Source: Rhodothalassiaceae bacterium (GTDB lineage: Bacteria > Pseudomonadota > Alphaproteobacteria > Sphingomonadales > Rhodothalassiaceae). From it: a DNA stretch of 64,000 nucleotides. Shown here piece by piece: positions 1 through 64,000 of this stretch; the first letter of the stretch is position 1, and each line of letters begins with the position of its first letter. Position numbers and translations under genes: made by a program. Location: contig BPKC01000001.1 of the NCBI GenBank assembly GCA_026004935.1, positions 2,765,381 through 2,829,380 on the forward strand. Direction: 5' to 3'. The notes beneath the pieces were generated by a model. It made no database searches, was not told the DNA's origin, and saw only the letters and a program-made list of their open reading frames with translations.

Positions 1-2006
1 AGCAGCGCGCCATAATGGCGGATGCGTTCCAGCACATGGGCGAGCCCCAGGCTGTCCGCATAATACATCGGCCCGCCGCGCCAGCGCGGGAAGCCGTAGC
101 CGTAGAGCCAGACGACGTCGATGTCGCTCGCCCGGATGGCGATGCCCTCTTCCAGAATCCGCGCACCCTCGTTGATGAGCGGCAGCACGCAGCGCTCGAC
201 GATCTCCTCGTCGCTCACCTCGCGCGGGGCGATCCCGGCCTTCGCCGCCTCCTCGCGCACGAATTCGGCCACCATCGGGTTGGGCTTCGGCGCACCCTCG
301 CCATAGATGTAGAAGCCCTTGCCCGTCTTCTGGCCCTTCGCGCCCGCCTCGACCAGCCGGTCGTGGACGCGGAAGGCGGCGGCCTCTTCCGGGTCCGGCT
401 TCATCTGCTGGCGCAGCAGATAGCCGATGTCGAGCCCGGCCAGATCGCCCATCTGGAAGGGGCCCATCGGAAAGCCGAAGTCGTAGATCACCCTGTCGAT
501 GCGCTCATGCGGGACGCCTTCGAGCAGCAGGAAGCCCGCCTGGCGGATGTAGCCGGAGAGCATCCGGTTGCCGATGAAGCCGTGGCACACGCGCGCCACC
601 ACGCCGACCTTCCGGATCTTCTTCGCGAAGGCGAGCGCGGTGGCCAGCACGTCGTCGGCGGTCTTCGCCGCACGCACGATCTCGAGCAGCCGCATGATGT
701 GGGCCGGCGAGAAGAAGTGCAGGCCCAGCACGTCCTGCGGCCGGCCGGTGACCGAGGCGATCTCGTCGATGTTGAGATAGGAGGTGTTGGTGGCGAGGAT
801 GGCGCCGGGTTTCGCCACCTCGTCCAGCCGGCGGAAGACCTCCTTCTTCACCTCCATGTTCTCGAAGACCGCCTCGATGATGAGATCGGCCTCGCCCAGA
901 TCCGCATACTCCGTGGTGACGGCGAATCGCCCCTTGCGTGCGGCAAGCTCCGTCTCGTCGATCCGGCCCTTCTTGAAGTCGTGTTCGAGAAAGCCGTGGA
1001 CCCGCGCCCTGCCGGCGGCGGCCGCCTCCTCGTCGCGCTCGACCATGACCACCGGCCGCCCCGCCTGGATGCAGGCGGTGGCGATTCCTGAGCCCATCGT
1101 CCCGCCGCCGACGACGCCGACCCGCGCGATCTCGCGCGGCGTCACATCCGCCGGCAGATCCGGGATCTTCGCCACCTCGCGCTCGGCGAAGAAGGCGTAG
1201 CGCAGCGCCGCCGACTGGGGATGCGCCATGCATTGCAGGAAGAGCTCGCGCTCGCGCTTGACGCCCTCCTCGAGGGGCAGCTCGATCGCCGCCTTCACGG
1301 CCGCGATCGCCTGCTCGGGCGCGAACTGGCCGCGGATGCGCTTCATCATGCGCGCGCGGAACCGGTCGAAGAAATCGGGCGGCAGATGATCGGCCTTGAC
1401 CGCCAGATCCCGGGTGCGCCGCGGCCCCCTGCCGGCGGCCACCAGCTCGCGGGCGAAGGCGACGGCCGCCTCCGTCAGCCCGTCTTCCACAACGCGATCG
1501 ACGAGGCCGAGCTCCTCGGCCTTCGCCGCCGGGATCGGCTCGCCGGTGACGATCATCTCGAGCGCGGCCTCGACACCGACGAGCCGCGGCAGCCGCTGCG
1601 TGCCCTCGGCGCCCGGGATGAGCCCGAGCGTCACCTCCGGCAGGCCGAGGCGCGCGGAAGAGACGGCCACGCGATAGTGGCAGCCCATCGCGATCTCCAG
1701 CCCGCCGCCCAGGGCCGTGCCGTGGATGGCGGCGACGACGGGCTTCGGGCAGGCCTCGATGCGTTCCACGACATCGGGCAGGAAGGGCTCCTGCGGCGGC
1801 TTGCCGAACTCGCGGATGTCCGCGCCCGCCATGAAGGTGCGCCCGCGCGCCGCGATCACCACCGCTCTGGCCGCCGCATCGGCTTCCGCCCGCTCGATGC
1901 CCTGCACAAGCCCCTCACGCACCGCATGGGAGAGGGCGTTGACGGGCGGATTGTCCACCCACAGGATCGCGACATCGCCGTTCAGCTCATAGTCGACAGC
2001 AGCCAT
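1..2006 (-). CDS. fadJ: Bifunctional enoyl-CoA hydratase / 3-hydroxyacyl-CoA dehydrogenase (FadJ/FadB-like), 3' end cut by window edge
   Basis: Two successive steps of fatty-acid beta-oxidation (hydration of enoyl-CoA, NAD-dependent oxidation of 3-hydroxyacyl-CoA), expected in the cytoplasm. About 668 codons are visible. The crotonase domain (about residues 1-190) shows the oxyanion-hole run [11 protein letters not shown] and the glutamate-bearing [12 protein letters not shown] Rossmann NAD motif, [14 protein letters not shown], begins near residue 295, and the dehydrogenase C-terminal domain follows ([11 protein letters not shown] near 485). The frame is open to base 1, so only the extreme C-terminus is missing. 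Two ATGs lie in tandem (2012 and 2006). The AAGGAGG is 8 nt from the ATG at 2006 but only 2 nt from the other, so 2006 was chosen. It follows trpE after 157 bp. The fadJ versus fadB name is by analogy. Confidence 0.93.
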
Positions 2007-2113
2007 CGCCATTTCCTCCTTGCCTGTTCCGATCCAGCGGACGCCCGCCGGGGCACGGCAGGACCGCGGCATGTTCCGTTCCGTCTCGCCCGCCCTTCTA
2101 GACCAGGCCCCCT

Positions 2114-2141
2114 GCGGGAATAAAGGACGGCCGATTCCCGC
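2114..2141. repeat. 8-bp inverted repeat between trpE and the beta-oxidation gene
   Basis: GCGGGAAT (2114-2121) pairs perfectly with ATTCCCGC (2134-2141) around a 12-nt loop, 22 bp past the trpE stop. There is no T-tract on the minus-strand side, so it is not a textbook intrinsic terminator. It could be a weak terminator, an mRNA 3'-end stabiliser or an operator for the downstream gene. Confidence 0.4.
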
Positions 2142-2163
2142 TCGCGGCAGGTAGAAGGCACGT

Positions 2164-3684
2164 TCAGTCCGACCCGGCGGAGCGGGCGGCGGCCTCGGCG
2201 ATCTCGGCGGCGCGGATGAGCGCCCGGGCCTTGTTTTCGCATTCGGCCTGCTCGCGCTCGGGCACGCTGTCCGCGACGATGCCGGCGCCGGCGTGCACAT
2301 GCATGAGGCCGTCCTTGACCAGCGCCGTGCGCAGAACGATGCAGCTGTCCATGTCGCCGCCCGGCGCGAAATAGCCGACGGCGCCGGCATAGGGCCCGCG
2401 ACCCTCCGCCTCCAGCTCGTCGATGATCTGCATGGCCCGGACCTTCGGCGCGCCGGAGACCGTGCCCGCCGGGAAACCCGCCATCAGCGCGTCGATGACG
2501 TCCGCGCGCGCCGCATCCAGCCGCCCGCGCACCTCCGAGACGATGTGCATCACATGGGAATAGCGCTCGATGACGAAGGATTCGGCCACGCGCACCGTGC
2601 CCGGCACCGCGACGCGGCCGACGTCGTTGCGCCCGAGATCGAGCAGCATCAGATGCTCGGCCCGTTCCTTGGGATCCGCGAGCAGCTCGGCCGCCAGCCG
2701 CGCATCCTCGTCCGGATCCTCGCCGCGCGGCCGCGTGCCGGCGATGGGGCGGATCGTGACCTCGCCCGCCTTCACCCGCACGAGGATCTCGGGGCTGGAG
2801 CCGGCCAGCGCGAAGTCGCCGAAGCGCAGGAAGAACAGGAAGGGCGCGGGGTTGAGGCGGCGGAGCGCCCGGTAGAGCGCGAACGCCGGCAGGCGGAAGG
2901 GGCGCGAGAAGCGCTGGGCGAGCACGACCTGGAAAATGTCCCCGGCCAGGATGTGCTCCTTGGCGCGCTCCACCATCGCCATGTAGCGCTCGGGCGCCGT
3001 CGCCGCCGACACCTCGCCTGCGGGCGCATCCTCGGGCACCGCCGTCCAGCGTGCGCGCGGCGGCACGGAGCGGGCCAGCGCCGCCGCCATCTCGTCGAGA
3101 TCGGCGCGCGCGGCAGCGAGCAGCTCGCCGGGTGCCGTGCCGCCGTCGGGCCGGATGATGGCGGCGAGCAGGATCTCGTCCTTGACCGCATCGAAGACGG
3201 CCATGCGGGTGGGACGCATGAAGAGCGCCGTCGGCACGCCGTGGGGATCGGGCGGCGGCGCGCCGAGCCGCTCGATGGCGCGCACCATGTCGTAGCCGAG
3301 ATAGCCGATCACGGCCCCCAGCATCGGCGGCATCTCGTGGGCGAGCGGAAAGCGCGCGTCCGCGACGAAGCGGCGCAGCGCCGCCAGCGGCTCCTCGTCA
3401 AGCCCGAGCCACGGACCGATGCCGCCGCCCGGAGACACCGCGGCGAGCTCCGCGCGCTGCCGCGCGATCCGGAACAGGCGGTCCGGCGCAAAGCCGATGA
3501 TCGAGTAGCGGCCGCGCACGCGCCCGCCCTCCACCGACTCGAGCAGCACGCTCCACGGCCGGTCCGCAAGCTTCAGATAGGCGGAAACCGGAGTCTCCAG
3601 ATCGCCCGGCAGCCGGCGCGTGATGACCACGGTGCGCCCCGCCGCCAGATCCCGAGCCAGCCTGCCGCGATCCTCGTCCGCCAC
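2164..3684 (-). CDS. trpE: Anthranilate synthase component I (TrpE)
   Basis: Converts chorismate plus ammonia or glutamine to anthranilate, the first committed step of tryptophan synthesis. It has 506 residues, normal for the family. The LLES element at 47-50 is typical of the tryptophan feedback site. Chorismate-binding motifs are LNPAPFLFFL (277-286), IAGTRPRG (314-321), LLDLGRNDVGRV (347-358) and FPAGTVSGAPKVRAM (404-418). The start is GTG; the only nearby ATG (3694) is out of frame. It lies 39 bp after ppiD, a common alphaproteobacterial neighbour. Unlike the usual arrangement, no trpG/trpD/trpC follows; a beta-oxidation gene does. The glutaminase subunit must be elsewhere. Confidence 0.95.
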   Translation of the reverse strand: MADEDRGRLARDLAAGRTVVITRRLPGDLETPVSAYLKLADRPWSVLLESVEGGRVRGRYSIIGFAPDRLFRIARQRAELAAVSPGGGIGPWLGLDEEPLAALRRFVADARFPLAHEMPPMLGAVIGYLGYDMVRAIERLGAPPPDPHGVPTALFMRPTRMAVFDAVKDEILLAAIIRPDGGTAPGELLAAARADLDEMAAALARSVPPRARWTAVPEDAPAGEVSAATAPERYMAMVERAKEHILAGDIFQVVLAQRFSRPFRLPAFALYRALRRLNPAPFLFFLRFGDFALAGSSPEILVRVKAGEVTIRPIAGTRPRGEDPDEDARLAAELLADPKERAEHLMLLDLGRNDVGRVAVPGTVRVAESFVIERYSHVMHIVSEVRGRLDAARADVIDALMAGFPAGTVSGAPKVRAMQIIDELEAEGRGPYAGAVGYFAPGGDMDSCIVLRTALVKDGLMHVHAGAGIVADSVPEREQAECENKARALIRAAEIAEAAARSAGSD

Positions 3685-3723
3685 CCTGCCGCATCCCGCG
3701 CTGAAGCAGCCCCTGCGCGTCCG

Positions 3724-5649
3724 TCAGCCGGCGCCCTCGGGCCGGGCGATCTGCTGCCAGAGCGTCTCGTTGATCTCGACGCCGTAGCGGCCGCGCAGAT
3801 TGCGCTCCAGCATCACGATCACGTCGTTGGCGCGCGCATCGGCGAGCTGCGCCTTGAGATCCCGGTAGGCCTGGGCGTCGGCGGGGGCGGCGGGATCGCC
3901 GGGGATCACCTCGTCCAGCCGCACCAGAACATAGCCGTTGCCGTCGGCGGCCCGCTCCTCGGCCCACTCGCCGGGCTTGAGATCAAACAGCAGGCGCGCG
4001 ATGTTCGGAGCCAGCTTGTCGCCGCGCGCGACCTCGACGCGGGCGACCGCGGGCGTCTCGATCACGCTGCCGCCGGCCCGTTTCGCCGCCTCCTGCGGAT
4101 CAAGTCCCGCCTTCAGTGCATCGAGCAGGGCGTTCGCCTGCTCTCCCGCCTTCGCGAGGCGGCGCTCGGCGACGAGATTGGCGCGGATCCGGTCCTTGAC
4201 CTCCTCGAGCGGGCGGATTTCCGGCTCCGCCACGTCCAGGACCTCCACCAGCGCGAAGCCGCCGTTGTCCTCGCTCACGAACTCGACCGGATCACCGGGA
4301 GCGAGCGAGAAGATCGTCTGGATCTGGCGGCGCACCGCCTCGGGTGCCAGCCCGCCCTCGCGCAGCAGCCCGTCGCGCGCCACCCAGACGTCATGGAGCG
4401 TAAGGTTGAACCGCTCCGCAAGCTCGCCGAGCCCCGCGCCGCGGGCGATGGCGTCCTCGACCTCGGTGGACAGCTTGTAGGTCTTCTCTTCCGCGCGCTC
4501 GCGGGCGAGCTGACGCCTGAGCTCGTCCTTCACCTGGTCGAAGCTGCGCGCTCGCGGCGGCGTGATGTCGTTGACGCGGAAGACATGCCAGCCGAAGACG
4601 CTCGCCTCGGGACCCACGACGGCGCCCTTTTCGGCCGCGAACACCGCCTCGGCGATGCGCCGGTTGTAGTCGCCGGCGAGGTCGGATTCGGTGACGTCGC
4701 CGAGCGCCGTGTCCTCCGGCGTCAAGTCGGTCAGGCGCGCGAGCAGCGTCTCGAAATCTTCGCCGGCGGCCAAGCGACGGGCGAACTCCTCGGCCTTGTC
4801 CTTCTGGTCCTTCGGAAAGGTGACGACCGTGATGTCCCTCAGCTCCGGCGACTGATAGTCGGCCTTGCGCTCCTCGAAGGCGGCCCTGAGCTCCTCGTCC
4901 GTGATGGCCTCCGGATCGGCCAGGGCATCGGGCGAGATTTCGGCCACGAGGGCGTGCCGGTATTCCGGCGTCTTGAACTGGTCCTTCTCGAACTCGTAGG
5001 CCTTGGCGACGTCCTCATCGGTCGGCGCGGGCACGGCGTCTTCCGGCGGCAGCGGCACGCTCACGACCGTACCCTTGCGCCGCTCGTAGGCATGGGTGAA
5101 GAGGGGATCGGCAAGCACCTTCGGCGCCGGCCGCCAGTCCACGAACAGCGACAGCATCTGCACCCGCGCCATCTCGCGCCTCAGCTCCTCCTCGAACTGG
5201 GCGGGCGTGAACCCCGCGTTGCGGAGCTGCATCTCGTAGGTGTTGCGATCGAACCGGCCGTCGAAGCCCTTGAAGGCGTCCATCTGCTGCAGCGCCTCGA
5301 TCATGAGCGCGCGCGAGGCGCGAAAGCCGAGGTCGCGGGCGTAGTGGTCCAGCACCCGCTCGCTGATCATTTCCTGGAGCGTCTGGGCGGGCAGCCCGAG
5401 GGCGGCCGCCTGCGTGCGGTCGAGCGGCTGGCCGAACTGGCGCTCGATCTGCTTCAAGCGCTGGTCGTAGCGGCGCAGGAAGTCCTGCGCGGTGATCTCG
5501 TCCTTGCCGATCTCCACCAGCGTGTTCTTCGCGCCCGCGACGAAGACGTCCGGAATGCCCCAGAGCGCGAAGCTGGCAAGCAGCAGCCCCATCACGAACA
5601 TCGCCGCGATCGATGTCAGCGACTGCCGGATGCTGGTAAGAAGCGCCAT
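3724..5649 (-). CDS. ppiD: PpiD-like periplasmic peptidyl-prolyl isomerase / SurA-N foldase
   Basis: Membrane-anchored periplasmic folding factor for secreted and outer-membrane proteins. It has 641 residues. A single N-terminal membrane segment (about residues 12-32, AAMFVMGLLLASFALWG) is followed by a SurA_N-like helical region containing QTLQEMISERVLDHYARDLG. A parvulin-like rotamase region lies around 250-360 and contains FGWHVFRVNDITPPRARSFD, then a second degenerate parvulin-like region. The ATG has GGGAG 6 nt upstream. It is divergent from tpiA and precedes trpE by 39 bp in the same direction, probably co-transcribed. The family call is secure; whether the rotamase is active cannot be judged here. 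Confidence 0.9.
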   Translation of the reverse strand: MALLTSIRQSLTSIAAMFVMGLLLASFALWGIPDVFVAGAKNTLVEIGKDEITAQDFLRRYDQRLKQIERQFGQPLDRTQAAALGLPAQTLQEMISERVLDHYARDLGFRASRALMIEALQQMDAFKGFDGRFDRNTYEMQLRNAGFTPAQFEEELRREMARVQMLSLFVDWRPAPKVLADPLFTHAYERRKGTVVSVPLPPEDAVPAPTDEDVAKAYEFEKDQFKTPEYRHALVAEISPDALADPEAITDEELRAAFEERKADYQSPELRDITVVTFPKDQKDKAEEFARRLAAGEDFETLLARLTDLTPEDTALGDVTESDLAGDYNRRIAEAVFAAEKGAVVGPEASVFGWHVFRVNDITPPRARSFDQVKDELRRQLARERAEEKTYKLSTEVEDAIARGAGLGELAERFNLTLHDVWVARDGLLREGGLAPEAVRRQIQTIFSLAPGDPVEFVSEDNGGFALVEVLDVAEPEIRPLEEVKDRIRANLVAERRLAKAGEQANALLDALKAGLDPQEAAKRAGGSVIETPAVARVEVARGDKLAPNIARLLFDLKPGEWAEERAADGNGYVLVRLDEVIPGDPAAPADAQAYRDLKAQLADARANDVIVMLERNLRGRYGVEINETLWQQIARPEGAG

Positions 5650-5867
5650 CGCCCGCTCCCGTGTGTCTCTTGCGTCCGCACACCCCCGGGAACGCGCCGC
5701 CCGTGCCGGCCGAATCGCACTCCGGAGGGCGGAAATCCGGGGCCCCGGGCCTCTTGTCAGAGGCGGACATTTCCGTCAATGGACAATCGCCGCCGCGCGC
5801 GGCGGCGCGAGCGGGCGACTGGGCGCTGCGGCGAGCGTGTGCACGACGACAGGCGGGGATCAGGGGA

Positions 5868-6650
5868 ATGCCAGCGGAAACGCGTCCGGGCTGGGTCATC
5901 GGCAACTGGAAGATGCACGGGCTCAAGGCCGATCTCGCCACGGTGAAGGAGATCGCCGCCCATGCCGAGGCGCAGGGGCGCCGGCTCGGCGGCGACCGGG
6001 TGGCTCTGTGCCTGCCGTTCACGCTGATCGCGCCGGCCGCGGATGCGCTGGGCGCGGAGGCGCCGATCCTGCTCGGCGGGCAGGACTGCCACACCGAGGA
6101 GAAAGGCGCATTCACCGGCGATGTCGCGGCCGCGATGGTCAAGGACGCCGGTGCGGATCTCGTGATCCTCGGCCATTCCGAGCGCCGGCGCGGCCATGGC
6201 GAGACGAGCGCGCTCGTGCGCGCGAAGCAGGAGGCGGCGCTGAGGGCGGGGCTGAAGACGATCATATGTGTCGGAGAAAGCTGGGCCGAGCGCGAGGCGG
6301 GCGGAGCCGAGCGGGTCGTGCTGCGCCAGCTCGCCGAGTCGCTCGCCGATGATGCGGATGCGACCAACACCATCGTCGCCTACGAACCCGTCTGGGCCAT
6401 CGGAACCGGCCACAACGCGGGGCCGGCGGAGATCGCGGCGATGCACGCGGCGATCCGGCGCGCGCTTGCGAACATGGGCGGGCGTCGGGCGGGGATGCCG
6501 GTGCTCTATGGCGGTTCGGTGAAGCCGGACAACGCCGCGGAGATCTTCGCCATCGCGGAGGTCGACGGCGCGCTGGTGGGCGGGGCGAGTCTCAAGGCCG
6601 ACAGCTTCACCGCCATCATCGACGCCTGGCTTGCGGCGCGCCGCGGATAG
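5868..6650 (+). CDS. tpiA: Triosephosphate isomerase
   Basis: Interconverts dihydroxyacetone phosphate and glyceraldehyde-3-phosphate in glycolysis and gluconeogenesis. It has 260 residues. GNWKMHG near the N-terminus supplies the catalytic Lys, ILGHSERR the catalytic His, AYEPVWAIGTG the catalytic Glu and flexible loop, and YGGSVKPDN and GALVGGASL the phosphate-binding loops. The frame is open upstream to 5661, but the conserved GNWKM lies a dozen residues after the ATG at 5868, so that start was preferred. secG and pyrG follow on the same strand, a classical alphaproteobacterial order. Confidence 0.96.
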   Translation: MPAETRPGWVIGNWKMHGLKADLATVKEIAAHAEAQGRRLGGDRVALCLPFTLIAPAADALGAEAPILLGGQDCHTEEKGAFTGDVAAAMVKDAGADLVILGHSERRRGHGETSALVRAKQEAALRAGLKTIICVGESWAEREAGGAERVVLRQLAESLADDADATNTIVAYEPVWAIGTGHNAGPAEIAAMHAAIRRALANMGGRRAGMPVLYGGSVKPDNAAEIFAIAEVDGALVGGASLKADSFTAIIDAWLAARRG

Positions 6651-6793
6651 CCCTTCGCCCGCGCCCCGAGGGAGGCGGGGCTTGTGAAAGGAGCGCGCGC
6701 GCGCTAGCAAGCGCTCGGCCGCGACGCGCCCGGGACCGGCGCGACGCATGCGGCGCGCATCAAGGGCGGCGGAAACACACCAGGGCGACGATC

Positions 6794-8861
<2,068 letters not shown>

Positions 8862-8955
8862 CCCGCCTTCCCTTTCCCCTTCCACCGTCACGGCGCTGCA
8901 ACAATCCGCGGGCCAGGAAGGTCCACGCAAGCGACGTGAATGGAAGGAGCGACAC

Positions 8956-10173
8956 ATGACAGTCGTCCGCGCGACCGTGGTCCTCTTCGCGGCCTCGGCG
9001 CTGCCGCTGCCGGCGGCCGCTGGGGCCGCCATCCGTGACGAAACCGGGTTGCGGGCCGCGCTCGTTGCGGCCGCCGATGCCCGGGAGCCGGTGACCGTAA
9101 GGCTTGCCCCGCGCACGCGAATCGCTCTCACCTCACCGATCTCCGTCGCCCCACCTGTGCCGGTCACGGTGCTCGGCGAGGGAAGCGTGATCGATGCGTC
9201 CGGCATCGCTGCGCCCGCGGACGGCGACGAGGCGGGCGGACCGTCGACGCTCGCTTTCATCACCGCCTCCGCCGTCTTGATCCGTGGTCTCACCGTCACG
9301 GGCAGTCCCGGCCGCGCGATCGCCGTCACGCTGCCGGAGGACGCACGCGGCGAGGTCGTCGTCACGCTGGACGAGGTGACCATAACCGGCGCAGGCGGGC
9401 ATGGCGTTCACATCGACGACAACGCCGCGCCGGGCGACGACGGTGCCGCCGGCTCTCCCGCGTCGCTGCGCCTCGTCCTCCGGAACTGCCGGATCGAGGG
9501 GGCCGGCACCGGCGGCTCCGACCGGGACGGTCTGCGCGTCGACGAACGCGGCGAGGGTTCCGTCGCGGTCGAGCTGAGCCGCGTCACGATCGCGGGCAGC
9601 GGCGGCGACGGCATCGAGATCGACGAGGCCGGGCCGGGAGGCGTGCGTGTCGTGGCCGACGGTCTGACCCTTGAAGACAACGGGTCTGCCGATCCGGAGG
9701 ATCTCGAGGACGGTCTCGATGTCGATGAGGCCGATGCGGGCGACATCGCCGTCACCCTCCAGCGGACCCGCGTCGTCGGCAGCCGGGACGAGGGGATCGA
9801 TCTCGACGAGACCGGTCGCGGCGACATCCGGCTCACCCTCGTCGACACCGTCGTCACCGGCACCCGGGACGAGGGCGTGAAGCTGGACGAGGAGGACGAA
9901 GGCGACATCGGCCTCGCCCTCGCCCGGGTGCTCGTCGCGGACGGCAAGGACGACGGCGTGGCGGTCACGGAGAAGGGCGCGGGCCGGATCACCGGCCGGC
10001 TCGCGGACGTGCGGATCATGGACAACCTCGGGCTTGGCCTCCTGCTGCATCAGCAGGATGGCGGCCCCGAAGGGCGCGTCGAGGCGGGGGGCCTTGCGCT
10101 CTCGGGCAATGCGAAGGGTGACGAACCGAAGCTCGAAGGCGTCGTCCTCGGCGCTGGTGCCGGCGACCCCTGA
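8956..10173 (+). CDS. Secreted acidic parallel beta-helix protein with 27-residue DG-x-x-x-DE repeats
   Basis: It has 405 residues and starts with a signal peptide (cleavage probably after about residue 24, PAAAGAA). AAGGAG lies a few bases before the ATG. Residues 45-180 look like generic right-handed beta-helix coils (ITASAVLIRGLTVTG, EVVVTLDEVTITGAGGHG). From about 190 to 340 there is a regular acidic repeat. DGLRVDE (191), DGIEIDE (218), DGLDVDE (252), EGIDLDE (279), EGVKLDE (306) and DGVAVTE (333) are spaced 27 residues apart, except one 34-residue unit with an insert. Each unit continues G-D/G-I/V with alternating V/L. Stacked Asp/Glu would form acidic ladders suited to cation or cell-surface binding, which is inference. 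No enzyme active site was recognised. Confidence 0.8.
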   Translation: MTVVRATVVLFAASALPLPAAAGAAIRDETGLRAALVAAADAREPVTVRLAPRTRIALTSPISVAPPVPVTVLGEGSVIDASGIAAPADGDEAGGPSTLAFITASAVLIRGLTVTGSPGRAIAVTLPEDARGEVVVTLDEVTITGAGGHGVHIDDNAAPGDDGAAGSPASLRLVLRNCRIEGAGTGGSDRDGLRVDERGEGSVAVELSRVTIAGSGGDGIEIDEAGPGGVRVVADGLTLEDNGSADPEDLEDGLDVDEADAGDIAVTLQRTRVVGSRDEGIDLDETGRGDIRLTLVDTVVTGTRDEGVKLDEEDEGDIGLALARVLVADGKDDGVAVTEKGAGRITGRLADVRIMDNLGLGLLLHQQDGGPEGRVEAGGLALSGNAKGDEPKLEGVVLGAGAGDP

Positions 10174-10197
10174 CCTCGCGCAGCTCCCGCCGCGGGA

Positions 10198-10590
10198 TCA
10201 GCGGGCGGAAGGGGCGCGGCCGCCGTCCTCGAGGATGTCGAGGAGATGACGCTGGCGCTCGTCCTCGGCGCGCACGAGGCGTGCGGCCGCCGCGAAGGCG
10301 GCGCGGGCGCGGATCATTTCCACCGCCTCGACCGCCGGATCGACGTTGGGGGCGAACGTCTCCGCCCCGGCCGGTGCGCCCGGATCGGGCAGCGGCACCA
10401 CCGCCGGATTGCGCTCGCCCACATGCGCGACGACCCCGCCGCCCGCCGCCGGCGCGGCCGTGACGGATCGGGCGTGAAAGACCTTTTCCTTCGGCCCGCG
10501 GTCGAGGATGTGCACGGTGTTCTCCGCCGCCGCACCAAGACGCGTGCGCGCCGCCTGAAGGCCGCTCAAGGCGATGGCGAGAATCCGCAT
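10198..10590 (-). CDS. Orphan FlgC-like flagellar rod-domain protein
   Basis: It has 130 residues. The N-terminus ALSGLQAARTRLGAAAEN matches the flagellar basal-body rod signature (SGL-x-A-x(3)-RL-x(3)-A-x-N), but the usual NIAN-A-x-T continuation is lost (NTVHI). The middle has DPGAPA and the C-terminal NVDPAVEAVEMIRARAAF (82-99) followed by a helix, as in FlgC (NVNIVEEMVDMISASRAYEAN). No other flagellar gene is in the window. It is divergent from the EAL gene with about 110 bp between starts. It is either a diverged FlgC serving a motility locus elsewhere or a repurposed rod-like protein. Confidence 0.72.
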   Translation of the reverse strand: MRILAIALSGLQAARTRLGAAAENTVHILDRGPKEKVFHARSVTAAPAAGGGVVAHVGERNPAVVPLPDPGAPAGAETFAPNVDPAVEAVEMIRARAAFAAAARLVRAEDERQRHLLDILEDGGRAPSAR

Positions 10591-10702
10591 GGCGCCCTCG
10601 ATCCCGTGATGGCATCCGCTCTTTGCCCCATGGGCCGGAAGGCGTTAGCATGGGGTAAAGAAGTGTGGAGAATTGTCCACGGGCTGCACCGGGCGGGATC
10701 TC

Positions 10703-11566
10703 ATGACGGCCGAGCGTGACATCCGCTGGGACCCGCGCGCCATGCGCGATCTCGCCCGCCTCGAGCTTGCGCCCGAGGAGCTGGAGGACGCCCTCGTCCG
10801 GGCGCTCGCGCAGGGTCAGATGGTGGCCATGTTTCAGCCGCAGGTGCATCTGCCAGGCCTCGGGCTGCGCGGCTTCGAGGTGCTCGTGCGCTGGCGGCAT
10901 CCGCGTTTCGGCCTGCTTCGCCCCCAGCGCTTCATCCGGCTGGCCGAGCATTGCGAGGCCGCGGTGGAGCTCGACCTGTTCGCACTGCGCGAGGCCGAAA
11001 GACTCGCCGAAGCGCTGGGCGACGGCGCGGACGGGCTGTCGATCTCCGTCAACGCCTCGCCGCGTGCGGCCGCGCGCGCGGGCTATGCCGATCGCGTCGC
11101 GGCCCTTGCGCGGCGCCTCGGGGAATCGGGGATCGCGCTGGTTGCCGAGATCACCGAGCGCAGCCCGCTGCTCGCCTGGCGGCGGACGCTGCGCAACCTG
11201 CGCAAGATCCGGCGGGCCGGTGCGCGGGTGGCGGTGGACGATTTCGGCAGCGGCTACGCCTCCTTCGGCATCGTGCGGCGGCTCGAGCTCAACGAGATCA
11301 AGATCGACCGCAGCCTGCTGCGCGATCCGGACCCGGAAGCGGCGGCGATTCTCACCGCCATCCTCGAGATGGCGCGCGCGATCGCAGTGGAGGTCGTGGC
11401 CGAGGGTGTCGAGAACGAGGAACAGCACCGGCTGCTCGTCGCGCTCGGCTGCCCGCTCGCCCAGGGATATTTCTACGGCCATCCGCTGCCGCTTGCCGAC
11501 GCCGCACGGCTCGCGCGGGAAGCGGCGGCGGCGTCACGGGGCCGGAGGCGGTCGTCATGCGCCTGA
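10703..11566 (+). CDS. EAL-domain protein, probable c-di-GMP phosphodiesterase
   Basis: A stand-alone EAL domain of 287 residues with no visible sensor or membrane segment, expected to be cytosolic. The signature EAL is EVL (GFEVLVRW), which keeps the metal-binding Glu. The other catalytic elements are present: Asn in SVNASP, Glu in EITE, Asp pair in VDDFGSGYAS, Lys in KIDRS, Glu in AEGVE, Gln in QGYFYG. Hydrolysis of c-di-GMP to pGpG is therefore likely. The ATG at 10703 is preferred; an in-frame TTG at 10673 is possible. It overlaps the DsbA-like gene by 10 nt, suggesting translational coupling, and sits upstream of an exopolysaccharide operon. Confidence 0.9.
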   Translation: MTAERDIRWDPRAMRDLARLELAPEELEDALVRALAQGQMVAMFQPQVHLPGLGLRGFEVLVRWRHPRFGLLRPQRFIRLAEHCEAAVELDLFALREAERLAEALGDGADGLSISVNASPRAAARAGYADRVAALARRLGESGIALVAEITERSPLLAWRRTLRNLRKIRRAGARVAVDDFGSGYASFGIVRRLELNEIKIDRSLLRDPDPEAAAILTAILEMARAIAVEVVAEGVENEEQHRLLVALGCPLAQGYFYGHPLPLADAARLAREAAAASRGRRRSSCA

Positions 11567-12240
11567 GCCTCGACATCGTCTCGGACGTCGTCTGCCCCTG
11601 GTGCTTCGTCGGCAAGCGCAGGCTCGAGCGGGCGCTCGCCATGCGCCCGGGCTTCCGCGACCGGCTCGTCATCCGCTGGCGGCCCTTCCAGCTCGCCCCC
11701 GACATGCCGCAAGAAGGGCTGGATCCGCGCGTCTATTACGCGCGCAAGTTTCCCGATCCCGCCCGGCGCCGGGCGCTGTTCTCGACCCTCGTCGGCGAGG
11801 GCGAGGCGGTGGGCATCCGCTTCGCCTTCGACAGGATTGCGCGTCTGCCCAATACCTTCGATGCCCATCGCCTGATCCGCTGGGCGGGCTCGGCCGGCCG
11901 CCAGGACGAGGTGGTGGAGGCCCTCTTTCGCGCCCATTTCGAGGAGGGGCTGTTCATCGGCGACCACGCCGTCCTCGTCGACATCGCCCGCCGGGCCGGC
12001 ATGGACGCGGATCTGGTCGCCGAGCTTCTGGCGGGAGACCGTGACGCGGCACTGATCCGGCAGGACCTCGCGGCCGCCGCGGCGATGGGGGTGACCGGCG
12101 TGCCCTGCTTCATCTTCGGCGGCCGCATGGTGCTGCCCGGCGCCCAGGACGAGGAGACCCTGGTCGCCCTCTTCGACCGGCTGGAGGCGGCGCTGGAGCA
12201 GGCCGGCGCGCAGGCGTCACCGCCCTCGGGGCGCAGGTGA
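11557..12240 (+). CDS. DsbA-family (FrnE-like) thioredoxin-fold oxidoreductase
   Basis: It has 227 residues and no signal peptide, so it is probably cytoplasmic. The thioredoxin-type motif CPWC is at residues 13-16 (DVVCPWCFVGKRRLE). The cis-proline region is GVTGVPCFIFGG near residue 190. The helical insert contains LPNTFDAHRLIRWA, typical of the FrnE / 2-hydroxychromene-2-carboxylate isomerase branch. Both active-site cysteines are present, so a dithiol-disulfide or isomerase role is plausible. The start ATG lies inside the 3' end of the EAL gene. No particular partner is indicated. Confidence 0.88.
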   Translation: MRLSLDIVSDVVCPWCFVGKRRLERALAMRPGFRDRLVIRWRPFQLAPDMPQEGLDPRVYYARKFPDPARRRALFSTLVGEGEAVGIRFAFDRIARLPNTFDAHRLIRWAGSAGRQDEVVEALFRAHFEEGLFIGDHAVLVDIARRAGMDADLVAELLAGDRDAALIRQDLAAAAAMGVTGVPCFIFGGRMVLPGAQDEETLVALFDRLEAALEQAGAQASPPSGRR

Positions 12241-12274
12241 TCGACGGACGGCGTGCGCCGCGGCCGGGTCCGTG

Positions 12275-12304
12275 TTAAACATTCCGAAATCCTCGTCGCA
12301 TATC
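12275..12304 (+). promoter_or_regulatory. Possible sigma-70-like promoter of the exopolysaccharide operon
   Basis: In the 224-bp gap before the sugar transferase there is a locally AT-rich stretch. TTAAAC (12275-12280) and CATATC (12299-12304), 18 bp apart, weakly match -35 and -10 elements. It lies about 160 bp upstream of the first gene. No operator or riboswitch was recognised nearby. Confidence 0.25.
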
Positions 12305-12464
12305 GGGACATCGGGGCTGCATCGGGGCGGATGGGCACCCGCAAGGAACCGCAAGAGACGGTCCGCGGAACGAACGGCAGGCTTCGCACGAGGAGCAAGG
12401 GACGGGATGCGCCGGCCGCGGCGGATGCACGGCCCGGCCGCGCGGGAGAACTGGTTCTGGACGG

Positions 12465-13829
12465 ATGATCCGCGTCTTTCGCCATTATGTGCCGGGCTCG
12501 CTGCTCCTGCTGTCTCTCATCGAGATTGCCATTCTCTACTTCGCCTACATCTTCGGCGAGAGCATGAGGCTGAAGCTGGCCGGCCTGCCGCCCGAGCCGC
12601 AGACGAGCGCCGCCTCCGATGCCATCATCTACGCGCTGGTCACCTATGTCTCCTTCGTCTCGGTGGGGCTCTACCGGCGGCACACGACCCTCGACCTCAG
12701 GGACACTCTGCTCAAGCTCTTCGTCGGCGTGACGATCGCGGCCGTGGCGCTTGCCGTCATCGGCTTCATCATCCGCGAGACGCCGGTCTGGCGCTCCGTG
12801 CTGCTGATCGTGACCGCCGAGGTCCTGGTGCTGATCCCGCTGGTGCGGTTCCTCTTCGCGCGCATCGTCGACTGGGCGCCCCTCAAGCATCGCGTGCTGC
12901 TGGTCGGCAACGGCCGGCTCGCGGAAAAGCTGAAGGATCTGGCGGCCCGACGCGAGGCCCGCTTCGTTCTTGCGGGCACGCTGCCATGGCCGGCGGGCGG
13001 CGCCGGGGAGGGACCGCGCAATCCCGTCCTTGCGCGTGCCCGCGCGGTGGATGCGGACGAGATCGTCGTCGCCCCGGACGCCCGCGATGCGGCGCTCGTC
13101 GAGCATCTGCTCGGCTGCCGGCTGGCCGGCCTGCCCGTCACCCAGGCCTCCGCCTTCGTGGAGCGCGAGAGCGGGCGGGTGGATCTCGATCTCGTGGATC
13201 CCGCGACCCTCGTGTTCGCGGAAGGCTTCGTCGGCGGGCGCTTCTACGAACGGGTCCTCAAGCGCGGCTTCGACGTCGCGGTCGCCGCGGGCCTGCTCGT
13301 CCTCACGCTTCCGCTCCAGGCCGTCATCGCGCTCGCCGTCGCGCTGACCTCGCCCGGCCCCGTCCTCTACGCGCAGGAGCGGGTGGGCCGCGGCGGGCGG
13401 ATCTTCCGGCTGCTCAAGTTCCGGACCATGGTGGCGGATGCCGAGCGCGAGGGGGCCCGCTGGGCGGCGGAAAACGATCCCCGCGTGACCCCCGTCGGCC
13501 GCATCCTGCGCAAGACGCGGCTCGACGAGCTGCCTCAGCTCGTCAATGTGCTCAAGGGCGAGATGAGCGTCGTCGGCCCGCGCCCCGAGCGGCCCGTGTT
13601 CGTCGAGGAGCTCGCGCGCCGCATTCCCCTCTACCGCGAGCGCCATGCGATGAAGCCGGGGATCACCGGCTGGGCCCAGCTCAACTACCCCTACGGCGCC
13701 TCGGTGGAGGATGCCCGCATCAAGCTTGAATACGACCTTTATTACATCAAGAATTATACGCTATTCTTGGACATGCTGATCATCGCGCAGACCCTGCGGG
13801 TGATTCTGTTTGCGGATGGGGGACGCTGA
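12465..13829 (+). CDS. Polyprenyl-phosphate sugar-1-phosphate transferase (EpsB/PEP-CTERM-associated type)
   Basis: Initiating glycosyltransferase that loads the first sugar phosphate onto undecaprenyl phosphate at the inner membrane. It has 454 residues. Membrane helices in about 8-120 precede a nucleotide-binding-like domain (HRVLLVGNGRLAEKLKDLA). A further membrane helix starts near 267 (FDVAVAAGLLVLTLPL), then the bacterial sugar transferase domain with RVGRGGRIFRLLKFRTM, LRKTRLDELPQLVNVLKGEMSVVGPRPERP and PGITGWAQLNYPYGAS. The C-terminal YYIKNYTLFLDMLIIAQT is characteristic. Similarity to the exosortase-associated EpsB subgroup is by motif memory. First gene of a four-gene operon; its 3' end overlaps the next gene. 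Confidence 0.9.
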   Translation: MIRVFRHYVPGSLLLLSLIEIAILYFAYIFGESMRLKLAGLPPEPQTSAASDAIIYALVTYVSFVSVGLYRRHTTLDLRDTLLKLFVGVTIAAVALAVIGFIIRETPVWRSVLLIVTAEVLVLIPLVRFLFARIVDWAPLKHRVLLVGNGRLAEKLKDLAARREARFVLAGTLPWPAGGAGEGPRNPVLARARAVDADEIVVAPDARDAALVEHLLGCRLAGLPVTQASAFVERESGRVDLDLVDPATLVFAEGFVGGRFYERVLKRGFDVAVAAGLLVLTLPLQAVIALAVALTSPGPVLYAQERVGRGGRIFRLLKFRTMVADAEREGARWAAENDPRVTPVGRILRKTRLDELPQLVNVLKGEMSVVGPRPERPVFVEELARRIPLYRERHAMKPGITGWAQLNYPYGASVEDARIKLEYDLYYIKNYTLFLDMLIIAQTLRVILFADGGR

Positions 13830-16476
13830 GCTGAAGCCGACGAGACGATACCCGGGGCGCGCAGGCCCCGGCCGCAGGTGCGGTGCGGGCCTTCTTGCGG
13901 CGGTCGTGATGCTCTGCGCGCTGGCGTCCGGCGTCGCCCACGCACAGCAGCCGTCGGGCCCGCCGGCCAACGGCGCGCGCGATCTGACCGCCCTGCGGGC
14001 GGCGCTGGAGGCGGATCCCCGCAATGCGGACGCCCTGGTGCGGCTCGGCGAGCGCTACGTCCAGCTCGGCTATTTCTCGGAAGGCCTGCACGTGGCCGAA
14101 CGGCTGGCCAAGCTCGGCACCGCCGAGGCCGCCGTCGCCTCCCGCCTGATCGCGGCGCGCGCGCTCGTGGGGCTGAGGCGGCCCGATGAGGCGCTCGCGC
14201 GTCTTGAGGGGCTGCGGCTGGACGGCGAGGCCGGGGCCCAGGCGGCGCTGATCGAGGGCGACGCCCGGCTGCTCAAGGGCGAACACGGCAAGGCCTTTGC
14301 CGCCTACGGCCGGGCGCGGGAGCTGGCCGCTGATCCCCGCGAGGCGGACCTTGCGCTCGCACGCCTCGCGCTGGCGACCGGCGATCTCGAGGCCTGCCGG
14401 AAGCACATCGCGCCCTATGTGGACGCGGACAGGCCGGATGCGCGCGCGCTCGTGCTGGAAGCCGAGATCGCCAAGCGCGAGGGCCGCCTCGAGGATGCGC
14501 TGGCCGCGATCGACCGCGCGATCACGCTCGCACCCGAGGATGTCACCGCCCGCATCCTGCGCGCGGGGCTGCTGCTCGCCATGGGGCGGGTGGCGGAGGC
14601 GGGCGAGGATGTCGCGGCGGTGCGCGACCGGCTGCCGGATGCGCCGATCGCCGACTTTCTCGAGGCGCTCTATCTCGTCCGCCAGGGCCGCATCGCCGAC
14701 GCGCGCCGGCATGCGGACAAGGCCGCGCTTGCGCTGCCGCGCTACCTGCCGCTCGTGCGGCTGCGCGCCTGGCTCGCCTTCTTCGAGGGAAGGCTCGAGG
14801 AGGCGGTCGCGCTCGCAAGCCAGGTGGAGGCCGCCGACCCGAACGACATCGTCGCAAGCGAGCTCAAGGCCGCGGCCCTGCTCAGGCTCGACAATCCGGC
14901 GGCCGCGGTCGGGATCCTCGAGCGCCTCGACCGGGCGGGCCGGATCGACGACCGCGGGCGGATCCTGCTCGCCGGCGCCTACATGCGCCTCGGCCGATTC
15001 GCCGAGGCGCTTCCGCTCTACGAGCGGGCGATGAACCGGTTCCGGAACCTGCCCGAGCTCAAGACCCAGTACGCGCTCGCCCGCTTCGCGCTGGGCGAGG
15101 TGGACGAGGCGCGCCGGCGGCTGACGGAGCTCGCCCGCTCGGGCGAGGACGCCTTCCGCGCCGCGGTCATGCTCACCCTGATCGAGCGCCGCCTCGGCCG
15201 CATCGACGCCGCGATGGCGGCGGCCGGCCAGGTGGATGCGCTCGCCCCCAGGGCGGCGATCGGCCCCAATCTGAAGGGGCTCGTGGCCTTGACCGCGGGC
15301 GACCTGGCCGCCGCGCGCAGGCATTTCGAGGAGGCGCTCGACCGCGACCCCGGCTTCCTGCCGGCGCGCCGGAACCTGGCCGGCGTGCTCATGCGCATGG
15401 GCGACGACGACGGCGCGCGGGCGGCCTTCGAGCGGGTTCTGAAGGCCGATCCGAAGGACGTCATCGCGCTCACGGGCCTTGCGCAGATCGCCGACCGCGC
15501 GGGCCGCATGGACGAGGCCGAGCGCCGGCTGTCGGCGGCGATCGCGGTCTCGCCGAAGGACGCGGCCCTGCGTCTTGCCCTCATCCGGCTCAAGGAGCGC
15601 GCCGGCGATCTCGAAGGCGCCTTCAAGACGGCGGTGGCGGCGGATCTGCTGCTGCCCGACCGGCGCGAGCTGGTCGAGGCGGTCGCGCGGCTGGCGCTCG
15701 CGACGGGCCGGCCGGGCATCGCCGAGCAGGCCTACCGGCGTCTCGTGGCGGCAGAGCCCGATGAGCCGCGCCACCGCATCGGGCTCGCGCGCGCGCTGAT
15801 GGCCCGCGGCGATGCGGCGGGCGCCCGCGGCGCGCTGCTTCAGGCCGACAGGCTTTTCGCCGATCCCCGCGATCCGGCCCGCCGCGCCCTGCTCGAGACG
15901 CTCGCCGCCGTCGAGGAGCAGGCCGGCGATGCCGTCTCCGCGCTCGGCTATGCGCGCGAGCTGGTGCGCCTGTTCCCGGAGACGCCCGGCGCGCGCGCCC
16001 TGCTCGCCCGGCTCGAGGCCGCCACCGGCGCCCGCAAGGCCGCATTAGCGACGGCGCGCGAGGCATTGGCGGCCTCCCCGCAGGACCGGGATCTGCAATT
16101 GCTGCTCGCCCGGCTGCTGCTGGAAAGCGGGGATGAGGCGGACCGGCGACAGGCGCTCGGCCTCTATGAGAACCTGATCGCGGAGACGGCGGACGCGCCG
16201 CAGCTCGCCGAAATGGCCCGCGATCTTCTGCCCGCGGCATCGGAGCTTGCGGCGCGCGCCGCGGACAAGGCGCTCGCCGGTGCGGGCGCATCGGCGACGC
16301 TGAGGCTTCTTGCCGCCGAGGCGAGCTGGGCGTGGGCACAGGCCGGCGGCGGCGAGGCCGCGGCGGTGCGGGCGCGCGAGCTGGTGCACGCGCTCGATCC
16401 GGCGCTTCTCGACGCCCGGGAGCGGGCGCGGCTTGACGCGCTCAAGAAGGCGCTGGCGGGCGGACGGCGGCCCTGA
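13816..16476 (+). CDS. Large secreted TPR protein (PrsT-like) of the exopolysaccharide operon
   Basis: 886 residues from ATG 13816; a TTG at 13810 would add two. A short basic N-terminus leads to a signal peptide (GAGLLAAVVMLCALASGVAHAQQ), so it is exported. The rest is tandem tetratricopeptide-like helical pairs, for example DPRNADALVRLGERYVQLGYFSEGL, DALAAIDRAITLAPEDVTARI, ALDRDPGFLPARRNLAGVLMRMGD and LKADPKDVIALTGLAQIADRAGR. It overlaps the sugar transferase stop by 14 nt. Size, export and position resemble the PrsT TPR proteins of exosortase/EPS loci. A scaffold role in periplasmic polysaccharide assembly is inference. Confidence 0.82.
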   Translation: MGDAELKPTRRYPGRAGPGRRCGAGLLAAVVMLCALASGVAHAQQPSGPPANGARDLTALRAALEADPRNADALVRLGERYVQLGYFSEGLHVAERLAKLGTAEAAVASRLIAARALVGLRRPDEALARLEGLRLDGEAGAQAALIEGDARLLKGEHGKAFAAYGRARELAADPREADLALARLALATGDLEACRKHIAPYVDADRPDARALVLEAEIAKREGRLEDALAAIDRAITLAPEDVTARILRAGLLLAMGRVAEAGEDVAAVRDRLPDAPIADFLEALYLVRQGRIADARRHADKAALALPRYLPLVRLRAWLAFFEGRLEEAVALASQVEAADPNDIVASELKAAALLRLDNPAAAVGILERLDRAGRIDDRGRILLAGAYMRLGRFAEALPLYERAMNRFRNLPELKTQYALARFALGEVDEARRRLTELARSGEDAFRAAVMLTLIERRLGRIDAAMAAAGQVDALAPRAAIGPNLKGLVALTAGDLAAARRHFEEALDRDPGFLPARRNLAGVLMRMGDDDGARAAFERVLKADPKDVIALTGLAQIADRAGRMDEAERRLSAAIAVSPKDAALRLALIRLKERAGDLEGAFKTAVAADLLLPDRRELVEAVARLALATGRPGIAEQAYRRLVAAEPDEPRHRIGLARALMARGDAAGARGALLQADRLFADPRDPARRALLETLAAVEEQAGDAVSALGYARELVRLFPETPGARALLARLEAATGARKAALATAREALAASPQDRDLQLLLARLLLESGDEADRRQALGLYENLIAETADAPQLAEMARDLLPAASELAARAADKALAGAGASATLRLLAAEASWAWAQAGGGEAAAVRARELVHALDPALLDARERARLDALKKALAGGRRP

Positions 16477-16628
16477 AGCGGCCGGCGGCCGGGCGGTGCG
16501 GCGCCTTCCCGCTCTGGCCAAGGGCGCGCGGCGGGCGTAACATTCCCCGCGTCGTGAGCCCGATCCGCCCCATGCGGCGACGGGTGCGGCCGCGGGCCGG
16601 ACGGCCGGGCGTTTGCGAGGCACCGGGC

Positions 16629-18128
16629 ATGCTGCGCAGTCTTTTCCTGCTGGCGCTGATCGCGATCCCGGCGATCTACATCCCGCTCAATCCCTTCGTC
16701 GGCGTGATGCTGTGGACATGGATCTCGTCCATGACGCCGCACCGCCTGACCTGGGGCTTTCTCTATGATGCGCCGATCGTCTACCTGATCGCGCTCGCAA
16801 CCCTTGTCGTGCTCATCTTCAAGAACGAAATCAAATACCTGCCGCGCCACCCGCTGGTGGTGCTGGTGGCCTTCTATGTCGGCTGGGTCGGAATCACCGT
16901 CATCTTCGCGCTCGAGCCGGATCTGGCGCTGGAGGGCTGGATCGATCTGCTCAAGGTCACCGCGCTCGCCTTCGCCACCGCCGTCACCCTGCGCAGCCGC
17001 AAGCGCCTCTACCTGCTGCTCACCCTGCTCGGGATCTCGTTCGCCTACTATGGTGTCAAGGGCGGGCTGTTCACGATTCTCACCGGCGGCGCCTTCCGCG
17101 CGCTTGGCGCGCCGGGAAGCTTCATGGAGGGCACCAACGAATACGCGACGGTGATGCTGATGAGCCTGCCGCTCATGGTCTGGCTCGCGCGGCATGCGGA
17201 ATGGTGGCCGCTGCGCTGGATGTTCCGCGCATCGGTGCCGCTGACGGTGATCGCGATCCTCGGCACCCAGTCGCGCGGCGGACTGGTCGCGCTCGTCGCC
17301 ATGAGCGGATTCATGGCCCTGCGCCACCGCCGGCTGATCATCCTCATGCTGCTGCTGCTCGTGGCCGCCCCCATCGTCTGGGAGGTGATGCCCGCCAACT
17401 GGCGCGCGCGCATGGAAACGATCTCCGAATACAACAAGGACGCCTCCTTCATGGGCCGCGTGACGATGTGGCGCGCGGCGGCCCGTTCGAGCGCCGACCA
17501 CCCGATCTTCGGCGTCGGCACGGATGGCTGGCGGCATCCGGACTTCCAGGCCAAATACGTACCGGCAGGAGAGAAGCCGCGCGAATGGCACTCGATCTAT
17601 TTCGGCAATCTCGGAGAATACGGCTACCCCGGTCTGTTCCTCTTCGTCTGCATCCTGTTCATGGCGATCTTCTCCTGCCGGTCGCTCGTGCGGGTCACGG
17701 AGACGAGGGCGGATCTCAAATGGGCGCATGAGCTGGCGCTGGCGATGCAGGCGAGCTTCGTGGGCTTTGCCGCCGTCGGGATCGTGATGCATCTGCCGAT
17801 GTTCGACTTCTACTTCCAGCTCGTCGCGATCACGGCGGTGCTGGTGAAGATGGTGGAGGCCGTGCTGGCGCACGAGCGCGACCGCTCTCCGCTGGCCGCC
17901 CCGGCCGCACCTCTCGCGGCGGCGGAGACGACACCCTCGCCCGCCATCCCCGAAGGGCCCGTGCCCGCCTGGGCGCGCTTTTCCGCGGTCGAGGTGCCGA
18001 CGACGGCGCGCTGGCGGCGGGTCCGCGAGATCGATCCCAAATACGAGCGCTGGCGCCGGCGCCAGACGGCGCTCGGCGGCTTCGGCCCGCGCCTGGCGCC
18101 GCAGACGAAGGAAGGGGGCGATGCTTGA
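16629..18128 (+). CDS. O-antigen-ligase-like polytopic membrane protein (exosortase-A-associated O-ligase type)
   Basis: 499 residues with about 10-11 membrane segments in the first 420, then a cytoplasmic, Pro/Ala-rich tail. The large periplasmic loop after WEVMPANWRARMETISEYNKDASFMGRVTMW contains HPIFGVGTDGW and REWHSIYFGNLGEYG, the O-antigen ligase pattern with conserved Arg and His. NEYATVMLMSLPLMVWLA and GTQSRGGLVALVAM are also typical. The closest match I know is the ligase family tied to exosortase A. It probably transfers or ligates polyprenyl-linked glycan. The frame opens upstream at a GTG (16554), but the hydrophobic start MLRSLFLLALIAIPAIYIPLNP favours the ATG. Coupled to the next gene by an 8-nt overlap. 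Confidence 0.88.
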   Translation: MLRSLFLLALIAIPAIYIPLNPFVGVMLWTWISSMTPHRLTWGFLYDAPIVYLIALATLVVLIFKNEIKYLPRHPLVVLVAFYVGWVGITVIFALEPDLALEGWIDLLKVTALAFATAVTLRSRKRLYLLLTLLGISFAYYGVKGGLFTILTGGAFRALGAPGSFMEGTNEYATVMLMSLPLMVWLARHAEWWPLRWMFRASVPLTVIAILGTQSRGGLVALVAMSGFMALRHRRLIILMLLLLVAAPIVWEVMPANWRARMETISEYNKDASFMGRVTMWRAAARSSADHPIFGVGTDGWRHPDFQAKYVPAGEKPREWHSIYFGNLGEYGYPGLFLFVCILFMAIFSCRSLVRVTETRADLKWAHELALAMQASFVGFAAVGIVMHLPMFDFYFQLVAITAVLVKMVEAVLAHERDRSPLAAPAAPLAAAETTPSPAIPEGPVPAWARFSAVEVPTTARWRRVREIDPKYERWRRRQTALGGFGPRLAPQTKEGGDA

Positions 18129-18369
18129 GACGATCTATTTCGCCTTCTGGAACCTCGTCGCCTTCGCGCTCGTGATGTGGTTCGCGCTCTACGGCCGCCG
18201 CCAGGAGGACGCGCAGCTCAACGCCGAGGCCGAACGCCGGCGCAAGCGCGCCGAAATGCTGCTCAGAGGCGAGATCACGCCGGAGGACCTGGCGCGGGCC
18301 GAGCGCGAGGATGCCGCAAGAGGCCTGCTGCAGAAGCCGAGCGAGGGCGGTGCCATCGACTGGACGTGA
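18121..18369 (+). CDS. Small single-pass membrane protein coupled to the O-ligase gene
   Basis: 82 residues, not recognised as a named family. One N-terminal membrane helix (about 4-24, IYFAFWNLVAFALVMWFALYG) is followed by a highly charged helix rich in Glu, Arg and Lys (DAQLNAEAERRRKRAEMLLRG). A short C-terminus contains TPEDLARAERED and ends AIDWT. The ATG lies within the last codons of the ligase gene, so the pair is probably translationally coupled. An accessory subunit of the polysaccharide machinery is possible but unproven. Confidence 0.7.
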   Translation: MLETIYFAFWNLVAFALVMWFALYGRRQEDAQLNAEAERRRKRAEMLLRGEITPEDLARAEREDAARGLLQKPSEGGAIDWT

Positions 18370-18393
18370 CGGCGCGCGGCCGGTGCCGTCCCG

Positions 18394-18624
18394 TCAGCAG
18401 CACCCGTCCCTACCGGCGCGGTCGCGCCGCATCCGGCGCGCAATCCCGACGGCCATGATCCCGAGAAAGACGAAGAGGGCCGGAAACAGCACGTAGTCCA
18501 GCCATCCCGCCCAGGCCGACAGCCCGAGCGCCCCCAGCAGCAGCACCAGCACCGGCGTAAAACAGCACAGCGCCGCGATCACGGTTCCGATCGCGCCGGT
18601 CGCGATCAGCTTCCGGTCGTCCAT
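18394..18624 (-). CDS. merF: MerF-family mercuric ion transporter
   Basis: 76 residues with two membrane helices. It shows the MerF pattern: the first Cys pair at 20-21 in ALCCFTPVLVLLLGALGLSA, then LDYVLFPALFVFLGI, and a C-terminal Cys pair at 75-76. Both vicinal pairs used to pass Hg(II) inward are present. AAGGAG is 9 nt before the ATG (an in-frame GTG precedes it directly). No merR, merA, merP or merT is nearby; its neighbours are the convergent polysaccharide operon and acpS. It may be a solitary acquired gene or may transport another soft metal. Confidence 0.88.
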   Translation of the reverse strand: MDDRKLIATGAIGTVIAALCCFTPVLVLLLGALGLSAWAGWLDYVLFPALFVFLGIMAVGIARRMRRDRAGRDGCC

Positions 18625-18711
18625 CACCGGCTTCTCCTTGTTTACCCCTGCGGCACGCCGGCGGCGGGCCGCGCGTCCCGTCGAGTCGTGCCCCCTGCAG
18701 CGGCTACAGGG

Positions 18712-19149
18712 TCAAGAGGAGGATGCGCCCGGCGCAGCGGGCGGCGTCTGCCCGGGCAGCGCGAGAAGCACCACGAAGGCCGAGGCATAGGGCGGTTCGT
18801 CGCTCAGACTCACATGCGCCTCCACCCGCCAGCCGGCGGGCGCGAGCGCCCGGGCCCGCGCGCCGGCCCGCCCCGCAAGCACGAGGCGGGGCCGGCCCGC
18901 CTCGTCGTTTGCGACCGCGATCTCGCGCCAGGAGATCCCGCGTGCGAACCCCGTCCCCAGCGCCTTGGCGGCGGCCTCCTTGGCCGCAAAACGGCGGGCA
19001 TAGACGGCGGCCGGATCGGCGCGCGTCTCGGCGCGCGCGATCTCGTCTTCGGTGAAGACGCGGCGCCGGAAGCGGTCGCCATGGCGCGCAAGCGCCGCCG
19101 CGATCCGGCGGATGTCCACGAGGTCGTGGCCGATGCCGAGGACGATCAC
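18712..19149 (-). CDS. acpS: Holo-[acyl-carrier-protein] synthase
   Basis: Transfers 4'-phosphopantetheine from CoA to acyl carrier protein. 145 residues, slightly longer than the usual 120-135 because of a Pro/Ala/Ser-rich C-terminal tail. Conserved elements: IGHDLVDIRRI near the N-terminus (Mg-binding Asp), VFTEDEIA, and YARRFAAKEAAAKALGTG with the second metal-binding Glu. HVSLSDEPPYASAFVVL is the C-terminal signature. The ATG overlaps the pdxJ stop by 4 nt. Coupling pdxJ-acpS is the standard proteobacterial arrangement. Confidence 0.94.
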   Translation of the reverse strand: MIVLGIGHDLVDIRRIAAALARHGDRFRRRVFTEDEIARAETRADPAAVYARRFAAKEAAAKALGTGFARGISWREIAVANDEAGRPRLVLAGRAGARARALAPAGWRVEAHVSLSDEPPYASAFVVLLALPGQTPPAAPGASSS

Positions 19150-19910
19150 CCCTGCTCCACAAGCTTGGTCGCGAGCTCGGCGCGCGCCTCGTCCATGAGC
19201 TGGCGCATGCGCCGCACCGCCGGGATGAGGCCGGTGAAGATCGCCTCGCCGATGAGGAAGTGGCCGATGTTGAGCTCCACCACCTGCGGAATGCGCGCGA
19301 CCGGCTTGACCGTCTCGTAGCTGAGCCCGTGGCCGGCGTGGATCTCGAGCCCCGCTTCGGCGCCGAGACGGGCCGCCTCCGCAAGGCGCTGAAGCTCCGT
19401 CTCGCGTGCGGCACCGTCTGCGTCGCAGTAGCGGCCCGTGTGCAGCTCCACGACGGGCACGCCCAGGGCCGCCGCCGCCTCGATCTGCCGGGGGTCGGGA
19501 TCGATGAAGAGACTGACCCGGATGCCCGCCTCCTGCAGCGCCGAAACATAACGCACGAGCCCGTCCCGTTGACCGGCCGCATCGAGCCCGCCCTCGGTGG
19601 TCAGCTCCTCGCGCCGCTCGGGCACCAAGCAGCAGGCGTGCGGGCGGTGGCGCAGAGCGATGGCCAGCATCTCCTCGGTCGCCGCCATTTCGAGATTGAT
19701 CGGCAGCGGCACCTCATGGATCAGCCGGTCGATGTCCGCATCGGTGATGTGCCGCCGGTCCTCGCGCAGATGCGCGGTCACCTGGTCGGCACCCGCCACC
19801 ACCGCGAGCTTCGCCGCGCGCAGGGGGTCCGGATGGCGCCCGCCGCGGGCGTTGCGGATGGTCGCGACATGATCGATGTTGAGGCCGAGCCGGATCCGTT
19901 CAGGCCGCAT
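19146..19910 (-). CDS. pdxJ: Pyridoxine 5'-phosphate synthase
   Basis: Condenses 3-amino-2-oxopropyl phosphate with 1-deoxyxylulose-5-phosphate to form pyridoxine phosphate (vitamin B6). 254 residues from the ATG; an in-frame GTG two codons upstream is possible. Motifs: LGLNIDHVATIRNARGG at the start, VTAHLREDRRHI, NLEMAATEEM, CLVPERREELTTEGGLD, VSLFIDPDP, ELHTGRYCDA, HAGHGLSYE and ELNIGHFLIGEA. The key Glu, His and phosphate-loop residues are present. The start lies inside the end of the DUF2062 gene (11-nt overlap), and its stop overlaps acpS, so three genes are coupled. Confidence 0.96.
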   Translation of the reverse strand: MRPERIRLGLNIDHVATIRNARGGRHPDPLRAAKLAVVAGADQVTAHLREDRRHITDADIDRLIHEVPLPINLEMAATEEMLAIALRHRPHACCLVPERREELTTEGGLDAAGQRDGLVRYVSALQEAGIRVSLFIDPDPRQIEAAAALGVPVVELHTGRYCDADGAARETELQRLAEAARLGAEAGLEIHAGHGLSYETVKPVARIPQVVELNIGHFLIGEAIFTGLIPAVRRMRQLMDEARAELATKLVEQG

Positions 19911-20478
19911 CGGCACGCTCTTCCCTCACCCTGCTTCGAGCCCCGCCCGCAAGCCTGCGCGCGCGGGCGTCCGCCATCCTTCTTGCCCGATGCGCGCGGT
20001 GCGCCGCAATGGCCCGGCAGAGCGGATAGTAGACGGCGGCGCCGATCGCGGAGCCGAGGAGAAGGCCGCCCAGCGTCGTCGGCCAGAAGACGGGCGCCAG
20101 CGTCGCGACGGGATCGGCCAGCACGCGCCCGATCTCGAAGCCCGCGGGCCCGGCCCCGTGGCCGAGAAGGACCCGGCCGAGCATGTAGCTTGCCGACCAC
20201 ATGAAGGGGAAGGTCCAGGGATTGCCGACGAGGGTCGCGATCCAGGCGGCCAGCACGTTGCCGCGCAAGGCCCAGGCGACCGCGGCCGCAAGCAGCAGGT
20301 GGAAGCCGATTAGCGGCGTGAACGAGATCGCGACGCCCACCGCCACCCCGACCGCGACCGCATGGGGGCTGGCCTGAAGCCGCAGCATGCGCTTCCAGGC
20401 GTAGCGGGACAGCCGCCCCATCCGCGGCCTGAGATGCCGCGTCCAGCTTCCCGAACCCCGGCGCATGCCGATGCGCAA
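19900..20478 (-). CDS. DUF2062-family membrane protein
   Basis: 192 residues. After a basic N-terminus there are hydrophobic segments at about 45-70 (VAVGVAVGVAISFTPLIGFHLLL), 75-95 and 135-155 (TTLGGLLLGSAIGAAVYYPL), with the DUF2062 hallmark GNPWTFPFMW. The C-terminus is very basic. Function unknown; the family is small integral membrane proteins. The start is a choice: TTG 20478 has GGAGA 7 nt upstream, while ATG 20466 has no ribosome site at a normal distance, so the TTG is given. It overlaps pdxJ by 11 nt. Confidence 0.85.
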   Translation of the reverse strand: MRIGMRRGSGSWTRHLRPRMGRLSRYAWKRMLRLQASPHAVAVGVAVGVAISFTPLIGFHLLLAAAVAWALRGNVLAAWIATLVGNPWTFPFMWSASYMLGRVLLGHGAGPAGFEIGRVLADPVATLAPVFWPTTLGGLLLGSAIGAAVYYPLCRAIAAHRAHRARRMADARARRLAGGARSRVREERADAA

Positions 20479-20535
20479 GACGCCTTCTCCCGTCAGCTTC
20501 CGCCGTCCGCCTGCCGGACCCCGAGCCCGGCGCCG

Positions 20536-21144
20536 TCAGCCGCCGCCGGCCGCCTTCGCCGCGAGATGCCGGCTGCCCGGCTTTTCCGCCGGAATGCGGG
20601 CGAGCCACTCCGGCACCTCCTCGGGCGCGAAGCTCGGCGCATCGATCTCGAGCAGCGCGACGAAGGGCACGCCGAGATCCGCACGCCCGCCCGAGCGGTC
20701 AACCAGCGCCGCGGCCGCCACCGGCTCGCCGCCATGCGCGCGGATGAGATCAAGCGTCTCGCGCGACGACAGGCCGGTGGTCACCACATCCTCTACCATC
20801 AGAATTCTTTGCGCCGGATTAATGGCGAAACCGCGGCGCAGCATGAGCCGCCCCTCCACGCGTTCCGCGAATATCGCGGGCACGCCGAGCTGGCGGCCCA
20901 TCTCGTAGCCCACGATCACCCCGCCCATGGCCGGCGAGACGACGAGCTCGATGCCCTCGGCCAGCCCGGCCGCGCGCAGCCTGTCCGCCAGCGCCGCGCA
21001 CAGGCGCGCGGCCCGGCGCGGATCCATCAGCACCCGGGCGCACTGCAGATAGACGGGGCTGTGGCGGCCCGAGGAGAGGATGAAATGGCCCTCGAGATAG
21101 GCCCCGGCCGCCCGGAACTCGTCGAGAATCGCTTCCCGGTCCAT
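20536..21144 (-). CDS. pyrE: Orotate phosphoribosyltransferase
   Basis: Adds ribose-5-phosphate from PRPP to orotate in UMP synthesis. 202 residues. AYLEGHFILSSGRHSPVYLQCA near the N-terminus is the orotate-site region. VVSPAMGGVIVGYEMGRQLG and the PRPP-binding motif ILMVEDVVTTGLSSRETL follow. GGAGA is 7 nt before the ATG at 21144; the frame extends to 21180 without a better site. It precedes the DUF2062-pdxJ-acpS run on the same strand with a 57-bp gap. Confidence 0.95.
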   Translation of the reverse strand: MDREAILDEFRAAGAYLEGHFILSSGRHSPVYLQCARVLMDPRRAARLCAALADRLRAAGLAEGIELVVSPAMGGVIVGYEMGRQLGVPAIFAERVEGRLMLRRGFAINPAQRILMVEDVVTTGLSSRETLDLIRAHGGEPVAAAALVDRSGGRADLGVPFVALLEIDAPSFAPEEVPEWLARIPAEKPGSRHLAAKAAGGG

Positions 21145-21253
21145 GACAGATTCTCCAATCGCACACGGGTCGCGGCGCACGCCGGGCGGCGCGCCGCCGG
21201 TGCCGGGCCGGCCGGTAGCATGGCCGGCGCCGCGCGCACAAGGACGCCGGCTC

Positions 21254-21862
21254 TCACGAGGAGGAGCCGGAGCGGCCCTTCTTGAGCTCCTTGAGCTCGC
21301 GCTCGATCGCGGCCAGCTGGCGCTCGAGCACGGACAGCCGGTTCGCGGCCCCGCCGTCCGCGGGCTCGCGCGCGGCCGGCTCGTCCGCCGGCGCGGATGC
21401 GGCCGGCATCTGGCCCCAGAAGGCCGCCATCGCCTGCTGAAAGTTGCGCATGCCCTCTTCGGCCATCCGGCCCATCGCCTGCCACATGCCGGTCGGGTCC
21501 ATCGCCCGCGTCATCATCCGGCGCATCTCGTCCTGCTGGCAGACGAAGGCCTGCATCGCCGCCTCGAGATAGCGGGGCAGCATCTGGCCCAGGCTGTCGC
21601 CGTAGAAGCGGATGAGCTGGCGCAGGAAATCCTCCGGCAGCAGGGTCGCGCCCCTGTTTTCCTGCTCGAAGATGATCTGGGTGAGCACCTGGCGCGTGAG
21701 ATCCTCGCCCGTCTTCGCGTCGCGCACCACGAAGTCGCGGCCGGCGCGCACCAGCTCGGCCAGATCCTCCAGCGTCACGTAGCTCGACGTCTCGGTGTTG
21801 TAGAGCCGGCGGTTCGCGTATTTCTTGATGACCACCGGCTCGGCCGTCTTCTCCCCGCTCAT
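21254..21862 (-). CDS. phaR: Polyhydroxyalkanoate synthesis repressor PhaR
   Basis: DNA- and PHA-binding regulator that represses phasin and PHA genes until polymer accumulates. 202 residues. The N-terminal PHB_acc_N domain is unmistakable (VVIKKYANRRLYNTETSSYV, then LEDLAELVRAGRDFVVRDAKTG). It is followed by accessory segments containing LTQIIFEQENRGATLLPEDFLRQLIRFYG and a Met/Gln-rich amphipathic region, then a C-terminal coiled coil (LSVLERQLAAIERELKELKKG). It is divergent from phaB, so the 305-bp space between them probably holds promoters for both, possibly a PhaR site. No phaC or phasin is in the window. Confidence 0.93.
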   Translation of the reverse strand: MSGEKTAEPVVIKKYANRRLYNTETSSYVTLEDLAELVRAGRDFVVRDAKTGEDLTRQVLTQIIFEQENRGATLLPEDFLRQLIRFYGDSLGQMLPRYLEAAMQAFVCQQDEMRRMMTRAMDPTGMWQAMGRMAEEGMRNFQQAMAAFWGQMPAASAPADEPAAREPADGGAANRLSVLERQLAAIERELKELKKGRSGSSS

Positions 21863-22167
21863 GTCCCGATCCTGGCAGGCCGCCTTCCCGTTCGCGCGCC
21901 CCAGTCTTGCCGCAGCGCGCGCGTCATGCAAGGGTGATTTTGCACTGCGTCATGAGCCGGCCGCCGCATTCCCGCCATCGGAGCCGCTCATGCCGTGGTC
22001 CAAGACGCCCGCCATCGAGCGGGCGCGGGGACGGGATCCGCGCAAGGGACGGGACGGGAACCCGCACGGGGCCGGCGCCGTTGTGAGGAGGCGGCTCCTG
22101 CGGCGCGCAGGGGCGTGTGCGTGCGGGATTCAAGGGTGGAAGACGAGCGGAGACGGGAGCAGCAGAC

Positions 22168-22893
22168 ATGACGGGACGAGTCGCACTGGTCACCGGCGGC
22201 ACGCGCGGCATCGGCGCCGCGATCGCAAGGGCCCTGAAGGAGAGGGGACACAAGGTCGCCGTCACCTATCACGGCAATGACGAGCGGGCGAAGGCGTTCA
22301 CGGCCGAGACGGGCATTCCCGCCTTCAAGTGGGACGTGGCCGACTTCGACGCCTGCCAGGCCGGCGTCGCCAGGGTGGAGGCGGAACTCGGCCCCGTCGA
22401 CATTCTCGTCAACAACGCCGGCATCACCCGTGACGCGACGCTGGTGAAGATGACCCGCGAGATGTGGGAGGAGGTGATCGCGACCAATCTCTCCTCCTGC
22501 TTCAACATGGCGAAGGCGGTCTTTCCCGGCATGCGCGAGCGGGGCTTCGGCCGCATCGTCAACATCAGCTCGATCAACGGCCAGGCCGGCCAGTACGGCC
22601 AGACGAACTACGCCGCGGCCAAGGCGGGCATGATCGGATTCACCAAGGCGCTCGCCCTGGAAGGTGCGCGCTGCAACGTGACGGTGAACGCCGTCGCCCC
22701 CGGCTACATCGACACCGACATGGTCGCCGCGGTGCCCCAGCATGTGCTCGAGAAGATCATCGCGCGCATCCCGGTCGGCCGCCTCGGCAAGCCGGAGGAG
22801 ATCGCCCGCGCCGTCGTCTTCCTCACCGAGGACGAGGCGGGCTTCATCACCGGGGCGACGATCGCGGTGAACGGCGGCCAGTACATGGCCTGA
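22168..22893 (+). CDS. phaB: Acetoacetyl-CoA reductase
   Basis: NADPH-dependent reduction of acetoacetyl-CoA to (R)-3-hydroxybutyryl-CoA, precursor of polyhydroxybutyrate. 241 residues, short-chain dehydrogenase fold. Cofactor loop ALVTGGTRGIGAAIA, NNAGITRDATLVKM, catalytic Ser in NISSINGQAGQYGQ, and the Tyr-Lys pair in TNYAAAKAGMIGFTKALA. The C-terminal INGGQYM-type ending (VNGGQYMA) is typical of PhaB and separates it from FabG. GGGAG is 8 nt before the ATG. It faces phaR, supporting the PHB assignment, and is nearly contiguous with a convergent TPR gene (8 bp). Confidence 0.94.
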   Translation: MTGRVALVTGGTRGIGAAIARALKERGHKVAVTYHGNDERAKAFTAETGIPAFKWDVADFDACQAGVARVEAELGPVDILVNNAGITRDATLVKMTREMWEEVIATNLSSCFNMAKAVFPGMRERGFGRIVNISSINGQAGQYGQTNYAAAKAGMIGFTKALALEGARCNVTVNAVAPGYIDTDMVAAVPQHVLEKIIARIPVGRLGKPEEIARAVVFLTEDEAGFITGATIAVNGGQYMA

Positions 22894-22901
22894 CCGGGGC
22901 C

Positions 22902-23747
22902 TCAGCCGCCGGGCGGGCGGTCGGCGTAGGGCAGAAGGCCCCGCGCGAGCTCGATCAGCGCGCGCGGCTCCACCCCTTCGTCCGCCGCCGCAAGAAGCGC
23001 CATGGCCCGCTCCTTGAGCGCGCGGGTGAACGCGTCCTTCGGCGCCAGGGCGCGGGCGTCGCGCAGGAGGGCGAGGCCGCGTGCGAGGCCCTCGTCGCCC
23101 AGCGCCACCAGCGTCAGCCCGCAGCCGATGACGATGGCGGGCTCGTCCGGCGCGCGCGCGATCGCCTCCTCGCACCGGCGCCGCGCCGCACCCTTGCGCG
23201 CACCGAAGAACAGCGGCCCGATCACGCCGCCCGCTCCGAGGCGCGTGCGGGCATGCCAGGTGGCGATGGCCGCGATCACGAAGGGATTGTCGGGCGCCAG
23301 CGCTTCGGCCCGCTCGAGCAGCGCGCGCGCCCGGTGCACATCGGCGATGCTGCGCGATTCGACGGCGCGGAAGCCGTAGGCGGCGGCCGCCTGCAGAAGC
23401 GCCGACACATTGTCGGGATCCATCTCGAGCGCCCGTTCGGCGAGCGCCCGCGCCGTCTCGACGATCCGCTGCCGCGCCGCGCCCGGCGGCAGGAACGCGC
23501 CCTGCGCCAGCGCCGCGCGGGCGCCGAGCGCCAGCAGATCCGCGCACCGCCCGCCCTCGGCCGCAGCGATCACCGCGTCATGGCGCCCCGCCGCGAAGGC
23601 CTCCTCCAGGGCGGCGACCGGGCATGCGCCCCCGCCGCCTGCCGGCCCGGCGGCAGCCGCGGCGAGCAGCAGCACGAGGCCCGGCAGAAGCCCCGCCACG
23701 ATCCGCCGGGATCCGCGGCCGCCATGGCGCAGGCGCGCGCGGCGCAT
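22902..23747 (-). CDS. Secreted TPR-like protein of unknown function
   Basis: 281 residues. A basic N-terminus (MRRARLRHGGRGSRR) and a hydrophobic stretch at about 16-36 make a probable signal peptide; no lipobox Cys was identified with confidence. The body is alanine-rich helical repeats of TPR type: ALAERALEMDPDNVSALLQAAAAYG, ARALLERAEALAPDNPFVIAAIATW, then RCEEAIARAPDEPAIVIGCG and LLRDARALAPKDAFTRAL. No catalytic motif. The frame stays open upstream to 24206, through part of infC on the same strand, but that is composition; 23747 gives the signal peptide. It converges on phaB. Confidence 0.7.
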   Translation of the reverse strand: MRRARLRHGGRGSRRIVAGLLPGLVLLLAAAAAGPAGGGGACPVAALEEAFAAGRHDAVIAAAEGGRCADLLALGARAALAQGAFLPPGAARQRIVETARALAERALEMDPDNVSALLQAAAAYGFRAVESRSIADVHRARALLERAEALAPDNPFVIAAIATWHARTRLGAGGVIGPLFFGARKGAARRRCEEAIARAPDEPAIVIGCGLTLVALGDEGLARGLALLRDARALAPKDAFTRALKERAMALLAAADEGVEPRALIELARGLLPYADRPPGG

Positions 23748-23863
23748 GTGCGGTGCCTCTCCTCCTTCCGCCCGCCGACCCTCGGCCGCCATCATGTCAC
23801 AGCCCCCCGCGGCCGCCAAGCGCGCGGCGGGCGGAAGAGCCGGTGAGAGGGAGAAGAAGCGGC

Positions 23864-24409
23864 CTATTTGGCGGGCGCCAGCACCATCGTCATCTGACGG
23901 CCCTCCATGCGCGGGGCCGCCTCGACCTTGGCGAGTTCGGCAAGCCGCGCCTCGGCCCGTTCCAGCACGGCGCGGCCGAGCTCCTGATGCGAGAGTTCGC
24001 GGCCGCGGAAGCGGATGGTGAGCTTGACCTTGTCGCCCGCCGTGAGAAAGCGTTCGGCCGCCTTCATCTTGGTATCGAAGTCGTGATCGTCGATGGTCGG
24101 CCGCATCTTGAGCTCCTTGACCTCCTGGGTCTTCTGCTTCTTCTTGGCCGCGGCCGCCTTTTTCTGCTGTTCGTACTTGTATTTGCCGAAATCCATCACC
24201 TTGCACACGGGCGGCGTGGACTGGGGTGCGATCTCGACGAGATCGAGACCGGCCTCTTCGGCCATCTCGAGAGCGGTGTGGATGTCGACGATGCCGTGAT
24301 TCTGCCCGTCCGGGCCGATGAGGCGCACCTCGCGTGCGGTGATGGCGTCATTGACCCGCGGTCCCGAGGAGCGGGGCTGCGGAGCCATTCTGCGACGAAG
24401 GTCAGCGAT
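23864..24409 (-). CDS. infC: Translation initiation factor IF-3 with probable ATC start codon
   Basis: Binds the 30S subunit, checks the initiation codon and prevents premature 50S joining. Core motifs: [49 protein letters not shown], the basic linker, then the C-terminal domain with [32 protein letters not shown]. Starting at ATC (24407-24409) gives 181 residues, the normal IF-3 length, with GGGAG 9 nt upstream. The first in-frame ATG (24388) would give 174 residues with no site of that quality. Rare AUU/AUC starts are the known basis of infC autoregulation. It follows thrS, the usual neighbour. Confidence 0.93.
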
Positions 24410-24460
24410 GGTCTGGTTCTCCCTTTTCCGTTTCCGTCCGGGCGCACATGAATGCACCCG

Positions 24461-24483
24461 CCCCGCCGGCCGCACCGGCGGGG
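24461..24483 (-). promoter_or_regulatory. Perfect 9-bp hairpin in the thrS-infC leader
   Basis: CCCCGCCGG (24461-24469) and CCGGCGGGG (24475-24483) pair around a 5-nt loop, about 50 nt upstream of the ATC start of infC. No U-tract follows on the minus strand, so it is not a simple terminator. It may be a leader structure involved in infC translation control or a processing site between thrS and infC. Confidence 0.4.
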
Positions 24484-24570
24484 TGCGGCATCATAGCCCA
24501 AGCTTTGCGGGAAGGCGAGTGACCGAAAAGCCACACCGGCCAAAAAAACGCATGCCGGACATGGCCGTGC

Positions 24571-26511
24571 TCATGCCGGCGGCCGGGCCGCCGCGGACAG
24601 CTTCGCGACGAGCGCGTCGAGATCGAGGCTTTCCTGGCGCTCGCTCCCATGGCTGCGCAGGGTCACGCGGCGCTCCTCCGCCTCGCGCCGGCCGATGATG
24701 ACGAGATGCGGCACCTTGGCCAGCGTGTGCTCGCGGATCTTGTAGCTGATCTTCTCGTTCCTCAGATCCGCCTCGGCCCTGAGCCCGGCCGCCTTCAGCG
24801 CTTCGGCCACCTCGCGCGCCCATGTGTCGCCGTCGCTCGTAATCGTCAGCACCGCCGCCTGCACGGGGGCGAGCCACAGCGGCATCCAGCCGGCGTAATG
24901 CTCTATGAGGATGCCGATGAAGCGCTCGAAGGACCCCAGGATCGCGCGATGCAGCATCACCGGCCGGTGGCGGTCGCCATCGGCGCCGATGTAGCTGGCA
25001 TCCAGCCGCTCCGGCAGCACGAAGTCCACCTGCAGCGTCCCGCACTGCCAGTCGCGGCCGATGGCGTCTCTCAGCACGAATTCGAGCTTCGGCCCGTAGA
25101 AGGCGCCCTCGCCGGGATTGCGCTCGACAGCGAGCCCCATCGCCCGCACCGCATCCTGAAGCGCGGCCTCCGCCCGGTCCCAGGTGGCATCCGATCCGGC
25201 GCGCTTTGCGGGCCGGTCCGAGAACTTGATGGTGACATCCTCGAACCCGAGGTCGCGGTAGACCTGGAAAAGAAGCTCCGTGAACGCCCGGGTCTCGGAC
25301 TCGATCTGGTCTTCGGTGCAGAAGATGTGGGCGTCGTCCTGCACGAAGCCGCGCACCCGCATCAGCCCGTGCATCGCCCCCGACGGCTCGTAGCGGTGGC
25401 AGGAGCCGAACTCGGCCATCCTCAGCGGCAGATCGCGGTAGCTGTGGATGCGCCGGTTGAAGATCTGCACATGGCAGGGGCAGTTCATCGGCTTGATGGC
25501 GAAATCGCGCTCGTCGATCTCGAGCGCATACATGTTCTCGCGGAACTTTTCCCAGTGGCCCGAACGCTCCCACAGCGACCGGTCCACGATCATCGGCGTG
25601 TTGACCTCCCGGTAGCCGGCCGCATCGAGGCGCCGGCGCATGTAGGCCTGCAGCGCGCGGTAGATGGTCCAGCCCTTCGGATGCCAGAAGACCATCCCCG
25701 GCGCCTCCTCCTGGAAGTGGAAGAGGTCGAGCTCGCGCCCCAGCCGGCGGTGATCGCGGCGCTCGGCTTCCTCCAGGCGGTGGAGATGGGCCTTGAGCTC
25801 CTTTTCGTCCCGCCAGGCGGTGCCGTAGATGCGCTGGAGCATGGGATTGCGGGAGTCCCCGCGCCAGTAGGCGCCGGCCACCCGCATCAGCTTGAAGGCG
25901 TGCCCCGTGTCCTTCGAGCTCGGCATGTGCGGACCGCGGCACAGATCGAGCCATCTGTCGCCGTGGCGGTAGATCGAGATCTCCTCGTCTTCGGGCAGAT
26001 CCTCTATGATCTCGGCCTTGTATTCCTCGCCGATGGAGCGGAAGTAGCGGATCGCCTCCTCGCGGTCCCAGACCTCGCGGCGGATGGGCTCGGCGCGGTC
26101 CACGATCTCGTGCATGCGCCGCTCGATGCGCTCGAGATCCTCCGGGGTGAACGGCTCGTCGCGGGCGAAGTCGTAGTAGAAGCCGTCTTCGATGGTCGGG
26201 CCGATGGTCACCTGGGTGCCGGGATAGAGCTCCTGGACGGCCTCCGCCAGGATGTGCGCGGCGTCATGACGGATCAGCTCCAGCGCCTCGGGGCTCTTGC
26301 GGGTGATGATCTCGACCTCGGCATCCTCCGTGATCGGCAGGTAGAGATCCTGCAGCCGGCCGTTCACCTTCACCGCCAGCGCCGCTTTTGCGAGTCCCGG
26401 GCCGATGTCGCGGGCGATCTCCTCGCCGGTGGGCGCATGGTCGTATTCGCGCACGCTGCCGTCGGGCAGCGTGATCCGCACCACGCCCGAGCTCACCGCC
26501 ACCTCGTTCAT
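24571..26511 (-). CDS. thrS: Threonyl-tRNA synthetase
   Basis: Charges tRNA-Thr and edits mischarged Ser-tRNA. 646 residues, full length. The TGS domain (about 1-70) is followed by the editing domain with [17 protein letters not shown] and CRGPHMPSS (conserved His and Cys). The class II core has VNTPMI, the zinc-site run [36 protein letters not shown] and [21 protein letters not shown]. The anticodon-binding domain is the last 100 residues. The infC leader begins just downstream. No T-box or other leader regulator was recognised in the 215 bp upstream. Confidence 0.97.
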
Positions 26512-26726
26512 GGCTCCGTTCTCGTCGCTCCCGCCTGCCGCGATCCGTCCGTTCCGCGTCGCACGCGGCGGCCCGCGGAACCCGCCGCACTAATCACCGC
26601 CCGCACCGGCCTGTCAAGCAAGGCGGGTTGCCGCCGGCCCGGCACACGGGATAGGTCATGGAAGCGGTCGGGATGCCGGCCCGCGCCTTGCGGCGTCACC
26701 CGACCATGGATTGGAGGAATCCCCCC

Positions 26727-27503
26727 ATGCCCCGTTTCGTCGCCGTCGCCGGACGCCGCATCGCCTATGAACAGGTGCCGGGGCGCACGCCCGCCGTGGT
26801 CTTCCTCGGCGGCCTGCGCTCGGACATGACGGGCACCAAGGCGACCTTTCTCGACGCCTGGGCCCGCGCCGAGGGTCGCGCCTTCATCCGCCTCGACTAT
26901 TCCGGCCACGGCGCCTCCTCCGGCCGGTTCGAGGACGGCCGCATCGGCATGTGGCTGGAGGATGCGCTCGGCGTGATCGCCGAGGCCGCCCCGGGCCCCG
27001 TGGTGCTGGTGGGAAGCTCGCTCGGCGGCTGGATCGCGCTGCTTGCGGCGCGCCGGCTGAAGGAGCAGGTGAAGGGCCTGCTTCTCATCGCGCCCGCGCC
27101 CGACTTCACCGAGCGGCTCATCTGGGACGCGCTGACGGCCGATGAACGCGCCCGGCTGAAGGAGACGGGGACCCTCACGCTGCCGGCGGCGGAGGACGGC
27201 GAGGAGCCGCTTGTCATCAGCCACGGCTTCATCGAGGAGGCGCGCCGGCATCTGGTGCTCGCCGGCTACAATCCGGTGCCGATCCGCGCGCCCGTGCGCA
27301 TCCTGCACGGCATGCGCGACAAGGACGTGCCCTGGGAGCTGTCCTTCGAGCTCGCCGAGCGGCTGATGGCCGAGGATGTGGCGCTCACGCTGATCCGCAA
27401 CGGCGACCACCGGCTCTCCAGCCCGCGCGAGCTCGCGAAACTGCGGCACAGCCTCGAAGAGCTGCTCGCGACCATCGAGGCCGGGGACGCGCCCACCAGC
27501 TAG
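26727..27503 (+). CDS. Alpha/beta hydrolase (serine esterase/thioesterase-like)
   Basis: 258 residues, alpha/beta-hydrolase fold. The oxyanion region is VVFLGGLRSDMTGTKATFL. LDYSGHGASSG precedes the nucleophile elbow VGSSLGGWIALL (Ser near residue 98). The acid is probably Asp in HGMRDKDVPW and the base His in RNGDHRLSSPRELAKL. This arrangement resembles the ABHD10-like carboxylesterase group, but the substrate cannot be read from sequence. GGAGGA is 8 nt before ATG 26727, which decides against in-frame ATGs at 26658 and 26706. Its TAG stop overlaps the TAG of the convergent gene in one CTAG. Confidence 0.87.
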   Translation: MPRFVAVAGRRIAYEQVPGRTPAVVFLGGLRSDMTGTKATFLDAWARAEGRAFIRLDYSGHGASSGRFEDGRIGMWLEDALGVIAEAAPGPVVLVGSSLGGWIALLAARRLKEQVKGLLLIAPAPDFTERLIWDALTADERARLKETGTLTLPAAEDGEEPLVISHGFIEEARRHLVLAGYNPVPIRAPVRILHGMRDKDVPWELSFELAERLMAEDVALTLIRNGDHRLSSPRELAKLRHSLEELLATIEAGDAPTS

Positions 27504-28129
27504 CGCGGCGGGGCGGGGTCGCCCTGCTCGGCACCGAGTTCGCGCTGCAGGCGCAGCATCTCCGCCTCCAGCGCCGCAAGCTCCGCCTTGAGCTCGCCGT
27601 AGCGCGGGGACAGCAGCTCCAGCACCGCCTCGTCCGCGCCGCGATCCGCGGTGAGCGCCGCGGCGCGCCGCGCGAGCTCGCCGCGCCGGGCCTCGAGCAC
27701 CATGAGCCGCTCGGCGAGCGCGCGTCTGCGGGCGGGGTCGAGATGGGCGGCCGCACCGGTGAGGCTGCGCTGGACGGGAACCTGCAGCTCCGCATAGGCC
27801 CGGCGCAGCTCGGCGAAGGCCGCATCGAGCCGCGCCCTGTCGAAGGGTTCGGCCGCGAGCGCCGCGCGGACCTCGGCCTCCGCCGCCCTCAGCCGGGCGA
27901 GCCGGCGGGCGACCTCCTGCCGGTCGCGTCCGAGATTGGCGAGCAGGCGGGCCCGCAGATCCTCGGGCAGGGTTTCGTCCGGCACGACGAAGCGCAGCGT
28001 GAAGCTCTGCGGATCGCCCTCGCCCGTCGACGGGCGCAGCCGCCCGCCCAGCCACAGGCCGGCGAGAAAGACATTGGCGGCGAGCGACAGCCCCGCGACG
28101 AGGATGAGGATCTTCAGCCGCCGGTCCAT
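27500..28129 (-). CDS. Membrane-anchored periplasmic sensor-like protein (heavy-metal-resistance / CnrX-type fold)
   Basis: 209 residues. One N-terminal anchor (about 6-28, KILILVAGLSLAANVFLAGLWLG) is followed by a long helical periplasmic region: LPEDLRARLLANLGRDRQEVARRLARLRAAEAEVRAAL, then FDRARLDAAFAELRRAYAELQ. This is the four-helix pattern of the Metal_resist family. It has one His and no Cys, so the usual metal ligands are not obvious and the stimulus may not be a metal. Last gene of an ECF sigma/anti-sigma operon; its ATG overlaps the anti-sigma stop (TGATG). Confidence 0.72.
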   Translation of the reverse strand: MDRRLKILILVAGLSLAANVFLAGLWLGGRLRPSTGEGDPQSFTLRFVVPDETLPEDLRARLLANLGRDRQEVARRLARLRAAEAEVRAALAAEPFDRARLDAAFAELRRAYAELQVPVQRSLTGAAAHLDPARRRALAERLMVLEARRGELARRAAALTADRGADEAVLELLSPRYGELKAELAALEAEMLRLQRELGAEQGDPAPPR

Positions 28130-28569
28130 CAGAAGCCCCGCCCCTGGGGCCAGCCCTCCGTCAACGGCAGCTCGGCCGTGATCAGCGGCGTGACATCCAG
28201 CATCACCACCGGCCGCCGCTCGACGCCGCCCAGCATGATCCCGGCGATCAGCGCCACCAGCACGAGCGCCGCCTGCCCCAGGATGAGCGGCTTCAGCGCG
28301 GCATCGCGCCACCACGGCCCGAGCGCCGCCGCAAGCCCGAAAACCCCGCGGTCCCGGCGCCGGGCCGCCTCCGGTATGCGATGGAGCCGGGCGAGCAGCG
28401 CCGCATCCGGCGGGCGCGGCTCGGGCCACCGGGCGAGCAGCGCCGCAATCCGCGCCTCATCGTCGCCGCCCGTCCGCGCGCGCACCGGGTCGGTTTCCGC
28501 TCTTCGCTCCTCGCCGCCTTCCATCACCACCGGCTCCCGTCCATCCTGCGCCCGTGCCCGCACCCTCAT
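28129..28569 (-). CDS. Probable anti-sigma factor, single-pass membrane protein
   Basis: 146 residues. The acidic/basic cytoplasmic N-terminus (1-90) includes DDEARIAALLARWPEPRPPDAALLARLH. One membrane helix lies at about 93-114 (PLILGQAALVLVALIAGIMLG), then a short periplasmic tail. No zinc-binding HxxxCxxC motif is present. The call rests on topology and on being wedged between the ECF sigma gene (ATGA 4-nt overlap) and the periplasmic sensor-like gene (1-nt overlap). Expected to hold the sigma factor at the membrane. Confidence 0.7.
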   Translation of the reverse strand: MRVRARAQDGREPVVMEGGEERRAETDPVRARTGGDDEARIAALLARWPEPRPPDAALLARLHRIPEAARRRDRGVFGLAAALGPWWRDAALKPLILGQAALVLVALIAGIMLGGVERRPVVMLDVTPLITAELPLTEGWPQGRGF

Positions 28570-29144
28570 CCGCTCAGCGTCGCGAGAAGCTGGCGCCGGG
28601 CGCGCACGAGCAGCGCCTCGAAGGCCTTGACCGACACGCCCATGGCCTCGGCCGCCTCGCGGTTCGACAGGCCCTCGTAATATGTCAGCACGACCGCGAC
28701 CCGCTGGCGCAGGGGCAGACGCGCGACGGCCTCGCGCACCGCATGCACCCGGTCGAGACGCTCGACCCCGTCCAGATCAGCCGCCGCCTCCTCCACCTCG
28801 AGGAGGCCCGTGACCGGCCGGCGCTGCGCGCGGCGCCGGCGGTCCCGGCAGGCGTTGACCACCACCCGCAGGAACCAGGAGACGAAGCGCCCGCGCGCCG
28901 GGTCGAACCGCCGCGCCTGATGCCACAGGCGCTGGAAGGCCTCCTGGACCGCATCTTCCGCATCGGCGCGGTTGACGAGGGTGCGCTCGGCAACCCTGAG
29001 CGCGCGCGCCGCATGCCGGTCGACGAGCAGGCGGAAGGCCTGTGCATCCCGCGTCGAGGCGACGGCCGCCACGAGTTCCTCGTCGCTCGGCGCCGCCGCC
29101 TGCACCCGCCGCTCGTCCTGCCGCATCCATGCCTGCCGCATCAT
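28566..29144 (-). CDS. ECF-family RNA polymerase sigma factor
   Basis: 192 residues. Region 2 spans about 30-105: AFRLLVDRHAARALRVAERTLVNRADAEDAVQEAFQRLW and GRFVSWFLRVVVNACRDRRRR. Region 4 is near the C-terminus with LPLRQRVAVVLTYYEGLSNREAAEAMGVSVKAFEALLVRARRQL. Both DNA- and core-binding regions look intact. Tandem ATGs occur at 29144 and 29141; a GGAGAG sits immediately before them, so an ATG further in (29126) is possible. First gene of a three-gene overlapping operon; such sigma factors commonly autoregulate. Confidence 0.9.
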   Translation of the reverse strand: MMRQAWMRQDERRVQAAAPSDEELVAAVASTRDAQAFRLLVDRHAARALRVAERTLVNRADAEDAVQEAFQRLWHQARRFDPARGRFVSWFLRVVVNACRDRRRRAQRRPVTGLLEVEEAAADLDGVERLDRVHAVREAVARLPLRQRVAVVLTYYEGLSNREAAEAMGVSVKAFEALLVRARRQLLATLSG

Positions 29145-29347
29145 CTCTCCATGATCCCATACGCGCGCCCGGCCCGCAATCCTGCGCAGCCGGCGCACCG
29201 GGCAAGGGTCGCCGCAGGCGGGGTAGATGAATCCTCAACCAACTGGAACCGGAGGGCTGCGCGGGCTAGGATGCGGCCCATGAGCGCGGCGCGGCGCCGG
29301 CAGCGCATCGGGCGCCCGCATCGTGGGGATGATGATGGAGAGAGCCC

Positions 29348-30085
29348 ATGGATCGCGACGTCTTCTACAAGCTGATGGCGGGCGACGGATCGCTGGACTA
29401 CGAGATCTATCTCAACACGCAGCAGATCCTCTCGGCCCAGAAGCCCTATGATCGGCTGTGCAATCACGACGAGCTGCAGTTCCAGATCGTCCATCAGATC
29501 GAGGAGCTGTGGATGAAGCTCGCCGCCTGGACGCTGCTCGAGATCGACGAGCGCATGGCGGCGCGCCAGACCTGCAGGGTCCTCACCCTTTTCGACCGCG
29601 TCCACCGCATCCTGCGGCTGATGACCGAGCAGCTCGGCCTGCTCGAGACGATGTCGCCGAAGGACTACCAGGAGATCCGGCTCCAGCTCGGCAACGGCTC
29701 GGGGCAGGAATCCCCCGGCTTCCGCACCCTCCTCAGAATGCCGCCGTTCCTGTGGAGGACCTATGTCGCGGCCTATCTGGAGCCGGAAGGTCGCAGCATC
29801 GCGGACGTCTACGACACCGGCTACGCCCATGACGAGGCCTACATGGTGGCCGAGGCGCTGACGGAATTTGACGAACTGTTTCAGAAGTTCCGCTACCACC
29901 ACATCCAGCTCATCCACCGTTCCATCGGCATGGAGGCCAAATCGCTCAAGGGCCGTTCGGTGGAGCTGCTCAACGAGGGGCTCAAGACCCGCTTCTTCCC
30001 GGAGCTGTGGCGGATCCGGTCCGAGATGACGGACCGCTGGGGCGCCGCCTACGGCTACAGGCGCGACAGCATCACCGGCCACTAG
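29348..30085 (+). CDS. Short tryptophan-2,3-dioxygenase-family protein with altered substrate loop
   Basis: 245 residues against about 280-300 for bacterial tryptophan 2,3-dioxygenase. Aligned by eye: YLNTQQILSAQKP, NHDELQFQIVHQIEELWMKL (active-site His), VLRLMTEQ-like RLMTEQLGLLETMSPKDYQEIR, SGQESPGFR (carboxylate-binding Arg), and FRYHHIQLIHRSIG, whose second His lines up with the heme ligand. The C-terminal FFPELWRIR is also conserved. The GTGGSSG loop whose Thr binds the substrate amino group is replaced by SLKGRSV, and about 50 internal residues are missing. It may be a heme dioxygenase for another substrate. No kynurenine-pathway genes are adjacent. Confidence 0.82.
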   Translation: MDRDVFYKLMAGDGSLDYEIYLNTQQILSAQKPYDRLCNHDELQFQIVHQIEELWMKLAAWTLLEIDERMAARQTCRVLTLFDRVHRILRLMTEQLGLLETMSPKDYQEIRLQLGNGSGQESPGFRTLLRMPPFLWRTYVAAYLEPEGRSIADVYDTGYAHDEAYMVAEALTEFDELFQKFRYHHIQLIHRSIGMEAKSLKGRSVELLNEGLKTRFFPELWRIRSEMTDRWGAAYGYRRDSITGH

Positions 30086-30249
30086 AGGTGACGCGCCCGC
30101 GCGCATGATGCGAACGAGCGCGCACGGGCGTGCGCGCACGGCGGGTGCGCGGGACGCGAGATTGTGCGCGGCCCGGCGGTCTGGTATCAGGAGATGTCCC
30201 GAAGCGGGACGGGGGCGAGGCGGGCGCCGGCAGGGCGGGAGAGGCTCGC

Positions 30250-30759
30250 GTGAGCGAAGAGGATCATCGCAGCTTCCGGCGGGACCCCGGCGTGGCGGCG
30301 CTGCAGCCGGTCGACGAGAACACGCTCGTGCCCTGGGAAGGCGGCCGCCTTCTGCACGCCTGGTGGTTCCGCGCGCGCGGCGCGCGCGAGATGCCCGCGC
30401 GTTCCGACTTCGAGCCGCGGGTCATGGGCCGGCATCTGGCCGGCATCACGCTCCACGACGTGCTGCCCGAGGAGCCGCGCTTTCGCGTGCGGCTGGTCGG
30501 CAGCGATTTCGTCGAGGTCCTTGGCTACGATCCGACGGGGATGTGGGTGGCGGATCTGCCGGGCGGTGCACCGCTCGTGGAGCGCTACCGCTGGATGGTC
30601 GCAAATCGCCGCCCCTACATGGCGCTCGACCTGCCGCTCAGATGGGCCAACCGCGACTACGACAGCTATTCGACGCTCGTGATGCCGCTTTCGTCCGACG
30701 GGCGCGAGATCGACATGCTGATCGCCCATGTCGACGTCCGCCCGGCCTGGCGGCGGTGA
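30250..30759 (+). CDS. PAS_5-domain protein (copy 1)
   Basis: 169 residues, essentially one PAS-like domain of the alphaproteobacterial PAS_5 (PF07310) type, without kinase, cyclase or DNA-binding output. Signature stretches: PWEGGRLLHAWWF, MGRHLAGITLHDV, RFRVRLVGSDF, MVANRRPYMALDLPLRWANRDY, VMPLSSDGREIDMLIAH. GTG start with GGAGAGG 5 nt upstream. A clear paralogue is encoded at 45962-46465. The role is unknown; the family may sense a ligand or mediate protein contacts. The VOC gene follows after 34 bp on the same strand. Confidence 0.82.
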   Translation: MSEEDHRSFRRDPGVAALQPVDENTLVPWEGGRLLHAWWFRARGAREMPARSDFEPRVMGRHLAGITLHDVLPEEPRFRVRLVGSDFVEVLGYDPTGMWVADLPGGAPLVERYRWMVANRRPYMALDLPLRWANRDYDSYSTLVMPLSSDGREIDMLIAHVDVRPAWRR

Positions 30760-30793
30760 CGGCGCGACAGGCTTGAGAGGGGACCGCACGGCG

Positions 30794-31231
30794 ATGCCGG
30801 CGCAGCACGCAGGACCCGCAGGAGATGACCCGCCCTTTTCGCTTCTCGGCATCGACCACGTGGTCATCCGCACCTGCCGCCCGCAGGTGCTCGAGGCCTT
30901 CTACACCGGCGTTCTCGGTGCCGCGGTCGAGCGGCGGGTGGACGGCATCGGGCTGGTGCAGCTGCGCGCCGGCGCAAGCCTCATCGACATCCTCGCCGTG
31001 CCGGCGCAGGCCTCCGCCCGCCGGGACGCCGGCGCTGCGCGCAACATGGATCATCTGTGCCTCCGGATCGCGCCCTTCGACGAGGCGGCGATCCGCGCGC
31101 ATCTCGCCCGCCACGGCGTGGAAGCCGGACCGGTCGCGCCGCGCTACGGGGCCGAGGGCACCGGCCCGTCGCTCTATCTCGCCGATCCCGACGGCAATGT
31201 CGTCGAGCTCAAGGGGCCGCCGGCGTCCTGA
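30794..31231 (+). CDS. VOC-superfamily (glyoxalase/dioxygenase-fold) protein
   Basis: 145 residues, one pair of beta-alpha-beta-beta-beta modules. LLGIDHVVIRTCRPQVLEAFYTGVLG carries the first metal-ligand His, NMDHLCLRIAPFDEAAIRAHL the second His, and SLYLADPDGNVVELKG the Glu. This His/His/Glu set is typical of VOC metalloenzymes such as glyoxalase I-like, fosfomycin-resistance or extradiol enzymes. The substrate is not predictable. GAGGGG lies 11 nt before the ATG at 30794. Confidence 0.85.
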   Translation: MPAQHAGPAGDDPPFSLLGIDHVVIRTCRPQVLEAFYTGVLGAAVERRVDGIGLVQLRAGASLIDILAVPAQASARRDAGAARNMDHLCLRIAPFDEAAIRAHLARHGVEAGPVAPRYGAEGTGPSLYLADPDGNVVELKGPPAS

Positions 31232-31286
31232 AACCGGCATGGTCGGCCTTTGCGCCGCCGCAATTGCCCGCTAGAAGGCGCGGCGG

Positions 31287-32243
31287 ATGGACGATGCGGG
31301 CCGTGCCGGGGGTGCGGCCCGGCGGCGGAGGATGGCGCAGGCGGTGATCGGCGTCTTCGATTCGGGCTCGGGCGGATTGACGGTGCTGGCGGCGCTGAAG
31401 GCCGCGCTGCCCGAGCGCGGCTTTCTCTATCTCGGCGACCATCGCCATCAGCCCTACGGCGAGCGGCCCATGGAGGAGGTGGAGGCGCTGACCCGGGCGG
31501 GGGTGGCGCGGCTGTTCGCCGCCGGCTGCCGCCTCGTCGTGCTCGCCTGCAACACCGCGGCCGCGGTGGCGCTGCGCCGGCTGCAGCGGACGTGGCTGCC
31601 GCGGGTCGCGCCCGAGCGGCGGATTCTCGGCGTCCACATCCCCCTGGTCGAGGCGCTCACCGGCCACCCCTGGCGGCCGCCCGGGGAGCGGGTCGCGTGC
31701 GCCGGCGTCCTGCCGCGGACCGGTGAGGCCGTCGTCATCTTCGCGACCCCGACGACCGTCGCAAGCCATGCGTTCGCGCGCGAGATCGCCCGGCACGACC
31801 CGGGCCTGCCGGTGATCGAGCAGCCCTGTCCGGGTCTGGCGCGGGCGATCGAGGCGGGCGCGGCGGATGCCGAGCTGCGCGGGCTTGTCGCCCGCGCCTT
31901 CGAGAACGCGGCCGCGGAGGCCGCCCGGCGCGGCTGGACGATCACCCGCGCCGCGCTGGCCTGCACCCACTATCCCCTGATCGCCGACGTGTTCCGCGCC
32001 GTGCTGCCGGAGCCCGTCGCGATTCTGGACCAGCCGCGGCTCGCGGCGGAAAGTCTCCGCCTGTATCTCGCCCGCCACCCGGAATGCGACGAACCGCCCG
32101 CCGTGCCAGAGGTCCTTCTGCGCACGACGGCGGACGGGCCCCTTGCGGCGCCGCGGGGCTTCGGCGACCCGGGCGCCCGCTTCCTGCCCTGGTGCGGGGA
32201 GCCGGTCGCCGATCGCCCGCCGTCCGTCGCGGGCGTCCGGTGA
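31287..32243 (+). CDS. murI: Glutamate racemase
   Basis: Produces D-glutamate for peptidoglycan. 318 residues, longer than the usual 260-290, with a Pro/Arg-rich C-terminal tail. GVFDSGSGGLTVLAAL near the N-terminus, the first catalytic Cys in VVLACNTAAAVALR, the second in ALACTHYPLIADVF. GAAGG is 8 nt before ATG 31287; the alternative ATG 31332 has AGG directly abutting it, so the longer form is given. Its stop codon is part of a perfect 18-bp palindrome, and a repeat array begins about 70 bp downstream. Confidence 0.92.
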   Translation: MDDAGRAGGAARRRRMAQAVIGVFDSGSGGLTVLAALKAALPERGFLYLGDHRHQPYGERPMEEVEALTRAGVARLFAAGCRLVVLACNTAAAVALRRLQRTWLPRVAPERRILGVHIPLVEALTGHPWRPPGERVACAGVLPRTGEAVVIFATPTTVASHAFAREIARHDPGLPVIEQPCPGLARAIEAGAADAELRGLVARAFENAAAEAARRGWTITRAALACTHYPLIADVFRAVLPEPVAILDQPRLAAESLRLYLARHPECDEPPAVPEVLLRTTADGPLAAPRGFGDPGARFLPWCGEPVADRPPSVAGVR

Positions 32244-32259
32244 TCGGCGATCGCCGATC
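32242..32259. repeat. Perfect 18-bp palindrome overlapping the murI stop codon
   Basis: GATCGGCGA (32242-32250) is followed directly by its exact reverse complement TCGCCGATC (32251-32259), with no loop. It starts inside the TGA stop. It could be a protein-binding site or a boundary of the repeat region that follows; there is no T-tract for termination. Confidence 0.5.
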
Positions 32260-32312
32260 GGCGGGCGGGCAGGAGCGACGGGCGAACCCATCGGCCGGCG
32301 GCAAGTGTGTGG

Positions 32313-32827
32313 ACCCGCCGGTCAAGCCGGCGGGTGACGAAGAAAAGGTGTCCGCGGGGGGGGAGGCTCGGGCGCGCAGCCGGGTGCGCCGGCTCCTGGG
32401 GTCAAGGACGCGCACCGGCGGTGACGACCTCCCCACCACGTCGTTCGCCGGCTTGACCGGCGAACCCTTCCGGTCATCGGTGATCAGTCATCAGTCTTCA
32501 GACACGGAAGACAAGCCGGCCCGCACCCCACCACGTCGTTCGCCGGCTTGACCGGCGAACCCTTCCGGTCATCGGTGATCAGTCATCAGTCTTCAGACAC
32601 GGAAGACAAGCCGGCGCGCACCCCCCGCGTCGTTCGCCGGCTTGACCGGCGAACCCTTCCGGTCATCGGTGATCAGTCATCAGTCTTCAGACACGGAAGA
32701 CAAGCCGGCGCGCACCCCACCACGTCGTTCGCCGGCTTGACCGGCGAACCCATGAGGCGGTGATGGCAGTCCCGGCGCCGGTGCTTGGGTCCCCTTCCGG
32801 CTGGACCCGCCGGTCAAGCCGGCGGGT
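32313..32827. repeat. REP/BIME-like palindrome array 1 (fills the murI to diiron-gene gap)
   Basis: The 660-bp gap 32244-32903 holds no credible gene but six 23-bp palindromes. Type B (arms ACCCGCCGG and CCGGCGGGT, loop TCAAG) is at 32313-32335 and 32805-32827. Type A (arms GTTCGCCGG and CCGGCGAAC, loop CTTGA) is at 32443-32465, 32538-32560, 32632-32654 and 32727-32749. The two types share the same core read in opposite orientation. The same elements recur at 46705-47601. Not coding: the frames here translate to repetitive Gly/Pro/Ser/Arg-rich strings. Confidence 0.88.
32432..32752. repeat. Tandem 94-95 bp repeat, three full copies plus a partial fourth
   Basis: Units begin near 32432, 32527 and 32621, with a partial copy from 32716. 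Each carries a type A palindrome followed by a conserved stretch containing GGTGATCAGTCATCAGTC and ACACGGAAGACAAGCCGG. The units are almost identical, differing by single bases, so the expansion looks recent. The partial copy diverges after the palindrome (CCCATGAGG instead of CCCTTCCGG). Confidence 0.9.
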
Positions 32828-32903
32828 GACGCTTTCCACCGCGCTCACCGGCAGCTGAGGGGCGATGAACGGCTGCCGCCCGCCGGGGACCGCGACCTGG
32901 CGG

Positions 32904-33974
32904 TCACTCCCCGGCCATCCGCGCGACCTCCTCCACATGGCGGCGGCGGGCGTCGAACTCGGCGGCGATCTCCTCGTCGCGCCTGTTGAGCGCGTCGACA
33001 TCGACATTCGCGTAGTCGAGCACGCCCATCTTGCGATAGGCCTCCTGGACCTTCGGCCCCCACAGGCCGATGTCCTTGACCACCGGCACGATGCGGCTGA
33101 AGAGGTAGTTGCGGAAGATCCGCATGCCCTCGCTTTCGTTCATGTAGGCGACGCATTCGTCCACCGGCAGGCCGTAATGGGCCCAGACCTCCCGCGATTC
33201 GAAGCGGTCGCGCATGAGATAGCAGGCCTCGACGAGAAACTCCTCGCGCTCGGCCCGCTCGGCCTCGGAGAGCTCGGGGTAGTAGTCCCTGAGCGCCAGG
33301 CGGCCGAAGGCGACATGGCGCGCCTCGTCCTCCATCACATAGGCGTTGACCTGCTGGGCCAGCGGATTCTGGGCCTGGTCGCGGATCGTCGCGAAGGCGG
33401 CCAGCGCCAGCCCCTCGATCACCACCTGCATGCCGAGATAGGTCATGTCCCAGCGGCTGTCGGCGAGCACCTGCTCCAGCAGGGTCGCAAGCGGGCCGGT
33501 CATCGGCCAGGCGATGCCGAACTTCTCCAGCAGACGCTTGTAGGCCTCCACATGCCGCGCCTCGTCCACCACCTGGGTTGCGGCATAGAGCTTGGAATCG
33601 AGGTCCGGGACCTGCTGGACGATCTTGGCGGCGCAGAACAGCGCGCCCTGCTCGCCATGCAGGAACTGGGAGATCGTCCAGGCCTGATGGCCGACACGCA
33701 GCGCGATCTTGTCCTTTTCGGGCATGCGCTCGTAGAAGGGCGCACCCTTCAGGGGCATCGTGTCCTCGGGCAGCTCCTGCGGGTTCTCGGGATCGAGCTC
33801 GAGCGACCAGTCGATGCGCTCGGCCGCGTTCCACTGCTTGCGCTTGCCCTTCTCGTAGAGCTGGATCAGGCTCTGGCGGCCGTCGTCGAACCGCCAGTCG
33901 AAGACGGCGTCGATCTCCTCCTTGACCGGCCAGAAGTCCGGCGCCTCGATGGGATAGAGGTCCTTGAGCTGCAT
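32904..33974 (-). CDS. Ferritin-like diiron protein, putative oxygenase/oxidase
   Basis: 356 residues, all-helical. A complete carboxylate-bridged diiron ligand set is visible: Glu108 (FLHGEQGALF), Glu138 and His141 (QVVDEARHVEAY), Glu187 (QVVIEGLALAAF), Glu217 and His220 (VMEDEARHVAFG). This is the E-ExxH-E-ExxH pattern of ribonucleotide-reductase-R2-like, AurF-like and related oxygenases. ATG 33974 has GAGGGAG 10 nt upstream. No ferredoxin, reductase or biosynthetic neighbour suggests a substrate. It is flanked by repeat array 1 downstream and a 392-bp gap upstream. Confidence 0.83.
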   Translation of the reverse strand: MQLKDLYPIEAPDFWPVKEEIDAVFDWRFDDGRQSLIQLYEKGKRKQWNAAERIDWSLELDPENPQELPEDTMPLKGAPFYERMPEKDKIALRVGHQAWTISQFLHGEQGALFCAAKIVQQVPDLDSKLYAATQVVDEARHVEAYKRLLEKFGIAWPMTGPLATLLEQVLADSRWDMTYLGMQVVIEGLALAAFATIRDQAQNPLAQQVNAYVMEDEARHVAFGRLALRDYYPELSEAERAEREEFLVEACYLMRDRFESREVWAHYGLPVDECVAYMNESEGMRIFRNYLFSRIVPVVKDIGLWGPKVQEAYRKMGVLDYANVDVDALNRRDEEIAAEFDARRRHVEEVARMAGE

Positions 33975-34298
33975 CTTCGTCACACTCCCTCGCTGCTCGA
34001 TGCGCACCCGCCCCTCGAACTTGCACGCAGGGCGATCACGGGCGGACGCGGCGATCCCCAAGCCGCCGGCATTCTAACATGGCTCCACTTCCCGCTTCCT
34101 TGACAGTTTCGGGAGTGCCGGCGCGTCGGCGACCCGCAGGTCTTTCCGCCGCCGGACCGGCCCACCTGCACCAACCATTTGAACATAAATCAGAAAAATC
34201 AGCGGCGGCGGCGCACGGTTCCACGGCCGATGCCGCGCGGCACGAAACCACCCGGTTCCGGGGGGATTCGGCCGGCGGTGCACCGCGGTGCCAGCAAG
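33975..34298. other. Gene-free stretch upstream of the diiron gene
   Basis: No coding frame with support. It contains an AT-richer patch around 34170-34200 (TTTGAACATAAATCAG) that is the most likely promoter zone for the minus-strand diiron gene. No riboswitch or RNA gene recognised. Confidence 0.4.
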
Positions 34299-34338
34299 AA
34301 GGGTGCGCCCGCATCAGGCGGACGCACCCTTAATTTTT
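34299..34338. terminator. Hairpin with T-tract downstream of the TonB-receptor gene
   Basis: AAGGGTGCG (34299-34307) pairs with CGCACCCTT (34323-34331) around a 15-nt loop, followed by AATTTTT on the plus strand. The T-run is on the plus side, while the adjacent gene ends from the minus side (stop at 34367), where the stem is followed only by CTTGCTGG. It probably terminates the receptor transcript weakly or acts bidirectionally. Confidence 0.55.
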
Positions 34339-34366
34339 GGCTCGTGGCCGCTTGGCCCGCGGCCGG

Positions 34367-36772
34367 TCAGTAGCTGTAGGTCAGGCTCAACCCGTAGCGC
34401 CGCGGCTCGCCGAAGAGGGCGAAGGCGATGCGCCCGCCGCGCTGGGTGAACAGATGGGTGATGTACTTCTCCTCGAAGATGTTCTTGCCCCACAGCGCGA
34501 GCTCCCAGTGCTGGTCCGGCGAGCGCCACGCAAGCCGCGCATCCCAGACGTCGTGGGCGTCGGCGCGCGAGATGGGGTTGTTCGAGGGGTCGAAGAACAT
34601 CCGGTCCCGGAACCGACCGTCGATGCGCGCGGTGATCTCGCCCCAGTCGAGGCGATGCGTGTACTGGACGTAGCCGCTCGCCGAATGCGGCGGCGCCTCG
34701 CGCATCTGGTTGCCGTTGAAGGTGCCGGGCTCGAGGATCGAGCCGTCCGGCTGGACCGACGGCAGGCCGGTGAAGTTGACGTATTCGGCGTTCAGATAGC
34801 CGTAGTTCGCCCCGACCTCGAGACCGTCGGCGAGCAGCGCCGTGAGCTCGACCTCCACGCCGCGCGAGCGCGCCTTGCCGGCATTCTCGGTGATGAACTG
34901 GCCGAAGCCGGAGCCCACCGGCTGGAAGAAGCGGGTCACCTGCAGGCCCTCGATCTGGGTCCAGAAGGCTGCGATGTTGACCCGGAGCCTGCGGTCGAAG
35001 GCGTCCGCCTTGATGCCGGCCTCGTAATTGCGGGCCGTCTCCTTGCCGAACGGCGTGGTGGCGACATCGGCTGTCGTCGGCTCGCCGACGAAGCCGCCCG
35101 ACTTGAAGCCCGTCGAGACCAGCGCATAGACCATCGCGTTCGGGCTCACGCGGTAGTCGAGCGCCACCCGCCAGGAGACGTCGTCCCAGGAGGCCTTGGC
35201 GCGCACGGCGGGAAAGCCCTGCAGCAGAAGCGGCAGGCCCGAGAACAGCGTGTTTTCCACCCGCACCTCCTTGCGGTCGTAGGACCAGCGCAGACCGGCG
35301 GTCAGCCGCAGCGCGTCGGTCAGGTCATAGGAGGCCTGGCCGAAGATGCCGAAGCTCGTGCCGTTCATCCGCTGGTCGGACTGGCTGTCGGAGGTGCCGA
35401 ACGGAGGCGCGACGGTGGTGAACGGCGCCGGCGCCGGACCGCCCAGCGTGGGGAAGGTGAAGCGCTCGATGCGGTTGATGTCCTCGAAGGACAGCAGCGC
35501 GCCGACGACCCAGGCCCAGCGCCCGCCGCCTGGCGAGGTGAGCCGCGCCTCGAGCGTGTTCTGGACCGACTTTTCGTCCGCCGCATCGCTGATGTCGAAG
35601 GTGAAACCGCGGTCGGCCGGCGCGGTCAGCAGCGGCACGGGGCTGCCGGAGCTGCCGGTCAGATCGATCGTCGGCGCGAATGGCGGCAGGCCCTCGGAGT
35701 CCTCGAGGAAGGAGAAGTCGCTTTCGCGGTGGTTCGCGATCAGGAGAAAATCGGCAAAGGACAGGGCGTAATCGAATTTGAGCGCCACGCCCCACATGTC
35801 GCGCTTGGCGAAGCCGTCCGTTTCGGCCAGCGTCGTCCACGGATCGCCCGCGCCGCCCAGCGCGATGTTGACCGCAACCGGATCCGAGGCGCAGCCGCAG
35901 TCGTGCAGCGGGCCGAGGGAACCCACGGGTTCGCGGTTCGACTGGCCGTGGTCCTCGTCGCCGACATCGGCGATCAGGCTGATCGTGAAGGGCGCGTCGT
36001 CCGGTGCATAGCGCAGGTAGGCCCGCCAGTAGAAGCTGTCGAGCTCGCCCTGATCCTTGCCGAAGTCGGGGTTCTGGACGAACAGGCCCGAGACCGGATC
36101 CGTGTAGCCGGGCAGCACATTCGTCAGAAAGCCGTCATGCTTGCGCCGGCTGAAGGAGACCTTTCCGTAAAGCCCGTTCGCGATCCGGCCGGACAGCAGC
36201 CCCTGGGTGTCGAAGGTGTCGTAGTTGCCGACGGACTGGCGGAAGCGCACGACCGTCTCGGGCCCCGGCTGCAGGGTCACGAAGTTGACGGAGCCGGCCA
36301 CCGAGTTCTTGCCGGCCAATGTGCCCTGGGGGCCGCGGGCGATCTCGACCCGCTCGAGGTCGAAGATGTCGAACACCTGCGCCGAGCGCGCGGCGATGTA
36401 GATGTCGTCGATGGAGACCACCACCGCGTCCGAGGCCGCCGGGCCGTCCTCCTTCGTCGAGATGCCGCGCAGCGCGATCTCGGGCTGGCCCAATGTGAAG
36501 GCCGAGAACACGAGGCCCGGGGTGCGGCCGGCGATCTCGTCGAAGGCGTGGATGTCGTTCTCGCTCAGGAAATCCCCGCTCATGGCGGTCACCGCCATCG
36601 GCACGTCCTGCAGGCTTTCCGCCCGCTTCTGCGCGGTGACGACGATCTCCTCGAGCTGGGTCACCTTCGCCTGATCCTCACCGGCGGCCTGGTCTTCGGC
36701 CGCCGCGGCCGTGGCCGTCGCCGCAAGAAGTGCGGCGGTCAAGGCGAGGCGGGATGCCGTCTCATGCCACAT
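34367..36772 (-). CDS. TonB-dependent outer-membrane receptor
   Basis: 801 residues. Signal peptide (ASRLALTAALLAATATAAAAED) followed by the TonB box LEEIVVTAQKRAESLQDVPMAV, the plug (LRGISTKEDGP, DIFDLERVEIARGPQGTLAGKNSVAGSVNFVT) and a 22-strand-type barrel. GWGLEYT-like ELALWGKNIFEEKYI and the terminal aromatic LSLTYSY are outer-membrane hallmarks. It resembles the large sphingomonad/caulobacter group that imports diverse organics or siderophores; the ligand is unknown. GGGAGA is 7 nt before ATG 36772. It is divergent from a small secreted-protein gene; no Fur box or cobalamin riboswitch was recognised. Confidence 0.93.
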   Translation of the reverse strand: MWHETASRLALTAALLAATATAAAAEDQAAGEDQAKVTQLEEIVVTAQKRAESLQDVPMAVTAMSGDFLSENDIHAFDEIAGRTPGLVFSAFTLGQPEIALRGISTKEDGPAASDAVVVSIDDIYIAARSAQVFDIFDLERVEIARGPQGTLAGKNSVAGSVNFVTLQPGPETVVRFRQSVGNYDTFDTQGLLSGRIANGLYGKVSFSRRKHDGFLTNVLPGYTDPVSGLFVQNPDFGKDQGELDSFYWRAYLRYAPDDAPFTISLIADVGDEDHGQSNREPVGSLGPLHDCGCASDPVAVNIALGGAGDPWTTLAETDGFAKRDMWGVALKFDYALSFADFLLIANHRESDFSFLEDSEGLPPFAPTIDLTGSSGSPVPLLTAPADRGFTFDISDAADEKSVQNTLEARLTSPGGGRWAWVVGALLSFEDINRIERFTFPTLGGPAPAPFTTVAPPFGTSDSQSDQRMNGTSFGIFGQASYDLTDALRLTAGLRWSYDRKEVRVENTLFSGLPLLLQGFPAVRAKASWDDVSWRVALDYRVSPNAMVYALVSTGFKSGGFVGEPTTADVATTPFGKETARNYEAGIKADAFDRRLRVNIAAFWTQIEGLQVTRFFQPVGSGFGQFITENAGKARSRGVEVELTALLADGLEVGANYGYLNAEYVNFTGLPSVQPDGSILEPGTFNGNQMREAPPHSASGYVQYTHRLDWGEITARIDGRFRDRMFFDPSNNPISRADAHDVWDARLAWRSPDQHWELALWGKNIFEEKYITHLFTQRGGRIAFALFGEPRRYGLSLTYSY

Positions 36773-37209
36773 ATGCGTCTCTCCCTCTCTCCACACCGTA
36801 TCAGGTTGATCCTTCCGCACCCGCCGCGGTCACGCGGACTTCCCCGACCGCGGTCGCGGCAGCACCGATTCCTCGCGGAAGCGACATTGGTTCATACATG
36901 AGTGAATGGGAATTGCGCAACAAGGATGCGTCTGAGAATGTGCGCAGGAACGAAAATTTGCGCGCATGTTGCATTTTCGCCACATCCTGAAGGTTTCAGC
37001 CGCAAACTCAGACGCTTGCGACCAGGTGGCGGCCATGCATGCAACATGTTAGTCACATCTTTATCTTTTTGTGTATCATGATGACGCGTGGGCGAAGCCG
37101 CATTGTCGCCACGGACCGGTCGCAGGATGGCGCCCGAGGGGCCGAAAACGGGAGGCTGCGGGTGGCATGCCGAGACCCGGCCCGCGCAGGTCATGCGCCG
37201 CGAGGGCGG
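36773..37209. promoter_or_regulatory. Divergent promoter region between the TonB receptor and a secreted protein
   Basis: 437 bp without a supported gene and clearly more AT-rich than its surroundings (36890-37080). It includes a perfect 12-bp palindrome CGACCGCGGTCG (36845-36856) in the receptor leader. TATCAT near 37074 is a possible -10 for the plus-strand gene, but no good -35 could be fixed. Nothing matching a known riboswitch. Confidence 0.45.
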
Positions 37210-37725
37210 ATGTGGGCGGCGGGGGTCGCCGTCGTCCTCGTTCTCGCGTGCGCGCTCGCGCCCGGGCGGGGCTGGCCGCAGACGCGCGGTGAAGAGCGGC
37301 GCGCCGGCCGGGCGGATGCGGGCGGCCTGCCCGTTCGCGTGCGGCCGGCCGAGCGGCGCCCCATGCCGCCGGTCGGCCTGCCGGACGATGCGGCACCGGA
37401 GCGCTGGGTTCTCGTGCCCACCCCCCAGGGGCCGTTCTGGGTCTGGCTCGCACCGCCGCGTGACGGCGACGGCGGGCCGCCCGATCCGCTCCGGGCCCGG
37501 GCCGAGCGGCTGCTGCGTCCGCAGCTTGTCGCCGGCGGCCGCTCCGGCCCGGCGACGGCCGTCTCATTCGCCGAGGTGATGGGGCCCGCCTGGCGGAACC
37601 TGTCGGACGCCGAAATCTATCGGCGCTTCGGCTTCATGCCGGACGGCACGAAACCGGCCGATTTCAACCGCGGCATCTATTCGGGGCTCAGAACGCGCGG
37701 CGGCCTGATCCTGCTGCAGCGCTAG
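37210..37725 (+). CDS. Small secreted protein of unknown function
   Basis: 171 residues from ATG 37210, chosen because it begins a signal peptide (MWAAGVAVVLVLACALAPG); the frame is open back to 37039. The mature part is Pro/Arg-rich to about residue 110. It ends with a more conserved-looking region, VSFAEVMGPAWRNLSDAEIYRRFGFMPDGT and FNRGIYSGLRTRGGLILLQR. No family recognised. It is divergent from the TonB receptor and convergent with proS (19-bp gap). Confidence 0.55.
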   Translation: MWAAGVAVVLVLACALAPGRGWPQTRGEERRAGRADAGGLPVRVRPAERRPMPPVGLPDDAAPERWVLVPTPQGPFWVWLAPPRDGDGGPPDPLRARAERLLRPQLVAGGRSGPATAVSFAEVMGPAWRNLSDAEIYRRFGFMPDGTKPADFNRGIYSGLRTRGGLILLQR

Positions 37726-37744
37726 CCGCAGCCCGTCCTTGGCT

Positions 37745-39241
37745 TCAGTAGGCCTTGGCGAAGACGGCGACCCGTTTCGCCGGCCGGCCGGTGAGCACGC
37801 AGGAGCCGACATCATCGGGCTGCTCATAGGGCAGGCAGCGCACGCTCACCCCGAGATCCGCGATCGCCTCCAAGCTCGCCTCGTCCTCCGACCAGGGGGC
37901 GATCACGAAGCCCGAGCCTTCCTCCGCAAAGAAGGCGCGCATCTCCTCCGCTCGCGTGATGTCGCGCCGCGTGCGGGACTCGCGCATGGCGAGCGCCTCC
38001 GCGAACAGGCGCCTGCCGTGGTCCTCGAGGCGCGCCGGAAGCCCGCCCAGGAACTCCATAACCGTCGGAAAGCTCTTGCCGGCGGCAAGTTCCAGACGGT
38101 CCGTGACGGCCACCGTGCCCTTGTCCAGATCCCGCGGCCCGATCTCGACGATGAAGGGCACGCCCTTTCTCACCCATTCCCAGCGCCTGTCGGGCGTGGG
38201 CAGGTCGCGCGCATCGAGATGCGCCCGCACCGGCCCGTCATCGAATTCCCGGGCCGCCGCTTCCCTGACGAGGCGCTCGGCCGCCTCCACCACGGGCGCA
38301 CGATGGGTCTCCTCGCGGATGATGGGCAGCACGACGAGGTGATGCGGCGCGATCCCGGGCGGGAGCCTGAGCCCGTCATCGTCGGCATGGGTCATGATCA
38401 GCGCCCCGATGAGCCGCGTGGAGGCGCCCCAGGAGGTGGTCCAGGCGTATTTGAGCTCGCCGTCCCGGTCCTGGAAGCGGATGCCGGCCGCGCGGGCGAA
38501 GTTCTGGCCGAGGAAGTGCGAGGTGCCCGACTGGAGCGCGCGGCCGTCCTGCATCATGGCCTCGATGGTATGGGTCTCCACCGCGCCGGGAAAGCGCTCG
38601 CCCTCGGATTTCACGCCGGCGATCACGGGGATGCGCAGGAAGCCTTCCACCACCTCGCGGTAGACCTCCAGCATCCGCCGCGTCTCCTCCATCGCCTCCT
38701 CGGCCGTCGCGTGAGCCGTGTGGCCCTCCTGCCACAGGAATTCCGTGGTGCGCAGGAAGAGGCGGGGGCGCATCTCCCAGCGCACGACATTCGCCCACTG
38801 ATTGATCAGCACGGGCAGATCCCGCCAGGAGCGCACCCAGCGCGCGAAGGCCTCGCCGATCATGGTCTCGGAGGTCGGCCGCACGACGAGCGGCTCCTCG
38901 AGAGGCGCGGCCGGCACCAGCTCGCCGTCCTTCATCTCGAGACGGTGATGGGTGACGACGGCCATCTCCTTGGCGAAGCCCTCCACGTGCTCCGCCTCCT
39001 TCTCGATCAGGTGCAGCGGGATGAAGAGCGGAAAATAGCAGTTCTCGTGGCCCGTCTCGCGGATGCGCTGGTCGAGCCGGCGCTGGAGAGCCTCCCACAG
39101 GCGGAAGCCCCAGGGCTTGATCACCATGCAGCCGCGCACGCCGGAATGCTCGGCCATGTCGGCGCCGGCGATCACGGCCTGATACCACTCGGCGAAGTCC
39201 TCGGCGCGGGTGACGGGCAGCGCGTGCTTCGGCCTGGCCAT
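37745..39241 (-). CDS. proS: Prolyl-tRNA synthetase, archaeal/eukaryotic-type (ProS-3)
   Basis: Charges tRNA-Pro. 498 residues. The class II core is of archaeal/eukaryotic type, not the short alphaproteobacterial type: FAEWYQAVIAGADMAEHSGVRGCMVIKPWGFRLWEAL, RPTSETMIGEAFARWVRSWRDLPVLINQWANVVRWE, LRTTEFLWQEGHTAHAT and GTSHFLGQNFARA. It lacks the bacterial editing insertion and ends in the conserved terminal Tyr (VFAKAY). The C-terminal domain, which usually carries zinc-binding cysteines, has only two scattered Cys. The ATG at 39241 follows a long 461-bp upstream region. Confidence 0.94.
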   Translation of the reverse strand: MARPKHALPVTRAEDFAEWYQAVIAGADMAEHSGVRGCMVIKPWGFRLWEALQRRLDQRIRETGHENCYFPLFIPLHLIEKEAEHVEGFAKEMAVVTHHRLEMKDGELVPAAPLEEPLVVRPTSETMIGEAFARWVRSWRDLPVLINQWANVVRWEMRPRLFLRTTEFLWQEGHTAHATAEEAMEETRRMLEVYREVVEGFLRIPVIAGVKSEGERFPGAVETHTIEAMMQDGRALQSGTSHFLGQNFARAAGIRFQDRDGELKYAWTTSWGASTRLIGALIMTHADDDGLRLPPGIAPHHLVVLPIIREETHRAPVVEAAERLVREAAAREFDDGPVRAHLDARDLPTPDRRWEWVRKGVPFIVEIGPRDLDKGTVAVTDRLELAAGKSFPTVMEFLGGLPARLEDHGRRLFAEALAMRESRTRRDITRAEEMRAFFAEEGSGFVIAPWSEDEASLEAIADLGVSVRCLPYEQPDDVGSCVLTGRPAKRVAVFAKAY

Positions 39242-39457
39242 CGTCTCGTCTTTCCCCGGATTGCTCTCATCCGCTCGCGCGCGGGGTGATAGCGGCTCGC
39301 CCGGCAATTGACAATCGGGCGCGGGACCGGCGGACGCCCTTCCGCTCCCCTGCCCGCGTTTTGCAAAGCGGGATTCGTTTTTTGAATATGCAACGAATTC
39401 CGCAGGCATCGTCACGGGCGGCCGTGCCGCGCCATCCTGCAAACCGTTGTTTTGTAA

Positions 39458-39473
39458 GCATATGCGCATATGC
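39458..39473. promoter_or_regulatory. Perfect 16-bp palindrome upstream of proS
   Basis: GCATATGCGCATATGC reads identically on both strands and sits in an AT-rich island within GC-rich DNA, about 217 bp before the proS start. A dimeric regulator operator is the simplest reading. Confidence 0.45.
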
Positions 39474-39526
39474 CGGCAATTGGCACGGGTCTTGATGCGG
39501 GGGGTGATGCCTCGTGAGTGAGGCGT

Positions 39527-39573
39527 GGGAGCGGCCGCTTCGTTGACACGACCCCCGGAAGCGGTCGTCTCCC
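39527..39573. ncRNA. Strong imperfect hairpin, possible structured RNA element
   Basis: The left arm 39527-39541 (GGGAG, CGG, CCGCTTC) pairs with the right arm 39558-39573 (GAAGCGG, TCG, TCTCCC) through about 15 pairs with one bulge and one G-U. The loop is about 16 nt. Flanking bases add a second small stem. Strand and function are unknown; on the minus strand it would lie in the proS leader. Confidence 0.35.
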
Positions 39574-39702
39574 ATCGCCGAGGCGCGATGCCCGTGCGGC
39601 CGCCGGTCCTGATGCCCCTTGCTCCCCTCCTCCCCCTCCCCCCACAGGGCCGGCGGCCCCATCGCGGGCCGCCGCGGCCGGGCGCATCAGTCGGGTTCGA
39701 TG

Positions 39703-40896
39703 TCACGCTTGTCCCGACACCCGGCGTATCAGCGCGCGCACGAGGCGGATCGCGCGTGCCAGCTGGTCCAGCGCCACCCACTCGTCGGGGCGATGCGCCT
39801 GATCGATGCTGCCCGGGCCGCAGACGATCGCGGGCAGCCCCGCGATGCGCTGGAAGAGCCCGGCCTCGGTGGTGAAGCTGACCGCATGGCTGCGGTTGGC
39901 GCCGAGGATGCCGCGCAGGAGCTCCTCGGCCGTCTCGTTGCCGCGGGCCTCCAGCGCCGGCGCCGCCGCCACCGTCTCGAAGAGGATCTCCGCCTCCGGC
40001 GCCGTCTGCCGCATGTCGGGCAGCACCCGCTCTTCTGCGAAGGCCGCGATCCGCCGCGCGAGCGCGTCCGGATCGCTTCCGGGCAGCGGCCGGTATTCCC
40101 ACAGCAGCTCGGCCCGGCCCGCGACGATGTTGACCGCTTCCCCGCCGCGGATCTCGCCGAGATTGACGGTGGTGTGCGGCGGATCGAAGCGCCCGTCGCG
40201 CTCCTCGCGGGCGAGCCGTGCCGCCTCCTCCTCGATGGCGCGCGCGATGCGGGCCAGCGCCGCGATGGCGTTCGCACCGGCCGCCGGCGTGCTCGAATGC
40301 GCCGGGCGCCCGCGGACCACGGTGCGCAGCACGCGGATGCCCTTGTGGGCGGTGACGACGCGCATGTCCGTCGGCTCGCCGATGAGCACGAGCTCGGCGC
40401 GCACATCCGCCTCCTTGAGGTGCCGCACGAGGGGGCCCACGCCGGCGCAGCCCACCTCCTCGTCGTAGCTGAAGGCCAGATGGATGGGACGCGCGAGCGG
40501 CGCCGCCGCCATCTCGGGCGCCAGCGCCAGCACCACCCCCAGAAAGCCCTTCATGTCGCTCGCCCCGCGGCCGTGGAGGCGGCCGTCGGCGATCCAGGGA
40601 TCGAAGGGGTCATGGGACCAGTCCTGCCCGGTCACGGGCACGACGTCGGTGTGGCCGGAGAACACGACGCCGCCGGGCGCCTCGGGGCCGATGCTGGCGA
40701 GCAGATTGGCCTTCGTGCCCTCCGCGTTCGGAAACCGCCGGCAGCGGAAGCCGAGCGCCGCAAGCGACTCCTCCACCTCGGCGATCAGCGCGAGATTGCC
40801 GGCGCTGGAGACCGTGGGATGCCGGATGAGCCGGCAGGCCCAGTCCACGGCCCTGTCCAGATCGGTGCGTCCGGCGGCGTCCGGCTCCGTGCTCAT
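39703..40896 (-). CDS. argE: Acetylornithine deacetylase (ArgE)
   Basis: Zinc-dependent M20-family hydrolase; removes acetyl from N-acetylornithine in arginine synthesis. 397 residues. FSGHTDVVPVTGQDWSHDPF holds the first zinc His and Asp, GRGASDMKGFLGVVLAL the bridging Asp, LAFSYDEEVGCAGV the catalytic Glu pair, and CGPGSIDQAHRPDEW the last zinc His. IGEPTDMRVVTAHKG leads into the dimerisation domain. The GPGSIDQAH ending favours ArgE over DapE. AAGGGAG is 6 nt before ATG 40896. It follows the ACT-domain gene by 46 bp on the same strand. Confidence 0.9.
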   Translation of the reverse strand: MSTEPDAAGRTDLDRAVDWACRLIRHPTVSSAGNLALIAEVEESLAALGFRCRRFPNAEGTKANLLASIGPEAPGGVVFSGHTDVVPVTGQDWSHDPFDPWIADGRLHGRGASDMKGFLGVVLALAPEMAAAPLARPIHLAFSYDEEVGCAGVGPLVRHLKEADVRAELVLIGEPTDMRVVTAHKGIRVLRTVVRGRPAHSSTPAAGANAIAALARIARAIEEEAARLAREERDGRFDPPHTTVNLGEIRGGEAVNIVAGRAELLWEYRPLPGSDPDALARRIAAFAEERVLPDMRQTAPEAEILFETVAAAPALEARGNETAEELLRGILGANRSHAVSFTTEAGLFQRIAGLPAIVCGPGSIDQAHRPDEWVALDQLARAIRLVRALIRRVSGQA

Positions 40897-40942
40897 GCCC
40901 GTCTCCCTTGCGCGCCCGTTTTCGCCGAAGGCGCCGGACCCG

Positions 40943-41353
40943 TCAATCGCCCGCACCGGCCCGCCGCGACAGGTTCTCGAGAACGGCGAGCGCTTCGTCC
41001 GCGCGGTCCGCGGGCACGAAGACGTAGTCGTGATGAAAGCCCGCCACGACATTGGCGGGGATGCCGGCTTCGGCCAGCGCCGCCGCCACCGCCGCCGTCA
41101 GCCCCACGGCCTCGAGATCGGAGTGGACGGCAAGCGTGATCCGCCGGCAGGCGAAGCGATGGCGCCAGCCGCGGCGAACCGCCTCGTCACGCGGCACCAC
41201 GACGGTCCAACCCTCCGCCTCACTCACGACGACGACGGCATCCGCGGGCGGCGGATCCGGCCGCGCGGGATGGCTCGTGAACACGAACTCGGTCTCCTCA
41301 AGCTGCGGGGAAAGCCCCGCGAGCAGCGCGCGCAACGTCTCGCCCTCGACCAT
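40943..41353 (-). CDS. ACT-domain protein (tandem ACT, CASTOR-like/ACT_7 type)
   Basis: 136 residues. Two ACT-like modules: EETEFVFTSHPA with ADAVVVVSEAEGWTVVVPRDEA, then ACRRITLAVHSDLEAVGLTAAVAAALAEAGIPANVVAGFHHDYVFVPADRADEALAVLENL. The second is a clear ACT pattern with the GIPANVVAGFHHDYVFVP strand. Such stand-alone proteins bind amino acids. Position before argE makes an amino-acid-sensing role plausible, but no target is known. Confidence 0.83.
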   Translation of the reverse strand: MVEGETLRALLAGLSPQLEETEFVFTSHPARPDPPPADAVVVVSEAEGWTVVVPRDEAVRRGWRHRFACRRITLAVHSDLEAVGLTAAVAAALAEAGIPANVVAGFHHDYVFVPADRADEALAVLENLSRRAGAGD

Positions 41354-41538
41354 GAGCCCTTCTCCCCTGCCGTGACCGGCGCTTCAGCCTGCCCGCTGCG
41401 GCCGGACGGGACAACCGAAAACGACTCGCAACGGTCCCGCCGGCGATGCTACACTTCTTCCCCTCGGGCGGAGCCGCCCGGAAGCGGAGCCCGACTCCGT
41501 AGGGCGGCATCCGCCGGCCTGGACCGGGGAGGAAGACC

Positions 41539-41988
41539 ATGCCGAAGGTGAACTGGCCGCGGCTGCTGCTGGCCGCTCTCGTGCTCTATGTCGTGTTCTT
41601 CGCCCTCTACACCGTCACCGACACCATGGTGATCGCGCGGCTGGGCGAGGGCATGAAGACGGTGATGCGCCCGGGGCTCGAGGGCAGCGTCTTCGGGATC
41701 TACCAGATGATCGCCTATGCGGTGATGACGGTGATCTTCGCGCTCATCTTCACCTATGGGCGCGAGGGCCGGGGCCCCGGCGAAGGCGCGCGCTACGGTC
41801 TGCTGATGGGGCTGCTGCTCGGCGCCGTCGACTTCGTGTGGACGATCGGCCTGCCCCTTGATCCCGTGCTGGCGTTCCTCGCCTTTGCGCGCGACATCGT
41901 CATCTTCGTGATCGCAGGCGCGGTGCTCGCCTTTCTCTACCGCCCGGCATCGGCCGCAGGCGCGGCGGACGCGGGCGGAGCGGCATGA
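41539..41988 (+). CDS. Four-helix integral membrane protein of unknown function
   Basis: 149 residues with membrane segments at about 9-28 (LLLAALVLYVVFFALYTVTD), 54-72, 85-105 and 112-133. The C-terminus is Ala-rich. No recognised family motif. The downstream beta-propeller gene starts inside its stop codon (ATGA overlap), so the pair is coupled. A reasonable GGGAGGA lies just upstream of the ATG. Confidence 0.75.
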   Translation: MPKVNWPRLLLAALVLYVVFFALYTVTDTMVIARLGEGMKTVMRPGLEGSVFGIYQMIAYAVMTVIFALIFTYGREGRGPGEGARYGLLMGLLLGAVDFVWTIGLPLDPVLAFLAFARDIVIFVIAGAVLAFLYRPASAAGAADAGGAA

Positions 41989-43001
41989 GGAGGGCGCATT
42001 CCGTCGCTCTGCTCGCCGCTCTTTTGCTTCTTGCGGGCGGGGCGGCATCGGCCGCGACCCTGTGGGTCGGCGCCAAGGAGGACGACCGGCTGGTGGCGAT
42101 CGATCTCGCCTCGGGCGAGATCCGCGCGCGCCTGCCGACGGGCGCGGGGCCGCACGAGGTCGCCGTCTCGCCGGACGGCCGCAGGGTCGCCGTCGTCGCC
42201 TATGGCCGCCGCGGCGCACCGGCCGAGACCCCGCGCGACATCGTCGACGTCTTCGATGCGGCGACGAGCGCGCATCCTGCGCGCATCCCGCTCGCCCCCT
42301 ACGGCAGCCCCCACGGCATCGCGTGGATGGATGACGGCCGGCACCTGCTGGTGACCGCCGAGCGCGACCGCCGCCTGCTCATCGTCGATGCCGCGTCGCG
42401 CACGGTCGCGGATGCGGTCGACACGGGCGCCGCCGGATCGCATCTGCTCGCCCGCGATCCCCGGCGTCCCCGGGCCTATGTGACGAGTCTGGGCGACGGC
42501 GTCGTCTCGGTGATCGACCTTGAGGCGCGCCGGCTCGTCAAGACCGTGCCGTCGGGCCGGCAGGCCGAAGGGGTGGCGGTCACCCCGGACGGCGAAGAGC
42601 TCTGGGTGACGAACCGGGCCGAGGACACGGTCGCCGTCTTCGCCCTGCCGGGGGTGACCCGCCTCGCCACCATCACGAGCGCCGGCGTACCCATCCGCGT
42701 CGCCTTCTCGCCCGACGGACGGCTTGCGGCGGTGAGCAACGCCCGCGCGGGCACCGTCGTCCTCTTCGACCGCGCGACGCGCAGGCCGCTGCGGACCATC
42801 GGCTTCAAGACCGGCGATGTGCCGCCTCTTCCCGTCGGCCTGCTGTTCCATCCGGACGGCGGGCGGCTCTATGTCGCGCTGACGGGGCCGGGCGAGATCG
42901 CGGAGGTCGCGGTGGCGGACGGGCGCATCCTGCGCCGGTTCGCGGCCGGAGCCGGGGCCGACGGCATGGCGATCAGCCCGCTCGCCTTCTCCGGGACATG
43001 A
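41985..43001 (+). CDS. Exported YVTN-type beta-propeller protein
   Basis: 338 residues. The signal peptide is HSVALLAALLLLAGGAASAA. Seven short propeller repeats follow, each near 42 residues, with the recurring pattern G-x-x-P-x-x-V/I-A-V/F-S/T-P-D-G-x-x: GAGPHEVAVSPDGRRVAVVAYG, GSPHGIAWMDDGRHLLVTAE, GRQAEGVAVTPDGEELWVTN, GVPIRVAFSPDGRLAAVSN, LPVGLLFHPDGGRLYVAL. Probable periplasmic or surface protein. No catalytic residues identified. Coupled to the membrane-protein gene upstream; an acylase gene follows after 86 bp on the same strand. Confidence 0.87.
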   Translation: MRRAHSVALLAALLLLAGGAASAATLWVGAKEDDRLVAIDLASGEIRARLPTGAGPHEVAVSPDGRRVAVVAYGRRGAPAETPRDIVDVFDAATSAHPARIPLAPYGSPHGIAWMDDGRHLLVTAERDRRLLIVDAASRTVADAVDTGAAGSHLLARDPRRPRAYVTSLGDGVVSVIDLEARRLVKTVPSGRQAEGVAVTPDGEELWVTNRAEDTVAVFALPGVTRLATITSAGVPIRVAFSPDGRLAAVSNARAGTVVLFDRATRRPLRTIGFKTGDVPPLPVGLLFHPDGGRLYVALTGPGEIAEVAVADGRILRRFAAGAGADGMAISPLAFSGT

Positions 43002-43087
43002 CGGCGGCGGGTGACAGCCGCCCCGCCCGCCGCTAACCTTGGCATCGGTTCAGGGAGCGGCTTGCGGGAAAGGAGAGCCGGGCAGGC

Positions 43088-45433
43088 ATGTGGAAGCGGA
43101 TCCTCGCCGGACTGGCCGTCGTCGTCCTCGTCGCCCTAGGCGTCCTCGGATACATCGCCTGGACGCCGAAGCCCGCGCTCGACTGGCGGGACCTCGAGCA
43201 GCGGACGGCCGGCTACGAGGTCGAGATCATCCGCGATTCCTTCGGCGTTCCCCACATCTACGGCAGGCGCGACGAGGATGTGGCCTTCGGGCTCGCCTAC
43301 GCCCACGCCGAGGACGACTGGCCGACCATCGAAAGCGTGATCCTGCTTGCCAAGGGACGGATGGCGCTGCGCGACGGCCTGAAGGGCGCGACCACCGACT
43401 ATCTGCTGCGGCTGTTCCGGGTGCGCGAGATCGTCGCGCGGGACTACGAGACGCGGCTGTCCGCGAAGATGCGGGCGGTGCTTCAGGCCTATGCCGACGG
43501 GCTCAATCTGTGGGCGGCGCGGCATCCGGACGAGGCCCGCTCCATAGCCCTTCCCGTCACGGGCGAGGACGTCGTCGCGGGCTTCCTGTTCCGCACCCCC
43601 TTCTTCTACGGCCTGGAGCGCACGCTCACCGCCCTTGCCCGCGGCGCCGAGGAGGACCGGCCGCCGACCGGCGCGCTTCCCGAAGCATTGCCGCTGCCGC
43701 GCGATGAGGCGGCTCCCGCCCCGCCTGCCTCCCGGGTCGCGCCGGGCGGGCCGCGCGCCGCCACGGGGATCCTGCGCCGCCTTGCGGGCATGGACCCGGC
43801 CGATGCGGGTGCGCTCGCGGCGGCGGGCCGGCGGCTGCTGCATCTCTCGGCCGGCTTCGCGCCGGGCTCGAACGCGGTGGCGGTGGCGCCCCGGCGTTCG
43901 GCGGACGGCCACACCCGCCTGCTCGTCAACTCCCACCAGCCCTACACCGGGCCGGTCGCCTGGTACGAGGTGCGGCTGCATTCGGACGAGGGCTGGGACA
44001 TCGCCGGCGGCATCTTTCCCGGCTCGCCGGTGGTGCTGCACGGCGCGAACGCCCGTCTCGGCTGGGCGCACACCGTCAACGAACCCGATCTCATCGACAG
44101 CTATCTGCTCGTCGTCGACGATCCCGAGAACCCGCAGCGCTATCGCTTCGCCGGCGCGTGGCGGGCGTTCGAACGCGGCACGGCGCGCATCCGCATCCGC
44201 CTGTTCGGGCCCTTCTCCTGGGAGGTGGAGCGGCCGCTGCTGTGGTCCGTCCACGGCCCGGTGATCCGCACGCCGAGAGGCTGGGTCGCGATCCGCCACG
44301 CGGGTGCGGACGACATCCGCGCCGTCGAGCAGTGGTACCGGATGGACAAGGCCACCGATCTCGACTCCTGGATGGCGGCGATGGCGATGAACGCGATCCC
44401 CAGCCTCAACACCGTCTACGCCGACGCAGACGGCCACATCGCCTTCGTCTACAACGCGAAGATCCCCGACCGCCGCCCCGGCCTCGACTATCACGGCCTG
44501 TGGCTGCCGGGCGATGATCCCGCCTATCTGTGGAATGGCTATCTGCCGTTCTCGGCCGTGCCCAAGCTCGTCGATCCGCCCGCCGGCTTCATCATCTCGG
44601 CCAATGCCGACCCGCGCCACGTGACGGCGGACGGAGACAATCTGCCGGACGAGGCCTTCGCGCGGCTGCCCGGCGTCGAGGACCATCTCACCAACCGGGC
44701 GATGCGCGCGCTCGCGCTCTACGGCGGCGACGAATCCATCACCGACGACGAGTTCGTCGCCTACAAGTTCGACAAGAGCTACGATCCGCGCTCCAGCTTC
44801 TGGCGCTTCGTGCGGGCGGTGGAGGCGGTGGACCCGGCCGGCGACCCGCTGCTCGAGCAGGCGAAGACGCTGGTCGGCTCCTGGAGCGGGCGGGCGGAGC
44901 TGGGCGAGCGCGCCACGGCCCTCGTCGTGCTGGGGGCGCTGAAGGCGGGAGCCGGCTTCCGCTTCACGGGCTGGAAGCGGCCGGTACGCGACGCCCTCGC
45001 CGAAGCGGCCCGGGAGCTGATGGCCGCCCACGGCCGCCTGGACGTGCCCTGGGGCGAGATCCAGCGCCTGCGTCGCGGCGAGGTGGATCTGCCGCTGGCC
45101 GGCGGCCCGGATGCGCTGCGCGCCGTCTATGCCGGCGATCATTTCGGCGCGGACGGGCGGCTCACCGCCGTCGGCGGCGACAGCTACATCATGGTGGTGG
45201 ACTGGGACGGGGCCGGAAGGCTGATGCCGCTGCGGACCGTCCACCAGTTCGGCGCCGCGACGAGCCGCCCGGACTCCCCGCATTACGCCGACCAGACGGC
45301 GCCGTTTGCGGCCGAGCGGTTCAAGATCCTGCCGTGGGCACGCGAGGCGCTGCTGGCCGAGCCGGCCGCGGTGCGCGAAAATCCCCTTGCAGACGCTGCG
45401 GCCGCGGCGGCGGAGGGAGACGGGCGGCCATGA
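43088..45433 (+). CDS. Penicillin acylase-family N-terminal nucleophile hydrolase
   Basis: 781 residues. An N-terminal membrane segment or signal (ILAGLAVVVLVALGVLGYIAW) targets it to the periplasm. The small-subunit region has IIRDSFGVPHIYGRRDEDVAFGLAYAHAEDDW. A linker of about 75 residues ends at AGFAPGSNAVAVAP, where autocleavage before Ser261 would expose the nucleophile. The large subunit has LLVNSHQPYTGPVAWYEVRLH and ANARLGWAHTVNEPDLIDSYLL. Family members cleave penicillins, acyl-homoserine lactones or other amides; the substrate here is unknown. The stop overlaps the next gene (ATGA). Confidence 0.91.
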   Translation: MWKRILAGLAVVVLVALGVLGYIAWTPKPALDWRDLEQRTAGYEVEIIRDSFGVPHIYGRRDEDVAFGLAYAHAEDDWPTIESVILLAKGRMALRDGLKGATTDYLLRLFRVREIVARDYETRLSAKMRAVLQAYADGLNLWAARHPDEARSIALPVTGEDVVAGFLFRTPFFYGLERTLTALARGAEEDRPPTGALPEALPLPRDEAAPAPPASRVAPGGPRAATGILRRLAGMDPADAGALAAAGRRLLHLSAGFAPGSNAVAVAPRRSADGHTRLLVNSHQPYTGPVAWYEVRLHSDEGWDIAGGIFPGSPVVLHGANARLGWAHTVNEPDLIDSYLLVVDDPENPQRYRFAGAWRAFERGTARIRIRLFGPFSWEVERPLLWSVHGPVIRTPRGWVAIRHAGADDIRAVEQWYRMDKATDLDSWMAAMAMNAIPSLNTVYADADGHIAFVYNAKIPDRRPGLDYHGLWLPGDDPAYLWNGYLPFSAVPKLVDPPAGFIISANADPRHVTADGDNLPDEAFARLPGVEDHLTNRAMRALALYGGDESITDDEFVAYKFDKSYDPRSSFWRFVRAVEAVDPAGDPLLEQAKTLVGSWSGRAELGERATALVVLGALKAGAGFRFTGWKRPVRDALAEAARELMAAHGRLDVPWGEIQRLRRGEVDLPLAGGPDALRAVYAGDHFGADGRLTAVGGDSYIMVVDWDGAGRLMPLRTVHQFGAATSRPDSPHYADQTAPFAAERFKILPWAREALLAEPAAVRENPLADAAAAAAEGDGRP

Positions 45434-45939
45434 CGGCGGGCGGCAAGTCTCCTCCCTCGCGCGGTGCCGGCCGGCCGGATGGTGCGGACGGCGGGCGGGT
45501 GGTGCCGGGCCCGGGTCGGATCCGGCGCCGGGATGTCGTGGCGAGCCGGCTCCACGCGGCGGTCGATTCCATGCTTTCCTCGCTCGAGGCGGCCGCCGAC
45601 TGCGCGGAGGCCGCGCGCGCGCTGCGCGAAGAGGGGCTGAAGCCGGCCGAGCGGCTGGCCCGCTTCGCCGGGGTGCTGGAGAGTCTCGCGGCCGATCTGA
45701 TCGGCGAATGCGCCCGCGCCTTCCGCCAGGCCTGCGCCGAGCAGCGGTTTGCGCCGGAGGAACTCGCCGATCTCGAGGCCGCGCTCAAGGGGCGCATCCT
45801 CGGCTACTTCCGCATGCTGCTCCGCGCCCATGGCGGCAATCTGCTCGAGGGCCTTTCACCCGACGAGGCGGCCGGCCTTCTCGCCGCGGCCGAAGACGCG
45901 CTCGCGGCCCGGCTGGGCGGGCAGAGCGCCGACGAATAG
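45430..45939 (+). CDS. Small helical protein coupled to the acylase gene
   Basis: 169 residues, no recognised family. After about 35 low-complexity residues it is predicted to be helical: VVASRLHAAVDSMLSSLEAAADCAEAARALREEGLK, ARFAGVLESLAADLIGECARAFRQAC, DLEAALKGRILGYFRMLLRAHGG and LSPDEAAGLLAAAEDALAARL. No signal or membrane helix, so probably cytoplasmic. The ATG overlaps the acylase stop by 4 nt, implying coupled translation. It converges on the second PAS_5 gene. Confidence 0.65.
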   Translation: MTAGGKSPPSRGAGRPDGADGGRVVPGPGRIRRRDVVASRLHAAVDSMLSSLEAAADCAEAARALREEGLKPAERLARFAGVLESLAADLIGECARAFRQACAEQRFAPEELADLEAALKGRILGYFRMLLRAHGGNLLEGLSPDEAAGLLAAAEDALAARLGGQSADE

Positions 45940-45961
45940 GCGGGCGGAAGGCGATCCGCGC

Positions 45962-46465
45962 TCAGGCCGGTTCCGCGGGGTCGGGCACGTGGGTGTGGGC
46001 GATCAGCATGTCCACGCGCGCACCCGTCTGCGACAGCGGCATGACCAGCACCGAATAGACCAGATACTCCTTGCGCGCCCATCGAAGCGGCAGGTCGAGG
46101 CACATGTAGGGGCGCCGCGTCCGGATCGCCCAGCGGAACCGCTCGATCATGGGCTCCGAACCGGGCATGGTGGAAAAGTCGCGGCCGTGTTCCGGATGCC
46201 CATGGGCGCGCGCGATGTCCGCCCCCGCAAGGCGGACGACGAAGCGCCCCTCCGGCGTGATGTCCATGAGCCCGATCCCCTTGAGATGCCGGCCCATGGA
46301 CGCGGGACTGAACTCGCTCCGGCGCGGCAGCCGCGCCGTGCGGTTGAAAATGTCGAACCACCAGCGCTGCAGCAGCCGCCCTCCTTCCCACGGCACCTCC
46401 GTCGCCTCATCCACGGGAATGAGGGCATCAAGACCCGGATCGGGCGGGGGCCATTCTCCCGGCAT
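45962..46465 (-). CDS. PAS_5-domain protein (copy 2)
   Basis: 167 residues, paralogue of the protein at 30250-30759. Shared blocks: PVDE-x-T-x-VPWEGGRLL-x(2)-WWF, the MGRHL-K/A-GI run, FVVRLAGADI, RTRRPYMCLDLPLRWA and VLVMPLSQTGARVDMLIAH. One PAS-like domain and no output module. ATG 46465 has GAAGGGG 6 nt upstream; the frame is open to 46564. Its upstream side abuts repeat array 2. Confidence 0.82.
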   Translation of the reverse strand: MPGEWPPPDPGLDALIPVDEATEVPWEGGRLLQRWWFDIFNRTARLPRRSEFSPASMGRHLKGIGLMDITPEGRFVVRLAGADIARAHGHPEHGRDFSTMPGSEPMIERFRWAIRTRRPYMCLDLPLRWARKEYLVYSVLVMPLSQTGARVDMLIAHTHVPDPAEPA

Positions 46466-46704
46466 CGATGTCCCCTTCGCACCTCGTGCCGGCCGCTCCT
46501 CGAAGCAACGCGGCGATCCTCCGGCCTCCCGCCTTCCGGTTGTCATTCTAGCATATTCCCCCACGACGCGCGAATCCCGCCGGCTCCTCAGGCGGGATTG
46601 GCCGCCGTCTGCCGCCTCGGCATGTCCTGCGCCGGATCACGGCGCGAAACCGGCCGGCGGCAACGTCACCCCTCGCACCGGTGCTCTGCCCTGCCGCCTG
46701 CTGG
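46466..46704. other. Gene-free flank between PAS_5 copy 2 and repeat array 2
   Basis: No coding frame with support. It has an AT-richer patch near 46545-46560 (TCATTCTAGCATATTC) that could hold the PAS_5 promoter on the minus strand. Confidence 0.35.
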
Positions 46705-47601
46705 ATCCGCCGGTCAAGCCGGCGGATGACGAAGAAAGGGATGGATCCGCCGAACGAGCCGGCAGGTGACGCCCTCCCCAACACGTCGTTCGCCGGCCTG
46801 ACCGGCGAACCCATCGGGCGGGGACGGCAGCTCCGACGGCGGTAATCGGCCCCGCCGTCTGCTGGACCCGCCGATCAAGTCGGCGGGTGACGTGGGAAAA
46901 AGGGCGCCTGCGGGTGACGCACTCCCAATCGCGTCGTTCGCCGACTTGATCGGCGAACCCATCGGGCAGGGACGGCAGCTCCGACGGCGGCAATTGGCCC
47001 CGCCGTCTGCTGGACCCGCCGATCAAGTCGGCGGGTGACGAGGAAAAAATCGAGCCGGCGGGTGACGTTCGGGAGGGGACGACGGCGGGTGACGCACTCC
47101 CAATCGCGTCGTTCGCCGGCTTGACCGGCGAACCCATCGGGCGGGGACGGCAGCTCCGACGGCGGTAATCGGCCCCACCGGCGGCTGGACCCGCCGATCA
47201 AGTCGGCGGGTGACGAGGAAAAAATCGAGCCGGCGGGTGACGTGGGCGAAAGGGCGCCTGCGGGTGACGCACTCCCAATCGCGTCGTTCGCCGGCCTGAC
47301 CGGCGAACCCATCGGGCGGGGACACAATTCCCGACACCGGGGGTTGGCTCTGCCTCCTGCCGGATCCGCCGGTCAAGCCGGCGGATGACGAAGGAAGAGG
47401 GAGCAGGTGGGTGACGACGAGGGGCGGCCGGATCCGCCGATCAAGCCGGCGGGTGACGATGGGTAGGGCGCACTGGCGGGTGGCCCTCTCCTCTCGCGTC
47501 GTTCGCCGGCCTGACCGGCGAACCCATCGGGCGGGGACACAATTCCCGACACCGGGGGTTGGCTCTGCCTCCTGCCGGATCCGCCGGTCAAGCCGGCGTG
47601 G
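46705..47601. repeat. REP/BIME-like palindrome array 2
   Basis: About 900 bp of alternating 23-bp palindromes. Type B copies lie at 46705, 46866, 47014, 47189, 47364, 47432 and 47579, with degenerate ones near 46744 and half copies near 47052. Type A copies lie at 46788, 46936, 47111, 47286 and 47501. Between them are conserved spacers (CCCATCGGGCGGGGACGGCA, CGCACTCCCAATCGCGTC). Variants keep pairing: type B at 46866, 47014 and 47189 has ACCCGCCGA with TCGGCGGGT, and type A at 46936 has GTTCGCCGA with TCGGCGAAC. Same family as the array at 32313-32827. No transposase here. Confidence 0.9.
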
Positions 47602-47646
47602 GACAGGCAAGCGGACCGGCCGATCGACGCCGGAAAGCCCGGCCGC

Positions 47647-48201
47647 TCAGCCCGCCGGCGCCTGGCGGATGCGGGGCAGGAGCTCCGCGAAATTGCAGGG
47701 CCGGCAGCGGCAGTCGAGCTGCCACTTGAGGATGCCCTCCCAGGCGTCCCGGCAGGCGCCGGGGCTGCCGGGCAGCGCGAACACGAGGGTGCCGCGGGCG
47801 AGCCCCGCAAGCGCCCGCGACTGCACCGTGGCCGGCCCGATGCTGCGGTAGGACAGCATCCGGAACAGCTCGCCGAAGCCGGGGATCGGCTTGTCGAAGA
47901 GCGGCTCCAGCACCTCGGGCGTGACGTCGCGCAGGGTGATCCCCGTGCCGCCCGTGGTGATGACCACGTCGACATCTTCGTCGGCAAGCCAGCGGCGCAC
48001 CGCCGTCTCGATCTCCGCGGGTTCGTCACGCACGATGCGCCGGTCGACGAGGCGGTGTCCGGCCGCACGCACCGCCTCGGCCAGCCAGGCCCCCGAGCGG
48101 TCGCTCGTCTGATCGCGGGTGTCCGAGATCGTCAGCACCGCGATCCCGAGGGGCGTGAAGGCGATGCCGTCATCAAGCCGCGGCGTCACGGGTTCCAGCA
48201 C
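47647..48201 (-). CDS. moaB: Molybdenum cofactor biosynthesis protein B
   Basis: 184 residues, MoaB/Mog fold; adenylates or helps process molybdopterin. LGIAVLTISDTRDQTSDRSG at the N-terminus, VDVVITTGGTGITLRDVTPEVLEPLF in the middle (the molybdopterin-binding GGTG), and LARGTLVFALPGSPGACRDAWEGIL near the end. GTG start at 48201 with GGAAGGA about 9 nt upstream. No other moa/moe genes nearby. It ends next to repeat array 2 and follows slt by 18 bp. Confidence 0.92.
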   Translation of the reverse strand: MLEPVTPRLDDGIAFTPLGIAVLTISDTRDQTSDRSGAWLAEAVRAAGHRLVDRRIVRDEPAEIETAVRRWLADEDVDVVITTGGTGITLRDVTPEVLEPLFDKPIPGFGELFRMLSYRSIGPATVQSRALAGLARGTLVFALPGSPGACRDAWEGILKWQLDCRCRPCNFAELLPRIRQAPAG

Positions 48202-48219
48202 CGGGTCCGTTCCTTCCCG

Positions 48220-50193
48220 TCACCTTGCACCGGCCGCCGCCGCGCCCGCGTCGGCCAGAGCCGGCGTCTTCTCTTCGTCCAGCGGCTCATAGACCGGCCA
48301 GGCGCCCGAGGCCAGGGCATCGAGGCTGGGCACCTCCTGGCCGAGCTGCAGCCGATAGAGCCAGAGGTTGGCGAGCACCCGCTCGATGTAGTCGCGGGTC
48401 TCGGCGATCGGGATCGCCTCGATGAACATCAGGGGATCCTCGCCGGTCTGCAGGGTCCGCCGCCAGCGCTGGAGATTGCCGGGGCCAGCGTTGTAGGCGG
48501 CGGCGAGCAGCACGAGGCTGCGGCCCACCGGTTCGAGATCGAGCAGATAGGTGATGTACTGCTGGCCGACGGCCATGTTGAAGGCCGGATCGTAGAGCCG
48601 GCTGCGCTGCCAGCGCAGGCTGCGGTCGCCTGTCACATAGCTGGCGGTGGCCGGCATCACCTGCATCAGGCCCGATGCCCCGACGCGCGAGCGGGCCTTC
48701 GTGCGGAACTTGGATTCCTGGCGCATGAAGGCGAACAGCAGCGCGCGGTCCACCTTGAAGCCGCCTTCGGGCTCCCAGTCCGGCAGCGGATAGCGCATCG
48801 CGGCGGTCACCGTCTCGTCGGAGAGCAGCCGGGTGAGCGCAAGCTGGCTTGCCGGAAGCTTCAGCGCCGAGGCGAGCGCGGCGAGCGCCGGCCAGTCGGC
48901 ATCCTCGCTGCGCGCGAGCAGCAGACGCATCTCCTCGTCGGCCTTGTGCGCCTCGCCCACCTCGGCGAGCGCGAGGATCCGGCGCACGGCCGCCCGTTCC
49001 ATGAGCCGGTCGAGACTGGCCGGATCGAGCCCGGGGCGGCGCCAGTCGAACGCGAGGGGATCGCCGAGAAGACGCAGGGCGATGAGGCCGTAGAAGCTTT
49101 CGCGCTGGCGCGCCGCGCGCCGCAGCATCGCGGCCGCCCGCCCGCTCTCGCCCAGACGCCAGGCCGCCCTTGCCGCCCAGAAGGCGGCGGCCGCCCGCTC
49201 GCCCGGGCTTCCCGCCTCCGCCGCCAGACGGAAGAGCGCGTCGGCCATCTCCATGCGGCCGAGCCGGAAGGCCGCAAGCCCGCCGTACCAGCCGAGATCA
49301 TGGGCGATCGCCGGTGCCGACTCCTCGCGGCCGATGTCGGCGAGCGCCAGCGCCTTCCCGTCGTCGCCGGCAAGGAAGTAGGCCTTGGCGAGAAGGCCGA
49401 AGGCCGCGGCGATCTCATCGGGGCCGAGCAGCCCGGTGCGCAGCATCGCCCAGCTGTAGCGCTCCGCATGCTCGAGATGCCGGCGGCGGATCTCGCGGGC
49501 GAGCCTGCCGAAGAATGCCCGCACCTCCCGCTCCTCCTGCGCCGCGCGCGGCGGGCGCGGCGGGCCCGCCGGGCCGTCCCCGTCCGCGGCCTCCGGCTCC
49601 GCCGGCCGGAAGGGAAGCGCCGCCGACGGCGGGCGCGGCGGCCGCGCGTTGCGGCCGCCCCGGCGCAGCGCCAGCCGGTAGACGGCCTCCGCGCCCGGAT
49701 GATCGCGGTAGTGCCTGAGCCAGTCTCTGAGCTCCGCATAGCGCGCGCGATAGGCCGTCGGATGCATGAGCCGCTGGTGGAGCACATGGCCCATGAGGAT
49801 CCGGTCATCGAGCTGCCTGATCAGGCGATCGGCCTCGTGCCAGCGGCCGGCGCGCTGCAGCGCGAAGATCTCGCGGTAGCGCGCGACATCCGCATCCGAA
49901 AGCACCCGCGGCAGGCTCACCTCCGGCAGCTCGGCGGCGATCTCGGCCGCCTCCTCGCCCTGATCGTCGTCCCGTCCGGCAACTTGCGCGGAATCCGCGG
50001 CCGGATCCGCGTCCGGCTGCGCCGCCGTCTGATCCAAGATCTCCCCGGCAGGCGACGAAGACGGCGGCGGTTGGAGGCGGGCATCCTTCGCCGCGGCCTC
50101 CTGCGCGCACGCGGGCGCGATGCCCCCGGCCGCGCCGGCGCAAGCCGCGGCAAGAAGCGCCGCGATGATCCCTCCCCGCGCGATGACGCCCAT
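48220..50193 (-). CDS. slt: Soluble lytic murein transglycosylase
   Basis: 657 residues. Cleaves peptidoglycan glycan strands with 1,6-anhydro product formation in the periplasm. Signal peptide (GGIIAALLAAACAGAAGGIAPACAQ), a low-complexity linker to about 85, a long superhelical U-domain, then the SLT domain with FAFMRQESKFRTKARSRVGASGLMQVMPATA. Glu in RQES is catalytic. AAYNAGPGNLQRWRR and ETRDYIERVLANLWLYR complete the fold. ATG 50193 begins the signal peptide, although its ribosome site is weak. Same strand as moaB and the glycosylase. Confidence 0.92.
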   Translation of the reverse strand: MGVIARGGIIAALLAAACAGAAGGIAPACAQEAAAKDARLQPPPSSSPAGEILDQTAAQPDADPAADSAQVAGRDDDQGEEAAEIAAELPEVSLPRVLSDADVARYREIFALQRAGRWHEADRLIRQLDDRILMGHVLHQRLMHPTAYRARYAELRDWLRHYRDHPGAEAVYRLALRRGGRNARPPRPPSAALPFRPAEPEAADGDGPAGPPRPPRAAQEEREVRAFFGRLAREIRRRHLEHAERYSWAMLRTGLLGPDEIAAAFGLLAKAYFLAGDDGKALALADIGREESAPAIAHDLGWYGGLAAFRLGRMEMADALFRLAAEAGSPGERAAAAFWAARAAWRLGESGRAAAMLRRAARQRESFYGLIALRLLGDPLAFDWRRPGLDPASLDRLMERAAVRRILALAEVGEAHKADEEMRLLLARSEDADWPALAALASALKLPASQLALTRLLSDETVTAAMRYPLPDWEPEGGFKVDRALLFAFMRQESKFRTKARSRVGASGLMQVMPATASYVTGDRSLRWQRSRLYDPAFNMAVGQQYITYLLDLEPVGRSLVLLAAAYNAGPGNLQRWRRTLQTGEDPLMFIEAIPIAETRDYIERVLANLWLYRLQLGQEVPSLDALASGAWPVYEPLDEEKTPALADAGAAAAGAR

Positions 50194-50219
50194 CCGGACC
50201 GTCCGTCTCCCTGCCTGCG

Positions 50220-51092
50220 TCACGTGATGCCGAGCTCGGCCATCCTGTCCTTGAGCGCGAGCAGATCGCGCCAGAACAGCGCCTTCGCCTGCGGCTGGCG
50301 CAGAAGATAGGCCGGATGGAAGAGCGCAAGCAAGGGAATGGGCCCGAGCTCCGGGTCCTCGTAGGTGAACCAGCGGCCTCTGAGCCGCATCACGCCCTCG
50401 CCGCGCTCCAGCAGCAGCTGCGCGGCGGTTCCGCCGAGGGTGACGATGATCTTCGGCCGCTTGAGGGTGATGTGCCGGCGCACGAAGGGCAGGCAGGCGG
50501 CGGTCTCCACCGGCGTCGGCTTGCGGTTGCCGGGCGGACGCCAGAACAGCACGTTCGTGATGTAGAAGTTGCGCGCGCGCGCGAGCCCGATCCAGGCGAT
50601 CATGCGGTCGAGCAGCCGGCCGCTGGCGCCGACGAAGGGCAGGCCCTGCTGGTCCTCCTCCGCCCCCGGCGCCTCGCCGATCGCCATCACCGGGGCGTCG
50701 CGCGCGCCGTCGGCGAAGACGGTGCTGATCGCCGTGCGCTTCAGGGCGCAGCCCTCGAAGGCGCGCACCGCCGCCTCGAGCGCGTCGAGATCCGCGCAGG
50801 CCGCCGCAAGGCGCGCGGCCTCGTCTCCGCCCAGATCGAGACCCGCCTCGATCCCCGTCCGGCGCGGCGGCACGGCAGGCCGCTCGCGGGATGGCCGCAC
50901 CGCCGGGGCGGGCGCATGCGCCCGGCGCGCCGGAGGCTCCGGCCGCGGCCGCGGCACCGGCCCCAGCGCGAAGCTCTCGCCCGGCGAGGGCGCCGTCGCC
51001 GCATCCACGCCCTGTTCGAGATGCCAGGCGAGCAGCGTTTCCACCGCCTGCACGAGCCGCGGGTCCGGGCCCGCGGCGCCCTCTGCCGTCAT
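50220..51092 (-). CDS. Uracil-DNA glycosylase, family 4-like
   Basis: 290 residues. Removes uracil from DNA. After a Pro/Arg-rich, poorly conserved N-terminus (1-110) the domain shows VMAIGEAPGAEEDQQGLPFVGASGRLLDRMI, YITNVLFWRPPGNRKPTPVETAACLPFV, IIVTLGGTAAQLLL and ALFHPAYLLRQPQAK. GEAPG and HPAYLL are the family-4/5 active-site motifs. Two cysteines (FEGCAL and AACLPF) are at iron-sulfur ligand positions; others were not identified. GGAGAGG is 6 nt before ATG 51092 but abuts ATG 51098, so 51092 is preferred. Confidence 0.88.
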   Translation of the reverse strand: MTAEGAAGPDPRLVQAVETLLAWHLEQGVDAATAPSPGESFALGPVPRPRPEPPARRAHAPAPAVRPSRERPAVPPRRTGIEAGLDLGGDEAARLAAACADLDALEAAVRAFEGCALKRTAISTVFADGARDAPVMAIGEAPGAEEDQQGLPFVGASGRLLDRMIAWIGLARARNFYITNVLFWRPPGNRKPTPVETAACLPFVRRHITLKRPKIIVTLGGTAAQLLLERGEGVMRLRGRWFTYEDPELGPIPLLALFHPAYLLRQPQAKALFWRDLLALKDRMAELGIT

Positions 51093-51273
51093 CGCCATCC
51101 TCTCCAAACCGGGCAGCCCGCCGGACGCCATGGCTTCCTGATAGCATTTGACCCCCCGTCGCCGCCAAGGGCATAAGCGAAAGAAACGATGCGCGGTCCG
51201 GGGAGGCGACGCGCAAGGGGCGCCGGCCGATCTCGGCCGGCCGCTCCGTGGGGCACAGGAAGGATGGTGCGGG

Positions 51274-52932
51274 ATGACGCGCGAATCGATGGATTTCGAC
51301 GTCGTGATCGTGGGCGCCGGACCGGCGGGGCTGGCGGCGGCGATCCGCCTCAAGCAGCTGGCGGACGAGGCGGGCCGCGAGCTTGCGGTGTGCGTCATCG
51401 AGAAGGGCTCGGAGGTGGGCGCCCACATCCTATCGGGCGCCGTCGTCGATCCCGTCGGCCTCGACCGGCTGATCCCGGACTGGCGCGAGCGGCCGGACTG
51501 TCCGCTCAAGGTCGCGGTCTCCCGCACGGAGCACTGGTTCCTCGGCGAGCGCGGCTCGTTTTCGATGCCGCATTTCCTGCTGCCGCCGATGATGTCGAAC
51601 CGCGGCTGCTACACCGGCTCGCTCGGCAATCTCTGCCGCTGGCTGGCGGGCATCGCGGAGTCGATGGGGGTCGAGGTCTATGCGGGCTTTGCGGCCGCCG
51701 AGGTGCTCTTCGACGATGAGGGCCGGGTCACCGGTGTGGCGACCGGCGACATGGGCCTGTCCCGCCGCGGCGAGAAGAAGCCGACCTATACGCCGGGCGT
51801 GGAGCTGAAGGCCCGCTATACCCTGTTCGCCGAAGGCGTGCGCGGCTCGCTGTCGAAGATGCTGATCCGCCGCTTCAAGCTGCGCGAGGGCCGGGATCCC
51901 CAGACCTACGCCATCGGTCTGAAGGAGCTGTGGGAAATTCCGCCCGAAAAGCATCGCGAGGGCCTCGTCATCCACACCCAGGGCTGGCCGCTCAAGGATG
52001 TCGCCGGCGGCGGCTTCATCTATCACCAGGAGAACAACCAGCTTGCGATCGGCTTCGTGGTCGCGCTGGACTACGAGAACCCGCATCTTTCGCCCTTCGA
52101 CGAGTTCCAGCGCTTCAAGACGCATCCCAGGGTGCGCGCGATGCTGGAGGGCGGCCGGCGCATCGCCTATGGCGCGCGCGCCATCAACGAGGGCGGCTTC
52201 CAGTCGATCCCGAAGCTGGTCTTTCCCGGCGGGGCGCTGATCGGCTGCGCGGCCGGCTTCGTCAACGTCCCGCGGATCAAGGGCTCGCACAACGCGATGC
52301 TGACCGGGATGCTGGCGGCCGAGGCCGCCTTCGCGGCGATCGCGGAAGGGCGCGCCCATGACGAGCTTGCGGCCTACCCGGCCGCGCTGGAGCGCTCGCC
52401 GGTGTGGAAGGAGCTGAAGGCGGTGCGCAACGCCCGGCCCGCGCTGGAGCGCTTCGGGACCTGGGGCGGCACGCTCTATGCCGGCCTCGAGCTGTGGCTG
52501 CACGCGCTGGGGCTGGGCTTTCTCGTGCCGTGGACCTTCCACCACCGCGGCGAGGACCATGCGAAGACGGGCCGCGCCAGCGAGCACGAGCCCATCGCCT
52601 ATCCGAAGCCCGACGGGGTGATCACCTTCGACAAGCTGTCCAGCGTCTTCCTGTCGAACACCAATCACGAGGAGGACCAGCCGATTCACCTCCAGCTCAA
52701 GGATCCGGAACGGCCCGTGACGGTGAACTGGCCCGAATTCGCGGCACCCGAGGAACGCTACTGTCCGGCCGGCGTCTACGAGATCATCGGCAAGGAGGAG
52801 GGCCGGCCCCGGCTGCAGATCAACGCCCAGAACTGCGTCCACTGCAAGACCTGCGACATCAAGGACGTGACGCAGAACATCAACTGGGTCGTTCCCGAGG
52901 GCGGCGGCGGCCCGAACTACCCGAACATGTAG
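51274..52932 (+). CDS. Electron-transfer flavoprotein:ubiquinone oxidoreductase
   Basis: Passes electrons from ETF (fatty-acid and amino-acid oxidation) to ubiquinone at the membrane. 552 residues. FAD motif DVVIVGAGPAGLAAAIRLKQ right after the start, EKGSEVGAHILSGAVV, then YTPGVELKARYTLFAEGVRGSLSK. The C-terminal 4Fe-4S site is CPAGVYEI with INAQNCVHCKTCDIKD, followed by the family ending GGGGPNYPNM. All four Fe-S cysteines are present. ATG 51274 has AGGAAGGA 9 nt upstream. Fits functionally with the beta-oxidation gene at the left edge, though not adjacent. Confidence 0.96.
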   Translation: MTRESMDFDVVIVGAGPAGLAAAIRLKQLADEAGRELAVCVIEKGSEVGAHILSGAVVDPVGLDRLIPDWRERPDCPLKVAVSRTEHWFLGERGSFSMPHFLLPPMMSNRGCYTGSLGNLCRWLAGIAESMGVEVYAGFAAAEVLFDDEGRVTGVATGDMGLSRRGEKKPTYTPGVELKARYTLFAEGVRGSLSKMLIRRFKLREGRDPQTYAIGLKELWEIPPEKHREGLVIHTQGWPLKDVAGGGFIYHQENNQLAIGFVVALDYENPHLSPFDEFQRFKTHPRVRAMLEGGRRIAYGARAINEGGFQSIPKLVFPGGALIGCAAGFVNVPRIKGSHNAMLTGMLAAEAAFAAIAEGRAHDELAAYPAALERSPVWKELKAVRNARPALERFGTWGGTLYAGLELWLHALGLGFLVPWTFHHRGEDHAKTGRASEHEPIAYPKPDGVITFDKLSSVFLSNTNHEEDQPIHLQLKDPERPVTVNWPEFAAPEERYCPAGVYEIIGKEEGRPRLQINAQNCVHCKTCDIKDVTQNINWVVPEGGGGPNYPNM

Positions 52933-52945
52933 GCGGAGGACGGGA

Positions 52946-54739
52946 ATGGCCCGGGCCGGTTGCGAGGACGGCGCAGCCCCGCCTGCCGCATCGGCGGGCG
53001 GCGGACGCCGTGCCGGCCGGCGGGCGGCCGGCGCGCGGCCTCTGCTCGCGGCGGGGCTGCTGCTTGCGCTGCTCGCCGCCTGCAGCCACGCGCCGCGGCA
53101 CGCCGCCGTCACCCCCGACCCGCTGGCGAGCTATGTGAAGGCACGCATGGCGGAAAGGCTCGCCGCGCCGGGTGCCGGCACGCTGTTCCTGCAGGCGGCG
53201 GCCGGCGGGCTCGACGACGAGCGCGTGCGCCAATCCGCCCTGTTCCACCTCATCCTCGAAGGCCGCATGGGCGAGGCCGAGCGTCTCGCCCGGGCGATGC
53301 CGGGCGCAGACGAGGGCGACGACCTGCCGCGCCTGATCGTGGTGCTGGCGCATCTGCGCGCGGGCGAGGGAGCGGCCGCGCTTGCGGCCATCGAGGGCCT
53401 GCGCGCGCGCGGCTTCGGCCAGGTCGTCCGGCCGGTGCTCGAGGCCTGGGCGGCGGCGCTGGCCGGCGATGCCGACCGGGCCCTTCAGGCGCTCAGACCG
53501 CTCGAGAGCCGTTACGGCCTCGCCGTCCATGTGAAGATGGAACGCGCCCTCCTGCTCGACTTCCTCGGGCAGACGGAGCGGGCCGCCACCGCCTACAAGG
53601 GGCTCGTCTACGGCCGCGGCCTGCCCAATCTCGCGCCGCTCATGAGCTATCTCGCGCTGCTCCAGCGCAGCGGCCGCGCCGACGAGGCGAAGACCGTGCT
53701 GGCGGACATGGAGAAGGCCTATCCCGCCAATGCGGTGCTGGCGGATGCCGGGCGGCGGATCGCGGCGGGCGGGCGGGTGCCCGCCTTCGCGGCGAGCCCG
53801 GCCGGCGGGGTCGCGGTCATGCTGCTCGAGCTGGCCGAGGAGATCGCCCGCGAGGACCTGCTCAGGCCCGCGATCATCTATGCGCGGCTCGCGGCCTGGC
53901 TTGCGCCGGAACTCGAGGAGGCGCGGGTGCGCCTCATCGATCTGCTCTCGCGCGCGGACTATCACGACGCGGCGCGGGCGATCGCGGCGACGATCCCCGC
54001 CGCCTCGCCCTGGTGGCCGGCGGCGCGGCGCGCGGCGGCTCTGGCCGAGCGGCGGGCGGGCGACATGGATCGCGCCATCGCGATCCTGCAAGACTATCTC
54101 GCACGCCAGCGTGATGACATCGACAGCTGGATGCTGCTCGGCGACCTGCTGCGGCTCGACGAGCGCTATGCGGATGCGGTCGCCGCCTACGGCCGGGCGA
54201 TCGCGGAGATGGAGCGGCGCGGGCTCGCCCCCGGCTGGTATCCCTATTTCGCCCGCGGCATCGCGCACGAGCGCGGCGGCGACTGGCGGAAGGCGGAGGC
54301 CGACTTCCTCGTCGCGCTGGACAAGAAGCCCGACGAGGCGGATCTGCTCAACTACCTCGGCTACAGCTGGCTCGACCGCGGCATGCGGATCGACGAGGCC
54401 GTGGCCCTGATCGAACGGGCGGCCGAGCTCAAGCCCGACGATGGCGCCATCGTCGACAGCCTGGGCTGGGCCTACTACGTGAAGGGCGAGATCGCGCGTG
54501 CCGTCGAGACCCTTGAGCGGGCCGTGCTGCTGATGCCGAACGATCCCACCATCAACGAGCATCTGGGCGACGCCTACTGGCGCGCCGGGCGCACCCGCGA
54601 GGCCCGCTTCCAGTGGGCCCATGCGCTCGCCTTCGGGCCGGAGCCCGGACGCCGGCCGGTACTGGAACGCAAGCTGAAGCTGGGCCTCAAGGACGCGGAC
54701 GACCGGCGCATCGCGCGCGGCGGGGAGCCGGGCTCGTGA
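52946..54739 (+). CDS. TPR lipoprotein upstream of ispE
   Basis: 597 residues. A long basic N-terminus and a hydrophobic stretch end in the lipobox LLAAC-SH near residue 46, suggesting a lipid-anchored envelope protein. The remainder is tetratricopeptide-like: DMDRAIAILQDYLARQRDDIDSWMLLGDLLRLDERYADAV, ADFLVALDKKPDEADLLNYLGYSWLDRG, AAELKPDDGAIVDSLGWAYYVKGE, AVLLMPNDPTINEHLGDAYWRAGRT. Such proteins commonly precede ispE in alphaproteobacteria. Its stop overlaps the GTG of ispE (GTGA). GGAGG is 6 nt before the ATG. Confidence 0.87.
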   Translation: MARAGCEDGAAPPAASAGGGRRAGRRAAGARPLLAAGLLLALLAACSHAPRHAAVTPDPLASYVKARMAERLAAPGAGTLFLQAAAGGLDDERVRQSALFHLILEGRMGEAERLARAMPGADEGDDLPRLIVVLAHLRAGEGAAALAAIEGLRARGFGQVVRPVLEAWAAALAGDADRALQALRPLESRYGLAVHVKMERALLLDFLGQTERAATAYKGLVYGRGLPNLAPLMSYLALLQRSGRADEAKTVLADMEKAYPANAVLADAGRRIAAGGRVPAFAASPAGGVAVMLLELAEEIAREDLLRPAIIYARLAAWLAPELEEARVRLIDLLSRADYHDAARAIAATIPAASPWWPAARRAAALAERRAGDMDRAIAILQDYLARQRDDIDSWMLLGDLLRLDERYADAVAAYGRAIAEMERRGLAPGWYPYFARGIAHERGGDWRKAEADFLVALDKKPDEADLLNYLGYSWLDRGMRIDEAVALIERAAELKPDDGAIVDSLGWAYYVKGEIARAVETLERAVLLMPNDPTINEHLGDAYWRAGRTREARFQWAHALAFGPEPGRRPVLERKLKLGLKDADDRRIARGGEPGS

Positions 54740-55698
54740 CGGGCTGGAGGGAGGACGCGCCGGCCAAGGTCAATCTCTTCCTCCACGTGACCGGCCGGCG
54801 CGCGGACGGCTACCACCTGCTGGAATCGCTCTTCGTCTATCTCGATCTCGCGGACCGGCTCGAGGCGCGGATCCTGCCGCCGGGCGAGCGCGACCGGCTC
54901 GCCGTTTCGGGGCCCACGGGCGCAGCGCTTCAGGCCGCGGGCGACGACAATCTCGTGCTGCGGGCGGTCCGCGCGCTGCGCAGCCGCCATCGCGCGCTGC
55001 CGCCGCTCGATCTTGCGCTCGTCAAGCGCATCCCCGTGGCGGCCGGACTGGGCGGCGGTTCGGCCGACGCGGCCGCCGCCCTGCGGCTCGGCGTCCGGAT
55101 CCTCCAGTCGCTGGGCGAGCCGGTCGCCGAAGACGGGCTTGCAGCGCTCGCGGTGAATCTCGGCGCGGATGTTCCGCCGGCGCTCACCAGCCGCGCCTGC
55201 CTTGTTGCGGGCATCGGCGAGAGGATCACGCCTCTTCCCGCCGCCCCGGCCTTCGCCGGTCTTCACGTTCTGCTCGTCAATCCGGAGGAGGCGCTGTCCA
55301 CCGCCTCCGTCTTCCGCGCCCATGCCGCATCGGGCCGCCCCTTCCGGCGGCCGCTCGACGGGCCGGATGCGGCGGCCCTTGCCGATCCGCAGGCGCTCGC
55401 GCGCTGGCTCGCGGATGAGACCGGCAATGATCTCGAGGCGGCGGCCGTCCACCTGCTGCCCGCGGTGCGCGAGGTGCTGGATCTGCTGGGTGCGACCGGC
55501 GCGTTGCTCGCGCGCATGAGCGGCAGCGGCGCGACCTGCTTCGCCCTGTTTGCGGATGAGGCGGCGGCGGCCGCGGCGCAAAATGAGATTGCGGCCGCCC
55601 GGCCGCGCTGGTGGACGGCGCTTGCGCGGATTCGGCAATCGTGGCAACAGGACGCGGCGGTGGGAGCCCCGTCCGCGCCCTCCGGCGCGACGGCCTGA
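54736..55698 (+). CDS. ispE: 4-diphosphocytidyl-2-C-methyl-D-erythritol kinase
   Basis: GHMP kinase of the MEP isoprenoid pathway. 320 residues, a little long owing to the C-terminal tail. APAKVNLFLHVTGRRADGYHLLESL is the substrate-binding start, VKRIPVAAGLGGGSADAAAAL the ATP-binding glycine-rich loop, LGADVPPALTSRACL with the catalytic Asp, and LARMSGSGATCFALF the third GHMP motif. GTG start inside the stop of the TPR lipoprotein gene, so translation is coupled. Confidence 0.94.
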   Translation: MTGWREDAPAKVNLFLHVTGRRADGYHLLESLFVYLDLADRLEARILPPGERDRLAVSGPTGAALQAAGDDNLVLRAVRALRSRHRALPPLDLALVKRIPVAAGLGGGSADAAAALRLGVRILQSLGEPVAEDGLAALAVNLGADVPPALTSRACLVAGIGERITPLPAAPAFAGLHVLLVNPEEALSTASVFRAHAASGRPFRRPLDGPDAAALADPQALARWLADETGNDLEAAAVHLLPAVREVLDLLGATGALLARMSGSGATCFALFADEAAAAAAQNEIAAARPRWWTALARIRQSWQQDAAVGAPSAPSGATA

Positions 55699-55804
55699 AC
55701 GGGAATCCTTTCGGCAAGGGAGGGTCTGCGGCGGCTCGGGTGTTGCGCCCATGGCCGCAGTCCCGGCGAGGAAACGCATCAGAACACGGGTGGTGAGACG
55801 GACC

Positions 55805-58555
55805 ATGGCTGGCACATCCTGCTTGTTTTTCGACGGGCGCCGCGCCCGCGCCTTCGGCTTTTTCGGCCTTGCGATCTTCGCGCTGCTTGCGGGCCTCGTG
55901 ATCTCGACGCGTCCCGTCGCCGCCCAGGACATCCCGCCGGAGGTGCTGCAGCGGCTGCTGGAGCAGCGGGCGGCCCAGCAGGGTCAGCCGGCGCAAAGCA
56001 CGTCGCCGGTAGATCGAGCCCGGACAAACGATCGATCACGCCCCGAAACGGGCGAAGGCGCCCCCGCGATGGCGCCGGCCGGGCCGTCCGCGCTGGAGCA
56101 GGACTATGCGGCCCGCATGCGCAAGCAGGAGGAAGAAGCCGGGGCCGAGACGGTCGCGCTCAAGCAGTTCGGCTACGACCTGTTCGCCCGCATGGTGCCC
56201 CCCCAGCCCATGCTGGGCCGGCTCCCGGACAGCTATGTGCTCGGCATCGGCGACGAGCTGGTGATCGCCCTCGTCGGCTCCACCAACCGGCTGGTGACGA
56301 CGAGCGTCGACCGCGAGGGCAATGTGCTGATCCCCGACCTGCCCCCGATCCGCGCCGCCGGCATGGAGCTCGGCGCCTTCCGCAAGGCGCTGCGCGAGCA
56401 GGTGGCGAAGACGCTGCTCGGAACCGAGGCCTACGTGTCGGTGGGCGAGCTCAGGGTGATCAGCGTCACGGTCGTGGGCGAGGTGAAGGAGCCCGGGCTG
56501 CATTACGTGCCGAGCCTCACCGATCTCATCGGCGTGCTGAGCGCGGCCGGCGGCATCAGGAAGACGGGAAGTCTGCGCGATGTGCGCGTGCTCTCGCGCG
56601 ATGGCGGGGCGCGCAGCATCGATCTGTACGCCGTCCTCGAGGGCCGCAACGCCGATCTCAGGATCGCGGACGGCGACCGGATCGTCGTGCCGGTCATCGG
56701 CCCGACCGTCGCGGTGGCGGGCGACGTCAAGAGGCCGGCGATCTACGAGCTCGCGAAGGGCGGCGCGCCGAAGGTGGCGGACGTCCTGGCGCTTGCCGGC
56801 GGGCCCCTGCGCGCGCGGGGCAACCTCGTCCAGCGCTACCGCCTCGACGAGAAGGGCCGCCAGCATGTCGCCCGCGTGGAGCCCGGCGAGGGCGTGGCGG
56901 CGAGCGACATCTACGTCGTGCGTCCCGAGCGCGCGCTCAAGGTCGGGCGGGTGGAGCTCCTCGGCCACGTGCGCCAGCCCGGCGAGCGGGCGCTCGCCGC
57001 CACGCCCTCGGTGCGCGCGCTTCTCCAGGACGGCGAGGCGCTCGGACCGCGGCCGTACCTGCCCTTCGCGCTGCTCGAGACCGAGGATCCCGCAACCCGG
57101 CAGCGCCTCTATCGCCCGCTTGATCTGACGCCGATTCTCGCCGGCACGACCGATGTGGCGCTGAACGACCGGGATCGCCTCTTCGTCTTCGGCATGGACG
57201 AGATCGCGTATCTCGCAAGCCCCGTGGTGCGCGCCTCGGTGCTCTCGCCAAAGGATGCGCAGCCGCAGCACTGCAAGGCGCTCGAGATTCTCGCACAGCG
57301 GGTGCGGCAGGCCGACAACGAGCGCTTCGCGAACATCCTGCGCTCGGTCTTCGTCACCCGCGAGGACCGGCAGGTGACGGGCGCGAGCCGGAAGACGGGC
57401 GAAGAGCAGTCCGAGGAACTGGCGGCCGCGGCCGAATCCGCCGCCGACGAGATCCTGAGCGAGGAGGAGCTCAAGCGCGCCACCCGCGAACGGGAACGCT
57501 GCAACGCCTTCTATGACGCACACCCCGAGCTGCTGCCGCTGGCGCTCGAATACGGCACCGTCGCCATCGGCGCGGTCCGCCGGCCGGGGCTCTACCCGTT
57601 CGCGGAATCGGCGACTCTCAGGGATCTCGTCGCGGCGGCGGGCGGGTTGAGCCGCAGCGCCGATCTCGGCCGCATCGAGATCACGAATCTGACGGGCGGA
57701 GAAGGTTCGCCCGCGCGGCAGGTGGAGCGGCGCTACGTCGACCTCAGGGAAACGCCGCTCGGCGATGTCATCCTCCATGCGGGCGACATCGTCCGCTTCG
57801 CGGCGCGCGAGGTGGATGCCGAGCCCGGCACGGTGCTGGTCGCCGGCGAGGTGCGCTTTCCGGGCGTCTACACCATCGAGAAGGGAGAGACCCTCTCATC
57901 CGTCCTCGAACGCGCGGGCGGGCTGACCGCGGAGGCCTATCCCTTCGGGGCCGTGTTCACCCGCGAGCGCGTCAAGCAGGAGCAGCAGGAGGGATTCCGC
58001 CGCACGGCGCGCGAGCTCAACAACGCGCTGGCGCTGGCGGCGCTCAAACGGGACACCCGCGGCGAGGCGCTGACCGCGGCGGCCGGCCTTGCCCAGAGCT
58101 TCGCCACCATCGAGGCGGCGGGCCGCGTCGTCATCGAGGCGGATCCCGCGGTGCTGCGCGGCCATCCGGAGCTCGACACGGTGCTCGAAGCGGGCGATAC
58201 CATCTACATCCCCAAGCGCCCGAACTTCGTGCTGGTCATCGGCGACGTGCTGAACCCCGGCGCCCTGCAGTTCGCGCCCAACAAGACCGTCGAGGACTAC
58301 ATCGACGAAGCGGGCGGCTTCCAGCTCACGGCCGACAGGAGCCGGGTCTTCGTCGTCTATCCGAACGGCGTGGCCCAGCCGGTGAAGGTGTCGTCCTGGC
58401 TGCGCGAATCGGTGACGGTGCCGCCGGGAACCACCATCGTCGTGCCGAAGGACGTGGACCCGCTCAAGACCCTCGACCTCGTGCGCGACATCACCCAGGT
58501 CCTCAGCCAGCTTGCGGTCTCGGCCGCATCCATCGCCGTCATCTCGCGGCGCTAG
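55805..58555 (+). CDS. Polysaccharide export protein with multiple SLBB domains
   Basis: 916 residues from ATG 55805 (an in-frame ATG at 55751 is possible). Signal peptide GFFGLAIFALLAGLVISTRPVAAQ. The Poly_export domain begins DSYVLGIGDELVIALVGSTNRLVTTSVDREGNVLIPDL. Several SLBB (beta-grasp) domains follow: ISVTVVGEVKEPGLHYVPSLTDLIGVLSAAGG, VAVAGDVKRPAIYEL, VELLGHVRQPGERALA, TVAIGAVRRPGLYPF, VLVAGEVRFPGVYTIEKGETL, VLVIGDVLNPGALQFAPNKTVEDYIDEAGG. Larger than Wza (about 380). No lipobox was seen. A Wza/GfcE-type role in moving polysaccharide across the envelope is likely. Confidence 0.9.
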   Translation: MAGTSCLFFDGRRARAFGFFGLAIFALLAGLVISTRPVAAQDIPPEVLQRLLEQRAAQQGQPAQSTSPVDRARTNDRSRPETGEGAPAMAPAGPSALEQDYAARMRKQEEEAGAETVALKQFGYDLFARMVPPQPMLGRLPDSYVLGIGDELVIALVGSTNRLVTTSVDREGNVLIPDLPPIRAAGMELGAFRKALREQVAKTLLGTEAYVSVGELRVISVTVVGEVKEPGLHYVPSLTDLIGVLSAAGGIRKTGSLRDVRVLSRDGGARSIDLYAVLEGRNADLRIADGDRIVVPVIGPTVAVAGDVKRPAIYELAKGGAPKVADVLALAGGPLRARGNLVQRYRLDEKGRQHVARVEPGEGVAASDIYVVRPERALKVGRVELLGHVRQPGERALAATPSVRALLQDGEALGPRPYLPFALLETEDPATRQRLYRPLDLTPILAGTTDVALNDRDRLFVFGMDEIAYLASPVVRASVLSPKDAQPQHCKALEILAQRVRQADNERFANILRSVFVTREDRQVTGASRKTGEEQSEELAAAAESAADEILSEEELKRATRERERCNAFYDAHPELLPLALEYGTVAIGAVRRPGLYPFAESATLRDLVAAAGGLSRSADLGRIEITNLTGGEGSPARQVERRYVDLRETPLGDVILHAGDIVRFAAREVDAEPGTVLVAGEVRFPGVYTIEKGETLSSVLERAGGLTAEAYPFGAVFTRERVKQEQQEGFRRTARELNNALALAALKRDTRGEALTAAAGLAQSFATIEAAGRVVIEADPAVLRGHPELDTVLEAGDTIYIPKRPNFVLVIGDVLNPGALQFAPNKTVEDYIDEAGGFQLTADRSRVFVVYPNGVAQPVKVSSWLRESVTVPPGTTIVVPKDVDPLKTLDLVRDITQVLSQLAVSAASIAVISRR

Positions 58556-58613
58556 CGTCCAGCCGCCGCGGGCGCAGAAAGGGCGCCTCGGCAGGGCACG
58601 GAAGGCGACAGGC

Positions 58614-61523
58614 GTGGGCGAGCGCGAGCAGCCGAGACCGACACGGACCGCCGGCACGGGCCTGGTCCCGCTCCTTGCGCTGGTCACGGGGCTCCTTGCC
58701 GCCGGCGCCCGCGCCCAGGACGCGGCTCCGTCTTCGCCCCCGCCGGCGCCGCGCAACGCCGAGGAGGAAGCCGGGGCGAACGGCTTCGGGATGACGGGCA
58801 TCGGCGAGATTCCGAGCGCGCGCATCGCCCCGGGCGGCATCGTGGAAGCCGGCATCGTCGCCCGCGCGCCCTTCCGGCGCGCCTATCTGCGCCTCAGCCC
58901 CTTCGACTGGCTGGAAGTGGGATATCGTTTCGACGTCGCAACGAATGTGCTGCCCGACGGCACGGTTCTGCCCCTCGACCAGGGCCGCTTCCTCGGCGAC
59001 TTCCTCACCGGCGCGGGCCACCCGACGTTGAAGGACCGGTCCTTCGACCTCAAGATCCGCCTGTGGGAGGAGGGCCGGATACGGCCGGCGTTCGCCGTGG
59101 GCTTCCAGGACATGTTCGGCCGGTCGGCCTTCGGGGGCGAATATTTCGTGCTGACGAAGCGCATCGGCGATCTCGATTTCACCGCCGGCCTCGGCTTCGG
59201 CTACCTCGGCAGCCGCGACCACTTCGGCAATCCCTTCTCGGTCTTCTCCAACCGCTACAAGCGCCGCGATCCGGATCCGGCGCCGGGCGGCCTCAACCTC
59301 GACAGCTTCTTCCGCGGCACGGACGTGGCGCTCTTCGGCGGGGTGGAATGGTTCACGCCGATCGCCGGCCTGTCGCTGTCCGTCAGCTACGCCGGGCGCG
59401 ATCTCGCGCGCGAACCGTTCGGCATCGGCGCGCGCTTGCGCGAGCGGCTGCCGATCGACCTCGGCCTGCGCTGGCGGCCGGCGCCCTGGTTCGATGTCGG
59501 CCTCGGACTTCTCGGCGGCCGGTATCTCTCCGCCCGCGCCAGCCTGCGGTTCGACGCGCATGCATTCTCGCGACTGTTCGAAAAAAGTCCCGAGGATCCC
59601 TATCCGCTCGCGGGCGCAGGCACGGCCCGGGGCGCGGCCGGGGAATCCGCGGCCACGGATGAGGAAGAGACGCTGAGAAGCTGGCTTGCGGCCCAAGCCA
59701 TCGATCCGGCGGTGCTGCTGGTGGAGGGGCTGGAGGCGACGCTGGTCCTGCGTCGCGATGCGGCCCCGCCCCCGGCCCGCTGGCCGGAGCTGGCAGCCGA
59801 GGCCTTCCGGCATCTGCCTGAGCGCGTGCGCCGGCTCGCCATCCGCCGCGAGGATCAGCCCTTGGGTGCGGCGCGGGTCTTCCTGCGCCCGGCCGTGGCC
59901 GAGCGGGGCCGCGCGCTTGCCGCACTCGGGGCGCGGGAGCTAAGGCTCGTCGGCGCGCGGGCGGCCGTGGCCGGCGTGCCGGCCGCCGCCGAGGCGGCCC
60001 TGCTGCTCGCTCTGCCACAGGACATCACGAGCCTGGATCTTGCGGCACAGGGCCGGCCTCCCTTTGCGGTGACGGCCGAGCGGCGCGCGCGGGCGCTGGC
60101 ACGGGCGGCCATCGCGACGACGGACCGCGGCGTCGGGGCGCTCGCCCTCACCCATGACGGCACACTGGCCATGGGTGTTGCGGATGCGGACCCCGGCCCC
60201 GCGCCCGGTCTTCCCCCGCTCGTCGCGGACGCAATCGAGGTGGACCGGCTGGTGACTCTGCCCGCCGACACGCTCGCCGAGGCCGACGAGCCGGGGCGGA
60301 TCGGGGCGCTCTTTGCGGCTCTGCGCGAGGCGGATGTCGAGGCGGCCGGGCTGTCGGCCGGCGGGGAGCGCTGGACCCTGTGGGTGACGGACGGCCCCCC
60401 GGCGCGGCCGGCGCGGCTTCTGGGGCGGGCGCTCAAGGCCATGGCGCAGGCCGCGCCCCGTTCCGTCATCTGGCTGGAGGTCGCGCGCAAGGAGGGCGGC
60501 GGCGAGGCCTGGCGGGTGGAGGTGCTGCGCCGGGACGTGGTCCAGGCGCTGGCCGCCCGCGGCAGTCCGGTGGAGGTCGCAACCCACGCCGCCTGGCTGC
60601 CGCCCCGCACCGCGGGCCCCTTCGGCACGCCGGTGCCGCCGCCCGACTACCGGCCCGGGGACGCGCGGCGCCCGGCCTTTTCCTGGGGGATTCTGCCGTC
60701 CTGGCAGGCCGGTGTCGGCCGCGCCCGGGACGGGCTCATCCGCGGCGATCTCTATCTCGATCTCGTCGCGCGGCTCGTGCTCGCGGGCCGGATCCGGCTC
60801 GAGGGCACGATCCGGCGCTTCCTCATCGGCAATCTCGACGAGCTCGCCCCTCCTGCGGACCGCGCGCTGCCGGCGGTGCGATCCGACATCGCCGCCTATT
60901 CCCGGCAAGGCCACAACGCCATCGCCTCGGCCACCGCCAGCTTCGACTGGAACTGGGCGCCCGGCCTGACCAGCCGGATCTCGGCCGGCCTCCTGGAGCC
61001 CATGTATGGCGGTTTCGGTATCGAAACGACATGGCATGAGCCGCTGTCGCGCTGGCTCGTCTACGGCGAGCTGTTCTGGGTGAAGCAGCGCGGCTTCGGC
61101 CAGGGTCTCTCCTTCCGGGACTACAGCACCGTGACCGGCAGCCTCGGCCTCCTCTACGCGCTGGACGGCGGGCTCACGTTGGACGTGAGCTTCAACCGCT
61201 ATCTCGCCGGGGACACGGGGTTGAGACTGGAGGTGACCCGGCGGCTCGACAACGGCCTTCAGATCGGCGCCTGGCTCGCCGGCTCCTCGCGCTCCGACCG
61301 CGAGTTCGGCCGCTCGGGCAATCTCGACAAGGGGCTGTTCGTGCGGATTCCGCTCGACGGCTTCTGGCCGTTCGCCGCCCCGCGCGAGACGGTCACCACG
61401 CGGCTTGCGAACCTGCTGCGCGACAGCGGTCAGCGGCTGCAGCTCAACGAACGGCTCTATGAGCGGATCTTCGCCTCCGATCCCCGGCGGATCCTCGAAG
61501 ACCTGCCCGACCTCTTCTACTGA
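58614..61523 (+). CDS. YjbH-family exopolysaccharide outer-membrane protein
   Basis: 969 residues from GTG 58614, which has GGAAGG 8 nt upstream and directly precedes a signal peptide (TGLVPLLALVTGLLAAGARAQD). It is longer than E. coli YjbH (about 700). Recognisable YjbH/GfcD blocks: GFGMTGIGEIPSARIAPGGIVEAGI, YRFDVATNVLPDG, LKDRSFDLKIRLWEEGRIRPAFAVGFQDMFG, FGGEYFVLTKRIGDLDFTAGLGFGYLG, and near the end GIETTWHEPLSRWLVYGELFWVKQRGFGQGL and DKGLFVRIPLDGFWP. A barrel-forming partner of the upstream SLBB export protein. 58 bp separate the two genes. Confidence 0.88.
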   Translation: MGEREQPRPTRTAGTGLVPLLALVTGLLAAGARAQDAAPSSPPPAPRNAEEEAGANGFGMTGIGEIPSARIAPGGIVEAGIVARAPFRRAYLRLSPFDWLEVGYRFDVATNVLPDGTVLPLDQGRFLGDFLTGAGHPTLKDRSFDLKIRLWEEGRIRPAFAVGFQDMFGRSAFGGEYFVLTKRIGDLDFTAGLGFGYLGSRDHFGNPFSVFSNRYKRRDPDPAPGGLNLDSFFRGTDVALFGGVEWFTPIAGLSLSVSYAGRDLAREPFGIGARLRERLPIDLGLRWRPAPWFDVGLGLLGGRYLSARASLRFDAHAFSRLFEKSPEDPYPLAGAGTARGAAGESAATDEEETLRSWLAAQAIDPAVLLVEGLEATLVLRRDAAPPPARWPELAAEAFRHLPERVRRLAIRREDQPLGAARVFLRPAVAERGRALAALGARELRLVGARAAVAGVPAAAEAALLLALPQDITSLDLAAQGRPPFAVTAERRARALARAAIATTDRGVGALALTHDGTLAMGVADADPGPAPGLPPLVADAIEVDRLVTLPADTLAEADEPGRIGALFAALREADVEAAGLSAGGERWTLWVTDGPPARPARLLGRALKAMAQAAPRSVIWLEVARKEGGGEAWRVEVLRRDVVQALAARGSPVEVATHAAWLPPRTAGPFGTPVPPPDYRPGDARRPAFSWGILPSWQAGVGRARDGLIRGDLYLDLVARLVLAGRIRLEGTIRRFLIGNLDELAPPADRALPAVRSDIAAYSRQGHNAIASATASFDWNWAPGLTSRISAGLLEPMYGGFGIETTWHEPLSRWLVYGELFWVKQRGFGQGLSFRDYSTVTGSLGLLYALDGGLTLDVSFNRYLAGDTGLRLEVTRRLDNGLQIGAWLAGSSRSDREFGRSGNLDKGLFVRIPLDGFWPFAAPRETVTTRLANLLRDSGQRLQLNERLYERIFASDPRRILEDLPDLFY

Positions 61524-61552
61524 ATTCCGTTACGGATCCGTTATGACCGGCG

Positions 61553-62653
61553 CTACAGCCGCTCCGGGTCCTCCTCCGCGAGCCGCGCGACGAGGCGGCG
61601 GACCTCCTGGGCCGCCGCGGCCGGGATCACGAGCACCGCATCCTCCTCGGCGATGACCACGACATCGCTCAGCCCGTGCACCGCCACCCGCGGCCCGCGC
61701 GACCAGACGAGGCAGTCGCGCGCCTCCTCCACCGTCACGGGGCCCGAGAGCGCGTTGCCGGACTCGTCGCGCGCGATCAGCCCCAGCAGCGCGTCGAAGG
61801 ACCCGACGTCCGACCAGCCGCAGGCCACGGGAATGACCGCCGCATCCTCCGTCTTTTCCATCACCGCATAGTCGAAGGAGATCGCCGGCACCCGCGCCCA
61901 GGGCCCCGCCGGCAGCCGGGTCGCGCCGCCCGCGGTGGGCTCGAGATCCGCCATCGCCGCCTCCACCGCGCGCCAGAGCTCGGGGGCATGGGCGGCGAAG
62001 GCGTCCGCAAAGCTGCGTGCGCGCGCGACGAAGATGCCGGCGTTCCAGTAGAAGCCGCCCCGGGCGAGATAGCGGGCCGCGGTCCGCGCATCCGGCTTCT
62101 CATGAAAGCGGCGCAGCGCAAAGCCGTGAGGGTCCAGCGCCGCGCCCGCCTCGATGTAGCCGTAGCCGGTCGCCGGCCGGTCCGGGGCGATGCCGAGGGT
62201 GACGATCAGCGGCTCGCGCCGGGCGAGTTCGGCCGCCGCCGCGAGCGCCTGCCGGAAGGCGGCCGCATCGGCGATGTGGTGATCGGCGGGCAGAAGCGCC
62301 AGCACCTCCTCGTGCGCGCCCCGGCCGCGCGCCCACAGGGCCGCGGCCGCCACGGCCGCCGCGGTGTTGCGGCCCTCGGGCTCCAGCAGCACGGATGCCG
62401 CCGTCTCCCCGGCCTGCGCAAGCTCGTCCGCCACCAGCGCCTCGTGGCGCGCGCTGGCGATGACGAGGGGCGGCGCGAACGGCGGGCCGGCCACCCGCGC
62501 GAGCGTCTCGGCGAAGAGACTGCGCCGGCCGGCAAGCGGCACGAACTGCTTAGGCCGCGCGCGCCGCGAGAGCGGCCACAGCCGCGTGCCGCTGCCGCCG
62601 GAGAGCACCACGGGCCGGATCGCGGCGCCGGCTGCGGCCGTCTCTTCGGACAT
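61553..62653 (-). CDS. manC: Mannose-1-phosphate guanylyltransferase (single-domain)
   Basis: Makes GDP-mannose from mannose-1-phosphate and GTP. 366 residues; it has only the nucleotidyltransferase part, without the C-terminal cupin isomerase of bifunctional AlgA/ManC. PVVLSGGSGTRLWPLSRRARPKQFVPL is the pyrophosphorylase signature, LLEPEGRNTAAAVAAAAL and LPADHHIAD bind nucleotide, FHEKPDARTAARYL is the mannose-1-phosphate motif, and WNAGIFVARA follows. AAGGAG is 6 nt before ATG 62653, which decides against ATG 62674. It starts about 24 bp after glmS on the same strand and converges on the YjbH gene. Confidence 0.93.
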   Translation of the reverse strand: MSEETAAAGAAIRPVVLSGGSGTRLWPLSRRARPKQFVPLAGRRSLFAETLARVAGPPFAPPLVIASARHEALVADELAQAGETAASVLLEPEGRNTAAAVAAAALWARGRGAHEEVLALLPADHHIADAAAFRQALAAAAELARREPLIVTLGIAPDRPATGYGYIEAGAALDPHGFALRRFHEKPDARTAARYLARGGFYWNAGIFVARARSFADAFAAHAPELWRAVEAAMADLEPTAGGATRLPAGPWARVPAISFDYAVMEKTEDAAVIPVACGWSDVGSFDALLGLIARDESGNALSGPVTVEEARDCLVWSRGPRVAVHGLSDVVVIAEEDAVLVIPAAAAQEVRRLVARLAEEDPERL

Positions 62654-62677
62654 GGACGACTCCTTCTGCGGCATTCG

Positions 62678-64000
62678 TTACTCTACCGTAACGGACTTGG
62701 CGAGGTTGCGCGGCTGATCGACGTCGGTGCCCTTGAGCACCGCCGTGTGATAGGCGAGCAGCTGCACGGGCACCGCGAAGACGAGGGGGGCGATGAAGGG
62801 GTCGTGCTCCGGCAGCACCAGCGCATGCGCGGCCGTCGCCGCAAGCCCGGCGGCGCGGCCGCCGGCGGCGATCAGGAACACCCGGCCGCCGCGCGCGCGC
62901 ACCTCCTCCACATTGGCGGCGACCTTCTCCACGAGCGGGCCCGAATCGGCGAGCACCACCACCGGCACCGACTCGTCGATCAGCGCGATGGGACCGTGCT
63001 TCATCTCGCCGGCCGGATAGCCTTCCGCATGGATGTAGGAGATCTCCTTCAGCTTCAGCGCGCCTTCGAGCGCGAGCGCATGCAGCTGGTCGCGGCCGAG
63101 ATAGAGGACATCGCGCGCATGCATCAGCTCATGCGCCATCGCCTGCAACTCGCCGTCGACCTTGAGAGCTTCAGCCAGCGTCGCGGGCGCCGCCGCCAGC
63201 GCATCGGCGAGACGCGCCGCATGTTGCGCCGTCAGCACGCCGCGCTCCTCGCCCCAGGCGATCGCGAGTGCCGCCAGCACCGCAAGCTGCGCCGTGAAGG
63301 CCTTGGTGCTGGCGACGCCGATCTCGGGCCCGGCATGGGTGGGCAGCACGACGTCGGCCTCGCGCGCGATGGTGGAATGGGGGACATTGACGATGGCGAC
63401 GGTCTTCAGTCCCGCCTCCTTCGCCAGCCGCAGCGCGGCGAGCGTGTCCGCCGTCTCGCCGGACTGGGAGATGAAGAGCGCCGCCTCGCCCGCCTCCAGC
63501 ACCGGGTCGCGGTAGCGGAACTCGCTCGCGATGTCGACCGCGACCGGAAGATGCGCCAGCCGCTCGATCCAGTAGCGGGCGGCGAGCCCGGCGTAGAAGC
63601 TCGTGCCGCAGGCGACGATGTGCAGCCGCCGCAGGCCGGCCGCGTCCACGCCCTCCGGCAACCGGATCCGGCGCGCGAGCGTATCGAGATAGGGGCCGAG
63701 CGTCTCGGCCACCGCCGTCGGCTGCTCGTGGATCTCCTTGAGCATGAAATGGCGGTAGTTGCCCTTGGCCGCCATCTGGGGGCTGATGTCGAGCCGCAGG
63801 AAACGGCGGGCGACCGCGCGGCCGGACGGATCGAAGATGACGGCGCGGCCCGCGCCCACCTCCGCCCATTCGCCCTCCTCCAGAAAGGCGATCTCCTCGG
63901 CAAGCCCTGCGAGCGCGAGCGCGTCCGAGCCGATGAAGCCCTCCGTCCCGCTCAGCCCCACCGCCAGCGGGCTGCCCCGGCGCGCGGCGTAGAGCCGGTC
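62678..64000 (-). CDS. glmS: Glutamine-fructose-6-phosphate aminotransferase, 5' end cut by window edge
   Basis: Makes glucosamine-6-phosphate for UDP-GlcNAc. About 440 C-terminal residues are visible; the glutaminase catalytic start lies outside. The visible part begins RLYAARRGSPLAVGLSG, the end of the amidotransferase domain. Two SIS isomerase domains follow: ACGTSFYAGLAARYWIERLA, FISQSGETADTLAALRLAK, HAGPEIGVASTKAFTAQL, LGRDQLHALALEGALKLKEISYIHAEGYPAGEMKHGP. The C-terminal signature is DVDQPRNLAKSVTVE. Upstream of manC, so precursor supply for the polysaccharide block is plausible, besides its peptidoglycan role. Confidence 0.96.
   Translation of the reverse strand, partial: DRLYAARRGSPLAVGLSGTEGFIGSDALALAGLAEEIAFLEEGEWAEVGAGRAVIFDPSGRAVARRFLRLDISPQMAAKGNYRHFMLKEIHEQPTAVAETLGPYLDTLARRIRLPEGVDAAGLRRLHIVACGTSFYAGLAARYWIERLAHLPVAVDIASEFRYRDPVLEAGEAALFISQSGETADTLAALRLAKEAGLKTVAIVNVPHSTIAREADVVLPTHAGPEIGVASTKAFTAQLAVLAALAIAWGEERGVLTAQHAARLADALAAAPATLAEALKVDGELQAMAHELMHARDVLYLGRDQLHALALEGALKLKEISYIHAEGYPAGEMKHGPIALIDESVPVVVLADSGPLVEKVAANVEEVRARGGRVFLIAAGGRAAGLAATAAHALVLPEHDPFIAPLVFAVPVQLLAYHTAVLKGTDVDQPRNLAKSVTVE

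Follow-up and report, generated by a model that had tools for sequence, protein, structure and literature searches.

CGTC-REPs arranged as BIMEs in a Rhodothalassiaceae genome, and a small GIY-YIG nuclease family associated with such repeats

The CGTC-REP superfamily, which includes the dRS3 and RPE repeats (Di Nocera et al., 2013; PMC3733652), occurs mainly in Alphaproteobacteria and consists of palindromes with a CGTC tag, a stem of 8-9 bp, a loop of 4-5 nt and a CCA tail, which frequently form dimers, heterodimers among them. The first two stem positions were described as "almost invariably" A-T pairs, clusters were called rare, and the superfamily was reported without a dedicated enzyme, no tyrosine transposase gene having been found flanked by CGTC repeats (PMC3733652). 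GTAG-REPs, in contrast, are linked to a RAYT (TnpAREP), an enzyme of the HUH Y1 type, and an inverted REP doublet, the REPIN, has been described as their replicating unit (PMC3116915).

The DNA analyzed here, a 64-kb stretch of a Rhodothalassiaceae genome (the window), carries arrays of palindromes that have the tag, stem, loop, tail and dimers of the CGTC-REP superfamily. Nevertheless, they depart from it in a CGCCG stem with ACC or GTT outer arms, where those of the superfamily are mostly AT, and in the presence of at least 660 copies, in arrays. Palindromic REPs, inverted doublet units and, in related genomes, an enzyme gene lying between cognate REPs with which it appears to coevolve are features shared with the GTAG-REP systems, but here the tag is CGTC, the candidate enzyme is a GIY-YIG nuclease instead of an HUH Y1 protein, and the genome has no RAYT. 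The dRS3/NIME arrays of Neisseria are likewise built of CGTC-1 REPs, and a member of this GIY-YIG family is encoded among the dRS3 copies (L214), although stem and loop are different (ATTCCCGC-gcag) and the host is a betaproteobacterium.

Palindrome arrays of the window

Twelve palindromes of 23 bp alternate in orientation between a PAS-domain gene (45962-46564, minus strand) and a gene for a molybdopterin-binding, MoaB-like protein (47647-48201, minus strand) (Table 1). Five are of the GTT...AAC kind and seven of the ACC or ATC...GGT or GAT kind, in agreement with the counts, positions and opposite orientations given in a preliminary description of this DNA; two of the seven (47432 and 47579) are imperfect. 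The core is identical in both kinds and is read on opposite strands, with CGTC on the plus strand in the GTT kind and on the minus strand in the ACC/ATC kind. Brought into one orientation, every copy has a CGTC tag followed by a 9-bp stem, a YYTGA loop and a CCA-like tail, and because all of them share these features the palindromes are CGTC-REPs, arranged as BIMEs. Two subtypes have the core CGCCGG...CCGGCG in common and are told apart by their three outermost pairs, ACC or ATC in A and GTT in B. In either subtype the innermost pair, next to the loop, can be G/C or A/T, and mostly both of its sides have changed. Between the full copies, at 46750-47485, there are several half elements, with GCCGGCGGGTGACG or a close variant of it, that resemble truncated A-type REPs.

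The second array is located between convergent genes at 31287-32243 (plus strand) and 32904-34061 (minus strand). Within it, three near-identical units of about 95 bp follow one another head-to-tail at 32432-32751, each made up of a single B-type REP plus a stretch of non-REP sequence.

Table 1. Positions of CGTC-REPs and arrays in the window
Feature	Position	Strand	Palindrome start	Remarks
Second array, mixed A- and B-type REPs	32310..32831	.
Second array, A-type REPs	32310-32339, 32802-32831	-
Second array, B-type REPs	32439, 32534, 32628, 32723	+
Entire BIME array	46705..47601	.		tandem units of 148 and 175 bp
A-type CGTC-REP	46702..46731	-	46705	ATC/GAT, perfect stem, without B partner
B-type CGTC-REP	46784..46813	+	46788	GTT/AAC, loop CCTGA
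A-type CGTC-REP	46863..46892	-	46866	compensated CCGA/TCGG variant; dimer with 46784 across 49 bp
B-type CGTC-REP	46932..46961	+	46936	compensated CCGA/TCGG variant
A-type CGTC-REP	47011..47040	-	47014	compensated variant; dimer with 46932
B-type CGTC-REP	47107..47136	+	47111
A-type CGTC-REP	47186..47215	-	47189	compensated variant; dimer with 47107
B-type CGTC-REP	47282..47311	+	47286	loop CCTGA
A-type CGTC-REP	47361..47390	-	47364	ATC/GAT, tail CCG; dimer with 47282
A-type CGTC-REP	47429..47458	-	47432	imperfect stem (C.A and G.T, uncompensated)
B-type CGTC-REP	47497..47526	+	47501	loop CCTGA
A-type CGTC-REP	47576..47604	-	47579	right arm truncated and, like the tag, damaged; dimer with 47497

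Copies across the genome and pairing of their stems

A strict pattern matched 662 copies in the 2.91-Mb genome (2 contigs, 100% complete), with no match for the reversed-pattern control; the copies are many and dispersed. This number, together with the alternating orientation and the dimer units, bears out the BIME/REP system in an alphaproteobacterium that had been proposed preliminarily, and the nearest relatives of the moaB gene are consistent with such a host. A looser, class-wide pattern found 627 copies here and 36 in the runner-up among 337 genomes of the class; elsewhere in the class this frame is found again with other stems, mostly perfectly paired. The copies were characterized in 464 kb of sampled sequence (400 kb of the genome plus the 64-kb window), in which an unpaired tag, CGTC (or TGTC/CCTC), at one end accompanies a 9-bp stem, a 5-nt loop and a CCA, CCT or CCG tail. 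A third type, C (ATTCGCCGC-GAAA-GCGGCGAAT), has a 4-nt loop. Stem positions 1-2 belong here often to ACC or GTT arms, and type C and the ATC variant agree with the A-T pairs described for the superfamily. REP density reached 14-29 per 20 kb in one region (G000:C1, 1.56-2.0 Mb; L079-L082) and was mostly 0-9 elsewhere; this region lies near the sign change of the sampled GC skew, and thus possibly around the replication terminus.

Neighboring copies with inward-facing tails are 48-51 bp apart, nearly always 49. The 55 sampled dimers of this kind include 30 B-A and 22 C-A pairs, together 52 heterodimers where random pairing would give about half (binomial p 4e-14), and a single A-A pair. The 49-bp spacers keep their length, whereas their sequences are merely 58% identical, and no conserved RNA fold was found in them. 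In two further genomes (G005 and G020), dimers with other stems likewise consist of one copy with an ATT arm and one with ACC or ACT. The inverted doublet with its fixed-length spacer matches the REPIN, and the repeating unit of the arrays is a heterodimer in which B (or C) and A are separated by 49 bp, with tags outward and tails inward.

The preliminary description had also drawn attention to compensated stem changes from CCGG/CCGG to CCGA/TCGG at 46866, 46936, 47014 and 47189. These are real, with both arms changed together, but the stem at 47432 contains one C.A mismatch and one G.T pair that are not compensated. Among the 17 copies of the window, 98.8% of the stem cells are paired, four pairs are altered on both sides, and the covariation score, obtained from few distinct sequences, was 0.42 against 0.22 after shuffling (0 of 500 shuffles as high); moreover, the window contains 16 perfect tagged hairpins against 0-1 in block shuffles. 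In the sampled sequence, stems were perfect in 121 of 142 anchored copies and imperfect in 21, yet 12 of the 13 multi-copy classes are perfect, against 3 of the 22 singletons. It follows that the amplified types are the perfect ones and that later point mutations are usually uncompensated. The suggestion that the folded form is selected or the arms are copied fits amplification of perfect hairpins; selection on individual resident copies would be a further supposition.

A GIY-YIG nuclease family beside CGTC-REPs

A distinct family of GIY-YIG nucleases of about 95 aa is specifically associated with inverted CGTC-REPs. A set of 20 genomes with REPs contained 25 small GIY-YIG loci, and 16 of these had CGTC-REPs directly at the gene, typically in the order REP> gene <REP; the corresponding figure was 16 of 70 in a class-wide set of small GIY-YIG loci ordered by score; many of the top-scoring PF01541 matches in the class belong to another small GIY-YIG group without REPs. 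A profile (A2) built from 13 REP-flanked proteins divided all small GIY-YIG loci into two groups, and no locus scored between 70 and 90 against it. In the first sets a REP was adjacent at 63 of 93 loci of the A2 family and at 0 of 44 other small GIY-YIG genes (p 3e-16), a contrast that is partly by construction since the profile derives from REP-flanked proteins. A new phylum-wide set, in which 26 of 28 loci had contributed no protein to the profile, gave adjacent REPs at 19 of the 28, including 13 of 16 outside the class. Over all sets, 82 of the 121 loci of the family had an adjacent REP (77 of 116 when identical ones are counted once), 54 of them on both sides and inverted, and about a third lacked one by the pattern scan used. 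Counted in 100-bp bins around the gene, REPs numbered 52 and 59 in the two bins next to it and about 0-2 in most bins farther than 500 bp.

The two REPs flanking a gene had a common stem in 30 of 43 pairs, against 7% when re-paired, with 25 distinct stems, and their loop length was equal in all 43 (54% when re-paired). Moreover, loop type (4 or 5 nt) follows the nuclease tree, which has few columns and is poorly resolved: 9 changes were required, against a mean of 19 and a minimum of 13 in 300 shuffles, and when a single locus represented each combination of host family and loop type there were 7 changes against 12.9, 1 of 300 shuffles being equally low. Of the 116 family proteins, 115-116 have the residues Y8, Y19, R29, H33, E66 and N85, and this conservation makes the nucleases look active as judged from their sequences; matched by spacing, these residues presumably correspond to the catalytic residues of I-TevI. 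The single-domain GIY-YIG proteins of UPF0213 (1zg2, 1ywl) share the domain and the length of about 95 aa, with a profile match at E 2e-9, but the REP-linked family is separated from them by the score gap mentioned above and by a C-terminal motif, W-K-x-x-L-I-E-x-x-N-P-x-W-x-D-L. Plasmid p1 of Planktothrix (L225) has a GIY-YIG gene that is free of REPs and is flanked by an MmeI-type gene and DISARM drmA. Two other partners were considered and rejected, namely DUF559 (PF04480), with a nearby REP at about 1 of 22 loci at most, and UvrC as a GIY-YIG protein (0 of 5 in REP genomes). No GIY-YIG/REP link was found in the collection of open-access papers searched, one of which contains both terms but simply tabulates the two genes for a pangenome; the collection is without preprints and the majority of subscription journals, and priority is uncertain.

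Filled and empty sites show that related genomes differ in the presence of the nuclease gene; REP-flanked examples of the enzyme are L219 of Shinella and WP_014249537 of Azospirillum lipoferum. In Azospirillum lipoferum 4B it lies between sufB and sufC with a REP dimer on each side, while sufB-sufC is free of it in A. ramasamyi, A. oryzae, strain B510 and A. thermophilum. A REP-flanked copy occurs in Shinella WSC3-e and HZN7 and is missing from H4-D48, and the gene is present in three strains of Sphingobium and absent from TomTYG72. In Sphingobium TomTYG74 (L262, compared with L222), a single chimeric hairpin with CGTC tags at both ends occupies the place where relatives have REP-nuclease-REP, and could have been left by excision or formed when the two REPs fused. 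The flanks of the empty sites have diverged, so no target duplication or precise junction can be read from them.

As for the lineage of the window, the family nuclease gene was found neither in its genome, where UvrC is the only GIY-YIG protein, nor in its one congener, and the sampled parts of the genome gave no relict fragment at E<1. The REPs of this genome therefore look orphaned, and their link to the nuclease is indirect. Another member of the same family of bacteria (G005) has a nuclease gene in a CGTC-REP array, in which a unit of about 580 bp with REP dimers is tandemly duplicated (L313, 1867-3241) and the duplicated units encode identical proteins. Besides, nuclease genes lie beside REPs with CGCCG stems like those of the window at three loci of the same order (L235, L244 and L117).

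Possible modes of spread

We give about even chances to the general proposal that CGTC-REPs are mobile elements and owe their movement to a GIY-YIG nuclease of a single domain, dedicated to them and encoded within an inverted pair of REPs. Regarding the window, the REP dimers are probably non-autonomous relatives of such a REP-nuclease-REP element, mobilized by a nuclease that was afterwards lost here. The enzyme would recognize a CGTC-REP most likely by its tag, loop and foldability rather than by its stem sequence, and would cut there, after which repair would copy the REP or dimer into new sites; as only foldable copies would spread, stem variants would appear compensated. Since a GIY-YIG nuclease consisting of one domain does not amount to a transposase, the repair-based copying is an assumed step, and we infer the cutting, the copying, and the past activity and loss of the nuclease in this lineage. 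With the nuclease gone, local tandem duplication and recombination would enlarge the arrays. The simplest reading is that the REPs of the window are an orphaned population left after nuclease loss, in arrays enlarged by local duplication; spread in trans by an unrecognized enzyme is conceivable.

GIY-YIG domains are known in homing endonucleases, and the gene might instead parasitize REPs by recognizing CGTC-REPs and inserting into dimers, the REPs themselves spreading by another route. The association data fit this equally, and in A. lipoferum and G005 the gene does sit between REP dimers, but the spread of the REPs and the usually identical stems on both flanks, across 25 distinct stems, would then be left unexplained, and we regard this alternative as rather unlikely. 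Host processes alone (template switching at hairpins, slippage and gene conversion) could account for the 148- and 175-bp tandem units and the near-identical units of about 95 bp in the window, in a genome without a Y1 or family nuclease gene, the nuclease association being a by-product of REP-rich intergenic sites. However, REPs are almost absent beyond 500 bp from the nuclease genes, they do not adjoin the DUF559, UvrC, Y1 or other GIY genes of the same genomes, and hundreds of dispersed identical copies need dispersal, which makes this explanation very unlikely.

In Escherichia coli and Pseudomonas, REPs are cut in single-stranded form and moved by a RAYT, a Y1 tyrosine transposase. The preliminary description proposed a search for a RAYT gene, and the BIME layout and REPIN-like dimers do resemble GTAG-REP systems. 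Nonetheless, PF01797 (Y1 transposase) had no match in the genome of the window although positive controls matched, Y1 genes occur in just 4 of 20 other CGTC-REP genomes, and the 23 Y1 loci examined in genomes and records with REPs or GIY genes all lack an adjoining CGTC-REP. The single Y1 match of a gonococcal record was not beside a dRS3 copy; the literature may yet hold a RAYT-dRS3 link in Neisseria. Considering also that the tag is CGTC, not GTAG, and that tyrosine transposase genes were never CGTC-flanked in the earlier survey (Di Nocera et al., 2013; PMC3733652), a RAYT is rejected as mobilizer for this genome and unsupported elsewhere, and the idea as a whole is highly improbable.

CGTC-REPs are one of the two great REP superfamilies, and their mode of spread has been open since 2013; the association described here points to a protein of about 95 residues as their candidate enzyme. 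If the nuclease-driven reading is true, it would represent a second, independently evolved partnership between REPs and an enzyme, with a GIY-YIG protein as a bacterial mobilizer of folded DNA, and would account for the free change of stem sequences alongside constant pairing, tag and loop. A single mechanism, analogous to that of RAYTs and their REPs, would then also cover dRS3, RPE and many repeats of Alphaproteobacteria.
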